From assembly GCF_019891175.1 (NCBI RefSeq), contig NZ_CP072600.1, positions 5,208,001 through 5,272,000 of the forward strand: a stretch of 64,000 bases of DNA. The letters run 5' to 3'. The translations under genes were made by a program, and so were the position numbers. Shown here piece by piece: positions 1 through 64,000 of this stretch. Position 1 is the stretch's first letter; each line of letters begins with the position of its first letter. The DNA is from Leptothermofonsia sichuanensis E412 (GTDB taxonomy: Bacteria; Cyanobacteriota; Cyanobacteriia; Leptolyngbyales; Leptolyngbyaceae). Under the pieces are notes generated by a model, which searched no databases, was not told where the DNA came from, and saw only the letters and a list, made by a program, of their open reading frames with translations.

Positions 1-100
1 CGCCCAATCCCATCAGGCAATCATTCAGGTTCAGAGTGCACTTGGTCAGGGAAGTACCTTCACAGTTCGTTTACCCCTGAAACCGTCCAGGATAGTCTGA
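1..100 (+). CDS. C-terminal end of a sensor histidine kinase (partial)
   Basis: Reading from base 2, the frame encodes about 32 residues ending in GQGSTFTVRLPL followed by KPSRIV and TGA at 98-100. GxGSxFxxxLPL is the G2 box and last beta strand of the HATPase_c domain of histidine kinases. The rest of the gene lies outside the window, so the sensed signal and partner regulator cannot be given. Assignment rests on this short motif alone. Confidence 0.7.
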   Translation, partial: AQSHQAIIQVQSALGQGSTFTVRLPLKPSRIV

Positions 101-166
101 ACTGTTCGTTCCCAGGCTCCAGCTCTACCCGGATACTTCAGCTTAACGGGTAGTCCATTAGCTCAA

Positions 167-664
167 CTATTGAGTTTTCGGTATTGGGTTGTTTGCTAAA
201 GCTGCCATTACTCTGCCGTGTGCCCTGTGGTACCGCTGTAAACGCTCTAAATCCTTCTCTTCCAGAACGTTCATGCGGGTCAGCGTCATATTATCTTCCA
301 GGTCGTAGCGCTTGACACGGGCTGCCAGAGGATTAAGTAGGATACGGTCAATAAATTCGTCATAGGTTTCGTCAGGCCGACGCGTGAGACAATCGATCGC
401 GGCGATCGCCTCATGGGGAAACCCTTCGTCTGCCAGTCGCTCCAGGGTCCAGTCAGAATCTTCGACAACATCGTGCAGGACGGCAACAATTTGCTCCAGT
501 GTTGTTTGGCAGCGCATCATGATCCGAAGTGGGTGCATGATGTAAGGGGCACTGGCTTTATCAAGCTGCCCCTGGTGGGCGGTTGCGGCGATAGCGACTG
601 CACGCCCCAGTAAATCTGTCAACGGCGGATTCATGTCAACGTTCTCATATGTAGCAGTAGCCAT
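167..664 (-). CDS. HD-domain protein related to the (p)ppGpp hydrolase domain of SpoT/MESH1
   Basis: A protein of up to 165 residues that is essentially a single HD domain. The metal-binding pattern of the RelA/SpoT hydrolase family is visible: H30 in AHQGQ, H44 in YIMHPLRI and the HDVVED motif at residues 64-69. Small stand-alone versions of this domain (MESH1-like) hydrolyse (p)ppGpp or related nucleotides; that role here is inferred from family. No synthetase, TGS or ACT domain is present. The ATG at 662-664 lies inside a dispersed repeat (647-695), so the internal ATG at 632-634 (residue 11) may be the true start. It faces the kinase fragment and is probably transcribed alone. Confidence 0.75.
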   Translation of the reverse strand: MATATYENVDMNPPLTDLLGRAVAIAATAHQGQLDKASAPYIMHPLRIMMRCQTTLEQIVAVLHDVVEDSDWTLERLADEGFPHEAIAAIDCLTRRPDETYDEFIDRILLNPLAARVKRYDLEDNMTLTRMNVLEEKDLERLQRYHRAHGRVMAALANNPIPKTQ

Positions 665-695
665 CCAGGTTAGAACAAATTAGAACGCTCAAAGC
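647..695. repeat. Dispersed repeat R5, copy 1
   Basis: About 49 bp resembling two other places in the window, 15598-15645 and 49129-49177. The shared core is of the form AGCCATCCAGRTYAGGACA followed by TTAGAAnGCnCAA. Here it spans the predicted start of the HD-domain gene; in the other copies it lies between genes. Origin unknown. Confidence 0.6.
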
Positions 696-797
696 CTGAT
701 TCCATGATCTTTACTTTCCCGGTCCCCTGCCGTAAAGGTACTTAAAAGTACTTAATTGATCCAACTCTAAAATCTATTCCCAGAATCAGCCATATCA

Positions 798-1877
798 TTA
801 ACAAAGCTCACTAGAGCGGATGCGATTTCCAGGCTGGGGCTGAAAAATCTTCCACACCAGTTCCATTGCTCTGACAGCTTTTTCTCCCAATTCCAGAATC
901 AGGGATGGAACAGTCAACTCTTCCTGGATCTGTAAACTCTGGTAAGGGGGTATCCCAAGTGGATGTCGGTGATCTTGGCGCACCTGAGACAGCAACAGGG
1001 GTAGATCTTTCCTGACTTCAGCCCAATAAATTTGGGGAAATTGCACATAGTCAAAGTGACAACTGCGAAAAACCCGTTCAATTCGCCGATAGCGATAGAA
1101 TGACCAGTCCCGCCAGATGCGCCAGGAGGGGTGTAAATCCCTGGCCGCTAAAAGATCATCCATTTTTTGATGAAACACTGGCAGATAGTCATCTAACCAG
1201 AACTGCATCATTGTGAAATAGTTGGGATTTTGGCAGGCGGTTAGCTGCAAAATTTCATTACGGCTGACTCCAAATCGCTCCAACAACTCAGCAGGCAGGT
1301 AGCAAATTCCCCGTTCAGCGTCTTCCCGCATATCTCGCAGATTGTTGAGGAATTGATCCAGTGCTCCAAAAGAACGGGCAATCTGCCAGTGGGATTCTCC
1401 CAGGAAAGGAAGTGTTTGAAAGCAAGAGCCAGAAAGGGTTTCCATCATTTCCTGATATTCCTTCAGGGTACCAATGACCAGACCTGGTTTGTGATAGCGA
1501 GCCGTCGCTGCGAGAAAGCAATCCCAGGATTGAACAGAGAGACGATCGCCCGCCGTGGCAAACGGCCCAAACCAGCGGTGGCGGATGCTGGTCAACACTT
1601 CCTGATAGGGATGATCGGGGTCTATCCATCCCTGGTTGAGTAACTTTTCCCAGCCAGTATAAAATTTATGGAACTCAGAACTTCCCGAATGGATTAATTC
1701 ATTTTCTGCCAGGCGATCCACCAGACGAATCCAGCGGATTCGCTCAACCCACTCAGTTTGCTCATGGGATTCCAGTGTCATCACCCAGGCAGCATTATCC
1801 TCGTCTTTAAGGGAATCATCTGCAACCGCTTCGTATCGTGAAGAACCTACTAAATCTGAAATTGTCGGTGTATCCAT
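798..1877 (-). CDS. Divergent squalene/phytoene synthase family protein
   Basis: 359 residues. The second aspartate-rich motif of trans-isoprenyl head-to-head synthases is clear in NLRDMREDAERGICYLP, followed by RFGV, very like CrtB. The first motif, normally DxxxD (RWCRRTDELVD in CrtB), appears here as RWIRLVDRLAEN, so the second Asp is Glu. CrtB proteins are usually near 310 residues; this one is longer at both ends. It may join or bind prenyl diphosphates, or may be a non-catalytic paralogue; the altered motif leaves this open. It diverges from the DUF2007 gene, about 60 bp away, with no carotenoid genes nearby. Confidence 0.65.
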   Translation of the reverse strand: MDTPTISDLVGSSRYEAVADDSLKDEDNAAWVMTLESHEQTEWVERIRWIRLVDRLAENELIHSGSSEFHKFYTGWEKLLNQGWIDPDHPYQEVLTSIRHRWFGPFATAGDRLSVQSWDCFLAATARYHKPGLVIGTLKEYQEMMETLSGSCFQTLPFLGESHWQIARSFGALDQFLNNLRDMREDAERGICYLPAELLERFGVSRNEILQLTACQNPNYFTMMQFWLDDYLPVFHQKMDDLLAARDLHPSWRIWRDWSFYRYRRIERVFRSCHFDYVQFPQIYWAEVRKDLPLLLSQVRQDHRHPLGIPPYQSLQIQEELTVPSLILELGEKAVRAMELVWKIFQPQPGNRIRSSELC

Positions 1878-1937
1878 GAGCTTCGTTCACTCTAAGCCTT
1901 AATTCAAGGGTTCCCACCTTTTGGTAGAATTAACTTT

Positions 1938-2225
1938 GTGTCATGGATCACACTGAAAACAACTAGCTTCCGCTGGGAAGCCGAACTGATGCAGCAACTA
2001 CTGGCCGCCCACCAGATCCCCGCACGCATTGTCGATCTGGGTTTGGTGTCCTATGTGGGTGCTGGTAGTCCTGCCGCACTTCAAGTCCACCCGGACGATC
2101 GGCTGAGGGCACGGATGCTACTCAGTCCATTAAGGAGGAACTTAAGGCGAAAACGAACTCGTAAATTATTGTGTTTATCCAGTTCCAGAGGCAGTGATCT
2201 GCCGCCTAAAGGTTGTCTAATGTGA
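1938..2225 (+). CDS. DUF2007 domain protein (putative signal-transducing protein)
   Basis: 95 residues from a GTG start. The pattern F-EAELMQQLLAAHQIPARIVD, then GxGSPAALQV and PDDxxxARxLL, matches the DUF2007 fold (ACT-like, 65-75 residues), whose function is not established. The last 25 residues are basic and low in complexity and lie beyond the domain. No membrane segment or signal peptide is seen. It diverges from the phytoene-synthase-like gene and precedes accD by 225 bp, so it probably has its own promoter. Confidence 0.6.
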   Translation: MSWITLKTTSFRWEAELMQQLLAAHQIPARIVDLGLVSYVGAGSPAALQVHPDDRLRARMLLSPLRRNLRRKRTRKLLCLSSSRGSDLPPKGCLM

Positions 2226-2450
2226 ATTGATGCGCGATCAAACATTATCTGAGCAAAAACGTTGTCTCAGCAGAAACCTGCGCTCGCAGATAAACCGATA
2301 GCCCGATCCTAATATGGGCTGTCCTTTCAAAACCTTATTCGTTCCATGCAAGACGTAAAATGAATTTTAGCCGTCAGGTTTCCAGGGTCAGAATCATCAA
2401 TTGTTTCTGGAACGGAAAAGACCGGCAAGTTAGGGGGATAAACGGTTCTT

Positions 2451-3380
2451 ATGTCTTTATTTGATTGGTTTGCAAATCGGCGAAAATCAGATCCCATCAG
2501 TCAGGGGCGCCAGGAACGAGAAATTGCCGACGGGCTATGGTCCAAGTGCGAAAAGTGCGGGGTTTTGGCTTACACAAAAGATCTGCGAGCCAATCAGATG
2601 GTTTGTCTGGAGTGTGGGCACCATGCACGGGTTTATAGCGATGAGCGGATTCGCCAGTTAATCGACCCAAATACCTGGAAAGCTCTGGACGAGAAGCTGA
2701 TTGCCACTGACCCCCTGAAGTTCCGGGATCGCAAGTCCTACAGCGATCGGCTGCGGGAAATGCAGGAAAAAACCAGGCTTCTGGATGCCGTCCAGACCGG
2801 GATTGGGCAATTGGATGGGCTACCTGTTGCCCTGGGCGTGATGGACTTCCGCTTCATGGGCGGCAGTATGGGTTCCGTAGTGGGTGAAAAGCTGACCCGT
2901 TTGATTGAACGCGCCACCCGCGAGCGTTTCCCGGTGGTGATTGTCTGCGCGTCTGGGGGTGCCCGGATGCAGGAGGGAATGCTGAGTCTGGTGCAGATGG
3001 CAAAAATCTCTGGAGCACTGGATCGGCACCGTGATGCCCGCCTGCTCTATATCCCGGTGTTAACCCATCCCACCACAGGCGGCGTGACAGCCAGTTTTGC
3101 GATGCTGGGGGACATCATTCTGGCAGAGCCAAAGGCAACGATTGGCTTCGCAGGTCGGCGTGTGGTAGAGCAAACCCTGCGAGAAAAATTACCGGATGAT
3201 TTCCAGAAGGCTGAGTATCTGCTGCAACATGGGTTTGTAGATGCAATCGTGCCGCGCACCCAGTTAAAGAAAACACTGGCACAACTGATTCGTCTGCACC
3301 AGCCGGTGGCAGCCCCTTCTTCCCTGCCCCTGCACCATCTCTCAGACCCCAGACTCCTGAGTAAGACAAGCTCAGAGTGA
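2451..3380 (+). CDS. accD: Acetyl-CoA carboxylase carboxyltransferase subunit beta
   Basis: 309 residues, the normal length. AccD forms with AccA the carboxyltransferase that moves CO2 from carboxybiotin to acetyl-CoA, the first committed step of fatty acid synthesis. An N-terminal zinc ribbon is visible (C33, C36, C52, C55 in CEKCG and CLECG). The crotonase-like carboxyltransferase core follows, with [10 protein letters not shown] and [18 protein letters not shown]-type signatures; here the last is [18 protein letters not shown]. The C-terminus has a short variable proline/serine tail. accA is not in the window, as is usual in cyanobacteria. The ATG start gives the expected N-terminus [10 protein letters not shown]. 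Confidence 0.97.
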
Positions 3381-3487
3381 AGAGCGCGGTCCTTAACCCG
3401 ATCGCCCCCTGAACGACTGACTTTACCAATCAAGTCGGTTGTGACTGAGCCGGACAGATAGGCTTCGATAACCCTTATACTGGAACC

Positions 3488-4432
3488 GTGCAAGGCTTTC
3501 TGAACCTGAACAAACCGGCTGGCTTCACGTCCCATGACTGTGTTGCCCGTGTGCGTCGCCTGCTGAAGTTAAAGCGGGTAGGGCACGCCGGAACCCTGGA
3601 CCCTGCTGCAACGGGTGTCCTGCCAATCGCCCTGGGTAGAGCTACTCGATTGCTACAATTTTTACCCCAGGACAAAGCGTACCGGGCAACCATCCGATTT
3701 GGCATCTGCACCACAACCGATGATCTGGAGGGCGACCTGCTCCTGGCTCACCCCGCTCCTGATCTGACCTTAGACCAGGTGGCAGCCTGTCTGCCTCAGT
3801 TTCAGGGAGTGATTCAGCAGGTGCCGCCGAACTACAGTGCCGTACAGGTTCAGGGTGAGCGCCTGTACAACCTGGCCCGTAAAGGCAAAGCAGTTGTGGC
3901 ACAGGCTCGCACAGTAGAAATTTTTAGCCTGACGGTGCTGGACTGGCGATCGGGAGACTTCCCTGAAATCGACCTGGCGATCGCCTGTGGACCTGGTACC
4001 TATATTCGGGCGATCGCCCGTGATCTGGGTCAGGCACTCCAGACTGGAGGCACCCTGGCTGCCCTGCTCAGAACCCTGAGCAGTGGGTTCGACCTGGCAG
4101 ATAGTTTGACCCTGGAAGAACTGGAAACCCAAATCCAGGCAGGCACATTTCAACCAATTCCAGCCGACGCCCCTCTGTCCCACTTACCAGCCGTCGCTCT
4201 GCTCGATTCAAATGCCCGTCGCTGGTGCCAGGGACAGAAACTAAGACTGGATCAGACATCTTTGCGAGTTCGAGCAGCAGAAGAGCGGAACCTCTATGAT
4301 TACCCCAGTTGGCAGGTTCACCATGAAAACGGGCATTTTCTTGGTATTGGGCAACTCATAGAAAGCGAAATCGGAACCTTGCTGGTGCCTCAGGTTGTGT
4401 TTGATGGTGCGGGCTTTGACGATGCTGGATAG
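3488..4432 (+). CDS. truB: tRNA pseudouridine(55) synthase
   Basis: 314 residues from a GTG start. The product isomerises U55 in the T-loop of tRNAs to pseudouridine. The N-terminus [15 protein letters not shown] and the catalytic motif [12 protein letters not shown] with Asp38 are diagnostic of Tru[22 protein letters not shown] and [12 protein letters not shown] complete the core. The gene follows accD by 107 bp on the same strand and ends one base before the convergent ebsA-like gene, a very tight tail-to-tail arrangement with no room for separate terminators. Confidence 0.96.
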
Positions 4433-4433
4433 A

Positions 4434-4811
4434 TTATTCGTCTAACCTCAGAAGTTTGCGATAGAAACTCTGGGAAAAATCAGCTAGGCGAGCACGCTTG
4501 AAGTTCATGATGACTTCGATCAAAAAATCAACAAACTCAAAGTTGGCCAGCATGAGTTCATAGCTGAGGTCAGGCTCGCTATCAAACTGGATACGACAGC
4601 GGGTTAAGTCAGCCGGCAGGGTTGAAACATTCCAGGTGGCAACGAAGGGAATGCTCTCACCGCCTTCAATTTTGCGCTGACCCTCTAAAGAACCTTTCTG
4701 ATAAAGGCTGATTGCCAGAGGCAGTAGCGATCGCTTGGCTGCCTGGGGGTAGTAAGGAACGTAAACACCTACCTGATTGCTGGGGGCAGGTTGAAGTTGG
4801 TCAATTGCCAT
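4434..4811 (-). CDS. ebsA: EbsA-like type IV pilus biogenesis protein
   Basis: 125 residues beginning MAIDQLQPAPSNQVGVYVPYY. Sequence and size resemble EbsA of cyanobacteria, a cytoplasmic partner of the type IV pilus motor needed for pilus assembly and for biofilm suppression in Synechococcus elongatus; this rests on remembered similarity. The frame extends upstream to a TTG at 4853. The ATG at 4811 is preferred because AGGAAGAG lies about 8 bases before it, whereas nothing precedes the TTG. No signal peptide or membrane helix is seen. It diverges from the radical SAM gene. Confidence 0.65.
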   Translation of the reverse strand: MAIDQLQPAPSNQVGVYVPYYPQAAKRSLLPLAISLYQKGSLEGQRKIEGGESIPFVATWNVSTLPADLTRCRIQFDSEPDLSYELMLANFEFVDFLIEVIMNFKRARLADFSQSFYRKLLRLDE

Positions 4812-4980
4812 GCTAACTCTTCCTGGGTATCCGTCGAGTTGGAAGTTTGCCAATACAGCTTTATAGCCTTATCCGAAGTATTCCCCAAATTCTAACCACA
4901 ATGAACGATCTGGGAAAAATTCGCCCGTCTTGAACTGATTTCACAAAAAGTGCTTGTGTTGAGTTGCGCTAAGACTTATT

Positions 4981-5997
4981 GTGTTCCTTAACAGAAACTT
5001 TACAGTCCTAGCTATGGCACCTCTGGTCGCAAATTACTATCTTACCTATCGCTGCAATGCCCGGTGTCACTTTTGCGATATCTGGGCGCTGGAGCCCAAA
5101 AAGGAAGCGGATTTTGAAACAATTTGCCAGAACTTGAAGGATCTGAGACGGCTTGGGGTCAAATATGTTGACTTCACAGGTGGGGAACCCCTGTTACGGA
5201 CAGACGTGGCGCAGATTTATGCAGAAGCGAAACGTCAGGGTTTTTACACCAGCATGACGACGAACACTATCCTGTATCCCAAACGCGCTCAGGAAATCCA
5301 GGGACTGGTGGATTTCCTTAATTTTTCTCTAGACGGTCCCGATGCAGAAACCCATGACCAGTCGAGGGGCGTGAAGATTTTCGATACCCTGGTCGAATCG
5401 GTCAAGCTTGCCCTGTCACTGGGGGAATTTCCAGTTCTGAACCACACGGTCACCGCCCAAAACTTCAATCGCATCCCTGAAGTTGCTGAGTTGGGGAAAC
5501 AACTGGGGGTCAGGGTGTGGCTGAATCCGGCATTCACTGCCCACAGCAATTACAACTCTAAAAAGAATCCAACTCCAGATATGGTGCTGGCGATCGAGGC
5601 AGCCGCCAGAAATGATAGCAATGTTGGCTACAATAAAGCTGCCTTAGAATTCATTCGAGATGGGGGAAATGATACGAACAATCCTCGCTGTAAGGCGGTC
5701 GATGCGGTAATTGCGATTTCACCCCATGATGAGTTGTTACTACCCTGCTATCACTTTGCTCAAACTGGAGTTCCGATTAATGGTCGTCTTTATGAACTTT
5801 ACAAGCAATCTGAGGTGGTAGAGGATTATCGCAAATCTCAGGGTAAATTATCAGTGTGTGAAGGATGCACGGTCTGGTGTTATCTGATTCCCAGCTTCTT
5901 TAAAGGTTTAGACAAGTATTGGTTCTTAAATCAAGTATCCTATGCCGGAGAGTTCCTGGCCCGAAAACGATTCTTACAACGAGCTAGAATCGCTTAG
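4981..5997 (+). CDS. Radical SAM protein with C-terminal cysteine-rich (SPASM/twitch-like) part
   Basis: 338 residues from a GTG; an internal ATG at 5014 (MAPLVANYYL) is also possible. C25, C29 and C32 in YRCNARCHFC form the CxxxCxxC site that binds the S-adenosylmethionine-cleaving 4Fe-4S cluster, and FTGGEPLLR (about residue 66) is the SAM-binding GGEP motif. The C-terminal third holds further cysteines (PRCKAV, LLPCYHF, VCEGCTVWC) that could bind an extra cluster, as in SPASM proteins. The substrate is unknown. Its last 56 bases overlap the start of mgdA in another frame, which suggests translational coupling and perhaps a role in lipid modification (inference). Confidence 0.8.
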   Translation: MFLNRNFTVLAMAPLVANYYLTYRCNARCHFCDIWALEPKKEADFETICQNLKDLRRLGVKYVDFTGGEPLLRTDVAQIYAEAKRQGFYTSMTTNTILYPKRAQEIQGLVDFLNFSLDGPDAETHDQSRGVKIFDTLVESVKLALSLGEFPVLNHTVTAQNFNRIPEVAELGKQLGVRVWLNPAFTAHSNYNSKKNPTPDMVLAIEAAARNDSNVGYNKAALEFIRDGGNDTNNPRCKAVDAVIAISPHDELLLPCYHFAQTGVPINGRLYELYKQSEVVEDYRKSQGKLSVCEGCTVWCYLIPSFFKGLDKYWFLNQVSYAGEFLARKRFLQRARIA

Positions 5998-7420
5998 CTC
6001 ACTGCTTGCCGATCTGTCTCTGTCTGATGAGTCAGACAGTCCACCGGGCAAACCTGTCAAGCGCGATCGCCGTCGGCGCAAAGCGGCGGTAGTTCTGGTC
6101 ATGATTTGGAGCGGCACGATCGCTTTGCATCTGGCAACCTGGGGCTACTGGATTGTGCTGGGGTTGACCACCATTCTTGGGATTCATGCTGTCCGGTTTT
6201 TGTTTGCCCGTCCGGGTGCCCCACCGGAACCCCTGTCTGACGAGGAACTGGCAACGGCTCCCCTGGTTTCTATCATGGTGGCAGCCAAAAATGAAGAAGC
6301 GGTGATTGGTCGGCTGGTTCGAGCACTGTGCAACCTGGATTATCCATCCTGCCGTTACGAAGTCTGGATTATTGATGACAACAGCACGGATCAGACACCA
6401 GCACTGCTCAACCAGTTGGCCAGCGAATATGAGCAACTGAGGGTGTTTCGTCGCTCTCCCACCGCAGCTGGCGGTAAATCTGGAGCGCTGAATCAGGTTC
6501 TGCCTCTGACGAAGGGAGACGTAATTGCTGTTTTTGATGCCGATGCCCAGGTGCCTGCGGATATTTTGCGGCGCGTGGTGCCGCTGTTTACACGTCCCCA
6601 GGTGGGTGCTGTGCAGGTGCGTAAGGCCATTTCCAATCTTTCTGGCAATGGGTGGATTCGTGGTCAGGTGGCGGAGATGGCTCTGGATTCCTTCCTGCAA
6701 CAGCAACGGATTGCGATCGGTGGGATTGGGGAACTGCGTGGCAATGGTCAGTTTGTCCGTCGGCTGGCATTGGAGCAGTGTGGTGGCTGGAATGAAGAAA
6801 CCATCACCGATGATCTGGATTTGACCTTTCGCCTCCACCTGAACCAGTGGGATATTGACTTCATGATGGTCCCGGCTGTCCAGGAAGAAGGGGTAACCCG
6901 TGCGATCGCCCTCTGGCATCAACGCAATCGCTGGGCTGAAGGTGGCTACCAGCGCTATCTGGACTACTGGCAGCCAATTTTAAACAATCGGATGGGTTCC
7001 CTTAAAACCCTGGACCTGCTGATTTTTTGGGTGATTCAGTATGTGATGCCAACAGCAATCGTCCCTGACTTGTTGATGGCCGTCTTACGGAATCGTCCGA
7101 TGTTGATGAGTCCGCTTTCGACCATCACACTGCCGCTGTTTATCTATGGCATGGTGGCAGGACTACGTCAGATTCGCAAAACTCAGGGGATCGACCCGGC
7201 TGCCAGGGTGGAGGCTGATATTGCTGCTGATAGCTCACTTCCTCAGAGTCGTCCATTTATTCTACTGGGAATACTTTTCCAGGCCCTGCATGGCTTTGTG
7301 TATATGTTCCACTGGCTACCGGTTGTTGCCAGCATGACCCTGCGGATTTCATTACGACCAAAACGACTGAGGTGGGTGAAGACTGTCCATCACGGAGCGA
7401 CCGATCTGGTTGCAGAGTGA
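5942..7420 (+). CDS. mgdA: Monoglucosyldiacylglycerol synthase, GT2 family
   Basis: 492 residues. It matches the cyanobacterial enzyme (Synechocystis Sll1377) that transfers glucose from UDP-glucose to diacylglycerol, the first step to the galactolipids of thylakoid membranes. Two membrane spans lie at about residues 47-88. The catalytic GT2 motifs are the DDN near 145, DAD at 199-201, TDD at 289-291 and QRNRW at 327-331. Several C-terminal membrane spans follow from about 350. The start ATG at 5942 overlaps the upstream gene by 56 bp but gives the N-terminus MPESSWPENDSYNEL, which resembles the family start. The N-terminal acidic/basic stretch (residues 28-46) is variable in the family. Confidence 0.8.
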   Translation: MPESSWPENDSYNELESLSSLLADLSLSDESDSPPGKPVKRDRRRRKAAVVLVMIWSGTIALHLATWGYWIVLGLTTILGIHAVRFLFARPGAPPEPLSDEELATAPLVSIMVAAKNEEAVIGRLVRALCNLDYPSCRYEVWIIDDNSTDQTPALLNQLASEYEQLRVFRRSPTAAGGKSGALNQVLPLTKGDVIAVFDADAQVPADILRRVVPLFTRPQVGAVQVRKAISNLSGNGWIRGQVAEMALDSFLQQQRIAIGGIGELRGNGQFVRRLALEQCGGWNEETITDDLDLTFRLHLNQWDIDFMMVPAVQEEGVTRAIALWHQRNRWAEGGYQRYLDYWQPILNNRMGSLKTLDLLIFWVIQYVMPTAIVPDLLMAVLRNRPMLMSPLSTITLPLFIYGMVAGLRQIRKTQGIDPAARVEADIAADSSLPQSRPFILLGILFQALHGFVYMFHWLPVVASMTLRISLRPKRLRWVKTVHHGATDLVAE

Positions 7421-7628
7421 GGGCGGATCGATATGGGAACCTACGCTACAAACCACTAACGAGATGCGCGACAATTTAACAGACTACCAGCCCCTGGGGA
7501 AAGGGAATCTGCACGTTCTCCCTGCTCCCTATCCCCTGTTCCCTGTCATACTTGCTAGAATTACAAAAATCTCAAGGGTTTGCTAGAACATAATTACTAC
7601 TTCCCATAATTTCTATCCCTGATCGCTG

Positions 7629-8102
7629 ATGAATAGCTGCATATTAATGGCTGAAATTATTCAGGCTCCTGAGCTACGCTACACGTCCGAGAATCAGACA
7701 CCAATTGCTGAAATGTTGGTGCAATTTCCGGGTTCCCGCCCGGAAGACCCACCAGCCACCCTGAAAGTTGTGGGATGGGGCAATCTGGCCCAGGAAATTC
7801 AGGAAAAATATCGTCTGGGCGATCGCGTCATAATTGAGGGTCGTCTGGGGATGAACACGATTGACCGTCCTGAAGGTTTCAAGGAGAAACGGGCTGAGCT
7901 GACGGCTCAACGTATCCATCCTGTGGGAGCAGACACCCCATTGGAATCTCCGGTCGTTGCTGCCTCCTCTAACTCCGCCAGTCAATCATTTACCGCTCGC
8001 TCAAATCCATCCTCCACACCAACCGTTAAGTCTACGGGGGCAACGTTCCAGCCCCAACCAGCCCCTGTTGCTGAACCAGACTTTGACGATATTCCCTTCT
8101 AG
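7629..8102 (+). CDS. ssb: Single-stranded DNA-binding protein, cyanobacterial type
   Basis: 157 residues. An OB fold occupies residues 1-105, with SENQTPIAEMLVQFPG and KVVGWGNLAQEI typical of cyanobacterial SSB. A flexible Ser/Pro/Thr-rich linker (about 110-148) leads to the acidic tip DFDDIPF that recruits partner proteins in SSBs. It coats single-stranded DNA in replication and repair. The start MNSCILMAEIIQ is normal for this type. It stands alone, preceded by a pyrimidine-rich intergenic stretch (7498-7548) with no strong Shine-Dalgarno sequence. Confidence 0.9.
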   Translation: MNSCILMAEIIQAPELRYTSENQTPIAEMLVQFPGSRPEDPPATLKVVGWGNLAQEIQEKYRLGDRVIIEGRLGMNTIDRPEGFKEKRAELTAQRIHPVGADTPLESPVVAASSNSASQSFTARSNPSSTPTVKSTGATFQPQPAPVAEPDFDDIPF

Positions 8103-8234
8103 TACTGAAAGGCAGAAAAGGGATGACCTCATTCTCAGGGCTTTCCAGTTGCGTCAATGACAGGTTTATTTCCGCCGTCGAGTACTGGTGGTCTTCCAGT
8201 CTCAAATTTGTGGTACGTGTTTAGTGCCATTTAC

Positions 8235-8302
8235 GCTCGTTGCCAGGCGTTCTGTCTACTTGCCCGGGTACTCTGGAAAACGAGGCTATGAGCACAGGCT
8301 AA
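8235..8302. repeat. Dispersed repeat R4, copy 1 (CTCGTT...AACGAGG ends)
   Basis: A 68-bp intergenic piece beginning CTCGTTGCCAGGCG, with AACGAGGCTATGAG near its end. Very similar ends occur at 15143-15238 and 52412-52523, and a fragment near 105. CTCGTT and AACGAG are inverted, so the unit can fold back. Such CGTTCCCAGGC elements are common in cyanobacterial genomes. Confidence 0.55.
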
Positions 8303-8324
8303 TCACATACTTCCTTCTTGATCT

Positions 8325-9497
8325 ATGCCCCTCAAGCCCTCCCAAATTCTGACTCGCCTCAACGCCAAACGAGCCGACTTTGAAACCTTTGACAAACGGG
8401 CACAGACGGCCTTTGAGATTTACCAGAAAGCCCTGAAAACTGCTTCCAGTCAGACTGCCGACGAATTGCTGCAACAGTTAAGGCAAGTTGCCAGTAGCGA
8501 TCGCGGTGCAGAACCCCTGGAACCCTCTGGCACCTGGGCTAACTGGATTGTTCCTGCCCACCTGACCTGGCAGAACCGGGAGCAAAGTCTGAATTGGGTC
8601 CGCGATCGCCTGATGGGTGTTTCTACCTTTGCCGTGGATGGTTCCCAAATTTATCCTGGCAAGGACTTATCGATTCCCATTGCGCTGGTACAAATTGGCT
8701 GGTATGAAAACTGCCATACCAGGGATGGGCGGTACGAAAAAGATGTGGACCTGGAGGTGATGACACCTGCGGACCTAAAAGTCAGCAGTGGTGGCGAACC
8801 TGTGGATCGGAAAGTGAATATGCGTCGGTTTGAAATGGAAACCCAGCGCCTGATCCGGTATATGCAAGAGCGGGAAGACTGCCAGAATTGCCTCGCCTTC
8901 CTGGATGGATCCCTGGTTGTGACCTTTGCCGATGCTTTTGATGAAATCACCCGTCAGCATTACATTGATTGTGTTGCCAGGTTGTTACAAGCCAGCCAGG
9001 AGGCCCACGTCCCTCTGGTTGGCTACATTGATACGTCCTATGCCAGCGACCTGACTCTGATGCTGCAACAGGCATTTAAATTGCCAGAAGTGGCTTCGCT
9101 CCATGATGCAGCGCTGCTGGCAGGCTTTATGCAGTGGGGCGATCGCACGCCGTTGTTTCGCTGTCGCCGTCCGGGAGTTCTACTCAAATATCCCGGCAAC
9201 CTCGCCAGCCAGATTGCCTTTACCTATCTGAAGGCCCATGATGGCTTCCCAATTCGCCTGGAAATGCCCGTCTGGATTTACGAAGCCGGATTGCATGAGC
9301 AGGTGATTGACTGGGTGCGTTGCGAAATCATCGTCGGTGGTGGCTATCCCTATGCCATTGAAACCGCTGACCAGACGGCTGTTCTTAAAACGGAAGACCG
9401 CCAAACCTTTTATCGGCTGCTTCAGGACTGGGCAGAGCAGGAAAATTTGAATCTCAGACTTTCCCGTAAGATGGTCAGTAAGGTCAGAAGACGATAG
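8325..9497 (+). CDS. nurA: NurA-domain nuclease
   Basis: 390 residues. The NurA fold is an RNase H-like 5'-3' nuclease that in archaea works with HerA, Mre11 and Rad50 in DNA end resection. Here the first catalytic Asp is in STFAVDGSQIYPG (D105) and another acidic site is in LAFLDGSLVV (near residue 196). The N-terminal 70 residues are helical. No HerA-type ATPase is adjacent. An ABC-type permease gene starts 35 bp downstream and may be cotranscribed. Function in cyanobacteria is inferred from the domain. Confidence 0.85.
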   Translation: MPLKPSQILTRLNAKRADFETFDKRAQTAFEIYQKALKTASSQTADELLQQLRQVASSDRGAEPLEPSGTWANWIVPAHLTWQNREQSLNWVRDRLMGVSTFAVDGSQIYPGKDLSIPIALVQIGWYENCHTRDGRYEKDVDLEVMTPADLKVSSGGEPVDRKVNMRRFEMETQRLIRYMQEREDCQNCLAFLDGSLVVTFADAFDEITRQHYIDCVARLLQASQEAHVPLVGYIDTSYASDLTLMLQQAFKLPEVASLHDAALLAGFMQWGDRTPLFRCRRPGVLLKYPGNLASQIAFTYLKAHDGFPIRLEMPVWIYEAGLHEQVIDWVRCEIIVGGGYPYAIETADQTAVLKTEDRQTFYRLLQDWAEQENLNLRLSRKMVSKVRRR

Positions 9498-9532
9498 CCT
9501 GAGAAGGAGCGGTTCACAACTCCGCAAGAACC

Positions 9533-11896
9533 ATGAAGGCGATCGACCGCAAACTGTTCCGAGATCTGCTGCACCTGTGGGGGCAGATTCTGGCGATCGC
9601 CCTGATTGTTGCCTGCGGTATTGCCAGCTTCGTTGCCATGCAAACGGCTTACGAATCCCTGAAGTTGTCCCAATCGACTTATTATGAGCAATATCGGTTT
9701 GCCCAGATATTTGGGCAATTAAAACGGGCACCTGAGTCACTGGTAGACCAGATTCAGTCAATTCCTGGTGTGGCGCAGGTGCAAACACGAGTGGTAGTCG
9801 ATGTCACCTTAGATGTGCCAGGGCGGCAGGAGCCTATTACCGGGCGGTTAATTTCGATTCCAGAGCAGCAAACCCCGATGCTGAATGATCTGTTCATTCG
9901 CCAGGGACGCTACATCGGAGCAGGGCAGCGGAATGAAGTCCTGGTGAGTGAGGCATTTGCCAGAGCCAATCGGTTACAGTTGGGCGATCGCCTGGGTGCC
10001 GTCATTAATGGACGCTGGCAGTCGCTCCAGATTGTTGGGTTTGCCCTATCGCCGGAATTTGTCTATGAAATTCGACCCGGAGATTTGTTGCCCGATAATC
10101 AGCGGTTCGGGGTGTTCTGGATGGACCGGAAAGCTCTGGGGACTGCTTTTAATATGGATGGTGCGTTCAACGATGTGTCTCTGTCCCTGTTACCGGGTGC
10201 CAATCCAGCAGAGGTCATTTTTCGGCTTGACCGCTTACTGGAACCTTTTGGGGCTTTCGGTGCCTATCAGCAGGAAGATCAGGTTTCCAATCAGTTTTTA
10301 TCCGATGAAATTATTCAGTTACGCACCCAGGCTTACATTCTGCCAACTATCTTCCTGGGAATTGGGGCTTTTTTGCTGCATGTTCTTCTGTCTCGTCTGA
10401 TCAGCACCCAGCGAGATCAAATTGCGGTGCTTAAGGCATTTGGCTATAGCAATCGGGCAATTGGATGGCATTTTCTGAAATTTGTGCTGGCAATTGTCGC
10501 AATCGGGGCCATGCTTGGAATTGGATCTGGCTTGTGGCTCGGTTCAGCCCTGACCGGGGTATATACTCACTTTTATCAATTTCCTGTCCTGCGCTATGAA
10601 ATCAGCCCTCGCATGGTGATCCTGGCAATTGGCATCAGTGGCAGTGCCGCGATCGCCGGAGCATGGGTTACTGTCAGACGGGCAGCCGCCCTGCCACCAG
10701 CAGAGGCAATGCGTCCAGAAGCCCCGGCACAGTTTCGCCCAACCCTGATGGAGCAACTGGGGTTTCAGGCATTTCTGTCTCCCGTCGGACGAATTGTTCT
10801 GCGCAACCTTGAACGAAAACCAGCTCAGGCGTTGATGTCTATTCTGGGAATTGGGCTGGCAGTTGCCATGCTGGTGGCCGGTGGCTATTCCCAGGATGCT
10901 CTGCAATACATTATCGATGTCCAGTTTCACACAATCCAGCGGGATGATATTACCGTCGTGTTCAATGAGCCGCGCTCTTCCCGAACCCGCTATGAGGTTG
11001 CCAGTTTGCCCGGTGTTTTGACGGCTGAGCCATTTCGCAGTGTGGCAGTTCGTCTCCGGTTTGGGCACCACACCCACAGAATTGCCATTATGGGTCTGGA
11101 CCCCGGCGGCGAATTGCGCTACCTCGTCGATCGCCATCTCAGGCCAGTCCACCTGCCCCTGGATGGCATCTTGCTGACCGACAAACTGGCAGACCTGTTA
11201 CAGGTTAAGCCGGGAGATTTGCTCACCGTAGAGGTACTGGAAGGCGACAGACCTGTGCGCACAGTTCCAGTCGCCGGACTGGTCGATGAACTGCTTGGGC
11301 TTTCTGCCTATATGGATATTCAGGCATTGAATCGGTTGATGCAGGAAGGTGGCACCATATCCGGCGCATTTCTGGCAGTGGATGAACAATTTCTGGACCC
11401 GCTGTATACACAACTGAAACGCACGCCAGCGATCGCCAGTGTTTCCCTGCAAAAAGCTATGATTGAACGCTTTCAGGAGACCATTGCTGCCAGTCAGGGA
11501 ATTGCCATTACCATCCAGGTAGTGTTTGCCTGCATCATTGCCTTCGGAGTCGTCTATAACGCAGCCCGAATCGCCCTTTCAGAACGGGGACGAGAACTGG
11601 CAACCTTACGGATTATTGGGTTTAGCAAGGTGCAGGTTGCCATTGTGCTGTTGGGGGAACAGGCTGCCTTGACCATCGCTGCCATTCCCCTGGGGTTTGC
11701 CCTCGGCTATGGGATTGCGGTGCTGTTGTCCCAGGCGTTCAATACTGAACTCTATCGCTTTCCGTTGATCATCACCAAATCTAGCTATGCGTTTGCCTTT
11801 GTCGTGATTGTGATTGCCGCACTGGTTTCAGGTCTGCTGGTGCGCCACCAGAGCGATCGCCTGGATTTGATTGCCGTTCTCAAGACCAGGGAATGA
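9533..11896 (+). CDS. FtsX-family ABC transporter permease (duplicated FtsX domains)
   Basis: 787 residues. An N-terminal membrane anchor (about 14-37) is followed by a periplasmic MacB-like domain, then three spans (about 268-380). The layout then repeats: span near 432-452, large periplasmic part, and three C-terminal spans (about 665-775). This doubled FtsX arrangement is typical of permeases for lipoprotein, lipid or heterocyst glycolipid export (LolCE/DevC relatives). No ATPase or membrane-fusion gene is adjacent, so the partner must be encoded elsewhere, and the cargo is unknown. Preceded by GAAGGAGCGG some 20 bp before the ATG. Confidence 0.85.
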   Translation: MKAIDRKLFRDLLHLWGQILAIALIVACGIASFVAMQTAYESLKLSQSTYYEQYRFAQIFGQLKRAPESLVDQIQSIPGVAQVQTRVVVDVTLDVPGRQEPITGRLISIPEQQTPMLNDLFIRQGRYIGAGQRNEVLVSEAFARANRLQLGDRLGAVINGRWQSLQIVGFALSPEFVYEIRPGDLLPDNQRFGVFWMDRKALGTAFNMDGAFNDVSLSLLPGANPAEVIFRLDRLLEPFGAFGAYQQEDQVSNQFLSDEIIQLRTQAYILPTIFLGIGAFLLHVLLSRLISTQRDQIAVLKAFGYSNRAIGWHFLKFVLAIVAIGAMLGIGSGLWLGSALTGVYTHFYQFPVLRYEISPRMVILAIGISGSAAIAGAWVTVRRAAALPPAEAMRPEAPAQFRPTLMEQLGFQAFLSPVGRIVLRNLERKPAQALMSILGIGLAVAMLVAGGYSQDALQYIIDVQFHTIQRDDITVVFNEPRSSRTRYEVASLPGVLTAEPFRSVAVRLRFGHHTHRIAIMGLDPGGELRYLVDRHLRPVHLPLDGILLTDKLADLLQVKPGDLLTVEVLEGDRPVRTVPVAGLVDELLGLSAYMDIQALNRLMQEGGTISGAFLAVDEQFLDPLYTQLKRTPAIASVSLQKAMIERFQETIAASQGIAITIQVVFACIIAFGVVYNAARIALSERGRELATLRIIGFSKVQVAIVLLGEQAALTIAAIPLGFALGYGIAVLLSQAFNTELYRFPLIITKSSYAFAFVVIVIAALVSGLLVRHQSDRLDLIAVLKTRE

Positions 11897-12004
11897 GCAG
11901 AGTCAGTTGCCGCAGGCTTAACGCTTGTACCCAATCTGCCGCAATCATGGCTGCCGCACCTCGATGCTTGATTACATTGAGGAAATTAATTGGGTATGCC
12001 TGGC

Positions 12005-12334
12005 TCAAATGGTATCCCCCTCATCCGATTTGAAGAAGTGCTCATGGGGGAAGTTGGTGTGAATGAAGTTCAGACACCAGCCTCCAAATAGAATGCCCAG
12101 AACCATGATCAGGGCAGCGATCGCCTGGGAATGCCCCTGCTCAATGGCAGCGTCTGTTCCGGGCACAATCAACGAAAACGCTGTTGCCGCCAGCATGACA
12201 CCACCGCCAAACCCAAGCAAGATCGCCTCTAGCCGCTGGCTGATAGTAGGAATGAATACAACGGGCAACGCCCCAATAAAGGTCCCCAAGCCAGCCAGCA
12301 AACTGGCAACAAACCCAAGCAAAATTGTATTCAT
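12005..12334 (-). pseudogene. Truncated ZIP-family metal transporter
   Basis: 109 residues corresponding only to the first three membrane spans of a ZIP zinc/iron permease: ASLLAGLGTFIGALPVVF, LLGFGGGVMLAATAFSLI and a third span ending near IHTNFPHEHF. Intact ZIP proteins have about eight spans and 240-280 residues, including the metal-binding HNxPEG helix, which is absent. The frame stops at 12005 and only about 100 non-coding bases remain before the convergent permease gene, so the 3' half has been lost. It is unlikely to transport alone. R3 copy 12404-12479 lies 70 bp upstream. Confidence 0.6.
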
Positions 12335-12403
12335 GGAAAAAATAGCTGTAAGGACTGAGAATGTGCGACTTTCCGCCTGAGCATATCAGCTTTTGGAGCC
12401 AGG

Positions 12404-12479
12404 GCGTTGCTGAATCTGGGGATGAAAAAGGTGCTGGATGTTTGAAACTTCGTTTCAAAATCCTGTTTTTCAGCAACGC
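12404..12479. repeat. MITE-like repeat R3, copy a
   Basis: 76 bp with perfect 11-bp terminal inverted repeats GCGTTGCTGAA / TTCAGCAACGC. The interior contains GAAACTTCGTTTC, which is shared with other R3 copies at 17379-17457 and 21430-21493. It separates the truncated ZIP gene from the thioredoxin-like gene. It has no coding capacity, so any movement would need a transposase supplied elsewhere. Confidence 0.7.
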
Positions 12480-12522
12480 TTTCGTAGCCAGAGCACAGCA
12501 ACTTCAGGGGCACTATGATTGA

Positions 12523-13173
12523 ATGGAGGATTATCACTCTTTATTAACGGAACCTATGACCTGCCTTCAACTGCCATTGTTGCCACCAATGAATCATGCC
12601 TGCCAGAGTCAGAGACTCTGGCAGAGGGTTTCTCGCCTGGTCGCCCTGCTGCTGGTCATTCTGAGTTGCTGGCTTGGAGTCGGAGCTTCGCCCGCCCTAG
12701 CAGGTCTGCACGACGATCGCTTTGATGGTGAAATTTTTGCTCTCTATGCCGGTAATGGCTCTCTGGTGCCTCCCAGGGTCACCCTGGCAGAGGCCTTTCA
12801 GCGTCAGCGTCCAATCCTGCTGATCTTCTACGTTGATGACAGTCAGGACTGCAAAGAGTACTCCCTCGTTGTTTCTCAACTCCAGCAATACTATGGCAAG
12901 GAAGCTGAGTTCATGCCGGTGCGGGTAGACTCGCTGCCCCAAAAACCGACCTATACGCCGACTGAACTGGGTTACTACTACAAGGGTTTCGTTCCCCAGA
13001 CCGTTTTGTTTGACGCCTCTGGTCAAGTTGTACTGGACGAAATTGGTCAGGTTCCGTTTGAGCGCGTTGATGATGTCTTTCGGGAGGTGTTTGATTTACT
13101 GCCGCGCACAGAATCTGTAGAGCTAAAGCGGCGAACGGTGAATGAGGTGACCACAGAGCTGGTGAAAGGATGA
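12523..13173 (+). CDS. Thylakoid/lumenal thioredoxin-like protein (photosystem I accumulation factor type)
   Basis: 216 residues from the first ATG; the ATG at 12589 is an alternative. A hydrophobic segment LVALLLVILSCWLGVG followed by ASPALAG looks like an export signal or anchor. The rest is a thioredoxin-like domain with PILLIFYVDDSQDCKEYS, where the usual CxxC is reduced to one cysteine, and the cis-Pro region FVPQTVLFDASGQVV. The motif DDRFDGEIFALYAGNGSLVPP is strongly conserved in a cyanobacterial family annotated as a thylakoid photosystem I accumulation factor; that name is from memory. Its stop overlaps the longest frame of the next gene. Confidence 0.65.
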   Translation: MEDYHSLLTEPMTCLQLPLLPPMNHACQSQRLWQRVSRLVALLLVILSCWLGVGASPALAGLHDDRFDGEIFALYAGNGSLVPPRVTLAEAFQRQRPILLIFYVDDSQDCKEYSLVVSQLQQYYGKEAEFMPVRVDSLPQKPTYTPTELGYYYKGFVPQTVLFDASGQVVLDEIGQVPFERVDDVFREVFDLLPRTESVELKRRTVNEVTTELVKG

Positions 13174-13229
13174 GGGGTGCCTGTTACCTATTGTCATCAC
13201 ACAATCGAACCAACATAAGAGGTTGGCTG

Positions 13230-13841
13230 ATGTCAGCGGTCTACAGTACTGAAGACTTGATCAAAATTCTGGCAGAGGAACGCCGTGCCTGCATGAATGG
13301 TCAACGGTTGAATCTGAATGCCAGTCCGTCTGGATTCAGTCCGTTCATTGATCAGTTTTTGCAGACAGATGGCATTCAGAAGTTCACAGCTTACAACGAC
13401 TTTCGGGCAGCCGTTCACCAGTACCAGCGGGAGCATCGGGTATCAGGGATCATCTGGCAAACCCTGACCCTGAAGGGAAAAACTCTGTGTTTCCCCAGGG
13501 TGGATGACCAGTTAATTGGGCTGCCAGAGGATTTGATTACGCTACGGGCGGCGAAGGATTCGATCCTCACATTCTGGGGCGAGGTCACCACAGGTATGGA
13601 TCTTTACCTCAGTCTAAATGGGGGAAAGTTGCACCAGCCTATTACAGTTTCAGATGTCGATAGAATGGTGCAGCGCAGCGAGTGGGCAAGTCTTTGCCAG
13701 TTGGGTAAGGACGATTCCCTTGAGTTGATCTTGCAACTGGGATGGGGCAAGCCTGAACAGGCATCCTATCGCCAGGGCTGGCCTGATTCGGGCAGTGAGT
13801 ACGTGCACGCGGTCATCGCTGGCGGCTATCCTATTGGATAA
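13230..13841 (+). CDS. Conserved protein of unknown function
   Basis: 203 residues from the ATG at 13230, chosen because AGAGG lies about 7 bases before it; the frame could begin earlier at 13170. No signal peptide, membrane span or known motif is recognised. The sequence is a mixed soluble protein with few cysteines, ending VHAVIAGGYPIG. It follows the thioredoxin-like gene by 56 bp on the same strand and is probably cotranscribed. A perfect palindrome begins 31 bp after its stop. Confidence 0.7.
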   Translation: MSAVYSTEDLIKILAEERRACMNGQRLNLNASPSGFSPFIDQFLQTDGIQKFTAYNDFRAAVHQYQREHRVSGIIWQTLTLKGKTLCFPRVDDQLIGLPEDLITLRAAKDSILTFWGEVTTGMDLYLSLNGGKLHQPITVSDVDRMVQRSEWASLCQLGKDDSLELILQLGWGKPEQASYRQGWPDSGSEYVHAVIAGGYPIG

Positions 13842-13871
13842 AACATTTACTTATTTGAATCATTCATGTTG

Positions 13872-13905
13872 ATCATTTAATAGAAGTGAACTTCTATTAA
13901 ATGAT
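13872..13905. promoter_or_regulatory. Perfect 16-bp inverted repeat downstream of the 13230 gene
   Basis: ATCATTTAATAGAAGT and its exact reverse complement flank a 2-base centre. The arms are AT-rich and no T-run follows. It could end transcription of the upstream pair on either strand, or be a protein-binding palindrome. Confidence 0.5.
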
Positions 13906-14237
13906 GTCGTCTACCCAACATTTCTGATGCTATTGTTTATCTAGACACAAAGAGCGAACATCCTCTTCTAAAAGCAGCTCTAGGGACTGTGTCTCCTTCC
14001 CAGAGCACCTGCGTGAGCCAGTTGATCCGTAAGCAAGTTGATTGTCTGTCATAATCACGTTTTGCTGATCACTGCGTACTGTACGTGACGCGTATGAGCT
14101 GGTTTTGTACCAGTTGGCTAGGTAGTCTACTCCACTACAAAAAGGAGGGCTGTGTTGTTGCCTTTTACTCTGGCGATCGCAGGATTGGTTTAGTTAACTT
14201 CATCGATTGATTTAGTTCTCAACCTCACTATGTTTTT
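13906..14237. other. Gene-free stretch, possible small RNA locus
   Basis: No convincing open frame. It has local hairpins, for example GCTCTAGGGA with TCCCAGAGC around 13977-14010 and CTGGT/ACCAG near 14100-14112, and an AAGGAGGG at about 14141 followed only by a 12-codon frame. It ends at a good intrinsic terminator (14238-14264) that serves no visible gene, so a non-coding RNA is conceivable. No known RNA family is recognised. Confidence 0.3.
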
Positions 14238-14264
14238 AACCTGGCAGATCCCTGCCAGGTTTTA
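14238..14264 (+). terminator. Intrinsic terminator
   Basis: 10-bp stem AACCTGGCAG / CTGCCAGGTT with a 4-base loop, followed by TT, with Ts on the other side as well (TTTTT at 14233-14237). It may act on both strands. No coding gene on the plus strand ends nearby; the last stop is at 13841. Confidence 0.65.
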
Positions 14265-14305
14265 GATTGTTTATAGCCCTTTTCAAGGGTGTGAAGCTTA
14301 GTGGT

Positions 14306-14375
14306 GTAAGATCTCCAACTTCTTCGAGAAGTTGGAGATCTGAGCAATCGTGTTTGGCTTAATTCAGTGCCATTC
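14306..14375. repeat. MITE-like repeat R1, copy A
   Basis: It carries the R1 internal palindrome (AGATCTCCAACTTCT and its complement, 14309-14341) and the outer end TTGGCTTAATTCAGTGCCATTC, in reverse orientation to copies at 29561 and 44054. The opposite end does not match the R1 terminal repeat, so this copy looks truncated. An 11-12 bp direct repeat TTTATGACGCA occurs twice just to its right (14377-14400). Confidence 0.75.
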
Positions 14376-14528
14376 GTTTATGACGCATTTATGACGCATT
14401 GTTCCTTTGCATTCTTCTTCTGCCAGGTTTTCCTGGCTTCAATAAATCCCTAATTTCCCTATTTATTTCATGCTTATTGGCTTGCAGATTGGATAAGCTG
14501 AAACTGAGGCTCTTAAGAGGCAACTCAA

Positions 14529-15041
14529 ATGGCAATTATTTCTCAAATTCATACCCAAAAAAGTGGCTGGCAGACAGCCGTGTTGTTTACGCTCATGTTC
14601 TGGCTCAGTGGTAGCTTAATCCTGGATACGATCGTCATGCCAGTCCTTTACACATCAGGCATGATGGATGAATCTGGGTTTGCAGCGGCTGGATACTCGT
14701 TATTCTGGGTCTTTAACCGGATCGAGTTGTTATGTGCGGCTGTCATTTTGACGGGGATTCTCATCCACTGTCATCGATTGAATGGGCAGCGCAGGCTGGA
14801 TCAAAAACCGATTTTTCTGGCCGCCATTCTGTTAGTGGTTGCCCTCATCTACACCTATGGCTTAACACCTCAAATGAGTAGCCTGGGACTGCAACTCAAT
14901 CTGTTTAATTCAACAGTAGAACCCCCGGTTTTAATGAATTCTCTCCATGCTGGCTATTGGCTGTTGGAACTGCTAAAACTGGGGGGGGGAGCCATTTTAC
15001 TGAAAACATGCCTAGATTATTCGGAACCCATTGTGCAGTAA
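14529..15041 (+). CDS. Conserved four-span membrane protein
   Basis: 170 residues. Hydrophobic segments lie at about 17-40, 55-80, 95-113 and 140-158. The polar bits are short. ATG at 14529 is preceded by AAGAGG at a spacing of 10. The family appears to be a conserved cyanobacterial membrane protein with a DUF4149-like look, but I cannot name it. It stands alone between repeat-rich spacers. Confidence 0.7.
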   Translation: MAIISQIHTQKSGWQTAVLFTLMFWLSGSLILDTIVMPVLYTSGMMDESGFAAAGYSLFWVFNRIELLCAAVILTGILIHCHRLNGQRRLDQKPIFLAAILLVVALIYTYGLTPQMSSLGLQLNLFNSTVEPPVLMNSLHAGYWLLELLKLGGGAILLKTCLDYSEPIVQ

Positions 15042-15142
15042 ATTATTTCAGTCATCTATTCAGTCATCTCAGTCATCAGTCAATCCCAGTTCCGTGAGCT
15101 TCAGACTCCCCGAATCTTTGAGACTCCGGGAGTCTTGAGATA

Positions 15143-15238
15143 ATCGTTCCGTCTACTTTCCAGGTACGCTGGGAACTAGAGCTTCCTTGGGCCGCTACCA
15201 GGTTGGAGCTTGGTAACGAGGCTATGAGTACACGCTAA
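15143..15238. repeat. Dispersed repeat R4, copy 2
   Basis: Begins ATCGTTCC and ends with AACGAGGCTATGAGTACACG, matching the end of the copy at 8235-8302. A hairpin AGACTCCC/GGGAGTCT (15102-15135) precedes it and may terminate the 14529 gene. Confidence 0.55.
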
Positions 15239-15258
15239 GAGAGCATGTCACCTTTGCA

Positions 15259-15358
15259 GGCCCTCATCCCCCAGTCCCTTCTCCCAACCTAGGAAAAGGG
15301 GAGCCGAGCCATCTCAAAGTCCCTCTCCCAAATTGGGAGAGGGATTTAGGGTGAGGGC
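15259..15358. repeat. Dispersed CCCTCATCCCCC / GGGTGAGGGC palindromic repeat
   Basis: About 100 bp whose ends are inverted (CCCTCATCCC at the left, GGGTGAGGGC at the right). The inner stem CCCTCTCCCAAA/TTTGGGAGAGGG type is formed by CCCTCTCCCAAATTGGGAGAGGG at 15322-15344. Elements of this type are widespread in cyanobacterial genomes. Single copy in this window. Confidence 0.55.
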
Positions 15359-15597
15359 AAAAGTAACATGCGCCCCACGCTAATCCTATAGGAAGCCTAG
15401 CCTGTATTATTCATGACAATTTCGGACAATCTCTGGAAGGCTTGCTGAGAAACTTATCTGGCGATTTGCCTGAAAAACAGTCTGTTTGTTGAGGTATTTC
15501 TACCATCAAGGTTTCAGCAGTTGGTGAATGATTCAAGCTAGAACAAGGGTTGGTTAGAATTTTCCCAGCAGAAGTGACAGAAGAGGTCAAATCCAAA

Positions 15598-15645
15598 TAT
15601 AGCGGTAAGCCATCCAGGTCAGGACAAGTTAGAAAGCTCAACCTC
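15598..15645. repeat. Dispersed repeat R5, copy 2
   Basis: TATAGCGGTAAGCCATCCAGG and the following GACAAGTTAGAAAGCTCAACC match the copies at 647 and 49129. It lies just downstream of gvpJ. Confidence 0.6.
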
Positions 15646-15661
15646 TGTTCCCTGCCCCCTG

Positions 15662-16081
15662 CTATAGGGCTGAAAGCGCTTCAAACGCTGGAGAACTGCT
15701 CAATGCTTCACTGGAGCCTGGCAGTCGGCGCAGAGTTCTTAACTCTGCTTCCAGGTTTTCTATCCGTTGCTGAAGTTCCTGGTTTGCCTGGGTGAGTTCC
15801 TGTGCTCTGGTACTGAAGTGGGGGTTATTTTCCCACCAGTTAATCCCAATTTCCCTGGCTTTATCGACCGAGGAAATGAGCAGACGAATGCGGATATTGA
15901 GGAGTTCCGTATTGGCAACGGAAACGGAAATATCGCCAGCAATAACTATGCCCTTATCCAGCACCCGCTCCAGCACATCTGCCAGAGTGGACCCCTGGGT
16001 AGAGGTTGTGATGGCTCTGGCAGAATCTCTGGTGGGCAGGGGAGATCCCGGAAACCCTCTGGTTGGAGTGGGGGTTGTCAT
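15662..16081 (-). CDS. gvpJ: Gas vesicle protein GvpJ
   Basis: 139 residues. The GvpA-like core is at about 31-85 ([18 protein letters not shown], then [19 protein letters not shown]), followed by a coiled-coil-like C-terminal extension (about 90-125). GvpJ is a minor component thought to act at the conical tip or in nucleating the vesicle. Its ATG overlaps the gvpN stop by 4 bases (ATGA), implying coupled translation. It is the last gvp gene here; gvpK, F/L, G and V, which follow in many cyanobacteria, are not found in the 620 bp downstream. Confidence 0.9.
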
Positions 16082-17304
16082 GGTTGAACCTCCGTCACTT
16101 TGTAGAGGCGATCGCGCAGCACAATATCACCCTTTTCCATCAGAACTCGCAGGGTATCTACCGTTTGGAACCGATCAAGTTTAAGGGTCCGTTCGATCTG
16201 GCTCAGGCGGGCACCCCCCATTTTTCTGAGCAGGTTCAGGATTTCCTGTTCACAGGACGGGGCGGCAGTTTCTGGAATGGCCTGGGCTTCAGACGAAGGA
16301 ACTGGTTGCGTCGGAACCTCTGCTTCCCCGGCGGGGAGTTCTCCAGCCTCCGTGCCCCGCACTTCAGTGGAACTGGCTTCACCTCCAGGAATGCCTAACA
16401 AGTCCAGCTCACTGAAGCCAATTCTGGCGGGATGATTCAGCAAATCCCAGAGGATTTTGGTCGCCTCTGCCAGCGGCAATCCTGACCGGGACAGCATGAC
16501 ATCACAACATACATCGCGGAAATCAGCATTTTCAGGTGTGACGATAATCTCATGATCCTGACAGACCTTTGCCAGTATCAGGCAAGAGCGCAAGCCAGAG
16601 GATTTTTCATTGCCGGTAGCAGTCCGGAAAGCGTTGACCAGCCGGACAATCAACAGCGCACTTGCCCGGTCAATTTCAGTTTTTTGAACCACAATTTCTT
16701 GCTGGGTGAGTTCATCGGGTTCAGGCATGTTAATCGTTACTAACCGATCCAGCAAGGCATCCTGAGTGGCATGAACACCGACATACTCTTCCGGGTTCGA
16801 GGTGAAGATAGCCCGGAAATGAGGGCTGACCCGAATATATTCACTCCGGTTATGGCTGGGCGGCAACACCAGCAGTTTCTCTTCCAGGGCTGACAGCAGA
16901 ACATTATTCACCTCTGGACGAGAGCGATTGAACTCGTCATAGACCAGAGTAAAACCTTCCCGACAGGCAAGGGTGAGGCGAGAATCGACCCAGTTCTGTC
17001 TCAGTTCATCTTCAACTTTGATGACGCTGTGGATATAGTTGTCAACAACTTTTTTGCGCGTATAACCAGATTGATTACCAATCAGGTCAGACGTTTTGAA
17101 TTCGTCATCGCCAAAGATCAACATAATGGGATGGGCAAGCAGGTCTGCCAGGTGCAGCGCCAGGGTTGTTTTTCCAGTTCCGGCAGGTCCCCGCAGGTGA
17201 ATGGAATAACCCGATTGGAGATAGCGCAACGCACGGTTGGCAATTCGTTCTACAGCAGGTGTGCTGACAAACCGGCGGGGGCTGGCACGAAGTACAGTTG
17301 TCAC
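16078..17304 (-). CDS. gvpN: Gas vesicle ATPase GvpN with C-terminal winged-helix-like module
   Basis: 408 residues. An AAA+ (MoxR-like) ATPase: Walker A GPAGTGKT at 39-46, Walker B LVYDEF at 120-125, sensor region TSNPEEY near 169. GvpN supports vesicle growth. After a Pro/Glu/Ser-rich linker (about 310-350), a final domain of some 55 residues ([37 protein letters not shown]) closely resembles the end of GvpC next door. Three-helix plus beta-hairpin spacing suggests a winged helix. It is separated from gvpC by 227 bp containing an R3 repeat and short polypyrimidine heptamers. Confidence 0.92.
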
Positions 17305-17378
17305 GGGTGAACCTCAGAGAGAATGGGGAAGTAGGAGTAGTTGTTAGTTGTTGGTGAAGGGTGAGGAGTGAGGAGTGG

Positions 17379-17457
17379 GCATTGCTGAATCTGGGTATGA
17401 ATTAGAGCGTGTATGAATTGAAACTTCGTTCCAATTCATACTGCTATTCAGCAGCGC
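17379..17457. repeat. MITE-like repeat R3, copy b (between gvpC and gvpN)
   Basis: 79 bp with ends GCATTGCTGAAT / ATTCAGCAGCGC (imperfect inverted repeat) and two inner TATGAATT/AATTCATA pairs. It shares the GAAACTTCGTT core with other R3 copies. GAGGAGTGAG-like heptamers border it on both sides, so a target duplication cannot be told from local repetition. Confidence 0.75.
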
Positions 17458-17531
17458 CGTGAGGAGTGAGAGATGAGTAGTGAGAACGTTTTGCGCTGTG
17501 AGGCTTCTAAAATCCAAAATCTAAAATCGTC

Positions 17532-18521
17532 TCAGATATGAGCGATTTGCTCCTGGGTGAGATAGATGCGATCGCGCTGGGTGATCAGTCCTTTCTTAAT
17601 CAGGGATCTCAGGGCATCGACTGCCTGAAAGCGGTTAATTCCCAGGGAGGACTCAATCTGGGTCAGGCGGGCACCCTGAGCAGCGTGGATGAAGTTGTAG
17701 ACTTCTTTTTCGTAGGCAATGCCTTCTCTGGCAGGGGGTTTAGGTAATCCAGCCATCGAATCGCCCTGGGGAAAGGCTCCAACCACTGTGGATACAGGGA
17801 TAGTAGGGGCGGGTGCCTTGCTGACCGATTCAGAAACTGACTGTGATGCCGGTTCTGGTTTAGAAACAGGCGGGGGGGTGGAACCCTCTGGGTTGCCCCA
17901 GACTTCATGGGACAGGGCATCACAGAACTGACGAAGCTCGCGGCGAAAGGCGGCAAAGCGCTGGAACATAGCGTCCACTTCAGCTTCACGATCTACCCGA
18001 CTTTGGGCTAATTCTTGCTGCAACTGGTCTGCTCGCTGATTGCGGATGGTTTCCAGTTGCTCCAGGTAGCATTGCACTTCAGACCGTAGTGCCTGCACAA
18101 ACGTGGTCAGCTCAGTTTCCAGTTGTTGCGCCATGAGTGCCCGGTCAGCCGTTGTTTCGGAAAGGAACCGGGCCACTTCTTGCTGCACCTGCTGCACAAA
18201 TGCGTTTAATTGCCGGGTAAGTTCTTTTGCCTGGAACTGGCGGCGATCGCTGGCAGCCTCCAAAAACTGGTGCACCTGGGTTTGCAGTTGCCCACAGAAT
18301 TCCTGTAGTCCTGCCTGAAATAGTTGAAATTTGGCGCGGCGTGCCTGGTCATCGGCGGCGATCGCTTCCCGGAACAGGTTGAGTTCATGGCGCACTTGAG
18401 CCGCTTTGAACTGACGTTCCTGTCGGGCGGTTTTCAGTGCCTGCTGAACTTGTTGTTGCCGTTGGATAACTGCTTGCTGGCGCTGTTGTCGCTGCTGTTG
18501 CCAGGACTCTTTCAGGGACAT
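17532..18521 (-). CDS. gvpC: Gas vesicle protein GvpC with C-terminal winged-helix-like module
   Basis: 329 residues from ATG 18521, chosen because GGGAGG lies about 8 bases upstream; the frame could run to 18578. Residues 34-200 consist of four to five amphipathic repeats of about 33 residues (such as QFQAKELTRQLNAFVQQV and ALMAQQLETELTTFVQAL), the pattern of GvpC, which binds the outside of the GvpA shell and stiffens it. A Pro/Ser-rich linker (210-265) leads to a 55-residue module almost matching the GvpN end (GARLTQIESSL, RFQAVDALR, RDRIY). Classical GvpC of Anabaena is about 190 residues, so this one is long. Confidence 0.85.
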   Translation of the reverse strand: MSLKESWQQQRQQRQQAVIQRQQQVQQALKTARQERQFKAAQVRHELNLFREAIAADDQARRAKFQLFQAGLQEFCGQLQTQVHQFLEAASDRRQFQAKELTRQLNAFVQQVQQEVARFLSETTADRALMAQQLETELTTFVQALRSEVQCYLEQLETIRNQRADQLQQELAQSRVDREAEVDAMFQRFAAFRRELRQFCDALSHEVWGNPEGSTPPPVSKPEPASQSVSESVSKAPAPTIPVSTVVGAFPQGDSMAGLPKPPAREGIAYEKEVYNFIHAAQGARLTQIESSLGINRFQAVDALRSLIKKGLITQRDRIYLTQEQIAHI

Positions 18522-18548
18522 AGTCAATCCTCCCAATGACATCAGAGA

Positions 18549-18576
18549 GCTGGGAAACCCGGTCAAGTTTCCCAGC
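18549..18576 (-). promoter_or_regulatory. Hairpin between gvpA and gvpC (possible attenuator)
   Basis: GCTGGGAAAC and its perfect complement GTTTCCCAGC with an 8-base loop, in the 64-bp gvpA-gvpC spacer. There is no T-run after it on the minus strand. A stem here would protect or partly terminate a gvpA-only transcript, matching the far larger need for GvpA than for GvpC. Confidence 0.6.
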
Positions 18577-18585
18577 ACCGAACTA

Positions 18586-18804
18586 CTAAGCTGCAGGAAC
18601 CGCTGCTTGCGCCGTCAAGCCAACAGCTTCGGCGTACTTCAGGTAGGTTTCAACAGATGCAATCACCACACGTGCTTCAATTGCCAGCAGTTCAATGCCA
18701 ACCAGAGAGACTCGAACCCAGGCATCCACAACGATGCCTTTGTCCAGAATGCGGTCAACCACTTCAGCCAAGCTGGAGGAGGAGTTTACTTTTTCAACAG
18801 CCAT
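18586..18804 (-). CDS. gvpA: Gas vesicle structural protein GvpA
   Basis: 72 residues, [19 protein letters not shown] onward, the usual length of the major shell protein. The hydrophobic beta-strand core [20 protein letters not shown] and the helix [14 protein letters not shown] are diagnostic. The frame is open upstream to 18939, but the ATG at 18804 with AGGG 9 bases before it is the family start. It is the first gene of gvpA-gvpC-gvpN-gvpJ. Only one gvpA copy is present here, while several cyanobacteria carry tandem copies. Confidence 0.97.
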
Positions 18805-19149
18805 TGCTTTATTCCCTATAAAACAGACTACATGGAACGGTTGGTATGCCTCCACCACCCGTCGTTGGGTTTGATGGGGGTTATCGGCTTCCGAATCTAC
18901 AATAGATGCCTGACCTGAGGGAAAAACCGTCGCAAACACGGAACCTCAATCCCCGTGATTTGGGTTGAACCGCACAATTACTGAGACATTTGTTTTTGGG
19001 ACGAGTTCGTTATGAATCTTTACCCGATGGTTTAAAGCGGTGTCAAAGCCTGAGTCACAGCGTTCTCTCCTGGGGATTTTGGGTCAGATCCGTATTAACC
19101 GAAGGATCTGCCCGTTCGCTGGCTTCCTCCTCCTGCCTCCTGCCTTCTA
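18805..19149 (-). promoter_or_regulatory. Upstream region of the gvp operon
   Basis: About 345 bp between gvpA and the IS630 end without a supported gene. It must hold the gvpA promoter and leader, but no clear -35/-10 pair could be picked by eye. The IS element lies outside it, so the promoter may be intact or the element may have replaced distal regulatory sites. Confidence 0.4.
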
Positions 19150-20277
19150 TACCTTGTCAGGGTATAGTTTTTACTTGTTTAAAGGACTGAAAACGCAAGG
19201 TTAACAGTGAATCTAACTCAGGTTTATACGTCGTATGACACTGGTTGAGACAAGCAGTAATCGCCTCCTTAAATGCAGAGAAGTCAGCATAATAAATCGA
19301 ATATAAGCATTGCTTCTTGACAAACTTCCACAAGCGCTCAATCAAGTTGAGATTGGGAGAATAGACCGTTAGATACAACAACTCAATGTTCAATGATTGA
19401 GCCAACTCCATCACAACCGCACACTTCTGATACCGAGCGTTATCCAACACAAGCGTAATCGGAATGTCTAATCCCAGAGCTGCCAGTTTGTGCAGTAATT
19501 CACAGACACTTTGAGCGTTGATATAAGTCTCATTGGTGACGGTGATTAACGCATGAGTCACGGCGTTGAGGGCCCCTAAGACATTGAACCGTTGCCTTCC
19601 TGCCCCCGACTTGATAAACAAGCGTTCAAAGCACCACAAAAACCCTAAGTAGGCCCCCAGAACAAAATGGGCAGCATCGACAAAGAAGACGGCTCTCTGA
19701 CCTGCTTTTGCCTCTTGCAGTCGTGGGTCTAGTTTTTTTGACGAACTCCTCCTGCGCTTCTACATCAGCTTTGGCGGGCAACATCCCCACTCGCCGACAA
19801 CGCATCCCCATCGATTTGAGAAACACCCTCACTTGCTCCCGACTACGGACAATACCAGTCAGTTCTTCGATCTTGGCGCAAGCCTGCGCTAGGGTCTTTG
19901 GAGGATTTGCCCGGAAGTATGCTTCCAAAGTCTGTTGATGTTGTTTCAGTTCACTCTGGGGTCGATAAAAGGTCAATTCTTTGAGATTGCCGATCCCCCC
20001 AGTTTCATAATCTCGCAGATAGCTCAACAACGTTGGTTTTGTCACCCGAAGCAACCGGGTAATTTCCTGATGCGAGTATCCTTGACTTTTGAGATACAAC
20101 GCTTCCATTTTTTGTTGCACACGCGGATGTGGATGGTGAAAGCGTTCGTAATGTAGTTGCTCAATCTCTTCGGCACTAAAGCTCAGTTGGATCATTGGGA
20201 GGCACCGTGCTCAACACTCAACGGTCTACCTCATTTCTACTTTATCTAGAGGGTAAAATCTATACCCCGGCAAAGTA
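19150..20277 (-). mobile_element. IS630-family insertion sequence
   Basis: 1128 bp bounded by inverted repeats: left end TACCTTGTCAGGGTATAG, right end complement TACTTTGCCGGGGTATAG, then TTTTAC on both sides. About 21 of 25 bases match. TA dinucleotides at 19148-19149 and 20278-20279 fit the TA target duplication of this family. It contains the two-frame transposase below. It lies 345 bp upstream of gvpA. Confidence 0.9.
19157..20195 (-). CDS. IS630-family transposase in two frames
   Basis: The first frame (20195 to 19626) encodes an N-terminal HTH region (YSHQEITRLLRVTKPTLLSYL). The second (ending 19157) has the DDE catalytic part: D in VFFVDAAHF, D in LVLDNARYQ, E in LNLIERLWKFVKK. The first catalytic Asp lies before any start codon in the second frame, so an active enzyme requires reading across. 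The frames join at a run of seven A (19733-19739 on this strand); removing one A or a +1 shift restores a protein of about 345 residues. This could be programmed slippage or a simple inactivating indel. Confidence 0.85.
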
Positions 20278-20425
20278 TACCTTCTTCATCAAGAGGGTAG
20301 ACACGCGGAGGAACGGGTTCAGGTTTATAGGGGCATTAATGATGCTACTGAAAAGGGAAGAGGCCGCAGCAGCGGTGAGTGCTTCAGTCGGATTGCAACC
20401 GTAGAATAGAACCATTGCCTCTCTT

Positions 20426-21268
20426 ATGGAGGAGAGAATCACAGCCATGATGACCCCAACCGAACTTGAATATTACGGGATAACGATTCCACCGACTCAG
20501 GATGAGTTGCCCTACGATGACGGAGAAAATATGGAGAGTGAGCGCCACAAGCTCCAGATGGAATTGCTGATAGATGCCCTATTACCCTGGTTGAACCAGC
20601 GGGAAGATGGCTATGTGGGGGGCAATATGTTTGTCTACTACAGCATGGCGCAGGTGAGGAATCAGGATTTCAGGGGTCCAGATGTGTTTGTGGCACTTGG
20701 AGTGCCAAAAGGTGAGCGCAAAAGCTGGGTGTGTTGGGAGGAAGACAAAACCCCGGATGTGATTATCGAGTTGCTGTCTGACAGTACAGTAGACCGGGAC
20801 AAACATGAGAAGAAGTTGGTCTATCAAAACCGGATGCATGTACCGGAGTATTTCTGGTATGACCCGTTTAATCCTGAGGATTGGGCAGGTTTTCGGCTGG
20901 TGGGGGGAACCTATCAACCGATCGCACCCAATGCCCGGGGAACACTGGAGAGTGAGGTGTTAGGGCTAACTCTGGTTCGCTGGCAGGGAGTGTTTAAGAC
21001 CATTGAAACGACCTGGTTACGCTGGGCCTACCCGGATGGATCGCTATTGCTGACGGCTGAGGAACAGGAACGCCAGCGAGCAGAACAGGAGCACCAGCGA
21101 GCAGAACAGGAACGCCAGCGAGCAGAACAGGAACGCCAGCGAGCGGAGCAGGCGGAAAATCAGGTGCAGCAAATTGCCCGGAACTTGTTGCAAGCTGGAT
21201 TACCGATCGCCCAGGTTGCCCAGATGACGGGGTTAGCGATCGAGCTAGTTGAGCATCTCAATCAATAG
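20426..21268 (+). CDS. Uma2 family (DUF820) restriction-endonuclease-fold protein
   Basis: 280 residues. The PD-(D/E)XK-type core fits Uma2: GPDVFVALG, then TPDVIIELLSDSTVDRD and KHEKKLVYQ, with EYFWYDP. Uma2 genes are strongly multiplied in cyanobacteria and of unsettled function. The C-terminal region (about 212-245) is an ERQRAEQ heptad series, likely a coiled coil, encoded by 21-bp tandem repeats. The tail IAQVAQMTGLAIELVEHL resembles the C-terminal motif of many PD-(D/E)XK transposase-like proteins. ATGs at 20447 and 20450, preceded by GGAGGAGAG, are alternative starts. Confidence 0.85.
   Translation: MEERITAMMTPTELEYYGITIPPTQDELPYDDGENMESERHKLQMELLIDALLPWLNQREDGYVGGNMFVYYSMAQVRNQDFRGPDVFVALGVPKGERKSWVCWEEDKTPDVIIELLSDSTVDRDKHEKKLVYQNRMHVPEYFWYDPFNPEDWAGFRLVGGTYQPIAPNARGTLESEVLGLTLVRWQGVFKTIETTWLRWAYPDGSLLLTAEEQERQRAEQEHQRAEQERQRAEQERQRAEQAENQVQQIARNLLQAGLPIAQVAQMTGLAIELVEHLNQ
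21068..21151. repeat. 21-bp tandem repeat inside the Uma2 gene
   Basis: Four units of GAACGCCAGCGAGCAGAACAG with few changes, encoding ERQRAEQ repeats. Since 21 is a multiple of three and of the heptad, unit number can change without breaking the frame or the coiled coil. Confidence 0.85.
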
Positions 21269-21429
21269 CTTTTTTGTTGGCAGCAGGGGGAAGAACATGA
21301 GCCATTCATCTTGCTCGATCGCCTGGGTTCCCGGTAGAGGGCAGGAAATTCGCTTAAACCAGTGGTAGTGATGCAAAGGTGCTTAATGAAGCCAGTGTTT
21401 GAGCGATCGCTCATTCATACCCAGAATCC

Positions 21430-21493
21430 GTAACGTCGAAACGAAGTTTCAATTCATATACGCTCTGATTCATACCCAGATTCAGCAATGCCA
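21430..21493. repeat. MITE-like repeat R3, copy c (incomplete)
   Basis: In reverse orientation it matches the first 55-60 bp of the 17379 copy, from GGCATTGCTGAATCTGGGTA to GAAACTTCGTT. It then diverges, so one terminal repeat is missing. It lies just after gyrA (convergent side). Confidence 0.65.
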
Positions 21494-21521
21494 ACGAATG
21501 AGATGGGACGGCAATAGGGGT

Positions 21522-24107
21522 TTATTCTTCCGCTGATTCACTTTCTTCCAGGGCAGCCGCTTCTTCTCCAGAGGTCGGGACGAGGGCAACGGCTGCGATC
21601 GCATCCTCCTCATCCAATCGTTGGACGCGCACCCCGGTTGCTGGACGGGACTGGGACGAAATGGCATTCACTGACTGACGAATAATAATGCCCCGATTGG
21701 TAATGATCATCAGTTCATCGTCTTCATTAACGATGTGGAGGGCTGCCAGACGGTCCCCTGGCTTGCGGAACTTGGTTGCCACCAGTCCCATCCCTGCCCG
21801 GTTTTGCAGGCGGAACTGGGAAACCGGGACACGTTTGCCAAATCCACCCGTTGTCACAATCAATACCCAGGGACCCAGACTGACGGTTTCCGTTTCCAGC
21901 GTCTCTTCATCGCTCTCACTGGCAGATTCCAGTTCCTGGGCCAGATCAGCCACAATCTGACTGGGAAGAATCGCCATTCCAACCAGACTGTCCCCCTCCC
22001 TGAGAGACATGGCACGCACTCCTCGCGTTGCCCGTCCCAGGGGGCGTAACTGTTCATGGTTTGCCCGAAAGTGAATGGCTTTGCCCAGGCTGGAGCCAAT
22101 CAGGATCGTATCCTGCTCCCGGGCGCGGCGCACCCACCGCAGTTGGTCGCCTTCTTCCAGGGAGATGGCAATCAGCCCATTGGTGCGAATGTTGCCAAAG
22201 GCAGCCAGGGCAGTTTTCTTGATGTAGCCACCTGTGGTCAGCATCACCAGGTATTCATCTTCGGTAAACTCTGTCACCGGAATCACGGAAGTAATTTTCT
22301 CGTTTCTGGGAATGGGCAATAGTTGCACAATGGGAGTGCCGCGGGAGGTGCGGGAACCTGTGGGAATCTGGTACGCCTTGAGGCAGTAGACGACCCCGCG
22401 ATCGCTAAAGAACAACACACTGTCATGGTCACGACAGGTGAGGAAATGCTCTACGGCATCATCCTCTTTCATGCGGGTACCCGCTTTTCCTTTGGTAGCC
22501 CGACTTTGGGACTCAAATGTATTCACGGGCATCCGCTTGACGTAGCCCTGTTCGGTCAGCAAAATTACAGCTCGCTCATTGGCAATCAAGTCTACATCAC
22601 CAATCTCATCTTCAGCCTGCTCCAATGATGAGCGGCGAGGTGTTGCGTGAGCTTCCTTAAGGGCCGTTACTTCTTCAATAATGATGTCGAAAATCCGCTC
22701 CCGCCGGGCCAGGATATCCTGCAAATCGGCAATTTGGGTCTGGAGTTCTTCATGCTCCTGGTGGATCTTGTCTGCTTCGAGGGCGGTCAGGCGGCGGAGT
22801 TGCATTTGCAAAATGGCGTCTGCCTGTGCCTCTGACAGGCTATAGGAGGTGATCAACTCCTGTTTTGCCGTGGGGGTATCCGCGGCTCCTCGAATCAGGC
22901 TGATAATGGCATCCAGGTTATCCAGCGCAATCAGCAAGCCCTGGAGCAGGTGATCCCGTTCTTCTGCTTTACGCAGACGGTAGCGAGTCCGACGGGTAAT
23001 CGTCTCAACCCGGAACTCCAGGAACACCTCAAGGAATTGACGCAGGGTCAAAACCTGGGGTTCGCCATTGACCAGTGCCAGCATATTTGCCCCAAAGTTT
23101 GCCTGGAGCGGAGTCTGCTTATAGAGGTTGTTCAGGACAACACGGGGATAGGCATCGCGCTTTAGCTCGATCACAATGCGCATCCCGTCGCGATCGCTCT
23201 CATCCCGAATGTCGGAAATGCCATCAATCTTTTTATCGTTAACCAGTTCAGCAATTTTCTCAATCAGGGCTGCCTTATTGGTCTGATAAGGCAACTCAGT
23301 CACGATGATCGCTTCCCGGTCAGGGCGTCCCCGGTGTTCGATCGTTTCAATGCTGGCAACTCCCCGCATGATGATTGAGCCGCGCCCGGTGGTGTAGGCT
23401 TCTCGGATGCCAGTTCTACCCAGGATTTGCGCTCCGGTAGGAAAGTCAGGACCAGGGATATACTGCATCAATTCCAGATTGGTAATCTCCGGGTTCCGGA
23501 TCAGGGCAATCAATCCATCTACCAATTCACCCAGGTTATGGGGGGGAATGTTAGTCGCCATACCCACCGCGATCCCGGACGACCCATTCAAGAGTAACTG
23601 GGGAATGCGGGCAGGCAGCACGATTGGCTCCTGTTGAGAACCATCGAAATTATCGATAAAATCAACGGTTTCTGATTCGATGTCTTGCAGCATTCCCTCT
23701 GTGGTGATTGCCCGCAGACGACATTCGGTATAACGCATGGCAGCAGGTGGGTCATTATCCACAGACCCAAAGTTGCCATGTCCGTCAATCAGGGGCGATC
23801 GCATCGAAAAGTCCTGAGCCATCCGCACCAGGGCATCATAAACAGCCGTGTCCCCGTGAGGGTGGTATTTACCCAGCACTTCCCCCACAACACGGGCACA
23901 CTTACGGAAGGGACGATCAGGCGACAAGCCCAACTCATGCATGGCGTAAAGAATTCGACGATGCACTGGCTTCAGCCCATCCCTGGCATCTGGCAGCGCC
24001 CGCCCCACAATCACGCTCATGGCATATTCCAGGTAAGACCGCTGCATTTCGTTCCGTAAATCCGTCGGGACGATCCGATCCTGAGGCGGCTCCTGGGCAA
24101 ACGTCAT
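21522..24107 (-). CDS. gyrA: DNA gyrase subunit A
   Basis: 861 residues, the usual cyanobacterial length. The breakage-reunion domain is complete, with the quinolone-determining region [17 protein letters not shown] and catalytic Tyr126 in AAMRYTECR. The C-terminal part holds the six-blade beta-pinwheel. The GyrA box, canonically QRRGGKG, appears as QSRATKG, a weaker match, so a topoisomerase IV-like A subunit is a remote alternative. The C-terminal tail is acidic. With GyrB it introduces negative supercoils; gyrB is not adjacent. Confidence 0.93.
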
Positions 24108-24196
24108 ACTGTCACAAACTCCGAAAACATGAGGCTAACGAAAAGTAGCTGCTTTGATCCAGCCCATTCAGCAGCCTGAATCTCCAGACTGCTCCC

Positions 24197-24307
24197 GTGG
24201 TTTGTCAACTTTGTAGCTGTGAGTCTGGGAGAGCAGGGGTTATTATTTTGAGGTTTTCAGCCCACACATTTTCAGCCCACACCACACAATAATTCCTGAC
24301 AGACCAC
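24197..24307. repeat. MITE-like repeat R2, copy a
   Basis: 111 bp with ends GTGGTTTGTCA / TGACAGACCAC. It shares TGTGAGTCTGGGA and the TTATTATTTTGAGG / AATAATTCCTGACAG parts with copies at 28899 and 52656. It contains an internal 15-bp tandem duplication (TTTTCAGCCCACAC twice). It occupies much of the spacer between gyrA and the 24531 gene. Confidence 0.7.
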
Positions 24308-24389
24308 CAGGCTAGAAGCAAATTCAGCCTATAAATTGTATCATAACCAGACACTTTTGCTCCTGTTCTGCTCTCCCGCTCTAAGTTCT

Positions 24390-24440
24390 GGGGATTGTTG
24401 ATTCTGGATATGAATTGGTTGTATGAAATACAGTTATTTT
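24390..24440. repeat. R3-like fragment, copy d
   Basis: GGGATTGTTGATTCTGGATA and the following TGAATTGG...GTATGAAA resemble the first 45 bp of R3; the other end is not recognisable. The surrounding 24108-24530 spacer shows no gene. Confidence 0.4.
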
Positions 24441-24530
24441 TTAACCAATCCTGAGTTCTGGATACCTGATCCATTAGTGGGTTCATCTCAAACACTAGGG
24501 ACTGGAGATTGGCGAGGACTGGATTAAAGG

Positions 24531-24893
24531 CTATGGCTCTAACTGGTAGCGTAGCTGAAACTGATTACCGGCTGATGTATTGTCGGTTGGATAAACACCA
24601 ACTGGGCTGGTACCCCGCTCAGGTCGAATTATCAACTCAAGGTTTCTGTCTAATTGCAGACGGGTCTGATCATCTGCTGTGGGACTATTCGCGATACTGG
24701 ATGGAGATTCAGAGTAAATCCTGGGATCAATCGTTTGAATCGATTTTTCCTGAAGTCCCTGAAGATCGTCTGAGGAGCCGAACTCAGACGACTGAGCAAC
24801 CGCAACTGGGGCTAAACCAGGCAAGACTAAACCAGACAGGACCAAACCAGACAGTGTGGTAACCGTACCAATCAACGAGATTGCTCGATGCAT
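24531..24893 (-). CDS. Small secreted protein of unknown function
   Basis: 120 residues from ATG 24893, supported by CCAGGAG about 9 bases upstream. The first 34 residues form a signal peptide with a hydrophobic GLVLSGLVLPGLAP stretch and AVAQS cleavage site. The DNA behind it is a short repeat of the type CTGGTTTAGTC, so the signal core has grown by duplication. The mature part is polar, has no cysteine, and has no recognised domain. A frame on the other strand over the same bases lacks such support. Confidence 0.6.
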   Translation of the reverse strand: MHRAISLIGTVTTLSGLVLSGLVLPGLAPVAVAQSSEFGSSDDLQGLQEKSIQTIDPRIYSESPSSIANSPTADDQTRLQLDRNLELIIRPERGTSPVGVYPTDNTSAGNQFQLRYQLEP

Positions 24894-24956
24894 AACGGGT
24901 ACTCCTGGTAATTCTTCTGATGCATTTAGTATGGCATTTATAGCAGGGGATAGGGG

Positions 24957-25036
24957 GGATTGCTGATTTTGGGTATGAATTGAGAGTTGTATGAATTAAA
25001 ACGTCGTTCCAATTCATACTGCTATTCAGCACCACC
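24957..25036. repeat. MITE-like repeat R3, copy e with flanking direct repeat
   Basis: About 80 bp, GGATTGCTGATTTTGGG to CTATTCAGCACCACC, with the R3 interior. GGGGATAGGGG stands at 24946-24956 and again at 25037-25047, which looks like a 10-11 bp target duplication. GGGGATAGGG-type filler is common in this genome, so chance repetition is possible. Confidence 0.7.
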
Positions 25037-25144
25037 GGGGATAGGGGACAGGGAATAGAAAACAGGGGTAAAAGGATACGACAACAGGGGGGTAATTGCT
25101 AACGGGTTCTGATTTGCATGGTTATCGCGGCACCTGACCCCGGC

Positions 25145-26662
25145 TCAAAATCCCAGGAGTCTGAATAAACCAAGTACACCGGTCACGGGTGACAAAAAGC
25201 TGCCAAGGGTATCTGTAATTCCCGCGATCGCTGATTTTCCAACAATGATGGTGTCATTATTGCGTAATGCTGGGTTATTCGCTTCATTGATGCTTTCTGA
25301 GAAGTCAACCTCAATTGTGCGCTGTGTCACTGTTCCATTAGGATTGAGGCGAATAAAGGTGACAGAGCGCTTGCGGGCACGATTGTTAAATCCGCCAGCT
25401 GCCAGTAAACCCTGATTCAGCGGGGTGTTAGGTGGCACCTCAACGGGACCGGGTTTTACTACTTCACCCACCACGTTAATTGTGATCCGGTTGGGTGCAA
25501 AACTGGCAGAGGCAAGGCTGGTGGCTTCACTGGCACTTAACGCTGTTGCCGTTGGAATCACAATCGTATCCCCATCCTGAAGTGGTAAATCCTGGCGTAA
25601 ATCGCCTGACTGAAGCAAACTCCAGAAATTGATTGGGATTAGCTGTTCTGGACCTGTGCGGGTCATTCGCCGCACCTGAATGTTGCGAATATCCGCAGAT
25701 TGAGTAATGCCTCCAGCCGTTTGGATTGCCTGCGTTACTGTGGGCACCTGCACATTGGCTCCCACTGATGTTGTGCCTTCCGCAGGAGCTTCTGGTTTTT
25801 CACTCAGGGTGTAAGGACCGGGACGGTTGACCTCTCCCACCACAGCAATACGCAAAGGTCGATTGGTGGCAGCGGCAAAGTTAGTCGTTGCCAACCGTTG
25901 AGCCTCATTCAGATTAACGGTTGTGATGGATGGGATCAGGATACTGTCACCATCGCGCAGACGCAGATCTTGCTGAATGTCCCCTGCCTGTACGAGTTGA
26001 GCCAGATCGACTTTGAGCACTTCGCTCCCATTTAAGTGAGTTGAGCGTTGACGCCGAATTTCAATCTGGCGAATATCTGCCGCCTGGGTGGTACCCCCTG
26101 CCAGCCTGATCAGGCGGGTCAAGATCGGCACATTGGTATTCTCTCCAGTAGCGGCAGCAGGAACCGTGTACGAACCAGGACGGTTAACCTCGCCTGCGAT
26201 CGCAACCGTAATGGGGCGGGCAGCCACCAGGCTGATAGTAATGATGGGGCGCGTCAGGTAGGGCTGATACCGGACTGCAATGGCATTCGACGCCTGCCTT
26301 AAGGTATTCCCCTGCACAGGAACAGCCCCAATCAGGGGCAGATTGATGGTGCCATTGGGCAATACCTGATACTCACCTGTGTATTCCGCCACGCTGAAAA
26401 AGTCAATTTTTACCCGATCGCCCGCTCCCAAAAGGTAACCATCTTCATAGTTAGCGTTGCTTTGGGCCGCAACCCCATTGGGCGGAGGAATCGTTGCGGT
26501 TGTGGGAGCGGCAAGGGTCTGGGGCAGTAAAAAAGTCAGCCCCCACAGTCCAGCCAGAGTGAGTTGGCTGGCTGAATGCAGAAATCGTTGAGGGATCAAA
26601 AAACTTGCTTTAGACATGGCGATCGCAACCAGTGCAAACTTGACCAAACCAATCGAACTCAT
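25145..26662 (-). CDS. Wza-like polysaccharide export protein with SLBB domains
   Basis: 505 residues. An N-terminal hydrophobic signal (about 33-51, ending TLAAP) directs export. A Poly_export domain (about 74-150; LLGAGDRVKIDFFSVAEYTG) is followed by three SLBB units (GEVNRPGSY near 157, GEVNRPGPY near 277, GEVVKPGPV near 398). Such proteins form the outer-membrane channel for capsular or released polysaccharide. No lipobox cysteine is visible. A start at residue 16 (26617) is possible. It diverges from the exopolysaccharide gene series starting at 29700 and is likely its outer-membrane partner. Confidence 0.9.
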   Translation of the reverse strand: MSSIGLVKFALVAIAMSKASFLIPQRFLHSASQLTLAGLWGLTFLLPQTLAAPTTATIPPPNGVAAQSNANYEDGYLLGAGDRVKIDFFSVAEYTGEYQVLPNGTINLPLIGAVPVQGNTLRQASNAIAVRYQPYLTRPIITISLVAARPITVAIAGEVNRPGSYTVPAAATGENTNVPILTRLIRLAGGTTQAADIRQIEIRRQRSTHLNGSEVLKVDLAQLVQAGDIQQDLRLRDGDSILIPSITTVNLNEAQRLATTNFAAATNRPLRIAVVGEVNRPGPYTLSEKPEAPAEGTTSVGANVQVPTVTQAIQTAGGITQSADIRNIQVRRMTRTGPEQLIPINFWSLLQSGDLRQDLPLQDGDTIVIPTATALSASEATSLASASFAPNRITINVVGEVVKPGPVEVPPNTPLNQGLLAAGGFNNRARKRSVTFIRLNPNGTVTQRTIEVDFSESINEANNPALRNNDTIIVGKSAIAGITDTLGSFLSPVTGVLGLFRLLGF

Positions 26663-26953
26663 TGAAACAGGGACTACTCACTTGCTTCAACCAGGGCCAG
26701 GATAGCTCAAACAATACCCTTTACCTAATCCCTCCTTAGATAGAGGGCAAAATTAGAGAATTACACTGGTCGCTCTATTTTTGAAAAGCTACTTTGATCA
26801 GTAATTTAGAGCAGATTCTGGTTGCAGTTGCAACATCTCAGTGACAATGACCACAAAACCTATATCAACAGTTTGCTGGAATTTTTCTAACATTCTTTTC
26901 TATATTCATGGAAACACTGAGGAGACATCCAGAAAAAGTAGCCTGAACTGGAT

Positions 26954-28118
26954 CTCAGTACAGGACAAAACTTGTCAATTGAGGCACACAGAGGGTTGAA
27001 AACTTAGGCGGGAAGGGGTTTCCTAGGAATAACAACAAACCAACGAGACCCCCATGCAACAGATTACCGAATTTCGCCAAGTTTTGCAGCCCCTCCTCGG
27101 TTGGCATGGTGCGCGGCTGGCATTTGTGGCTCAATTTCTGATCGCCCTGCTACGAACCCGTACGGTGAATCTGAGCGAATTGGCTGCTAGCTTTTGTGGT
27201 TCCGCCCAAATTCCGTCGAACTACAAGCGTCTCCAGCGCTTCTTTAGCGACTTTGATCTCGATTATGCGGCGATTGCCCGTGCCGTGGTCTGCCTGATGG
27301 GGATCCCGCAGCCTTGGGTGCTCGCCATAGACCGCACCGAATGGAGCTTTGGCGGTAGCGTTTTCAACATTCTCACCCTGGGCATTTGCCATCAGGGTAT
27401 TTCCTTTCCGGTGGTGTTTCTGATGCTGGACAACCGCGGCAATTCCAACACCCAAGAGCGCATCGATTTGCTCAACGAATTCTTCACGATTTTTGGCGAG
27501 GATGTCCGCCTGCGGTGCCTGACGAGCGACCGCGAATTTGTTGGGCGGGAGTGGATTGGCTATTTGCTCGAAGATGAGCCAATCCCGTTTCGGGGGCGGA
27601 TTCGCGAAACTGAAACGCTCAGTGATGGCAGCAAAGCCCTGAATGGCCGCGTCCTCTTTGCCGATCTCAAAGCGGGTGAAACCAAGATTTTACGCAAACG
27701 CCGTCAAGTGTGGGGACATTGGGTGTATGTCGTTGGTCTGCGGCTTGACACCCAGGAATTACTGATTTTGGTCACCAACCATTCACCCCATTCAGCCCTC
27801 AAAGATTACGCCCTGCGGTGGAATTTAGAAACCCTGTTCGGTGCGTTCAAAACTCGGGGCTTCTGCCTCGAAGCGACCCATTTTATTGATGACTACCGAG
27901 TCCGCAAGCTCTTTGCGCTCCTCACATTGGCGTTATGTTGGGTGATGCGAACGGGGGTGTGGCGGCAGGCGCACAAAACGATTCAACTCAAGTCCCATGG
28001 GCGCAAAGCCCAGAGTCTATTCCGATATGGCTTAGATTACTTGCACAACCTACTCGTTAATCTTGACCATAAATTAGATGAGTTCTTGGACAATCTCAAA
28101 CTTTTGTCCTGTACTTAG
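26954..28118 (+). mobile_element. IS4-family insertion sequence
   Basis: 1165 bp. Inverted ends CTCAGTACAGGACAAAA / complement CTAAGTACAGGACAAAA (16 of 17). A 9-bp direct repeat GAACTGGAT flanks it exactly (26945-26953 and 28119-28127). The transposase stop codon TAG falls in the right end. Both ends, the target duplication and the gene are complete, so the insertion looks recent and possibly active. Confidence 0.92.
27054..28118 (+). CDS. IS4-family transposase
   Basis: 354 residues. DDE motifs: D in VLAIDRTEWSFG, D in CLTSDREFVG, and the IS4 signature Y-x2-R-x3-E-x6-K in YALRWNLETLFGAFK. It catalyses cut-and-paste movement of the surrounding element. The frame is intact, with good codon use. 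It sits between the divergent Wza-like gene and the exopolysaccharide operon. Confidence 0.92.
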   Translation: MQQITEFRQVLQPLLGWHGARLAFVAQFLIALLRTRTVNLSELAASFCGSAQIPSNYKRLQRFFSDFDLDYAAIARAVVCLMGIPQPWVLAIDRTEWSFGGSVFNILTLGICHQGISFPVVFLMLDNRGNSNTQERIDLLNEFFTIFGEDVRLRCLTSDREFVGREWIGYLLEDEPIPFRGRIRETETLSDGSKALNGRVLFADLKAGETKILRKRRQVWGHWVYVVGLRLDTQELLILVTNHSPHSALKDYALRWNLETLFGAFKTRGFCLEATHFIDDYRVRKLFALLTLALCWVMRTGVWRQAHKTIQLKSHGRKAQSLFRYGLDYLHNLLVNLDHKLDEFLDNLKLLSCT

Positions 28119-28818
28119 GAACTGGATAGTCTTCAAATTTTACTGGTTCAGTGAGGATTTTTTGCTTACAGCACAACAACTGACACTGAGATAATCGGGT
28201 ACTCGGTGATACAACCAGGGCGCTTTTCCGATTTGATTTAATGGTGTTATTTACACGGAGTATTTGAGCCAGTTCTCGATAGATTATTTATACGAAATAG
28301 GATTTGCGTAATCCTTTAAAGACCTTTGTCTGAGGTCAAAATATAAAATTTGCTTGCACAATTCAGATAGCCGAATACAATAAATTGTTCGTGGATTGTC
28401 CACCACAAACATTGAACACAAACGTTGGACACAAATGCTCATTACTAAAGTGGGTCATGAATATCTATCTCTTGAGGAAGAGGATCCAGCTTGACGATTT
28501 TAATAATCTTCGTTAAGTTGTTTGGATCTTGTACAGAATTTACCCAGATTTGTTTGACGGCGGGTATTTTCGTTGATCGATTTCCAGGGGAACTATTTCC
28601 CCCCAGTACGGTTGACCTTCAGAGTAATTGAGGTTACAAATTTCTGATCAGGAGGTGTGATACAGGATGGAGGGAAAGCTTTATTCTATCTGTTGAAAGT
28701 GTTGGGTTACCTTTCGGGAAGCAAGCTACGCTGACGCTCTTCCAACCTGGGTTGCAGAACTTTTTGATGGCTTTACTAGTGCAGGTTGCCAAAAATAACC
28801 CGCTAGTTTTGGCTTCAA

Positions 28819-28873
28819 CCACAAAGACACAAAGCGCACTAAGAAACTTTGTGTCCCTTCGTGCCTTTGTGGT
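28819..28873. repeat. ACCACAAAGACACAAAG palindromic repeat
   Basis: ACCACAAAGACACAAAG at the left is inverted at the right as CTTTGTGTCCCTTCGTGCCTTTGTGGT. It is related to copies at 29336 and 41900. Confidence 0.6.
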
Positions 28874-28898
28874 GAAAGGCTTCTGCCACAATGCACTA

Positions 28899-28992
28899 GT
28901 GGTTCATCAACCTTGAAATTGTGAGTCTGAGATCAGGAAAGGGTTAATTATTTCGGGGTTTTCAATCCACAAAATAATTCTTGACAGACCAC
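28899..28992. repeat. MITE-like repeat R2, copy b
   Basis: 94 bp with ends GTGGTTCATCAA / TTGACAGACCAC, flanked on both sides by TA (28897-28898, 28993-28994), within a wider CTAG context. The interior TGTGAGTCTGAGATCAGG and AAAATAATTCTTGACAGAC parts match the other R2 copies. Confidence 0.75.
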
Positions 28993-29335
28993 TAGTTGAG
29001 ATAGATTTCGCTTAGTAAGCGATTGACCGCCAGAATCAGGAACTTTATCGAAAGGATCTCGTCAAATATTGAGTATTTTCTTTCGGATATATCTTTTTTC
29101 CAGGGGAGATATATCTTCTGCTCAGGTATGTCATTTGCGTGTGTTTCGTTTGGAATGTTGCCTGATAAAGTATTGTGTGTTGGCACTTGGACAGCCTTCC
29201 CTGGAAGTATCGAGTTTTCTGTTCATCAATCATTAACAATTCATCAGCGATTCATTAGCGGTTGACAGTGTATTGTCTGATCGGTTGAAAGATTCAAGCG
29301 AGACTCAGGAATAGGGATTTCGTAATCTGAAACTT

Positions 29336-29440
29336 TACGACAAAGGCATAAGCGCACAAAGAGATGGCTCTGTGTTCTCCGTGTCTCTGTGGTAGAGTCC
29401 TAAGTTTTTCAGTTTATTTAATCCACACTCCCTGGAGTAA
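29336..29440. repeat. Palindromic CACAAAG/CTCTGTGG repeat with TTTAATCCACA tail
   Basis: AAAGGCATAAGCGCACAAAGAG then TCTCCGTGTCTCTGTGGTAGAG and a tail TTTATTTAATCCACA. The tail is shared with the 41900-41992 copy (TCTATTTAATCCACA), showing a unit larger than the palindrome. Confidence 0.6.
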
Positions 29441-29560
29441 ACGATTAGTATTGGCATCTTTTCCCTGCTTTTCAGCGCAAGCAGCGCTTTTGTGGTTCCA
29501 GGTGGCTTCGATGGAGATCACTTTCGAAGGCTAATCAGCGGCTAAATGTTGGGTATGGTG

Positions 29561-29652
29561 GAATGGCACTGAATTAAGCCAAATGAGATCGCTCAGATCT
29601 CCAACTTCTCGAAGAAGTTGAAGATCTTTAACCCTCTATGTCAGTGTCATTC
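29561..29652. repeat. MITE R1, copy B, complete with 10-bp target duplication
   Basis: 92 bp. Terminal inverted repeats GAATGGCACTGA / TCAGTGTCATTC (11 of 12) enclose the palindrome AGATCTCCAACTTCT...AGAAGTTGAAGATCT. GGGTATGGTG occurs at 29551-29560 and again at 29653-29662, exactly abutting both ends. It ends 47 bp before the first exopolysaccharide gene start. Confidence 0.88.
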
Positions 29653-29699
29653 GGGTATGGTGCTTTTTCAATCAAGCTGGAGTGTTCAACTTTTTAGCT

Positions 29700-30782
29700 A
29701 TGAGAGTTGCTTTAGTTCACGATTATCTGACTCAGCGCGGTGGAGCGGAGCGTGTTTTTGAACTGCTTTGTAAACGCTACCCCGAAGCAGACATTTTTAC
29801 CTCACTCTACGATTCGGAGCGAACGATTGATTTGAGCGATCGCCTGGTTCAGACCACGGTTTTGCAGAAAATTCCGGGAGCCGCCAAACACTTCAGGCTG
29901 TTAGCTCCCCTGTATTTCCCTGTATTTAGAACCCTTGGTTTGCATGACTACGATTTGATTATTAGTAGCAGCAGTAGCTTTGCCAAGGCAGTGCGCAAGC
30001 GCCCAGATGCTCGCCATATTTGCTTCTGCCACAACGTCACCCGATTTCTCTGGGACACACAAACCTATCTACGGGAGTATACCGCTTACAGAAGGTTTTA
30101 TCCCATAATCGACAGAGCATTTGACTTATTGCGACGAATGGATTTGAAATATGCTCAGGAACCTGATTTGTATATTGCAAATTCCAGTGTGGTGGCTGAT
30201 CGGATTCAAACCACTTACAAAAAGCCAGTGGTGGTGATCAATTATCCAATCGATAGCAATCAATTTGTCTTCTCAGAACAGAAGGAGGAATTTTATCTGG
30301 CATCGACTCGATTGATCAGTTACAAACGCATTGATGTGGTCGTCGAGGCATTTAACTGGTTGGGATTGCCTCTACTGATTACTGGAGACGGTCCAGAACG
30401 ACAGCGTCTGGAGTCTCAGGCAATGGGAAACATCCAGTTTTTGGGGCATGTCAGCGACGAAGAACGCACTCAACTGATGGCAAAAACCCAGGCAGTGGTG
30501 GTGGCAGCATTAGAAGATTATGGGTTGGTGCCTGTTGAGGCAAATGCCAGTGGGACGCCTGTGATTGCCTATGGTGCAGGTGGTGTGCTGGATACTCAAA
30601 TTGCTGAACAAACGGGTGTTTTGTTCAATCGCCAGACCCCAGAAGCATTACAGGCAGCTTTGTTAAGAGCAACGAAGATTAACTGGAACTACCAGAAGAT
30701 TCGGGATCATGCGCTGACCCATTTTTCTGAGGATGCTTTTTTTAGAAAGGTGGATCAGTTTTTCAGGGAGGTTTACAGCTAA
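29700..30782 (+). CDS. GT4 family glycosyltransferase
   Basis: 360 residues from ATG 29700 (MRVALVHDYLTQRGGAERV); an in-frame GTG at 29682 is less likely. GT-B fold: the N-terminal acceptor half with GGAER, and the C-terminal nucleotide-sugar half with STRLISYKRIDVVVEAF, GDGPER and the EDYGLVPVEANASG E-x7-E motif. It adds a sugar to the growing lipid-linked repeat unit in the cytoplasm. It is the first gene of the exopolysaccharide series; its stop overlaps an inverted repeat. Confidence 0.88.
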   Translation: MRVALVHDYLTQRGGAERVFELLCKRYPEADIFTSLYDSERTIDLSDRLVQTTVLQKIPGAAKHFRLLAPLYFPVFRTLGLHDYDLIISSSSSFAKAVRKRPDARHICFCHNVTRFLWDTQTYLREYTAYRRFYPIIDRAFDLLRRMDLKYAQEPDLYIANSSVVADRIQTTYKKPVVVINYPIDSNQFVFSEQKEEFYLASTRLISYKRIDVVVEAFNWLGLPLLITGDGPERQRLESQAMGNIQFLGHVSDEERTQLMAKTQAVVVAALEDYGLVPVEANASGTPVIAYGAGGVLDTQIAEQTGVLFNRQTPEALQAALLRATKINWNYQKIRDHALTHFSEDAFFRKVDQFFREVYS

Positions 30783-30850
30783 AAGCCTATCCGAAAACTG
30801 CCTGGTCCTGGTGCCTGGTTTAGTTGTTTACAGCTTTTCAGATAGGCTTT
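30782..30850 (+). terminator. Inverted repeat after the first glycosyltransferase (possible terminator)
   Basis: AAAGCCTATCCGAAAACTG (30782-30800) pairs with CAGCTTTTCAGATAGGCTTT (30831-30850), nearly 20 bp with a 30-base loop. It overlaps the stop codon. A related string, GTTTCGGATAGGTTTT, lies at 53290-53305 in the DUF2233 gene, so the element may be mobile rather than only a terminator. Confidence 0.5.
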
Positions 30851-31018
30851 GAGACTGAGCAATGCCAGTTGGGCAGGTTTCAGATGGCAGGTGGTGGGTG
30901 GTAGGTGGTGGGTGCCCGATACCAGACATGGTACGGTACCAACTCGTACCCAACCCAATCGGAGCAGTCGGAGCAGTCGGTCATGGATGGGGTGTTTTTT
31001 GTGGGAGGAGTAATCTCT

Positions 31019-33208
31019 GTGACAGTAGATCACTACGTCGGAGCGGTTGAATCCGATCCTGGCTATGGACAACTGGCGGCTGTGCTCTGGCGACGGCGAT
31101 TCCTGCTGCTGCTGATTTTTCTAGGAGTGCTGTCAGCCGCAGCGCTGTATACGTTTACCCGAAAGCCCATTTATCAAAGTTCAATGCAATTGCTGGTTGA
31201 GCCAAACTACCAGGGCAAACGGGATACCAGTGCTGAAAACCAGTTTGCTGACTCCAATATTGAGATTGACAACTCCACCCAGCTGGCACAAATGCGGAGT
31301 TCCCAACTTCTGCAACGGGCGGTGACTTTGTTGCAGGCAGAGTATCCTCGCCTGACCGCTGAGGAGGTGCAAAACTCGCTGGTCTTAGTGCAGTTGGAAG
31401 AAGCGAAGGTCAAGACCAAGATTTTTCAGGCTGTTTACACCAGTGACGATCCGGTTAAAACCCAGAAAGTCCTACAGGCAATTCAGCAGGTTTACCAGGA
31501 CTATAACCGGGAGCAACAAAAGTTGCGGCTGACCCGTGGGCTTTCCTTTGTCAATGAGCAATTACCTGTTCTGGAAGACCAGGTGGAGCAGGCAGAGCGA
31601 TCGCTGGAGCAGTTTCGCCGCAGCCAGAATGTGGTGGATCCCGATGCCCAGTCCAGGGCGATCGTCGATTCGCTAACCAGCATCCAGCGTGAGCGCCAAC
31701 TGAACCAGGCTGAAATTCGCCAGGCACAGGCTCGTTTCCTGGAATTACGGCAACGGGTAAACCAGTCGCCCCAACAGGCATTAGTGGCAACCCGGTTGAG
31801 TCAGTCTTCCCGCTTTCAATCCCTGTTGAATGAGATTCAGAAAACGGAACTATCCCTGGTGCAACAGCGGGTGCGGTTCAGGGATCGATCGCCCTTTGTT
31901 CAGGAAGTCCTGGATCAGCGGCAGCGGCAACTGGCTTTACTGTCTTCAGAAGTTGGGCGAATTCTGGGCAATCGCGCAACTGGAGCAGCCATCTCTGGGG
32001 ATTTACTGCATCAGGGACAACTAGGTGAGACGGATATCAGGCTTGTGAACGAGATGGTAGAAGCCCAGGTCAATCTGGTTTCCTTAAATGCCCGTTCCCA
32101 GAGCCTGGCTGCATCGGAACAGGCACTCACGGCAGAGTTACGTCGATTTCCCGGTTTACTGGCAGAGTACAACCGGCTGCAACCCCAGGTACAACTCAGA
32201 CGGGATACTCTGCAACAACTACTGAAAGCCAGACAGGAGATTGCTCTGGAAATTGCCCGGGGCGGGTTTGACTGGCAGGTTGTGGAGCAGCCTAAACTGG
32301 GCGAACAGCGGGGACCAAACCTGTCCCGCAATCTGATGCTGGGGGCGATCGCCGGACTGATGCTGGGCAGCCTGGCAGCCTTTGTGCGGGATGGCATGGA
32401 TGATTCAATTCGTGACCCCGATGAGTTAAAAAAACATACCAGCCTGCCCCTGCTGGGAACAATTTCCAGTCTGACCGGGCCAGATTCATCATCTGTCCTG
32501 TCACGGCTGAAGGGAAAACCGCTGACGCCTTCCATGATGCAGGTAATCTACTGGCCGCCCTTTCGTGAAGCCGTGGATCTGGTTTACCGGAATATCCAGT
32601 TCATGCCAACTGCTGATGGGTTGAGATCGCTGGTGGTCACCTCATCCCTGGCAGGAGAAGGCAAGTCAACCCTGGCGCTTGGTCTGGCGATCAGTGCCGC
32701 CCGTCTGCACAAACGGGTGTTACTGATTGATGCCGATCTGCGTCGTCCCACGTTACATCAGCAATTGGGGCTATCCAATGAGCAGGGACTGTCAACCCTG
32801 CTGACAGACGACACTCCCCTTCCTGGTTGGGGTGAAATTCCATTGTCCTATCGCTATCGGGATCTGCCCATTTCACTGCTCACCGCCGGACCTGTGCCCC
32901 TCGATCCCGCCAAGCTGTTGAGTTCCCAACGGATGGCAGAGCTAATCGCTGTCTTTGAGCGTTCCTATGACCTGGTGGTGCTGGATGCTCCACCCGTTTT
33001 AGGTATTGTGGATGCCCTGTTAGAAGCCTCGTTCTGTGATGGAGTTGTTTTTGTCAGCCGCCTGGGTCAGGTGACCCGCCGTGAGTTGACACAGGCAACT
33101 GCCATCTTAACCAGGCTGAACCTGTTGGGGATTGTTGCCAATGGGGCAAATCCGGCAATCAGTCCCTACTTTGCCTACGAAAGAAAGCTACAGTCAATGG
33201 TTCCTTGA
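31019..33208 (+). CDS. Wzc-type polysaccharide co-polymerase/tyrosine autokinase
   Basis: 729 residues from GTG 31019, chosen because GGGAGGAG lies 8 bases before it; the frame is open to 30905. The Wzz domain has a first membrane span at about 25-45, long periplasmic coiled coils (about 170-430) and a second span near 445-462. The cytoplasmic BY-kinase has Walker A LAGEGKST (about 543), A' VLLIDADLRRP (about 566) and Walker B LVVLDAPP (about 652). It would control chain length with the Wza-like channel. The C-terminal tail has only two tyrosines (SPYFAYERK) instead of a Tyr-rich cluster. Confidence 0.92.
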   Translation: MTVDHYVGAVESDPGYGQLAAVLWRRRFLLLLIFLGVLSAAALYTFTRKPIYQSSMQLLVEPNYQGKRDTSAENQFADSNIEIDNSTQLAQMRSSQLLQRAVTLLQAEYPRLTAEEVQNSLVLVQLEEAKVKTKIFQAVYTSDDPVKTQKVLQAIQQVYQDYNREQQKLRLTRGLSFVNEQLPVLEDQVEQAERSLEQFRRSQNVVDPDAQSRAIVDSLTSIQRERQLNQAEIRQAQARFLELRQRVNQSPQQALVATRLSQSSRFQSLLNEIQKTELSLVQQRVRFRDRSPFVQEVLDQRQRQLALLSSEVGRILGNRATGAAISGDLLHQGQLGETDIRLVNEMVEAQVNLVSLNARSQSLAASEQALTAELRRFPGLLAEYNRLQPQVQLRRDTLQQLLKARQEIALEIARGGFDWQVVEQPKLGEQRGPNLSRNLMLGAIAGLMLGSLAAFVRDGMDDSIRDPDELKKHTSLPLLGTISSLTGPDSSSVLSRLKGKPLTPSMMQVIYWPPFREAVDLVYRNIQFMPTADGLRSLVVTSSLAGEGKSTLALGLAISAARLHKRVLLIDADLRRPTLHQQLGLSNEQGLSTLLTDDTPLPGWGEIPLSYRYRDLPISLLTAGPVPLDPAKLLSSQRMAELIAVFERSYDLVVLDAPPVLGIVDALLEASFCDGVVFVSRLGQVTRRELTQATAILTRLNLLGIVANGANPAISPYFAYERKLQSMVP

Positions 33209-33273
33209 GTTGAGCAGCATTGCCCAACTTTAAACAATTATTCGCCTGTACACCGATTTCCCCCGTAAGGTGC

Positions 33274-34233
33274 ATGACTATGCTTTCGACTGAACATCAA
33301 ACACTGGAAAATTCAGCCCTGGACGATCCAACACTGGAGAATCTAACACTGGACCTGAAACCAGTACCCAACCGGGCAACTCAATACAAGTTGAAGTGGC
33401 GACAAAAGCAACTTCTGGTAAAACTCAGCCGTGACCTGAAAGTACCCTGTTTACCCCCCTTAACCGAGCAATCCTGGTTGCAGGATTGCCTCCAGCGATC
33501 GCCCGTACATCTGGTCAAACTCCCACTGGAGCTGCCGGAGACCGAACTGGAATTTTGGGCAGATGCCTGTGCCGCTGCGGGCAAGTCTGTATTCCTCAAA
33601 TTACCCGGTATGGCGGCATTGCCCAACAAGCGAAGCCGGATCAAGTGGTGGATTAAACGGCTGACCGAATGGGCGATCGCGGCTCTCTTGCTGATCCTGT
33701 TCAGTCCCCTGATGCTGATTCTCTCCTGGCTGATTGTCACTACTTCACCGGGACCAGTTTTGTTTCACCAGTGGCGTGTCGGCGAACGTGGCAAACTCTT
33801 CCGTATTTACAAATTCCGCACGATGGTAGCGGGAGCAGAGCAACTCCACCATCAGGTGATGGTGGGGCAGTCCGGTCTGCACAAGCTGGAGCATGACCCC
33901 CGCATTACTCCCCTGGGAGTCTGGATGCGGCGCTACAGCCTCGATGAACTTCCCCAACTGATCAACGTGCTGCGCGGCGAAATGAGCCTGGTTGGACCCC
34001 GCCCCTGGGCACTGTATGATGCCCTCCGCCTTAGCCCCACCGTGCGCCATCGGTTAAATGCCCTGCCAGGAATTACCGGAATCTGGCAGATTACCCGTCG
34101 GGCTACCCTGCGCGACCTGGATGCCGTGAACCGCATCGACCTGGGCTACCTCGGTGCCTGGTCCTTCCGCCAGGATCTGAAGATCCTCCTGCTCACGATT
34201 CCCAAAGTGCTGACCGGATTTGGTGCCTATTAG
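33274..34233 (+). CDS. Priming sugar-phosphate transferase (WbaP/WcaJ type)
   Basis: 319 residues from ATG 33274 with TAAGG just upstream; the open frame starts at 33220. The N-terminal 110 residues are variable, with a small TLEN repeat. One membrane helix (about 128-158) is followed by the bacterial sugar transferase domain: HQWRVGERGKLFRIYKFRTM, then YSLDELPQLINVLRGEMSLVGPRP. It transfers a sugar-1-phosphate to undecaprenyl phosphate, starting the repeat unit. It lies 65 bp after the kinase gene on the same strand. Confidence 0.9.
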   Translation: MTMLSTEHQTLENSALDDPTLENLTLDLKPVPNRATQYKLKWRQKQLLVKLSRDLKVPCLPPLTEQSWLQDCLQRSPVHLVKLPLELPETELEFWADACAAAGKSVFLKLPGMAALPNKRSRIKWWIKRLTEWAIAALLLILFSPLMLILSWLIVTTSPGPVLFHQWRVGERGKLFRIYKFRTMVAGAEQLHHQVMVGQSGLHKLEHDPRITPLGVWMRRYSLDELPQLINVLRGEMSLVGPRPWALYDALRLSPTVRHRLNALPGITGIWQITRRATLRDLDAVNRIDLGYLGAWSFRQDLKILLLTIPKVLTGFGAY

Positions 34234-34332
34234 ATAGGTAGCTGTTAGTTGTTGGTTGTTAGTAACGCGCCCACTGGTCTCGTTGACCTGAATCGGATTT
34301 AAGTCCACCACAAGACACCAGGACCTATTCCC

Positions 34333-34518
34333 CTCACTCCTCACTTCTCACTCCTCACTTCTCACTCCTCACTTCTCACTCCTCACTTCTCACTCCTCAC
34401 TTCTCACTCCTCACTCCTCACTCCTCACTCCTCACTTCTCACTTCTCACTTCTCACTTCTCACTCCTCACTCCTCACTTCTCACTTCTCACTTCTCACTC
34501 CTCACTTCTCACTCCTCA
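34333..34518. repeat. Heptamer tandem array CTCACTC/CTCACTT
   Basis: About 26 units of 7 bp alternating irregularly between CTCACTC and CTCACTT. The array ends only 10 bp before the ATG of the ABC exporter gene. The coding strand is the pyrimidine strand. No ribosome-binding site fits between array and ATG. Confidence 0.92.
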
Positions 34519-34528
34519 CCTCCGACGA

Positions 34529-36379
34529 ATGCCCCTGAAACTTCCTCTATTTATCCGCAAACCCCTTGAAATAACGAGCTTCTGGCAGAGTCATGATCTG
34601 ATTCTGCGGGAATTTCAATACTTTCCGTTGACGGCAACGCTGGCGATCGCCTTTGCCCTGGCAGCAGCAGCATTTGAAGGATTTGGGTTTGGTTTTTTAC
34701 TGGCATTTCTGCAAAGTCTGGTCAGCCCGGATGCCCCTCCGTTTCAGACGGGAGCAGGCTGGTTTGATGTCTGGATTTTGGGTATCCACGAACCCGTAAT
34801 GAATCGTCTCTATCGGGTGTCTGCTCTGATTTTGACGGCAACCTGGACGCGAGCACTGTTTAACTACCTGACCCAGGTTTACACCGAACTGACGCAACAA
34901 AAGCTGGTCGATCGCCTGCGTCGGCGGATTTTTGAACAACTCCAGTCGGTGGGTCTGGGATTTTTTGCCCAAACCAATTCTGGGGAATTAATCAACACCC
35001 TGACCAATGAAATTGGCAGGCTGCAAGCGGCTTTTGGGCTACTGGCATTCATGATTACAAAGGGATTGACCCTGGCTGTGTATCTGGTGTTGATGTTCCG
35101 GCTATCCTGGCAACTGACCCTGATTTCCGTTGCCCTGTTCAGCCTCCTGGCGGTCGGGCTTTCTACCCTGAATGCACGGGTGCGAGAAGCGAGTTTTGAT
35201 GTGTCCATCGCCAGTGGCAAATTTACCGGACGGGCAATGGAGTTTGTCAGTGGTATCCGTACCATTCAGGCATTTGCCACCCAGGAGTTTGAGCGCCGAC
35301 GGTTCTATCGAGCCAGTTCGGATGTGCTGAATACGACCATGAAAGCCGTCCGGGGTTGGGCCATCGTTCGTCCTGCCGCAGAAGGGTTAGCAACTACTAT
35401 TTTGATCGCCATGATCGTAATTGCCCTGACCCTGTTTGTGGCAAACGGTACGATGCAAATTGCATCCCTGCTGACGTTTCTGTTTATCCTGTTTCGGTTG
35501 GTGCCTGCCGTGCATGAAATCAATGGCAACCGGGCAATGCTGAATACGGCCTGGGGTGCCTTTGACAATATCCGCGAATTATTGCGAACCGATAACAAGC
35601 CCTACCTGAAACAGGGCGATCGCCCCTTTACCGGTTTGCAGCGAGCGATCGCCTTTGAATCCGTCGATTTTGGCTACGATCCCAGTTGTCCTGTTCTGCA
35701 CAACATTACCCTCACCATTAATCGGGGGGAAATGACCGCTCTGGTGGGTTCTTCAGGAGCAGGCAAAACCACACTGGTGGATTTAATACCCCGCTTCTAT
35801 GATCCCACAGAAGGCAGAATTTTAATTGACGGAGTTGATCTGAAGGACTTTCAAATCAACTCCCTGCGGAGAGTCATGGCCATAGTCAGCCAGGATACCT
35901 TTATTTTTAATGCCTCCATTCGAGAAAACATTGCCTATGGAACAGAATCTGTCATTGAGCAAGACATCATTGAAGCTGCACGACTAGCCAACGCACTGGA
36001 CTTTATTCTGGAAATGCCCCAGGGATTTGATACCCCACTGGGAGATCGCGGGGTCAGGCTTTCCGGCGGACAGCGACAACGGATTGCGATCGCCCGTGCC
36101 CTGCTCAAGGATCCCGAAATCCTGATCCTGGATGAGGCAACCAGCGCCCTGGATTCCATTTCTGAACGGCTCATTCAAGCGTCATTGGAAAAACTGGCGA
36201 AGGGACGTACTGTAATTGCGATCGCCCACCGACTTTCTACCATCGTCCGGGCTGATAAGGTGGTCGTACTGGAGCAGGGACGTATTGTTGAGCAGGGCAC
36301 GTACCAGCAATTGCTCGATAGTCGCGGCAAGTTGTGGAAATACCACCAGACTCAACATGAGGTGGGGCAGGTGAGTTAG
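34529..36379 (+). CDS. ABC exporter, fused membrane and ATPase domains (MsbA/HepA-like)
   Basis: 616 residues. Six membrane spans in the first 345 residues are followed by an ATPase domain: Walker [10 protein letters not shown] (about 407), signature LSGGQRQR (about 511), Walker [13 protein letters not shown] (about 531) and H-loop AIAHRLS. Half-transporters like this export lipids or lipid-linked glycans; HepA of Anabaena is needed for the heterocyst polysaccharide layer. In this locus it is the only candidate for moving lipid-linked sugars across the membrane. It starts directly after a heptamer array and without a Shine-Dalgarno sequence. Confidence 0.9.
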
Positions 36380-36446
36380 AGTCCCTGTCTCCTAGTCCTT
36401 GTTATAAAAACAATCGGGAAAACAAACACTACTGGATAAGGTTTCA

Positions 36447-37481
36447 ATGACTGAATCACCCCAGTTCAACTACATCATTACTATTCACAATAAAGAGGAC
36501 TTGATCAAAGAAGTCCTGACCTGTGTGTTGATCTGTTGTCGGGATAATAGCCATGTTTACCCGGTTCTGGATGGCTGCACCGATCGCACTGAAACCATTG
36601 TGGATGATTTAATTAAAACCTTTGCCCATATCCCGATTACGAAAGTCCATACACCGGATGTCCATGAAATTCGTTCGATTAATGCAGGTCTGAAAGCGGC
36701 GAATCACGAGGGAAAAGGCTATAACATCATCCTGCAAGATGATGTCCTGCTGCATGATTTCTTACTCCAGGAAAGGATTGCTCAACTCTATGACTGGGCG
36801 GGGGAAAAGCTGGGGGTTGTCTCCTTCCGGCATGGCGCAAATCTGGCAAATGATACCCTATCTTCTAACTCGGTTCAGCCCTTTGCGGATTATGTGGAAA
36901 ATGCCTATGGTCATGGCATTCCTGATGCCAGGGTTTTGCTGCCAGGACAACTCGCTTACCGCACGATCGCCATTAAAAGTCCAGTCTGCCTTCCCTTTGA
37001 TCTGATTCGCAGCCTCGGTTTGTTGGAAGAAAAACTGGCACCCTATATGTGTGATGACTTCGAGTACTCGATTCGGAGCACTCAGGCGGGCTACCACAAT
37101 GGAGTTTTTGGGATTCGCTATCAGTCAGATGTGGATTGGGGGACGACCCGCACCAGACCGGATTCCAGACTGCAAGTACTGGAAAAACGGAATATTGGAT
37201 TGATTAAAGACTGGCACCAGGACGCGATCGCCCACATTATTGCAGGTGTTCAGACCGATCAGGTCATTGATGTCCCCGGAATGGTCACCAGGGCTGAGCA
37301 AGACCTGGCAATTGAGACGCTGAAGCGCAACCAAAAACGTTTAGAGCAATTCTTTCAACCGGATCAGCCTGGCTTGGTGGGCAGAGTGAAACGAAAAATC
37401 AAAACCACCTTACAAAAACTGATGATTTCCTCCAGCAAACAGGAATCAGCCCAACAATATCAGGGAGAATACAAAGGATGA
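36447..37481 (+). CDS. GT2-like glycosyltransferase
   Basis: 344 residues. A GT-A fold begins at once: YIITIHNKEDLIKEVL, then VLDGCTDRTE (nucleotide-binding Asp), and IILQDDVLLHDF in place of the usual DxD. A later CDDFEYSIR could hold the catalytic Asp. The C-terminal 60 residues are basic and helical. Donor and acceptor are unknown. The next gene starts inside its stop (ATGA overlap), so the two are translated together. Confidence 0.8.
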   Translation: MTESPQFNYIITIHNKEDLIKEVLTCVLICCRDNSHVYPVLDGCTDRTETIVDDLIKTFAHIPITKVHTPDVHEIRSINAGLKAANHEGKGYNIILQDDVLLHDFLLQERIAQLYDWAGEKLGVVSFRHGANLANDTLSSNSVQPFADYVENAYGHGIPDARVLLPGQLAYRTIAIKSPVCLPFDLIRSLGLLEEKLAPYMCDDFEYSIRSTQAGYHNGVFGIRYQSDVDWGTTRTRPDSRLQVLEKRNIGLIKDWHQDAIAHIIAGVQTDQVIDVPGMVTRAEQDLAIETLKRNQKRLEQFFQPDQPGLVGRVKRKIKTTLQKLMISSSKQESAQQYQGEYKG

Positions 37482-38773
37482 TCAAATACTGGCGAATACC
37501 AAGTAGCCTGCACCGGATGGGATTGACCTTGAGGCGAGTGATTCCCCTGGTAAAAGGCGATCTGCGCGATGTGGTGATTGATATTTCCCGCTTCAGTTCG
37601 CGCCTGCTTGGGCTGCATTCCCTGTTTAAGCAAGTTGCCTACGATGCCGGTGTCATCACCAGAGAGGATGCTGGTGCGGCGGCGATCGTCCAATTTCAGG
37701 CACAATTGCGGCAGGAAATTACCACCCACGACTCTTCTAAACCCACGATTTTTGTCTCTGCCTGCATGAGTCAGGCGGAGGGAGGAGGTTGGAAGTTTAA
37801 CGGTGGCATTAAAGAGTTCAACTGCCTGGTAAAACTGCTGCGGCAACATGGCTATGAGGCTTACATCGTCACCTATGACGGTACCTATGAACCCTGGTTA
37901 CTGGATCATCAACCCCACATTGCTCTGGATGAATTTCGGAGAGTGCTGAAAACGCATCAGAATGTTCGCTGTGTTACCTCCTGGGCAGAAGCAAAACCTT
38001 TTCTTCAGGTGTGCGATCGAGTTTACTACTGGAACATGGATTTGTGTTTCAGTGAGGATGAACATTTTCCCCTTTTAGCCAGTCTCTACCGTGATAAAAT
38101 TCAGAACACGGCTGGAATTTCGCGCACCATTCAGGCGTGGCATATGGCGTACTTCAACCGACCCTGTACGCTCCTGCCCAATTTAGTCGATGACAGCCTC
38201 TGGACCCCTGACGAAACCCGGCGTCAGCCTGACCGGGTAGGGTACATGGATGAAGGTCCCCACACGGATCGCTATCTCGCCATCATCCGAGACATCGCCA
38301 TTTCCCAGGGATTGGAACTGGAATTTATGCAGCTAAAAGGGTCTGAGGCAAAGATTCTGGAAGGAATGCGCTCCTGCTCCGTCTTTCTGACCCTGAATCT
38401 GGGCAAACATGAGCTTTGGGGGGAGGGTGGTCCCCTGCCACCCCTGGAAGCCATGGCAACGGGTTGTGTTCCAATTACGTTTGACATTCTGGGACCCAGA
38501 GAAATCATCCAGAGTGGATTTAATGGCATCATCGTGCCCCGCTACCGCCCCGATTTGATGGCAAAAGCACTGGTCAGGCTTTACAAGACAATGGATGAAA
38601 TTGAGCGGTTACGGCAGAATGCGCTGGCACTCTTCAATGCCTGCCACACCTTTGATGCCCGTTGGGAAGCGGTGAAAGCGTTTCTGGAATTGGGCGAACC
38701 AGCCGCAATGGTCTTAGAACCACTCAGCCAGGAGTTGACCGATAAAACTCCCACCGCTCTTGTTTCTTCCTGA
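37478..38773 (+). CDS. GT4-like glycosyltransferase
   Basis: 431 residues. The first 90 are unlike other GT4 proteins and basic/helical. A GT-B fold then runs from ACMSQAEGGGWKFNGGIKEF. The C-terminal half has GEGGPLPPLEAMATGCVPITFD, a GT4-type donor site where the first Glu of E-x7-E is likely the one in WGEGG. It begins inside the stop of the previous gene (4-base overlap). Confidence 0.8.
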   Translation: MIKYWRIPSSLHRMGLTLRRVIPLVKGDLRDVVIDISRFSSRLLGLHSLFKQVAYDAGVITREDAGAAAIVQFQAQLRQEITTHDSSKPTIFVSACMSQAEGGGWKFNGGIKEFNCLVKLLRQHGYEAYIVTYDGTYEPWLLDHQPHIALDEFRRVLKTHQNVRCVTSWAEAKPFLQVCDRVYYWNMDLCFSEDEHFPLLASLYRDKIQNTAGISRTIQAWHMAYFNRPCTLLPNLVDDSLWTPDETRRQPDRVGYMDEGPHTDRYLAIIRDIAISQGLELEFMQLKGSEAKILEGMRSCSVFLTLNLGKHELWGEGGPLPPLEAMATGCVPITFDILGPREIIQSGFNGIIVPRYRPDLMAKALVRLYKTMDEIERLRQNALALFNACHTFDARWEAVKAFLELGEPAAMVLEPLSQELTDKTPTALVSS

Positions 38774-38916
38774 TTTTGCAGGTTGGATTTCGCTGTGCTC
38801 AACTCAACAAAACAGACGCAACCAGATCAGCAATCGTGCTGGATTTCCGTTTTCACTCCAACCCGGCCTGCGCAAAATTTACTCGCAAGATTCACCAGTC
38901 AGATCAGGTAAACAGT

Positions 38917-40053
38917 ATGAGGCGATCGCGGTTTACATTTTGTGTCCCCAACTTAAACAAGGTGGACTATTTGCCCGCCTGCATTGAGAGCATTCTGGCG
39001 CAGGATTACCAGGACTGGCGCTGTGTATTTGTTGATGGCTATTCCACCGATGGCAGTTGGGAATACATACAACAGTTTGCTTCGGATCCCCGGTTTCTGT
39101 TACTGAGAGGATTGCGCCAGGGAATGTATGCCGATTGGAATGAATGTTTGAGGCATGTCGAGACAGAGTATTTCTACTTTTTAACCAGTGACGATACCTG
39201 CTTACCAGAACTTGCTTCCACTGCGATCGCTGCCCTCGATGCCCATCCATCAGTAGACGCCTGCCATTTTCAATTCAACCTCATCGACGAGACGGGAGCA
39301 ATTATGATTTCCCATCAAGCCCTGGTTGATAAAGCATTCAGTTTATACTCTGAGGGAAATCAGATCGCCCATTTACGTTCTGGAATGAGTGAATTTATGA
39401 TGCATTTTGTCTACCGGGCACTCTATCAGACGATCACTTCACTCGTATTCCGTCGTCGTGTGATTGAAGGGCTGGGAGAGTTTTCTTCCAGCTATGATGC
39501 AATTGGTGACTACGATTGGACCATGCGTTTAGGACTGTATACGGATATTCTTTTTATTCCCAAACTACTAGCGACCTGGCGGGTCTACACAGGACAGGCA
39601 ACCGAAGATGCCATGATGCCCCATATCACCAGTAACCTGCTGGCGATCGCCCAGAAAAACCTGGAACTGCTCAAACGCAGCGGCAAAGATCGCACCCTTA
39701 AACATCCACCTGACGATAGAGAAATCCTCTCAGACCTGCGCAACGAACACGCCTGCTCCCTGTACCGGGCGATCGTAGCTTCAAAAACACTCACCCAGGC
39801 ATTGAAACACCTGTCCTCTCTGCTCAAACACTATCCACTCTATCCCATCAAAAAGCTCCTCAACCGCCTCAGCCACAACCAGCTCTATTCCTATCCTGGC
39901 AGAACCTCCTTTGCCCACCAGCTCATTGCAACCTACGGTCTTGATTGGATTACCCCGACAGAAATTCCACAACTCAACTCTCAATTAATTCGGTGTGGGG
40001 CAATTCCCAGATCCCTGGCACCTGCGGAACTTACTTTAGCCGAATGGCCCTGA
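38917..40053 (+). CDS. GT2 family glycosyltransferase, C-terminus changed by a repeat insertion
   Basis: 378 residues from ATG 38917 (CAGG about 10 bases upstream), which fits the GT-A start RFTFCVPNLNKVDYLPACI; the open frame begins earlier at a TTG, 38776. Motifs: VFVDGYSTDGSWE and FLTSDDTCLPEL. The last codons (GAA TGG CCC TGA) belong to the terminal repeat of R1 copy C. Without that insertion the frame would continue for 19 codons (NYTQINKMPG...). The catalytic domain is unaffected. Confidence 0.85.
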   Translation: MRRSRFTFCVPNLNKVDYLPACIESILAQDYQDWRCVFVDGYSTDGSWEYIQQFASDPRFLLLRGLRQGMYADWNECLRHVETEYFYFLTSDDTCLPELASTAIAALDAHPSVDACHFQFNLIDETGAIMISHQALVDKAFSLYSEGNQIAHLRSGMSEFMMHFVYRALYQTITSLVFRRRVIEGLGEFSSSYDAIGDYDWTMRLGLYTDILFIPKLLATWRVYTGQATEDAMMPHITSNLLAIAQKNLELLKRSGKDRTLKHPPDDREILSDLRNEHACSLYRAIVASKTLTQALKHLSSLLKHYPLYPIKKLLNRLSHNQLYSYPGRTSFAHQLIATYGLDWITPTEIPQLNSQLIRCGAIPRSLAPAELTLAEWP

Positions 40054-40147
40054 CATAAGGGGTTAAAGATCTCCAACTCCTTGAAGAAGTTGAAGATCTG
40101 AGCAAGCGCATTTTAGCGAGTACATCTGGCTTAATTCAGTAACATCC
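40042..40147. repeat. MITE R1, copy C, overlapping the end of a glycosyltransferase gene
   Basis: 106 bp from GAATGGCCCTGA to TCAGTAACATCC, with the R1 palindrome (40068-40099) and the outer end GGCTTAATTCAGT. Flanks TACTTTAGCC (40032-40041) and CGCTTTAGCC (40148-40157) match in 8 of 10 bases, a decayed target duplication of the same length as in copy B. Confidence 0.82.
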
Positions 40148-40296
40148 CGCTTTAGCCAATTACACTCAGATCAACAAGATGCCAGGAATCCTGACTACCA
40201 GGTTGCACATCAACTGAGTAGTAACGGGTACCTGATTCGTAACCAGGTTTTCCCCTCCCCTCTTCCCTACCTCTAACAACCAACAACCAACAACTC

Positions 40297-40626
40297 CTCA
40301 CTCCTCATTTCTCACTCCTCATTTCTCACTCCTCATTTCTCACTCCTCATTTCTCACTCCTCATTTCTCACTCCTCATTTCTCACTCCTCATTTCTCACT
40401 CCTCATTTCTCACTCCTCATTTCTCACTCCTCATTTCTCACTCCTCATTTCTCACTCCTCATTTCTCACTCCTCATTTCTCACTCCTCATTTCTCACTCC
40501 TCATTTCTCACTCCTCATTTCTCACTCCTCATTTCTCACTCCTCATTTCTCACTCCTCATTTCTCACTCCTCATTTCTCACTCCTCATTTCTCACTCCTC
40601 ATTTCTCACTCCTCATTTCTCACTCC
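40297..40626. repeat. Perfect 14-bp tandem array (CTCACTCCTCATTT, 23 units)
   Basis: 23 identical 14-bp units (40297-40618) plus a partial unit, with no base change seen. It ends five bases before the ATG of the next glycosyltransferase. The unit is two heptamers, CTCACTC and CTCATTT, related to the array at 34333. Perfection implies very recent or ongoing amplification. Confidence 0.97.
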
Positions 40627-40630
40627 CCCC

Positions 40631-41806
40631 ATGTCTTCCCTCCCTATTCTCTCCATTGTCGAAAGCTACCTGGGACACCGAACCTACGGTGATCTGCTGC
40701 GGAATTACTTCAGCAACCATTCAGCCTGCCCAGCCGATCTTTACTGGTACAACGAAGACCGCACACTGCCAACTCGTATCATTAATCGTCTGTTCAGCCT
40801 TTGCATTCCCAACCGCTGGATACAGGAGCAAAATCTGGACCTGCGCTGGTTCCGCATCCAGTATGGCTTTGGTTACATGGCAAGACAACTGGCACTCCGC
40901 AAATTAAAACAAACCCGTTACGCTGCCCTCCATTTTCATACCCAGGCATTAGCACTGGCATCCCTGGATTTGATGAAAAAACTGCCAACCATCATCAGCC
41001 TGGACATGACCGCCGCCCAGGCATCCACCATCAAAACCCATCCCAACCTGAGATGGACCTATAGCCCCAACTGGTACTTAGAAAAACAAGTCTATGAAAC
41101 GGCGGCTAAAGTTGTTACCTTTTCTCAGGTCGCCCGTCAATCGGTTATCAACGACTACGACATCAATCCTGACAAAGTTCAGGTCATTTATCCAGGAGTC
41201 GATCTAACCAGAATCACTCCATCAGAAACCTCTTTCCCCCAGACTCCCTACCGCATTCTATTTGTCGGTGGTGACTTCCATCGCAAAGGTGGACAGGACC
41301 TGCTCACGGTCTTCCTGCAAACCTGTGCTGACCAGGCAGAATTACATCTGGTGACTCAGACTGATATTGACTGCTGCCATCCCAATGTTCACATTTATCG
41401 CAATATCACCGCGTACACCCCCGAATGGCTCACCCTTTATCGTCAGGCAAATGTGTTCATCATGCCAACCTGCGCCGAACCCTTTGGCTGGGTCTTTATT
41501 GAAGCAATGGCAGCCGGACTGCCCATCATTGCCACCCGCCTCAGTGCCATTCCCGAAATGGTTACCCACAACGACACGGGCTTTTTAATCGAACCGGGCG
41601 ATCGCGCTGCCCTCGCCCAACACCTCCGTGCTCTGATCGATAATCCCTCCCTGGGGCGAGCCATGGGCACCAGAGCGCGGACAGTGGCAGAACAGAAATT
41701 CAACGCCCATACCAACTTTCAAACCCTGGAATCTCTATTCATCAAACTAACCACCAGCAAATTAGACACCCAATTAGACACCCCCTATTCCTGTGCAATG
41801 GATTAA
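40631..41806 (+). CDS. GT4 family glycosyltransferase
   Basis: 391 residues. GT-B fold with [16 protein letters not shown] in the donor half and [14 protein letters not shown] as the E-x7-E motif. The C-terminus is Lys/Thr/Asp rich with a small LDTQLDTP repeat. The ATG follows a 14-mer array without a Shine-Dalgarno sequence, so its level could depend on array length (inference). Confidence 0.88.
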
Positions 41807-41899
41807 ACCACCTGTGTTGTGAGTTCCCCAACCATCTTGAGTTTCACAACTCCCCCTCTCCCCTCTCCAAGCAATGAGGATTTTATGACCTGAAATCTC

Positions 41900-41992
41900 A
41901 CCACAGAGGCACAGAGAACACAGAGCAACTCCTCTGTGCCCTCCGTGTCTCTGTGGTTAGAGCTTTAAAGTTTTCGGTCTATTTAATCCACA
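41900..41992. repeat. ACCACAGAGGCACAGAG palindromic repeat
   Basis: ACCACAGAGGCACAGAGAA pairs with CTCCGTGTCTCTGTGGT, followed by a TCTATTTAATCCACA tail shared with the 29336 copy. It lies between two glycosyltransferase genes. Confidence 0.65.
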
Positions 41993-42077
41993 ATCCTGAC
42001 ACCAGCAACTCTCTGGATTTTAGATTTTGGATTTTGGATTCCGCTCTCACAACTAACAACGCCTTCCCATCCTTCCC

Positions 42078-43247
42078 ATGAAAATCCTCTTTACCTGTCA
42101 CTACAACTTCAACACCAACGCTGGCGCGGCAGGCGTAACCTGGCGGCTTGGTCAGGAATATGAACGGCTGGGGCATGAAGTGGACTATTACTCCTACGAC
42201 AGCCTGCCCCAACGACTCCATCCCCTGGCAAAAGTCGCTCTGTTCCCAGAATTTGTTGCCTGGCGAATTGCTGCCCTGGAGCGGCAAACAGGGGTCGATA
42301 TTGTCGATGCTTCAACGGGCGATGGCTGGTTGTGGGCAAGCTTTAACCGCAAGCGGCAGCACCGTCCGCTGATAATTGCCCGCTGTCACGGACTGGAACA
42401 CATTGAGCATGAGGAATATGTAGAGGAAGTGCAGCGGGGCAATCTCCAGTTTAGCTGGAAGTATCCGCTTTACCGGGGCAGCATTCGGCTCTGGGAAGCT
42501 GCTGCCTCCCTGCGTTATGCTGATTTAGCCTTGCTCCTGAATCAGCGCGATCGCGACTACACCATCGACAACCTGGGAGTCAGTCCCGACCATGCCCATG
42601 TGGTTGCCAATGGCATTCCAGAAACCTTCCTTAACCAGCCATTTGAATGCCTTCAGGCGAATGAACCGATTCGGATCGCTCAGATCAGCACCTACATTAT
42701 CCGTAAGGGGGTTCACTACGGCAGCCCTGCGCTGAATGCCATTCTCCAACGCTTTCCAGAAGTCGAAGTCAGTTTTTTAGGGACAGAGTGTTCAGCGGAT
42801 ATTGTGTACGCTGATTTTGATCCAGCCGTGCGCGATCGCATCAAAGTCGTTCCCCGTTACGATCACAATACATTACCTTCCCTGTTAAAAGGGCATCACA
42901 TCAAGCTATTGCCCACTATTGCAGAAGGATTTGGAGTAGCAATTATTGAAGCCATGGCCTGTGGTTTAGCCCCCATTACCACTGCCACACCGGGTCCCCT
43001 GGAAATTGTCCGGGATGGACAGAATGGCATCGTGGTTCCCTGCCGTGACAGTGCAGCGATCAAACAGGCACTGGAACAATTACTCACCCAGCGATCCTGC
43101 CTGGAGCGGTTACGCCGCAATGCCTACGAGACGGCTCAAACCTACAGTTGGTCCTGCATTGCCCGGCACAATCTTTTCCTATACGACCAGGCCCGTCAGT
43201 TAAGAGGTAGCTCCTATGACTGTCTTCAGCCCGCCGCAGGCGAGTGA
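42078..43247 (+). CDS. GT4 family glycosyltransferase
   Basis: 389 residues, MKILFTCHYNFNTNAGAAG onward. The donor half has ISTYIIRKGVHY and EGFGVAIIEAMACG (E-x7-E). The leader is pyrimidine-rich (CTTCCCATCCTTCCC before ATG) and lacks a Shine-Dalgarno sequence. The 3' end overlaps the next gene by 32 bp. Confidence 0.88.
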   Translation: MKILFTCHYNFNTNAGAAGVTWRLGQEYERLGHEVDYYSYDSLPQRLHPLAKVALFPEFVAWRIAALERQTGVDIVDASTGDGWLWASFNRKRQHRPLIIARCHGLEHIEHEEYVEEVQRGNLQFSWKYPLYRGSIRLWEAAASLRYADLALLLNQRDRDYTIDNLGVSPDHAHVVANGIPETFLNQPFECLQANEPIRIAQISTYIIRKGVHYGSPALNAILQRFPEVEVSFLGTECSADIVYADFDPAVRDRIKVVPRYDHNTLPSLLKGHHIKLLPTIAEGFGVAIIEAMACGLAPITTATPGPLEIVRDGQNGIVVPCRDSAAIKQALEQLLTQRSCLERLRRNAYETAQTYSWSCIARHNLFLYDQARQLRGSSYDCLQPAAGE

Positions 43248-44049
43248 TCCGGTGCGGGTAAAACCCGTCCTCCGTCCAATTTCGGTGGTAATCATTGCTC
43301 AGAATGAGCAGGAATGTATCGCCAATGCCATCCGCTCCTGCCAGCCTTTTGCAGAGGAGATTGTCGTCATCGATGGTGGGAGCCAGGATGAGACTCCTCA
43401 GATTGCTGCAAACCTGGGTTGTCAGGTCTATTTCAATCCCTGGTCTGGTTATGCCAATCAACGTAATTTTGGCGCAGACCAGGCAGTCAACGACTGGATC
43501 TTTTTTATCGATGCCGATGAAGTCGTTGATCAAAAACTGGCGGCGGCATTGCTGGACTGGCAGCGATCGCCCACCCTGCCAGCCCATGCCTTTTCAGCCC
43601 TCCGCATCGGTGACTTCTGGGATCAGTGGCTCGACTCCCAACCCGAATACCATACTCGCCTGTACGACAAACGCCTTTTTCGCATTAAAGATGTCCTGGT
43701 TCATGAAGGACCAGATCTTAAAAATGCACCTGTTGCGAAACTACCAGGAGTCATCTGGCATTATGGCTTTCGTGATGTCAGCGATCTCGTGATTCGGTTC
43801 AATCGCTACACCGATCTCGATGCTCAACAGGCCCATCACACGGGTCAACGATTTAACCTGCTCCGCCTGCTCTTCAAACCCCCCGCCAAGTTCATCCAGC
43901 AATACCTCTGGTACCGCATGGTTCGTCAGGGGTTAGCTGGCTTTTCCCTCTCTGTTCTCTGGAGCTACTACATCTTCTTAAAGGAGATCAAACTATACGA
44001 AATCGACTGGAAAGCCAGCAGGGCAGGGAGTGGAGGAGTCGAGGAGTAG
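43216..44049 (+). CDS. GT2 family glycosyltransferase (WaaE/KdtX-like)
   Basis: 277 residues. GT-A fold: ISVVIIAQNEQECI, EEIVVIDGGSQDET and IFFIDADEVVD (DxD), then ANQRNFGADQA. Close in layout to LPS beta-glucosyltransferases of the WaaE type. AAGAGG lies 10 bases before the ATG, inside the upstream gene, so translation is likely coupled. An R1 copy begins 5 bp after its stop. Confidence 0.88.
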   Translation: MTVFSPPQASDPVRVKPVLRPISVVIIAQNEQECIANAIRSCQPFAEEIVVIDGGSQDETPQIAANLGCQVYFNPWSGYANQRNFGADQAVNDWIFFIDADEVVDQKLAAALLDWQRSPTLPAHAFSALRIGDFWDQWLDSQPEYHTRLYDKRLFRIKDVLVHEGPDLKNAPVAKLPGVIWHYGFRDVSDLVIRFNRYTDLDAQQAHHTGQRFNLLRLLFKPPAKFIQQYLWYRMVRQGLAGFSLSVLWSYYIFLKEIKLYEIDWKASRAGSGGVEE

Positions 44050-44053
44050 AGAT

Positions 44054-44121
44054 GAATGTCACTGAATTAAGCCGACTGCGATCGCTCAGATCTCTAACTT
44101 CTCGAAGCAGTTGGAGATCTT
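44054..44121. repeat. MITE-like repeat R1, copy D (truncated)
   Basis: GAATGTCACTGAATTAAGCC followed by the palindrome AGATCTCTAACTTCT...AGCAGTTGGAGATCT. The other terminal repeat is missing. Same orientation as copy B. Confidence 0.75.
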
Positions 44122-44184
44122 TAGAACTGAAGATTGATGCTACCGGGAACTAACCACTAACCACTACCCCTCACCTCTCCCTCT

Positions 44185-45633
44185 ATGCTGTCCCAAACCG
44201 CCCCACCCCAACCCAGAAGCCCAATCGGTCTCCATCCGACTCTGGCATGGACAGCCATGCTGGGATTCGCCCTGTTTACCACAGCAGGCATTCTGGCTCA
44301 TGCAGGTGGGCTTCTGCGGCTGGCGTATCCAGCAGGAGCGTTTCTGGTCGGATTGTTTCTATTTGTGCGCTATCCCATCCTCTATCTGGGATTTACCTGG
44401 TGGGTCGCATTTCTGAGTCCCTTTGTGCGCCGGTTAATTGATTTTCAAAGTGGTTGGGTTGATCCCAGCCCGGTTTTGCTGGCACCGTTTCTGGTGATGA
44501 TGGTGTCCACCCTGACGGTCATTAAAAAGCTACCCCGATCTCTGCAAACAGGAGGCTTACCGCTGTTACTTTCCATTACAGGGGTGGTCTATGGGTTTCT
44601 GGTCGGTCTGATTAACCAGGAGCCAGCCGCCGCGATCGTGGCATTACTGAACTGGCTGGCTCCCATTCTGCTGGCGTTTCACCTGTTTGTGCACTGGCGC
44701 AACTATCCCCACTATCGCCAGAATATCCAGCGCGTGTTTGTCTGGGGGGTTTTGGTGACGGGGTCCTATGGTGTTTTGCAGTATTTGATTGCCCCAGAGT
44801 GGGATCGGTTCTGGCTGGTGAATACGGGATTACTGGCGTTTGGCACACCAGAACCCATGGCAATGAGAGTGTTTAGCACCATGAACTCACCCGGTCCCTT
44901 TGCCACCGTCATGATGGCAGGGCTGTTGCTGCTGTTCAGTAGCCAGAGCGTGATTCGGTTTCCGGCAGGGGCAGCCGGGTATCTGTCATTTCTGCTGTCA
45001 ATCGTGCGTTCTGCTTGGCTGGGTTGGGTTGTGGGGGTGATGACCTTTATTCCCTCACTCAAGCCGAAGCTCCAGATGCGGTTGGTGGTCACGATTATGG
45101 TGATGGCAATTTGCGTCATCCCGTTGATCAATATGGAACCGTTTGCCACGACCATCAACGCCCGGCTGCAAACCTTTACAAACACAGAAGCAGATGTCAG
45201 TTACAACGATCGCCTGTCCGGATACACGGAAATTTTAGGAGAGGCCCTGTCGCAAATTCCTGGGGAAGGGCTGGGATACGTTGTGCGGAGTGACAGCCTG
45301 GGAGCAAATGACAGCGGCATCCTCAGTATGTTCTTTTCCCTGGGCTGGTTTGGCACCCTTCCCTACCTGGGGGGAATTGTTTTGATGTTTTTCAGCCTGT
45401 TTCAAAGTACGGTTGGTCGATCTGATGCATTCATGAGTGCTGCCCGCGCCATTAGTTTAGGCGTATTCGCTCAAATTGGTTTGGGCAGTGCCACGGCAGC
45501 TCTTTCAGGTGTGGTTATGTGGTCCTTTGCCGGGCTGGCATTAGCGGCGCAACGCTATTACGACTATCAGCAGGCACAGGCAATTGCTGCTCAGTCAATC
45601 AGTTCCCAATTCGAGCGGGTGATTAAGCCATGA
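44185..45633 (+). CDS. O-antigen polymerase/ligase-like membrane protein (Wzy type)
   Basis: 482 residues with about ten to twelve membrane spans between 22 and 465 and a larger outer loop (about 300-390, with QTFTNTEADVSYNDRLSGY and PGEGLGYV), the shape of the Wzy_C/O-antigen ligase family. It would join lipid-linked repeat units on the outer face of the membrane. Assignment is by topology and locus, since such proteins share little sequence. Its stop overlaps the next ATG (ATGA). Confidence 0.75.
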   Translation: MLSQTAPPQPRSPIGLHPTLAWTAMLGFALFTTAGILAHAGGLLRLAYPAGAFLVGLFLFVRYPILYLGFTWWVAFLSPFVRRLIDFQSGWVDPSPVLLAPFLVMMVSTLTVIKKLPRSLQTGGLPLLLSITGVVYGFLVGLINQEPAAAIVALLNWLAPILLAFHLFVHWRNYPHYRQNIQRVFVWGVLVTGSYGVLQYLIAPEWDRFWLVNTGLLAFGTPEPMAMRVFSTMNSPGPFATVMMAGLLLLFSSQSVIRFPAGAAGYLSFLLSIVRSAWLGWVVGVMTFIPSLKPKLQMRLVVTIMVMAICVIPLINMEPFATTINARLQTFTNTEADVSYNDRLSGYTEILGEALSQIPGEGLGYVVRSDSLGANDSGILSMFFSLGWFGTLPYLGGIVLMFFSLFQSTVGRSDAFMSAARAISLGVFAQIGLGSATAALSGVVMWSFAGLALAAQRYYDYQQAQAIAAQSISSQFERVIKP

Positions 45634-48002
45634 AACTTCTATTTCTGGATCAAAGTGGACAGTTGGGAGGAGCAGAACTTTGTTTGCTTGAGATTGTGAA
45701 GCCCTTTCGCGATCGCAGCTTAGTCTGCTTATTCACCGATGGCCCCTTTAGGGAAGCCCTGCAACGGGCAGAGATACCGGTGCAAATTCTGGGGACAAAA
45801 CCGCTACAGGTCACGAAGGATAGCGGCTGGCTGCAAGGGATGGGTAGCCTGGGTCAACTGCTGCCGTTGATTGCGAAAGTTGGCCAACTGAGCCATCACT
45901 TTGATTTGATTTATGCAAACACGCAGAAAGCGATGGTGGTGGGAGCAGTGGCCAGTTTACTCAGCCGTCGTCCCCTGGTCTATCATTTACACGACATCCT
46001 GACGGGTGACCATTTCAGCCGCAGTAACCTGTTACTGGCGGTCACCCTTGCCAATCGGTTTGCTTCACGGGTGATTGCCACATCAACAGCCGCTCGCACA
46101 GCCTTTGTTGCAGCAGGTGGTCGTCCTGAGATTGTGAACGTCGTCTATAACGGATTTGATCCAGAAGCGTATGTGTGCGATCGCGAGCAGGTCGCACACA
46201 TTCGTCAGGAAATCGATCTACCAGGAAAGTTTCTGGTCGGGCATTTCAGCCGACTCTCGCCCTGGAAAGGACAGCATGTTCTACTGGAGGCTTTACAGCG
46301 TTGCCCAGACGACATCGGTGCCATTTTCGTTGGTGATGCGTTGTATGGTGAACAGGCGTATGCTGAAACCCTCCAGGCTCAGGTCCAGGAGTTTGGATTA
46401 CAGGAGCGGGTGCGGTTTCTCGGTTTCCGCTCCGATGTGGTGCCCCTGATGCATTGTTGTGATGCGATCGCCCATACCTCAACTGCACCAGAACCCTTTG
46501 GGCGGGTCATTGTAGAAGCCATGCTGTGTCAACGCCCGGTGATTGCAGCCCAGGCAGGAGGCGTCACAGAACTGATTGAACCAGAAATTGCAGGCTGGTT
46601 AGTCCCCCCAGGCGATCCCGAAAAACTGGCTGCCATCATCAATCGCTACCAGCAGCAACGGGAGTGGACCCAATCCTTTGCCAAACAGGCTCAGGCTCAA
46701 GCCTGCCAGCGCTTCCATCGAGATATCACCAATCAACAAATTGCCCAATTACTCAACTCAGTTTTAATTTCGACCCCATCCCCATCGGTTATCGCCCAAA
46801 CTCCCATTCCCCCTTCATCCCTCCGCCCCTCTTTCCCTCCAGAAACGCCTCCAATGAACCCAACTACCACAAAACCAACCATCAGCATTTTCCTTCCCGC
46901 ACTGGCAGGTGGAGGCGCAGAACGCGCCATGCTCCATCTGGCACAGGGACTTGCCGATCGAGGATTTCCTACAGACCTGGTACTGGCAAAGGCAGAAGGT
47001 GATTATTTATCCCATATCCCCACGTCTGTGCGTGTGGTTGACCTCCAGGCAAGTTTTCCAGTCGTGCTGTCTAAAACCTTTGCCCTGCGGCATTATCTGC
47101 AACAGGAACGCCCTGCTGTGTTGTTCTCAGCCCTGGATATTTTGAGTTCAGCCATCTGGGCACAGCGGCTTGCTGGGGTGCCGACCCGGATCGTCATGTG
47201 TGTGCAAACCTATCTCTCACGCCAGTTTCAAAATCACCAGCCTCATACGATGGGCAAGATCAGACCCCGTCTGGTGCGGTGGTTTTATCCCTGGGCGGAT
47301 GCGATCGTGGCTGCATCCCAAGGAACAGCCGCCGATGTGGCTCAGATCACGGGAATGCACCTGGAGCAGATTCAGGTGATTTACAACCCGGTCGTCACAC
47401 CGGATATGGTACAAAAGATGGGGGCATCGGTTGACCATCCCTGGTTTGCACCCGGTGAGCCACCTGTTATTTTGGGCGTGGGGCGGCTGGTCAGCCAGAA
47501 AGATTTCCTCACCCTGATTGATGCGTTTGCCAAACTGCGGCAGCAGCGATCGGCACGGCTGATGATTTTAGGGGAAGGGGAAGATCGCCCCCAGTTGGAG
47601 GCTCAAATTCGTGCTCTGGGATTGGCGCAGGATGTTACCTTACCTGGGTTTGTCGAAAACCCTTATGCCTATATGGCAGGTGCCCGCGTTTTTGTCCTCT
47701 CATCAATTTTTGAAGGATTTGGCAATGTGGTGGCAGAGGCGATCGCTACCGGAACATCCGTTGTTTCAACAGATTGCGAAAGTGGACCCGCGGAAATTTT
47801 GTTAAATGGTAAGTATGGCCATTTAGTTCCGGTTGGTGATGCAGAAACAATGGCAGCAGCAATTGCAATGGCGATCGATAAACCAATTGATCCACATATT
47901 TTACGCCAACGCGCCCAATCATTTTCGATGGATGGGATTGTCGATCAATATGTAGATTTATTGAATCAACTCCTGAGTCAGAAAGCTTTGCAAACCAGTT
48001 AA
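45630..48002 (+). CDS. Fused double GT4 glycosyltransferase
   Basis: 790 residues containing two complete GT4 enzymes. Module 1 (about 1-375) has GQLGGAELCLLEI and EPFGRVIVEAMLC. Module 2 (about 412-790) starts MNPTTTKPTISIFLPALAGG and has EGFGNVVAEAIATG. The linker (about 378-410) is Pro/Ser-rich, ISTPSPSVIAQTPIPPSSL and on, encoded by pyrimidine-rich DNA like this genome's intergenic leaders. This suggests two former neighbour genes joined by loss of a stop. Module 2 could still start alone at the internal ATG near 46854. Confidence 0.88.
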   Translation: MKLLFLDQSGQLGGAELCLLEIVKPFRDRSLVCLFTDGPFREALQRAEIPVQILGTKPLQVTKDSGWLQGMGSLGQLLPLIAKVGQLSHHFDLIYANTQKAMVVGAVASLLSRRPLVYHLHDILTGDHFSRSNLLLAVTLANRFASRVIATSTAARTAFVAAGGRPEIVNVVYNGFDPEAYVCDREQVAHIRQEIDLPGKFLVGHFSRLSPWKGQHVLLEALQRCPDDIGAIFVGDALYGEQAYAETLQAQVQEFGLQERVRFLGFRSDVVPLMHCCDAIAHTSTAPEPFGRVIVEAMLCQRPVIAAQAGGVTELIEPEIAGWLVPPGDPEKLAAIINRYQQQREWTQSFAKQAQAQACQRFHRDITNQQIAQLLNSVLISTPSPSVIAQTPIPPSSLRPSFPPETPPMNPTTTKPTISIFLPALAGGGAERAMLHLAQGLADRGFPTDLVLAKAEGDYLSHIPTSVRVVDLQASFPVVLSKTFALRHYLQQERPAVLFSALDILSSAIWAQRLAGVPTRIVMCVQTYLSRQFQNHQPHTMGKIRPRLVRWFYPWADAIVAASQGTAADVAQITGMHLEQIQVIYNPVVTPDMVQKMGASVDHPWFAPGEPPVILGVGRLVSQKDFLTLIDAFAKLRQQRSARLMILGEGEDRPQLEAQIRALGLAQDVTLPGFVENPYAYMAGARVFVLSSIFEGFGNVVAEAIATGTSVVSTDCESGPAEILLNGKYGHLVPVGDAETMAAAIAMAIDKPIDPHILRQRAQSFSMDGIVDQYVDLLNQLLSQKALQTS

Positions 48003-48014
48003 TCACAATTCCCC

Positions 48015-49127
48015 ATGCACATCCTCCATATCCTGAACGATATCCGTAAACTTGGAAATGGAATTATCAATATCGCCGTTGACCTGGCCTGTTTGCAGGC
48101 TGAATCGGGTTGTACAGTGGCGATCGCCTCTGCCGGAGGCGAATACGAGGCATTGCTGGCTCAGTCCGGAGTCAAGCATTTCTATCTTGATCAGCGCAGA
48201 AAACCGATTACCCTGATCAAAGCAGTCAGAGATTGCCAGGCAGTGATTCAGGCATTTCAACCGGATATCGTTCATGCTCACATGATGACTGGAGTGGTAC
48301 TGGCACGACTGTTGACGATAAAATTTGACTATGCATTGGTTTCCACAGTTCACAATGAGTTTCAACACAGTGCCATCTTAATGGGGTTAGCCGATCGCGT
48401 GATTGCAGTCAGCCATGCGGTTATGGAATCTATGCAGCGACGAGGCATCCCAGCTCAAAAGCTGCGGGTTGTGTCAAATGGGACGCTGGGAAGTCCCCGC
48501 CAGCAACCGGTTGCCAGCCCGGTAACACTCCACCGTCCAGCGATCGCGACGGTTGCCGGAATGTACCGCCGGAAAGGCATTGCCGAGCTGATCACAGCCT
48601 TTGAACAGGTGGCTTTAGACCATACAACTGCCCATCTTTATCTGATTGGGGATGGTCCTGACCGGGCTATATTTGAAGCCCAGGCTGAAAAAAGCGCTGT
48701 GAGCGATCGCATCCACTTTGAGGGGTTTCAACCAGAACCCCAGGGCTATTTACAATCAACCGATATTTTTGTCCTCGCTTCCCACCAGGAACCCTTTGGA
48801 CTTGTCCTTTCAGAAGCGCGGGAAGCAGGCTGTGCCATTGTCGCCAGTCAGGTGGATGGCATTCCGGAAGCACTGGATGGGGGCAGAGCAGGTATTTTAG
48901 TTCCACCTGCGAACCCCGCTGCTCTGGCAGAGGCGATCGCTCAATTACTGCAAAATTATGATTGGCTAGATACCTGGAAACGCCTGGCTCAAGAAAATCT
49001 GGAATGGCTCAGCATCAAACGAGTCAATAATGAAACATTAGCAGTATATTCAGAACTCATAAAATCAGACATCAATTTATCTACCATTTCTGACACCAGA
49101 TACCGACAAATCAGAAACATAGACTAA
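48015..49127 (+). CDS. GT4 family glycosyltransferase
   Basis: 370 residues, MHILHILNDIRKLGNGI onward. Donor half: VAGMYRRKGIAELITAF, IGDGPDR and EPFGLVLSEAREAG (E-x7-E). It starts 12 bp after the double GT4 gene. The last 25 residues (SDINLSTISDTRYRQ) are extra to the fold. Confidence 0.88.
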   Translation: MHILHILNDIRKLGNGIINIAVDLACLQAESGCTVAIASAGGEYEALLAQSGVKHFYLDQRRKPITLIKAVRDCQAVIQAFQPDIVHAHMMTGVVLARLLTIKFDYALVSTVHNEFQHSAILMGLADRVIAVSHAVMESMQRRGIPAQKLRVVSNGTLGSPRQQPVASPVTLHRPAIATVAGMYRRKGIAELITAFEQVALDHTTAHLYLIGDGPDRAIFEAQAEKSAVSDRIHFEGFQPEPQGYLQSTDIFVLASHQEPFGLVLSEAREAGCAIVASQVDGIPEALDGGRAGILVPPANPAALAEAIAQLLQNYDWLDTWKRLAQENLEWLSIKRVNNETLAVYSELIKSDINLSTISDTRYRQIRNID

Positions 49128-49128
49128 C

Positions 49129-49177
49129 TATAGCGGCAGCCATCCAGATCAGGACACATTAGAATGCCCAACCCCTG
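49129..49177. repeat. Dispersed repeat R5, copy 3
   Basis: CTATAGCGGCAGCCATCCAG and following bases match the copies at 647 and 15598. It lies right after the 48015 gene and before the acyltransferase gene. Confidence 0.6.
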
Positions 49178-49249
49178 ATTTTGTCATCCATCTTTCCCTG
49201 TCCTCCAGCTCCCGTCCCCTGTCCCCTGCTTAGTAACCAGGAGTTATTG

Positions 49250-50344
49250 ATGACACCCCCTTCAGTGCAGACGGCACGTCCAGCGGTCATCGGCGATCTC
49301 CCCAGCCAGACTCAGCGTGAAAAATTTGCTGGGTTCGATTTTTTACGCGCTATCTTTGCCGTCATGGTGGTTGTGCTCCATGCCAATCTTTTTGTTGTAT
49401 TGACTGGAAAATTACAGCTAAATTCCCTGGCTGATATTTTAAGTGCAAATGTTGGTTATCTTGCCGTACCCGTCTTTCTGCAAATCTCCCTCTTCCTGTT
49501 TTTTATAAAAAGTGAGAAAGCTGGAAGTTCCTACTTTGTTAAAAAACGACTGCCTAAGCTGGTTTCCCTCTATCTTTTCTGGTCAATTTCAAAGCTAACT
49601 TTCGATTTTATCGTGACAGGCGAATCCTCAAAAATTGAACAGGCTCTATCCTCTCCTGGTAATCTTATAGGGTTTATAATGAGTGGGGGATACTCAGCCT
49701 TCTACTTTTTCTTTTCTCTGTTGTTTTTAACTGCGATCGCAGCTCTCCTGGTTTCATTTTTCAGGAAAATCAACAGGAGAACTATCAGGAGTATTAACTA
49801 TTTCTGCCTGCTGATTTCCTGTATTTTAGTATTCCTGTTTCCAGTCATTGATTCAATGATTTATGACAGAGAACTACTGACACAAATTCATAACCCACTT
49901 GCTTTTCTGCCTTATGTATTTACCGCAGCGATCGCGGCTCAGGAATTTGATCAAGGAAATTTAAATCATCTGAATCCGTCATTTCAACTAAAGTTATCTG
50001 GCTTAATGGTATTGTTTTTAACCTTTACAGTTCTGGAATGGAATTTATTTGAAAGATTTCCCCAATACTCACGGCTATCTCTGGTATCTGGCTCCTGGTT
50101 ACTGTTATATCTTGCCTTATTAACGGCTCAAAGATCACCTCCAATGATTCAATTTCTCTCTAGCTGTTCGCTGGGAATTTATGGGCTTCATCCATTCTTT
50201 ACGGATCACACACTTTTCCTGGAGTCCACTTCAGAAATTGTCCCAGGATCGGGACCTTTAATTCGATTTCTGGTAGGATTATTGGGTTCAATTTTGCTGA
50301 CTCTGACTTTTAGAAAAATTAAATTTCTGAGAGCCTTCCTGTGA
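49250..50344 (+). CDS. Acyltransferase family 3 membrane protein
   Basis: 364 residues from ATG 49250, preceded by CCAGGAG; the open frame begins at 49181 in polypyrimidine DNA. It has about ten membrane spans; the N-terminus FAGFDFLRAIFAVMVVVLHAN carries the family's R and H. Such proteins O-acetylate or otherwise acylate sugars of exported glycans. DNA here is clearly richer in A+T than in the neighbours and has fewer HIP1 sites, which hints at a separate origin. It would decorate the polymer made by this locus. Confidence 0.85.
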   Translation: MTPPSVQTARPAVIGDLPSQTQREKFAGFDFLRAIFAVMVVVLHANLFVVLTGKLQLNSLADILSANVGYLAVPVFLQISLFLFFIKSEKAGSSYFVKKRLPKLVSLYLFWSISKLTFDFIVTGESSKIEQALSSPGNLIGFIMSGGYSAFYFFFSLLFLTAIAALLVSFFRKINRRTIRSINYFCLLISCILVFLFPVIDSMIYDRELLTQIHNPLAFLPYVFTAAIAAQEFDQGNLNHLNPSFQLKLSGLMVLFLTFTVLEWNLFERFPQYSRLSLVSGSWLLLYLALLTAQRSPPMIQFLSSCSLGIYGLHPFFTDHTLFLESTSEIVPGSGPLIRFLVGLLGSILLTLTFRKIKFLRAFL

Positions 50345-50387
50345 ATTTTGAGCAGCCTGTCCTTAATGATTGGTAGGAAGAAACAAC

Positions 50388-52325
50388 GTGTTCAACTTAG
50401 CGTTCAATACACTGCCTGCTGAACATAAGCTAGTTCACACGCTCCCGGGCGAAAATTCCCACACTGGCAAGACACTCGATGCGGCGATCGCCAAAGGCTC
50501 TGGCAAGTCATCCCTGGAACAACAGCTACTCCCGACAGGCGTTTCATCCCTTCAGGCAACAAGTTCCATCAACCCTGAAATTGTTCACGCTCAAACCGCG
50601 ATCGCGTCCAGCTTACCCGTCTCCGCCCCTGCCCTGGCAGTCACTGGCGCTCTACCCACGACAGGCAACGGCTTATTGGCGCAGTACTACGAAGGGCTGG
50701 ACCTGACTAACTTGCGAATGACCCGTATCGATCCAGCCATCAACTTTACCTGGAAGGATGGCTCACCTGCCCCCTCTTTACCCCCCGATTTCTTTTCTGT
50801 GCGCTGGACGGGTCAGGTGCAACCCCAATACTCAGAAACCTATACCTTCTATACCTATGCAGATGACGGCGTGCGTCTGTGGGTGAATGGACAACTGCTG
50901 ATTGACAACTGGATTAACCAGGCTCCCACGGAGATCGCTGGCACGATTCCTCTCAATGCCGGAGAACGATATGACATCCGCCTGGAGTATTACGAGTTGA
51001 ATGGTGGAGCCACTTCCCAATTGTTGTGGTCAAGCCCCAGCCAGCACAAAGAAATCATCCCCCAAAACTATTTGTTTGCCAGCACAGAAGCACTCAATGC
51101 AGCCGAGATCGTCACGCAACAGGCTCAATCTGCCTATTCCTTTGTTGATTCCATCGGGTTCAATACCCATTTGCGGTATTACGATACGTCCTACGGCAAC
51201 TATCCTCTGATCAAGCAGCGATTGCTGGAACTGGGCATTCGTCACATTCGGGATGGCGGCAGTGACCCCACCTGGATTCAGCGCACCAACGAGTTAGCCA
51301 GCCTGGGAATTAAATCAACCGTTGTGATTGATCCCATCATTGGCACAGGTCCCAATGCTTCCTACGACCTCAAACCTCCCCATTATGACGTTTATACCCT
51401 GGTCAAAAATCTGTTGCCTAGGAGTGTAGAAGCGATCGAAATCTTGAATGAGTTTGATGTGTTTCGGCGGAATGGCTACTCCCGTAATGGCATCCCCGTT
51501 ACCAGTGACAATTGGATTGAGTATCTGCGGGACTTTACACGAGACACCTACATTGCCCTCAACCGCGATCCGGTAACCCAACAGATCCCAATTATTGGTC
51601 CCTCATTTGTTTATCCAGATTCCAGCAGTCGCGTGGGTGATTTGAGTCAGTGGATAGATTATGGCAATGCCCACCCGTATAGCAATCCTTTACATCCTGG
51701 TAACGGCAACCTGCAACGCGATCTGGAAAACCGATCCAGACCCTCTGCCAATCTCCCAATGATGGTCACTGAAATTGGATATTCCACAGGCAGTCCGGTG
51801 TCCGATCGCCCCGTCTCGGAAACTGTCCAGGGTAAATACATCCCCAGAATGTTTCTGGAAAACTTCAATAGCGGCGTTTACCGCACCTTTGCCTACGAAT
51901 TCATTGACCAGCGGTTGAATCCTGACGACAGCGAGATGAACTACGGCATCCTGCGCTATGATGGTTCACCCAAACCTGCCTACACAGCACTGCAAAACCT
52001 GATTGGGTTACTCAACGATTCCAGCACACCCTTTACCCCAGGTACACTAAGCTATGGCCTCAGCGGCGATACCCAGAATCTGCGTCAAACCCTCCTCCAG
52101 AAGAAGAATGGCGACTTCTACATGGTACTCTGGTTGGAAGTTCCCAGCACCGATCAGGTGACCAGCCAGATGATTAACCTGACGCTGAATACCCCAATCG
52201 AACTGGCAACCACCTATCTGTCCAACAATTCCGTTACTCCCACCGGGCAATATCCATCCCCCACCCAATTGACCCTGACTGTGCCAGATTCTCCCTTAGT
52301 GGTCAGACTCGTGCCCAGTCGCTAA
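50388..52325 (+). CDS. PA14-domain protein with glycoside-hydrolase-like barrel
   Basis: 645 residues from GTG 50388 (TAGGAAG about 10 bases upstream). Residues of about 90-230 form a PA14 carbohydrate-binding domain (GLLAQYYEGLDL, YADDGVRLWVNGQLLIDNW). From about 250 a TIM-barrel-like domain follows, with AIEILNEFDVF and MMVTEIGYSTG, placed like the acid/base and nucleophile Glu of clan A hydrolases. No classical signal peptide is visible; the first 80 residues are Ser/Thr-rich. It may trim or release the polysaccharide made by the preceding genes. Confidence 0.75.
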   Translation: MFNLAFNTLPAEHKLVHTLPGENSHTGKTLDAAIAKGSGKSSLEQQLLPTGVSSLQATSSINPEIVHAQTAIASSLPVSAPALAVTGALPTTGNGLLAQYYEGLDLTNLRMTRIDPAINFTWKDGSPAPSLPPDFFSVRWTGQVQPQYSETYTFYTYADDGVRLWVNGQLLIDNWINQAPTEIAGTIPLNAGERYDIRLEYYELNGGATSQLLWSSPSQHKEIIPQNYLFASTEALNAAEIVTQQAQSAYSFVDSIGFNTHLRYYDTSYGNYPLIKQRLLELGIRHIRDGGSDPTWIQRTNELASLGIKSTVVIDPIIGTGPNASYDLKPPHYDVYTLVKNLLPRSVEAIEILNEFDVFRRNGYSRNGIPVTSDNWIEYLRDFTRDTYIALNRDPVTQQIPIIGPSFVYPDSSSRVGDLSQWIDYGNAHPYSNPLHPGNGNLQRDLENRSRPSANLPMMVTEIGYSTGSPVSDRPVSETVQGKYIPRMFLENFNSGVYRTFAYEFIDQRLNPDDSEMNYGILRYDGSPKPAYTALQNLIGLLNDSSTPFTPGTLSYGLSGDTQNLRQTLLQKKNGDFYMVLWLEVPSTDQVTSQMINLTLNTPIELATTYLSNNSVTPTGQYPSPTQLTLTVPDSPLVVRLVPSR

Positions 52326-52411
52326 TCAGCTTTTTGAGATTGGAACCAGCCTACCAACTTCGCCCGCTTATCCCGCTTCTGTCACTTCTGCTGGGAAAAT
52401 TTATCACCAAC

Positions 52412-52523
52412 CCTCGTTCCAGGCTTCCAGCCTGGAATAGAGGTTCAGAGGCTCTGCCTCAAGTAAACTTGAAAGGAGGCAGAGCCTCGGATTTGCCATT
52501 TCCAGGCAGAGCCGTGGAAACGA
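52412..52523. repeat. Dispersed repeat R4, copy 3 with inner palindromes
   Basis: CCTCGTTCCAGGC at the left and GTGGAAACGAGG at the right are inverted. Inside, GAGGCTCTGCCTC and GAGGCAGAGCCTC form a second stem. Similar ends occur at 8235 and 15143. The 52326-52806 spacer holds no gene. Confidence 0.6.
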
Positions 52524-52655
52524 GGTATTTCCAGAATTGACGATCGCATCCTTTCACCCCTCAGCAACCTCAGGGTAATGCATAGATCCGGGTTCCAGGG
52601 AAAGGCTATCATCACTGTATCAGTTCGAGCCGGGTTGGCTGATTCAGCCGACCAA

Positions 52656-52756
52656 TAGTCTGTCAAGAATTATTTTGGGGGTTGAAAACCCCAAAATGGT
52701 AACCCCTTCTAATCCCTTCTCTTTCCCAGACTCACAACTATAAAATTGACAAACCA
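52656..52756. repeat. MITE-like repeat R2, copy c
   Basis: Reverse orientation: TAGTCTGTCAAGAATTATTTTG to CAGACTCACAACTATAAAAT and TTGACAAACCA. It adds a strong inner hairpin TTTTGGGG/CCCCAAAA (52674-52695). Terminal GTGG is lost on the left. Confidence 0.65.
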
Positions 52757-52806
52757 AAGTGGACAAACCCCTGGAACTCATATTCGCTTTTGACAGAACA
52801 GATTGA

Positions 52807-53247
52807 ATGGGACAGTTTCGTGGTTTTCTTGGTTTCGCAGCGGTGGCGATCGCCCTAGCCTCCTGGGTTGGCAGTGTCCGTCCTGCCCAGGCATCCCTGA
52901 ACGTTTGCAATCACTCATCCAGGGTGACCTATGTCGCCGTGGGCTATAGTCTGGGTGAAGGACGCTGGCAATCGGAAGGCTGGTTACTACTGAGCCAGGG
53001 TCAATGTGGTACAGTAGTTCCTGGCAATCTTGAACCCGGCAGCTACTACTATCTTTATGCCGCCGATAAAGATGAAGATCGGGTCTGGCAGGGAGACACC
53101 GGAGAGCAGTGGTTTTGCATTAAACCAGAAACAGACTTTCGCCTGGTTTTTGAAGGAGAAAACTGTCCAGACGCAGAGACTGCCAGGCGGATCTTCTGGG
53201 AAATTCGAGTTCGGGGCACTTCACACACGGAGAATCTGGTTGATTGA
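52807..53247 (+). CDS. Secreted DUF1036 protein
   Basis: 146 residues. Signal peptide FAAVAIALASWVGSV with cleavage near AQASL. The DUF1036 body is plain: LNVCNHSSRVTYVAVGY, WQSEGWLLLSQGQCGTVV, YYYLYAADKD and EQWFCIKPETDF. Function unknown; the domain is periplasmic in many proteobacteria and cyanobacteria. The 3' end overlaps the next frame's earliest start by 4 bases. Confidence 0.82.
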   Translation: MGQFRGFLGFAAVAIALASWVGSVRPAQASLNVCNHSSRVTYVAVGYSLGEGRWQSEGWLLLSQGQCGTVVPGNLEPGSYYYLYAADKDEDRVWQGDTGEQWFCIKPETDFRLVFEGENCPDAETARRIFWEIRVRGTSHTENLVD

Positions 53248-54200
53248 GCGTGCAACCCATACATCAAGCCGGGGTGGGGTCAAGCCCTGTAAAGTTTCGG
53301 ATAGGTTTTAAGTGGACTAGCGGAGTTTTGCTGGGGCTGGCTGTCGGGATGGGGGGATGTCATTCCACGGCAGTCCCTTCAGTGACCACAGGCAGTTCAC
53401 CCACTCAGCCCATGCCCGATCCTGAAATTCTCTATCGGACCCACTCTCTACCACAGGCAACGATTTATAGCTTGCAGATTCCGGTTCACGGTTTCCAGGT
53501 TGTTCCTGCGCTGGCAACGGGAGTGGATGAAGTGGATACCTTCGCCCGGCAACAGGGGGCGATCGCCGTGATCAATGCAGGCTTCTTTGACCCCATCAAT
53601 CAAAAAACAACCTCCCCGGTTACCTTGCATGGAAAACTGGCAGCCGACCCCCGGCTCAATGATCGCCTGATGACCAACCCGGCACTGCGGCCCTACCTGG
53701 ACAGAATCCTGAATCGCTCCGAATTTCGGCGCTATCGTTGTCAAGGAACCTTCCAGTATGCGATCGCCCGTCACCGGGATTCCGTTCCGGCTAATTGTCA
53801 GTTGATGGATGCAGTGGGGGGTGGTCCCCAGTTACTCCCGGACAATACCGCTGTTCAGGAGGGATTTGTCGATTCTGTGGATGGAGTGATTGTGCGAGAT
53901 GGGATTGGTAGTAGCCAGCCCAATGCCAGGAGTGCTGTTGGAATCACCGCCGATGGCAGTATCCTTCTGGTCATGGTGGCACAGAAACCGGGAGTTTCCG
54001 CCCCTTCTGGAATGTCCCTGGCGGATCTGGCTGGATTCATGCAAACCCTGGGAGCACAACAGGCAATGAACCTGGACGGTGGTACCTCCTCTGCGCTCTA
54101 CTTCCAGGGCAAAACACTCTATGGCAAACTGGATGATGCCGAAAATCCTGTGGCAAGACCTGTCAAATCAGTTTTGCTCGTTCAAAAAAGTCCGCAGTAG
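53244..54200 (+). CDS. Phosphodiester glycosidase family (DUF2233/NAGPA) exported protein
   Basis: Up to 318 residues from TTG 53244; GTG 53274 is an alternative. A hydrophobic stretch GVLLGLAVGMGGC followed by polar residues suggests a lipoprotein-like signal, with an imperfect lipobox. The domain has VINAGFFDP, GGGPQLL, ARSAVGITADGSILLVMV and the hallmark AMNLDGGTSSAL. The family includes the mammalian uncovering enzyme that removes GlcNAc from phosphodiesters; bacterial substrates are unknown. Bases 53290-53305 in its first codons resemble one arm of the repeat at 30782. Confidence 0.85.
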   Translation: MSVQPIHQAGVGSSPVKFRIGFKWTSGVLLGLAVGMGGCHSTAVPSVTTGSSPTQPMPDPEILYRTHSLPQATIYSLQIPVHGFQVVPALATGVDEVDTFARQQGAIAVINAGFFDPINQKTTSPVTLHGKLAADPRLNDRLMTNPALRPYLDRILNRSEFRRYRCQGTFQYAIARHRDSVPANCQLMDAVGGGPQLLPDNTAVQEGFVDSVDGVIVRDGIGSSQPNARSAVGITADGSILLVMVAQKPGVSAPSGMSLADLAGFMQTLGAQQAMNLDGGTSSALYFQGKTLYGKLDDAENPVARPVKSVLLVQKSPQ

Positions 54201-54249
54201 TCAGTAACCCACCCTTCATCCCACAGACCACCAGTTCTCGACTTTCCCT

Positions 54250-54744
54250 ATGACCTCCAATCTCCCTGATTCAACTGAGACATGCCAATCAGATACGCTG
54301 GCTGTGTGTGTGCGGGCATTGGCGATGGAAACCATTCAGCGCCATGTTTTCCTCTGTTCAGATCAGACAAAGCCTAAGTGTTGTTCCAGGGAAGTCGGGT
54401 TGGCAGCCTGGGATTATCTAAAAAACCGTTTGAAGCAGCTTCAGTTAGATCACCCAACGGAAACCAGACCTGACTGTGTCTTTCGAACCAAAGCAAATTG
54501 CCTCCGGGTCTGTACCCAGGGTCCCATCCTCGTCGTTTATCCCGATGGAGTGTGGTATCGAAATGCTACACCTGAGGTGATTGAGCGTATCATTCAAGAA
54601 CATCTGCTGGGTAATCAGGTAGTAGAAGAGTATACGTTTCTAACTCATCCACTACCGGACAATGAGCATCTTTTGATCCACACCGGGCAGGAGGGAAGAA
54701 TGGGAAAACAGGGCAACCATCTTAATTCGACAGGAGCAATTTAG
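54250..54744 (+). CDS. Thioredoxin-like 2Fe-2S ferredoxin
   Basis: 164 residues from the first ATG; ATG 54325 ([20 protein letters not shown]) is a good alternative. The cluster ligands fit the thioredoxin-fold ferredoxin family: C36 in FLCSDQ and CC near 43-45, then [23 protein letters not shown]. It carries electrons for unknown partners. The last 20 residues are Gly/Asn-rich and outside the domain. Confidence 0.85.
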
Positions 54745-55159
54745 GCTTTAACCGCTATAACCCCAGAACCCTTGAATTATGCACATCCCAGCAGTTTCAG
54801 GCGAATGACTGTATAGAAATTCTATCTGAACAGTAAACAAGCCTTTCTGAGCAAGGCTTACTCAGAAACGATCTCTGCTTACTCCTGATTCAGGATTACT
54901 ATAATTGCTTTTTAGGAAAGCTATATAATGGCACAAGATTTATGCTACGAGCCTGCATGTTCGCGAGTGTTCAGTTAGTATTTAGAATTATTGAAGTTTC
55001 AGCAAATACCCTGAGGCTACCTAAAATGGTAGTGTTCAGAGATATGGATTAGTTTGTCTTATGGTTGAAGGATCTATTTGATTCCGCTGTTCATGGCTTT
55101 TAATCCTTAAAACTCGTCGAAAGATTTGATTCATCCCATTCATATTCAGGAATAGTGAG
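54745..55159. other. Gene-free leader upstream of the response regulator
   Basis: 415 bp, fairly AT-rich. A weak hairpin AAGCCTT/AAGGCTT lies at 54839-54859 with nested TTTCTGAG/CTCAGAAA. No gene or clear promoter was identified. Confidence 0.35.
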
Positions 55160-55816
55160 TTGCCCAGCATGAAGGAAGCCAGTGTAGGAAATCATAAGCG
55201 TCTGTTGCTTATTGACGATGACCCTAACCTAATCTTGCTAGTCAAGGACTACCTGGAGTTCCGAGGTTATGAGGTGATCACGGCTGAGAACGGTCGGGAA
55301 GCGCTGGAAGTTTTAGAGTCTGACATTCCTGACATGATTATTTGTGATGTGATGATGCCTGAAATGGATGGGTATTCACTGGTGAAACACGTGCGGGAGG
55401 ATCCGCGCACCAGTTGGATTCCAGTTCTGTTTCTCTCTGCTAAAGGGCAAAGTCAGGATCGCGTCAAAGGCTTAAATACGGGTGCCGATGTCTATATGGT
55501 CAAACCCTTTGAGCCAGAGGAACTGGTCGCCCAGGTAGAATCATCTCTGAAGCAGGCTGCCCGGATTGCTGAGCGTCCTGGCAGAAGCTCCGATAATGCG
55601 CCTAAGATTCAGGTGCCCTTTGATGTGGAGTTGACTCCAACGGAGTTGCGGGTGGTTCAGTTTGTGGCGCGAGGGATGGCAAACCGGGAAATTGCCGATG
55701 AGTTAAACGTTAGCCAGCGAACCATTGAAAGTCACGTCAGCAACATGCTGGGTAAGACAGGACTGCACAACCGGACTGAGCTGGCACGGTGGGCAATTGA
55801 GAATAATATGGCGTAA
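55160..55816 (+). CDS. NarL-type response regulator, Rre1/Ycf29-like
   Basis: 218 residues. The receiver domain has D20/D21, phospho-acceptor D63 in IICDVMMPEMDGY, S93 and K115. The GAD-VYMVKPFEPEELVAQVE part and the LuxR-type HTH (LTPTELRVVQFVARGMANREIA, then SQRTIESHVSNML) strongly resemble the Rre1 (Ycf29) stress regulator of cyanobacteria and plastids. TTG 55160 is preceded by AGGA at a good distance; ATG 55169 is the alternative. No cognate kinase is next to it. Confidence 0.82.
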   Translation: MPSMKEASVGNHKRLLLIDDDPNLILLVKDYLEFRGYEVITAENGREALEVLESDIPDMIICDVMMPEMDGYSLVKHVREDPRTSWIPVLFLSAKGQSQDRVKGLNTGADVYMVKPFEPEELVAQVESSLKQAARIAERPGRSSDNAPKIQVPFDVELTPTELRVVQFVARGMANREIADELNVSQRTIESHVSNMLGKTGLHNRTELARWAIENNMA

Positions 55817-55845
55817 TCAATATGGCGTAATCATTGATGGCATCG

Positions 55846-56757
55846 TCAGGAGCGCCGGACGTTCATACAGCACCAATCCTGCCGTTTCCAGAGGGCCGCC
55901 ACAATCCAACCGTTTTCTTCTAAGGTGTCGGCAACAGGCTTCACCTGATCCAGCAGGATACCGCTGAGGATACCCCAGGCCTTTGGTTTGGTAATGGCAG
56001 TCATCCCCGGAATCAGGTCAATAATGACTTCCGCCAAAATGTTGCTGACAACGCCATCTAGGGGAGTCTGGCTCATCTGTGCTATCCGGTCTACACTGCC
56101 CTGCTCTACAACCAACCTGTCAGGATCAATCTGGTTTAGTTCCCGGTTTTCCAATGTTGACTTGACGGCCAGCGGATCGGTATCTACGGCATACACTTTT
56201 TTAGCCCCCAGTAGAATAGCCCCAATCGAGAGAATGCCGGAGCCGCAGCCAACATCGGCAATCGTTAACCCTTCACTGTCACCGGGCTGATCTTGAAAGG
56301 GAGAAGCTAACCGCATTTCAAGCGATTCCAGACATAGCTGGGTAGTGGGGTGATCCCCAGTCCCAAAGGCAACTCCTGGTTCCAGGCGCAGCAGGATACG
56401 CTCAGACTGGTCCGGCACAGGTAGCCAGGCAGGATAAATCAGGAAGCGATCGCCCACTTCCTGAGGTTGCCAGTGCTGCTTCCAGGTGCTTGCCCAGTCT
56501 TCCTCATCAATCAAATCCCACTGAACGGCTGGTACGGGTTGACCGATACAGAGGGCATCCTGACGCAGCAGGAGTGAAAGGGCGGCCAGATCCAGCACAT
56601 GGGCCTGATCTTGAGGCAGGTAGGCACAAATCAGACAGGAGTAACCTTTTTTCTCCGTTGAGGTTCCCCGACAGCCAAACTCCTCTAACCGCCAGAAGAT
56701 TACCTCCTCCAGAGCCAGATCACAGAGAACTCGAATTTCCCACCAGCTACTTGCCAT
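55846..56757 (-). CDS. prmA: Ribosomal protein L11 methyltransferase
   Basis: 303 residues. N-terminal L11-binding part [25 protein letters not shown], linker [20 protein letters not shown], then the methyltransferase domain: [33 protein letters not shown] (SAM site) and [11 protein letters not shown]. It trimethylates L11. It follows serA on the same strand with an 83-bp gap containing a tandem AGTTCAGAG repeat (about 56760-56785). Confidence 0.93.
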
Positions 56758-56840
56758 AGAGTTCAGAGTTCAGAGTTCAGAGTTTTGAATTCAGAGGGCG
56801 AACGTCAACTCAACACTCAAAACTCAATGCTCAAAACGTC

Positions 56841-58421
56841 TCATAACGTTACCGTATAAGCCTCCCGAATGCCCGGAACCTTCAGGATTTCACTTAAAAT
56901 CCCTTCAGGCAGAGGGTCATCAATGCTCAGCACCATAACGGCATCACCTCTGACAATCTTACGCCCTACCTGCATACTGGCGATATTGACATTAAAACTA
57001 CCCAGCAGCGACCCGATCTTGCCGATAATTCCCGGCATGTCCCGGTGCAGGGTAAACAGCATATAGCGATTGGGTGGAACGTTGACTGGAAACTCATCCA
57101 CACTGGTGATCCGCATTTCTGACTCACCCAGCAGTGCCCCACTGACTGAGTGTTCACCCAGGGACCCCGTCGCTGTCAGCAGCAGGGACCCCGTATAGTC
57201 TCGAATCGTAGCATCGCGGGTTTCGATCACATGAATCCCTCTTTCTTTGGCTTCCAGGCTGGCATTCACATAGTTAACCCGTTCCTGTAACGCATGGGAG
57301 AGCAACCCTTTCAGGGCGGCCACCACAATTGGTTGGCTTTGATTGGTTGCCAGTTCACCCTGGAGCCGGATATTAAGCGACTCAATTCGCCCTCCCGCCA
57401 GTTGGGCAACCAGATTGCCCAGGGTTTCTGCCAGTTGCAGATAGGGGCGCAGTTGTTCCAGCAGGTCAGGGCGCAACCCGGGAATATTGACGGCTGAACG
57501 GGCCGGTAAGCCGAGCAACACATCTCGAATTTGCTCCGCCACATCGATCGCCACATTCACCTGGGCTTCTTCGGTTGAGGCTCCCAGGTGAGGGGTCATG
57601 ACAATTTCCTTGCCCAGTTCTTTCAGTGGCGATTCCTTCAGCGGCTCTTCTTCGTAAACATCCAGTGCCGCCCCAGCAATTTTTCCAGCTTTCAGTGCCT
57701 CTGCCAGCGCGATTTCATCAATAATGCCGCCCCGGGCACAGTTAATGATGCGGGCAGTTGGCTTCATTTTGGCGATCGCCGCGGCATTGATCAAATGCTT
57801 CGTTTCTGGCGTTTTGGGGATATGCAGCGTAATGTAGTCCGCTTCCTGAAACAGCAAATCCAGGTCAACCAGACGACAACTCAACTGCTCGGCACGGTCG
57901 TGGGAAATGAAGGGATCGTAAGCCAGTAGCTTCATCCCCATGGCTCTGGCGACCGTAGCCACATGGGCACCAATTTTGCCTAAACCCACAATACCCAGGG
58001 TTTTTTTATAAACTTCAACCCCCGTATAACTTTTGCGATCCCACTGACCGCTCTTAACCGATTGGTTGGCATCCGCTATGTAGCGGGACATCGCCATCAT
58101 CAATGCCAGAGCGTGCTCAGCCGCTGCGATCGTGTTGCCCTCAGGGGAATTGACAACCACGATCCCCTTTCGGGTAGCTGCCATTACATCCACATTATCA
58201 ACACCAACCCCGGCTCGACCAATGATTTTAAGGTTGTCACCGGCTTCAATCACCTCTTTAGTAACGCGAGTACCAGAGCGAATCATGAGGGCGTCATAGG
58301 CTGGAATCGTGCGTATCAGGTCTTCAGGGGACAAATCAGTCTTGACATCAACCTGGGCTACCTGGGAAAGGATATCGATCCCAACCTGGTCAATCGGGTC
58401 TGAAACTAAAACTTTAGGCAT
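56841..58421 (-). CDS. serA: D-3-phosphoglycerate dehydrogenase
   Basis: 526 residues, the long three-domain form. NAD-binding GLGKIGAHVATVARAMGM, catalytic INCARGGIIDE and TPHLGASTEEAQ, an intervening domain, and a C-terminal ACT domain (about 452-526) for serine feedback. First step of serine synthesis from 3-phosphoglycerate. Start ATG gives MPKVLVSDPIDQVG, as expected. Confidence 0.95.
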   Translation of the reverse strand: MPKVLVSDPIDQVGIDILSQVAQVDVKTDLSPEDLIRTIPAYDALMIRSGTRVTKEVIEAGDNLKIIGRAGVGVDNVDVMAATRKGIVVVNSPEGNTIAAAEHALALMMAMSRYIADANQSVKSGQWDRKSYTGVEVYKKTLGIVGLGKIGAHVATVARAMGMKLLAYDPFISHDRAEQLSCRLVDLDLLFQEADYITLHIPKTPETKHLINAAAIAKMKPTARIINCARGGIIDEIALAEALKAGKIAGAALDVYEEEPLKESPLKELGKEIVMTPHLGASTEEAQVNVAIDVAEQIRDVLLGLPARSAVNIPGLRPDLLEQLRPYLQLAETLGNLVAQLAGGRIESLNIRLQGELATNQSQPIVVAALKGLLSHALQERVNYVNASLEAKERGIHVIETRDATIRDYTGSLLLTATGSLGEHSVSGALLGESEMRITSVDEFPVNVPPNRYMLFTLHRDMPGIIGKIGSLLGSFNVNIASMQVGRKIVRGDAVMVLSIDDPLPEGILSEILKVPGIREAYTVTL

Positions 58422-59084
58422 GGCAAGCTAGGGAATACAACAGAATGTGCCTTAGAAAACACTTGAAAAACATGTAAGAGACACCAAACCAGCGACCACC
58501 ATCAAAGGTATCAACCCAACCATAAAGGCTTTTTTCTTTGAGGTAGAGCGAACAGTTACTGGCAGGCAGAATCTTTAAATTACGTCATTTTGGACCGTAA
58601 TTAATCGAAGAAACCTGATTTTTTAATCTCAGAGAAAGGGGAGAAGAGAGGAGGGAGAAGAGAGGAGGGAGAAGCGAGAAGTGAGGAGTGAGAAGTGAGG
58701 GGTTGGGGTTGGGGGAAAGGAGAAGTTGGTTATTAGAGGGACAAGCGTTCTGAGTAGAAAGTTGAAAGTGAAAGTTGAAAGTCGGGAGTGGAGTGTTGAG
58801 TGCTGAGAGTTCGGGTTTGGGGGTTGGAGTGTTCAGGAAACCCTGATTCATCGTCCCTAAAACCAGTATTTACATAAAAATCAGGACCTTCTGACTTCTA
58901 GGTAGAAAGTCTCGCTTTTATCATTGGAGGTGAGCGCAGTTCATGGGGTACTGACTTCTGACTTCTGATTTCTGACTTCTGACGCCTCCCTCCTCTCTTC
59001 TCTCTTCTCTCTTCTCTCTTCCCTCACTGCCCCATAGTGAACCTACCCTGCTAGGCTGGTAATGGAAGCGTGCTGATTGATCCC
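58422..59084. other. Repeat-rich spacer between serA and the 59085 gene
   Basis: About 660 bp without a supported gene. It includes purine-rich heptamer-like runs (58630-58700; pyrimidine on the serA coding strand), GAAAGTTGAAAGT repeats (58755-58785) and a CTCTCTTCTCTCTTC run (58985-59025; pyrimidine on the strand of the next gene). It must contain both divergent promoters. Confidence 0.55.
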
Positions 59085-59606
59085 ATGAATTATCTTGTGG
59101 CTGTGTTAAGCGATCGCATTCAGGCAGAATCCGCCTACTGTGCCCTGGAGAAAGAAGGCTTGCCCATGGAGAATGTGGCGATTTTGGGCCGGGGTTATCT
59201 GAGTGCCGACGAGTACGGCTTAATTGATCCGAAGGAAGAAGCGGGCAAACTGGCAAAGCTGATGTCTTCCTGGCTGATCCCGTTCGGTTTTGTCGCTGGC
59301 TATGTGTTTAGCCTGAGCACCGGACTCAATACCTTTGCCTGGGCGGGAGAACTGGGGAATCATTTGATTGGGGGGTTGCTGGGAGCGATCGCGGGGGCAA
59401 TGGGTAGCTTTTTTGTGGGAGGTGGAGTTGGGCTGGTTCTGGGCGGCGGTGATGCATTACCTTACCGTAACCGCTTAAATGCTGGAAAATATCTGGTTGT
59501 GGTGAGGGGATCGGAAGCCCTGACGAAGCAAGCCACCAGAATTTTGCGCCAGTTTGACCCGGAAAACATTCAGGGATATGCGGATCCTGCTGGGAACGCT
59601 TTATAA
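59085..59606 (+). CDS. Small glycine-rich membrane protein (conserved cyanobacterial)
   Basis: 173 residues from ATG 59085 (MNYLVAVLSDRIQAESAY); a GTG at 59070 is possible. The N-terminal 50 residues resemble the general-stress-protein 17M-type alpha/beta start; the middle is two hydrophobic stretches rich in Gly (about 68-85 and 95-127). A second alpha/beta piece KYLVVVRGSEALTKQA follows. Function unknown. Convergent with the GAF gene 30 bp away. Confidence 0.7.
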   Translation: MNYLVAVLSDRIQAESAYCALEKEGLPMENVAILGRGYLSADEYGLIDPKEEAGKLAKLMSSWLIPFGFVAGYVFSLSTGLNTFAWAGELGNHLIGGLLGAIAGAMGSFFVGGGVGLVLGGGDALPYRNRLNAGKYLVVVRGSEALTKQATRILRQFDPENIQGYADPAGNAL

Positions 59607-59635
59607 AGCAGCGAACAAAAGGCAGAGGGCAGCCA

Positions 59636-62437
59636 TCACTGGGGCTTAGTCGTTCCCGAACGATTCGTACCTGCCAGGGGAAGAACCAGACGGCTGAGGA
59701 TGCGATTGTCCTCCAGTTTGTAGAGATTAAACTCGCCTCCAATTTGCTTCATCAGCGTCTGGCAAATCAACAGATGCAAACCGGGGGGATAATCCAGCAA
59801 CGATGGTGCCAGTACGTCCATCATCCGTCCAGATTCAAGTTCCTGGAACAACTGGGGATCCACGTTTCCATTGTCAGTAATTGAGATTTCCAGCCAGCGA
59901 TTGTCAATCTGGCGGCACCAGATATCGATCCGGCTACCAGACTGCGATCGCTCACAGGCGATTAACAGCAGTTCGTAGATTACCAGTTCCATTTTGACCA
60001 CATCGCCCTGGATCGTCAGGTTGGTTTCATTGTGGACCTGGGACCAGAGTTGGCGTTGTTTAATCAGGGTATCTACCCGCTCCAATGCCCGCTTTAATAA
60101 CGTGATCAGAGAAATGGTTTGGGTGGAGATGCGAGTGTGCCACAGTTCTTCCTGAATCAGTTGGGGCAGCGTGCCGATGGATTCTGTCAGTTGCTTCAGT
60201 GCCTGTTGCTGGCGAGTGCTGAACAGGGGATCTTTTGGATTGCCCAACTGATTTAGCCGTTGCAGGCTGGTGGTCAACGCTCGATATAGCTCTTCCAACC
60301 GACGATGTTTATACCAGTTCAGTTGTTCCAGTTCCTCTCGTTGGGTCGAGAAGGTGAGGGTCAGGTTGAGATAGCGACGGGACCAGGCAAGCTGGCTGAC
60401 CAGCGTGCCAAATGCACTTAGGTAGCGCTCTGACCAGTGGCGATCAGCAACATCCGCCACCACTACGATCCCTGTGGGTTCGTGTTCTGGTGCAGTGCGC
60501 AGTGTCAGGGTCAACACCTGACCAATCCCCAGCCCGGAAAGCCACTGGCGGGTGTCAAACGGGATATCCTCAATGGGCAATGATAGAAGACCATCGCTTT
60601 TCAGTGTCCACCGCACCAGGACATCGGTATGGATTGGAATCTCCTGATCCAGGTTGATCCCAAAGCGATCGTTGGTGATGACTGCATTTCTGATATAAGC
60701 TGTTTCCTGCCCAGGAAGCCAGGTGATGAGGGCAATCAGGGGGACCTGAAGCACCTGGGAAATTTGCTGGAGTGCAGACCGTTCCAGAACCTCAAGCTGG
60801 GGAGTTTGCTGGAGCATGGTCAGCCCCCACTGAATCGTCTGCATAATTTTTTGCTGATGCTCGTTCTGTTTCTGCAACTGCCACTGATGCAGGATCAAGC
60901 CAATTTGCTGGCTAACGACCCTGACCAGATCCCGTTCGTTGCGGCTCCAGGTGCGGGGGGTTTCATGGCAAATCACTACGATTCCTTCCAGGGGTTGCCC
61001 AATTGAGGTGTGGCACAGTAGCATTGCCCGGACTCCCAGTTCTAACAGGCGATCGCGCCATGCCAGCAAGCGCAGATCCCCATCCAGATTTTCCAGCCCG
61101 ACAGGTTCCAGACTTTTTTCCAGTAAGTTGTAATCCGTCTCATTTAAGGCATCCAGGGGGGTACTCAAATGTCGGCGGTTACTGGGCTGACTTTGATAGC
61201 AAATTTCAAACCTGGCCTGATCCCGGTCATAGACCAGTACCAGAAAACGCTCGGCTCTCAGCCGTTTACAAAGCTGGTCAGCGGACATTTTCAGGGTTGC
61301 CTTCCAGTCATCGTCACTGTAGATGGAATGGGCAATTTCGGCAGTCAATGCCTGATCCATCCGAATCTGGTCAATCGATTGTTCCATCTCGTCCAGGGGG
61401 GCAATCAGGGCTACAATCTGGGCGGCTCCCCGGACATAGTTTTTCTCTTCATCCTCCCAGATGCGAGGTTCGGTGCCTTCCACTGCCAGAAACCCCAGAA
61501 GTTCGTTCTGAAACAGAATGGGAGCTGCCAGCAGCGATCGCGCCCGAATTTGCTGCATTAATCGACTGGTGGTATCTGCCTTGAGAGAACTGTGGGCTTC
61601 GCCAATGGAGACAATTTGATCGGAAAGTAAGGCCTGGTAAAAGCCGCTGACCTCCTGCACAGTGATTCCAGAGGCAGGCTGGTTCGCCTCGCTAAACCCC
61701 GTTGCTTTTTGGCGATTGCCGACTCTGCGCCAGAAGTAGCGTCGTTCTCGCTCAAACCAGTAAACGCTGGTGCGATGGGGATGAATAAACTGGTGGGTTT
61801 CTTCTACAATCGCTTCCAGCCGCGCTCCCAGTCCTGGAAGCGATCGCAACTTCGTTAACAATGCCAGCAGAGGCTGGTCCGGGCGTTTGGTCTGCTGTCG
61901 TTGCCACTCGACTTCAATTTGGTAAAGTGCCGTTCCCAGTCCTCCCAGAACCATGGATAGGCGAGCTTTTTCATCGGTTTTGGGAGCCACTCCCCAATGG
62001 GGGGTGCCTAATAACGTGACCCCATAGCAGCGGTCTTTATAGCGAATTGGAAAAACGACCGTGCCCTGGATGTTGTAACTCTGGGCTACCCTGCGCCACT
62101 CCCCCGCCCGGATCTCTTCCCGTAGATCGGGAACGGCCAGGGGGCGCTGCTGAATAACAACTTGCTCTAAAATGTCACCGGGATTGAGGGCAAACCGTTG
62201 TTTAAGCAGCCCCACCTCTCCTGAAGGCGTAGTTCCCCCTTTCCCATAGAGCCGATGCTCCAGTCGGTCATAAAGCCCGATCCAGATCAGGTCATAGTCA
62301 AATTCTGCCCGGAGATGATTTAAAACGGTATCGATCAGAACGTCGGAATTTTCTTCTTCCCGCAGGGTTTGCAGAACACGTCCCAGGGAGACTAACTGTT
62401 TATCATATTGGGCGTTTGGCTCTTTCTGTTGAACCAT
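59636..62437 (-). CDS. Multi-GAF sensor protein with decayed histidine-kinase end
   Basis: 933 residues, soluble. Four GAF-like domains (about 15-165, 200-355, 375-530 and 545-690) precede a helical region and a HATPase-like end (about 810-920). No phospho-accepting His motif is seen in the helical part. In the ATPase the N box reads ELLLIACERSQ, without the essential Asn; ITDNGNVDPQLF keeps a G1-like DNG, and no G2 box follows. It is therefore likely a pseudo-kinase or scaffold that reads small molecules through GAF domains. No chromophore-binding Cys context was recognised. Confidence 0.75.
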   Translation of the reverse strand: MVQQKEPNAQYDKQLVSLGRVLQTLREEENSDVLIDTVLNHLRAEFDYDLIWIGLYDRLEHRLYGKGGTTPSGEVGLLKQRFALNPGDILEQVVIQQRPLAVPDLREEIRAGEWRRVAQSYNIQGTVVFPIRYKDRCYGVTLLGTPHWGVAPKTDEKARLSMVLGGLGTALYQIEVEWQRQQTKRPDQPLLALLTKLRSLPGLGARLEAIVEETHQFIHPHRTSVYWFERERRYFWRRVGNRQKATGFSEANQPASGITVQEVSGFYQALLSDQIVSIGEAHSSLKADTTSRLMQQIRARSLLAAPILFQNELLGFLAVEGTEPRIWEDEEKNYVRGAAQIVALIAPLDEMEQSIDQIRMDQALTAEIAHSIYSDDDWKATLKMSADQLCKRLRAERFLVLVYDRDQARFEICYQSQPSNRRHLSTPLDALNETDYNLLEKSLEPVGLENLDGDLRLLAWRDRLLELGVRAMLLCHTSIGQPLEGIVVICHETPRTWSRNERDLVRVVSQQIGLILHQWQLQKQNEHQQKIMQTIQWGLTMLQQTPQLEVLERSALQQISQVLQVPLIALITWLPGQETAYIRNAVITNDRFGINLDQEIPIHTDVLVRWTLKSDGLLSLPIEDIPFDTRQWLSGLGIGQVLTLTLRTAPEHEPTGIVVVADVADRHWSERYLSAFGTLVSQLAWSRRYLNLTLTFSTQREELEQLNWYKHRRLEELYRALTTSLQRLNQLGNPKDPLFSTRQQQALKQLTESIGTLPQLIQEELWHTRISTQTISLITLLKRALERVDTLIKQRQLWSQVHNETNLTIQGDVVKMELVIYELLLIACERSQSGSRIDIWCRQIDNRWLEISITDNGNVDPQLFQELESGRMMDVLAPSLLDYPPGLHLLICQTLMKQIGGEFNLYKLEDNRILSRLVLPLAGTNRSGTTKPQ

Positions 62438-62610
62438 GTGATAAGAGCGGCAGATAGGCTAATACAACTAGAGTAATGAGCAGAACCGATCCGGTGCAAA
62501 GAGATACAAAGTAAAAATTTACACAGTAACCACCTGGGTAAAGCAAATTGTTCGATAGCCTTACCTTCAGATAGGATTGCTTCCATCCTAGTTGGTTTCT
62601 AATCGTTCAG

Positions 62611-63825
62611 ATGGATATTTATCGGGCTGCTATTCGTCCAATTCTATTCTCCGGATTCAATACCGATCCGGAGTGGCTTCACCAACAATCGTTAACGATC
62701 CTGGGCTGGCTTGATCGCAATCGCGATCGCCTCCCCAATCCCTGGATCTGCAACCAGCTACGGCAGACGTACAGATGTTCCGATTCCCGTCTGGCACAAA
62801 CCCTCTGGGGACTCCATTTCCCCAACCCAATTGGACTGGCTGCCGGGTTTGATAAAGATGGAGTTGCCTCTGGCATCTGGGCTGACCTGGGATTTGGGTT
62901 TGCCGAATTGGGCACCGTCACCCTGAAAGCGCAACCGGGTAACCCCCGTCCCCGTTTGTTTCGTCTGCCCCTGGATCGAGCGGCACTCAACCGGATGGGA
63001 TTTAACAATCAGGGAGCAGAGGCGATGGCAGCAAGGTTGAAGGCACGGTGGGGAAACCGGGTAGAGAACCGGGAACCGGGAACCGATGGCTCCTCCCCAA
63101 CCGCCGACTTCTCTTCCCTCTCTCCTCTCTCCTCTCTCCTCTCTCCTCTCTCCTCTCCCCTTGGCATCAACCTGGGCAAATCTAAAGTTACCCCTCTGGA
63201 GGAAGCCGCGGCAGATTATCTGGGTAGTTTTAAGCAGCTAAAAGACTGGGGTGATTATTTCGTGGTCAACGTGAGTTCGCCCAACACACCAGGATTGCGA
63301 TCGCTGCAAGCCACTGAAAACCTGGAACCCATCTTAAGCACACTCCAGACAGAAAACCAGGGACAGAAACCTCTGCTGCTCAAGATTGCACCCGATTTAG
63401 CCTGGGAGGAAATTGCAGCCGTTCTTGACCTGGCCCAGAAATACCATCTGGCGGGCATTATCGCCACCAACACCACCATTGCCCGGGATGGACTCAAAAC
63501 TGCCATCCTGAAAGCAACAGGCAACCCTATCCAGGAGGAACCTGGTGGCATCAGTGGCGCACCCCTGCGCCAGCGCTCTACAGAAGTCATTCGCTTTATC
63601 TATCAGAAAACCCGGGGTCAACTACCAATCATCGGCGTTGGGGGCATTTTTACGCCCGCAGATGCCTGGGAAAAAATCACGGCTGGTGCCAGCCTGATCC
63701 AGGTCTACACGGGCTGGATTTATGAAGGACCCTGGATGGTGCGGGAAATTCTGACAGGACTGTTGCAGAAACTGGAGGAACGAGGCATGGGCGCGATCGC
63801 AGAAGCGGTTGGGAAGGAGGCGTAA
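62611..63825 (+). CDS. pyrD: Dihydroorotate dehydrogenase (quinone), with a repeat-derived insertion
   Basis: 404 residues against about 340-380 usual for class 2. N-terminal membrane-binding helices, [70 protein letters not shown] and [15 protein letters not shown] all fit. Between ARLKARWGN and GINLGKSK, residues of about 149-184 are an added Ser/Pro/Leu-rich stretch coded by intergenic-type repeats including a heptamer run. It oxidises dihydroorotate to orotate for pyrimidine synthesis, passing electrons to quinone. Confidence 0.93.
63118..63159. repeat. Heptamer run inside pyrD (CTCTCTC, about 6 units)
   Basis: Five perfect units and one variant of CTCTCTC in the coding strand, encoding the [14 protein letters not shown] stretch. 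As 7 is not a multiple of 3, a one-unit change would shift the frame. Confidence 0.9.
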
Positions 63826-63942
63826 GGAAGGAGAGGGGAGAAGGGAGGAGGGAGGAGAGAGAAGGGAGGAGAGAGAAGGGAAGAGTTGTTGATTGTGGGT
63901 GGTTAGTTGCTTCTCACCTCCTATCCCCTCTCCCCTTACCCT

Positions 63943-64000
63943 TCACTGCGCCAGCTTAACAAAGACCCCTCCCCGCTGTACGCCTGACTGACTGCCATAG
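63943..64000 (-). CDS. Possible C-terminal end of a minus-strand gene (partial)
   Basis: On the minus strand a frame reads into the window with YGSQSGVQRGGVFVKLAQ followed by TGA at 63943-63945. Composition is protein-like, but another frame is also open for a similar length. Weak call. Confidence 0.3.
   Translation of the reverse strand, partial: YGSQSGVQRGGVFVKLAQ

Follow-up and report, generated by a model that had tools for sequence, protein, structure and literature searches.

The R1 element and its surroundings

The window, that is, the whole stretch of 64,000 nucleotides analysed here, covers positions 5208001-5272000 of the single 6,426,061-bp contig of Leptothermofonsia sichuanensis E412 and has a GC content of 50.9%. 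The accessible part of the genome description (PMC8997340) gives one circular chromosome of 6,426,061 bp with a GC content of 50.8%, and 431 IS copies. The element under study, R1, was delimited from the window sequence and a genome search as an intact copy of 92 bp (29561-29652, + strand), and it lies between two perfect 10-bp target duplications, GGGTATGGTG, at 29551-29560 and 29653-29662. This decamer occurs twice in the whole window, both times directly adjoining R1. The left terminal inverted repeat (18 bp, GAATGGCACTGAATTAAG, 29561-29578, + strand) was defined from the window, the end matches in the genome and the family consensus, and the right one occupies 29635-29652 (- strand). A sequence-only reading had described 92 bp, a perfect 10-bp duplication and 12-bp terminal inverted repeats; the length and the duplication hold, but the outer 12 bp of the two ends, GAATGGCACTGA and, reverse-complemented, GAATGACACTGA, agree at 11 of 12 positions. 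The same reading placed a palindrome with a 15-bp stem in the centre. Sequence and fold confirm it as a hairpin AGATC...GATCT with a 3-base loop (29595-29627), although the stem carries one mismatch in R1 and the palindrome is perfect in the family consensus. In the stretch 29653-29702 downstream of R1, the probable ATG (29700) of a glycosyltransferase gene follows at a distance of about 37 bp; the counterpart of this gene in the second Leptothermofonsia genome (G001, the only one of the same genus among the relatives listed) is without the element.

Three more copies, in both orientations, had been announced for the window and are real, but they are less complete than R1. End and genome searches placed them at 14298-14375 (- strand), without a right end or a duplication; at 40042-40147 (- strand), full length, carrying a small insertion in its interior and flanked by a degenerate duplication, TACTTTAGCC / CGCTTTAGCC, that matches at 8 of 10 positions; and at 44054-44123 (+ strand), again without a right end. 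A family-2 glycosyltransferase frame (38776-40053) has its TGA stop (40051-40053) inside the terminal repeat of the second of these. The window further holds an IS4-family transposase at 27054-28118 (model NF033591, 252.8 bits), which has 23 matches of identical score in the genome, most of them with frames of 361 aa, and a gas vesicle protein gene (PF00741) at 15662-16081 (- strand). The octamer GCGATCGC, which we take to be HIP1-like, is present in 74 copies over positions 1-64000, and one lies inside the MITE consensus. Rfam gave no match at the gathering score over window positions 14000-45000.

Copies, target duplications and an empty site

The 18-mer end was matched five times in the window at up to three mismatches (0.05 expected) and 112 times in the genome at up to two mismatches, against none for the reversed control. 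Searching the genome with the 92-bp unit, by model and by BLAST and with collection of the flanks, gave about 130 distinct copies, a lower bound as the model search scored the best 150 of 4302 candidates; 90 of them are near full length. Only seven of the 130 have more than half of their length inside a reading frame of at least 150 codons, the other 123 being mostly outside frames. In several copies (L039, L175, L178, L181, L144) part of a hairpin arm is duplicated in tandem.

Duplications of 9-12 bp, counted with up to 20% mismatches, flank 66 of the 90 near-full-length copies, compared with 64 of 8010 (0.8%) mismatched flank pairings. They are exact in 26 copies (10 bp in 19, 11 bp in six and 12 bp in one), and 24 of the 90 have no recognisable duplication. 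The flanks of the genome copies give a nearly palindromic target profile, RnCTATAGnT. Joining the flanks of copies with a duplication produced one frame of at least 200 aa that spanned the insertion site, near its 5' end, and no clear gene disruption; this frame presumably belongs to a pyridoxamine-oxidase-like gene (a name taken from its sequence), and the insertion is probably in the leader of that gene.

The R1 site was compared with the second Leptothermofonsia genome. There the gene downstream of R1 has 77% DNA identity, and the match starts at the edge of the duplication, at window position 29661. The joined flanks of R1 gave one contiguous alignment that spans the site and contains neither the element nor a second copy of the target. 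The upstream half of this alignment is short and gapped and raises the score only from 149, for the downstream part by itself, to 158 for the joined flanks, and one site was tested; the empty site would thus be good but not perfect evidence of insertion. R1 is short (92 bp), has no transposase, exists in many copies, and has terminal inverted repeats that agree at 11 of 12 bp in R1 and extend to 18 bp family-wide. Copy number, duplications and this one empty site agree with the earlier view that it is a genuine MITE.

IS4-family elements with matching ends

The 10-bp duplication had been taken to fit an IS4-like or related enzyme, and IS4-family elements of 1478-1480 bp with 18-bp ends of the R1 type and duplications of 10-11 bp do exist in other cyanobacteria. 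One genome (G046) has a 1480-bp element with GAATGGCACTGACATAAG-type ends and an exact 10-bp duplication, GGCTTAAGCC; another (G084) has a 1478-bp element with ends of the same type and a 10-bp duplication with one mismatch; and in a third (G006) the element, of 1480 bp and with an exact 10-bp duplication, GTCTATTTCT, has an interrupted transposase frame. The end-pattern scan of named genomes, which gave at least 118 stretches, placed four 1480-bp elements with these ends in Nodosilinea nodulosa PCC 7104, among the matches listed. Three of them have exact 10-bp duplications (TTCTTGAGTC, AACTTTAGCC and CGCCATAGTA) and the fourth (L247) an exact one of 11 bp. Three N. nodulosa transposases were compared and found 99.8-100% identical, and this near-identity suggests recent movement. 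Phormidium FACHB-1136 has one 1480-bp element with matching ends and a duplication with one mismatch. The 18-bp end pattern was also seen in MAGs labelled Planctomycetota, Pseudomonadota and Roseomonas (L265, L300, L329, L311, L267, L273). In a Coxiellaceae MAG (CANJXG) it lies within about 250 bp of contig ends (L227, L231, L240, L246, L256, L298), as if the assembly had been broken by a multi-copy IS with these ends.

Two of the transposases were scanned and matched NF033592 (transpos_IS4_1) at 197.4 and 224.2 bits, the cut-off being 115, and DDE_Tnp_1 (PF01609) with E values of 3.3e-15 and 1.7e-13. The IS4 family has the signature Y(2)R(3)E(6)K and duplications of about 10-13 bp. The IS4 of Escherichia coli K-12 MG1655 was used for comparison: its transposase InsG can be aligned over about 420 residues with six partner transposases, the candidate D, D and E of which align with those of InsG, and its ends and duplication are arranged alike, the 18-bp ends, TAATGCCGATCAGTTAAG / TAATGCCAGTCAGTTAAG, having a similar pattern. 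However, InsG is only 26-28% identical to the transposases of the group, the E. coli ends match the R1-family ends at 11-13 of 18 positions, and the E. coli duplication has 12 bp (CAGAACCAAGAT) where the R1 group has 10-11. In all six full-length transposases of the group the Y, R, E and K of the signature are there and align, but their spacing is Y(2)R(4)E(6)K, with one residue more between R and E than the Y(2)R(3)E(6)K of InsG.

In E412 itself the group is represented by a relic at about 2521490-2521865, in which the first 109 residues of an IS4-type transposase, 39-54% identical to the intact ones, lie inward of an end, CAATGGCACTGAAATAAG. Used as a query against the relatives, the relic gave matches in eight of 97 genomes, its own counted. 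A full-length transposase of the group searched in the E412 genome found this relic alone (one match of about 100 residues) and no intact gene, and in G001 a fragment of 54 residues alone. The MITEs of this genus therefore appear to be orphans. An autonomous element that shares the MITE ends was found in G046, G084, N. nodulosa, Phormidium and, with the interrupted frame, G006, while E412 has the relic alone.

The best explanation overall is that R1 is a non-autonomous insertion element, a MITE, of a cyanobacterial group of the IS4 family (probability about 0.93). A DDE transposase of this IS4 group would cut out the element after recognising its 18-bp ends (GAATGGCACTGANNTAAG) and reinsert it with a stagger of 10-11 bp at the loosely palindromic RnCTATAGnT, and repair of the gaps would leave the 10-11-bp duplication at both flanks. 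Since no intact transposase was found in E412, the candidate mover of R1, a transposase of this group, is taken from the relatives, and amplification in E412, where the relic is truncated, has probably stopped.

The IS4 element that lies near R1 in the same window (27054-28118) and is abundant in this genome would be a convenient mover, as its family fits, but we hold this to be very improbable. Its transposase belongs to the other IS4 model (NF033591) and has 24-26% aligned identity to the transposases with R1-type ends, and no pair of R1-type ends was found in 12 genomic loci of the element with equal score (L201-L212); for the window's own copy the ends were covered by the window-wide end search alone. 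End scan, model and low identity thus disfavour it, consistent with the earlier remark that the R1 ends are unlike those of the IS4 element, which was then placed at 26954. A static palindromic repeat, of the REP/BIME type or terminator-like and not transposable, could account for the strong fold (z of -5.9 and -4.7 on the two strands), for the location of most copies outside reading frames and for hairpin arms that are the best-conserved part of the element. It would leave unexplained the duplications at 66 of 90 copies where the control gave 0.8%, the existence of IS elements with matching ends and the empty R1 site in G001, and the core lacks a GTAG or CGTC tag; we see hardly any chance for it, and for the 92-bp unit the duplications and the empty site rule it out. 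Membership of R1 in an IS4-group MITE family is solid, and an orphan MITE is in this way tied to its transposase group. With several near-identical full-length copies, N. nodulosa PCC 7104 is a genome suited to testing the MITE/transposase pair.

Conservation of the central hairpin

Divergence from the majority sequence was calculated for 84 of the 90 near-full-length copies, the six outside 86-98 bp being left out. The two hairpin arms diverge by 3.5% and 4.4%, the ends by 5-16%, the spacers by 20% and the loop by 47%, so that the arms are the best-conserved part of the element in E412. Arm divergence showed no trend with the state of the duplication (rho 0.06, p 0.56): it is 2.6% where the duplication is perfect, 5.8% where it has one mismatch, 5.3% where it has two and 2.9% where none can be recognised. 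Selection on the hairpin after insertion would fit this flat trend, but detection favours copies with intact hairpins and such selection is not claimed.

Across genera, hairpins of the AGATC class were aligned in 17 rows, seven of them from E412. In this alignment 98.4% of the cells pair, and both sides have changed in seven of the 15 pairs. None of 500 shuffles reached four of the five covariation measures, and slid controls were far lower; only the count of further pair types, at 9 against 9.9, showed no increase. The alignment shows that pairing is kept while the sequence changes across the genera of this class. Covariation of this kind is expected under selection for pairing and also under wholesale swapping of palindromes, so these two cannot be told apart by it. 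The hairpin has probably been retained because pairing helps the amplification or the tolerance of copies.

Interiors and element length

The centre of R1, which the sequence-only reading treated as part of the element, is a repeat with an independent existence in other genomes. The strict hairpin pattern was found in 12 of 97 relatives and the end pattern in 17 of 97 (control matches 0 and 1), and one genome (G032) has 15 hairpins against three end matches. Of 35 distinct hairpins of the AGATC type read outside E412, 34 lack an end within 85 bp at up to four mismatches; by the same criterion an end falls by chance near 28 of 3000 random windows. Among palindromes with the GTAG tag, 19 of 26 distinct ones have no end within 85 bp. 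These counts took repeat views of one site once and left out known MITE loci (L084-L086, L095, L104) and the E412 loci L385 and L394, with L091, L094 and L108 unscored. The reverse case is G001: it has 29 end matches and no strict hairpin, and its MITEs, 154-299 bp long, enclose another kind of interior with several hairpins. In E412 no hairpin was found outside MITE sequence in a sample of 864 kb (18 of 18 lie inside, one of them recognised by eye from its left half), and capture must therefore be argued from the other genomes.

At least three classes of interior without clear homology occur between these ends, and two of them are palindromes that also occur alone. The AGATC hairpins are found in E412, G006, G010, SM1_4_3 and FACHB-8; class B, with GTAG palindromes, in MAG.87, a Coleofasciculus MAG and Shackletoniella; and the third class in G095 and Coleofasciculus LEGE. 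Oculatella, Tildeniella and G001 have other interiors, and the MITEs of the first two contain long palindromes, of the CTTCGACTACGCTCAGCC type (L269, L316) and the CCCCCAGATTTGGGGG type (L266). Alignments across classes gave z below 3 (100 shuffles per pair) except for one pair at 3.9. When the window family was compared with two GTAG-class elements, reverse in-register identity reached 0.43, and the classes may thus share a remote origin.

For the GTAG palindromes the places listed in three genomes were used, 98 sites coming from 100 of the 102 places in one genome and the rest from all places in the other two. An end with at most one mismatch lies within 80 bp of 32 of the 137 sites; the 105 without one are an upper bound on solo sites because two of them (L523 and L539) have decayed ends. 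In loci chosen for having ends, GTAG motifs near the ends outnumber those away from them by 32 to 1 in MAG.87 and 13 to 2 in Shackletoniella. Neither a GTAG nor a CGTC tag is present beside the window core AGATC...GATCT, the GTAG tag being found solely in the class-B cores of the other genomes.

Element length was examined in 76 end pairs 60-330 bp apart, some nested, from loci grouped by hand and thus not from every locus. A duplication flanks 58 of them (10 bp in 31, 11 bp in 25 and 12 bp in two). Elements of exactly 92 bp were found in the Coleofasciculus MAG, G006, G010, G095, MAG.87 and Shackletoniella; these represent all three core classes, the third with a duplication in G095. Other lengths are 102 bp (G010, Kaiparowitsia and Shackletoniella), 122-124 bp (Tildeniella and Oculatella) and 154-158 bp (G001), and duplications also flank elements of 87, 90, 91, 163, 174, 205, 219, 220, 289 and 299 bp. 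Within a class, equal length follows from shared descent, and a length constraint across classes is plausible.

Solo hairpins elsewhere and the same ends around other interiors suggest a conserved chassis for transposition whose palindromic core can be exchanged. We conclude that R1 belongs to a new IS4-group MITE family of this construction. In E412 its centre is a 33-bp AGATC...GATCT hairpin, a type that other cyanobacteria have without these ends. What is new is that the interior is modular and that the length recurs. We infer the capture of cores, the length constraint and a hairpin function from the comparison of genomes. More specifically, the chassis may have repeatedly taken up unrelated palindromes in different cyanobacteria, with the length held at 92 bp or at values longer by roughly one or more helical turns (102, 122-124), since in the synaptic complex the two ends would need to point towards each other and the central hairpin would bring them together; this proposal is tentative, and we give it roughly one chance in three.

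Another possibility, to which we would assign roughly one chance in three, is that no core was ever captured and all these MITEs come from one ancestor whose interiors diverged in place, the solo hairpins being remnants or unrelated. The AGATC-class interiors of the five genomes are indeed homologous and in register, the 92-bp length recurs across MITEs, and the reverse identity of 0.43, the pair at z 3.9 and the GTAG counts near ends in MAG.87 and Shackletoniella point the same way. Against it stand the remaining cross-class pairs, all with z below 3, and the palindromes without ends, both AGATC-type (34 of 35) and GTAG (19 of 26, and 105 of 137 as an upper bound that includes missed decayed ends). 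It is also conceivable, but unlikely, that the core is itself mobile through an HUH enzyme (RAYT or IS200-IS605) that inserts palindromes into MITEs. GTAG-tagged palindromes do sit inside class-B MITEs and also stand without ends, and in the accessible text of PMC3733652 a GTAG tag on a palindrome is a REP signature; yet the AGATC hairpin of the window has neither a GTAG nor a CGTC tag, and the recurring total length is unlike what free HUH-type insertion predicts.

If the cores of the chassis are exchanged at fixed length, MITEs would be vehicles by which cyanobacterial palindromic repeats spread, and the length of the element would read out the geometry of the IS4-type synapse. In any case a transposon can have, as its interior, a repeat that might be mistaken for a terminator or a REP.

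In the literature covered by our search, which lay outside most subscription papers, 'Leptothermofonsia' was not found together with 'MITE' and these ends were not found described. Nezha, according to the available parts of PMC3733652 and PMC10969869, is like R1 a cyanobacterial MITE. Cyanobacterial GTAG families are reported in the part of PMC3733652 at hand, and the cores of MAG.87, Shackletoniella and the Coleofasciculus MAG, each a GTAG with a palindrome, were likened to them by description, whereas the window's own core has no GTAG tag. QMITE2 of Coxiella burnetii is an earlier example of a MITE with a REP inside: in the accessible sections of PMC10969869 it holds a GTAG REP and has truncated copies that look like REPs. 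Compared by the description given in the same sections, QMITE2 is unlike R1 in its direct repeats of 7-9 bp, its ends of 23-29 bp and its core of 113-145 bp.
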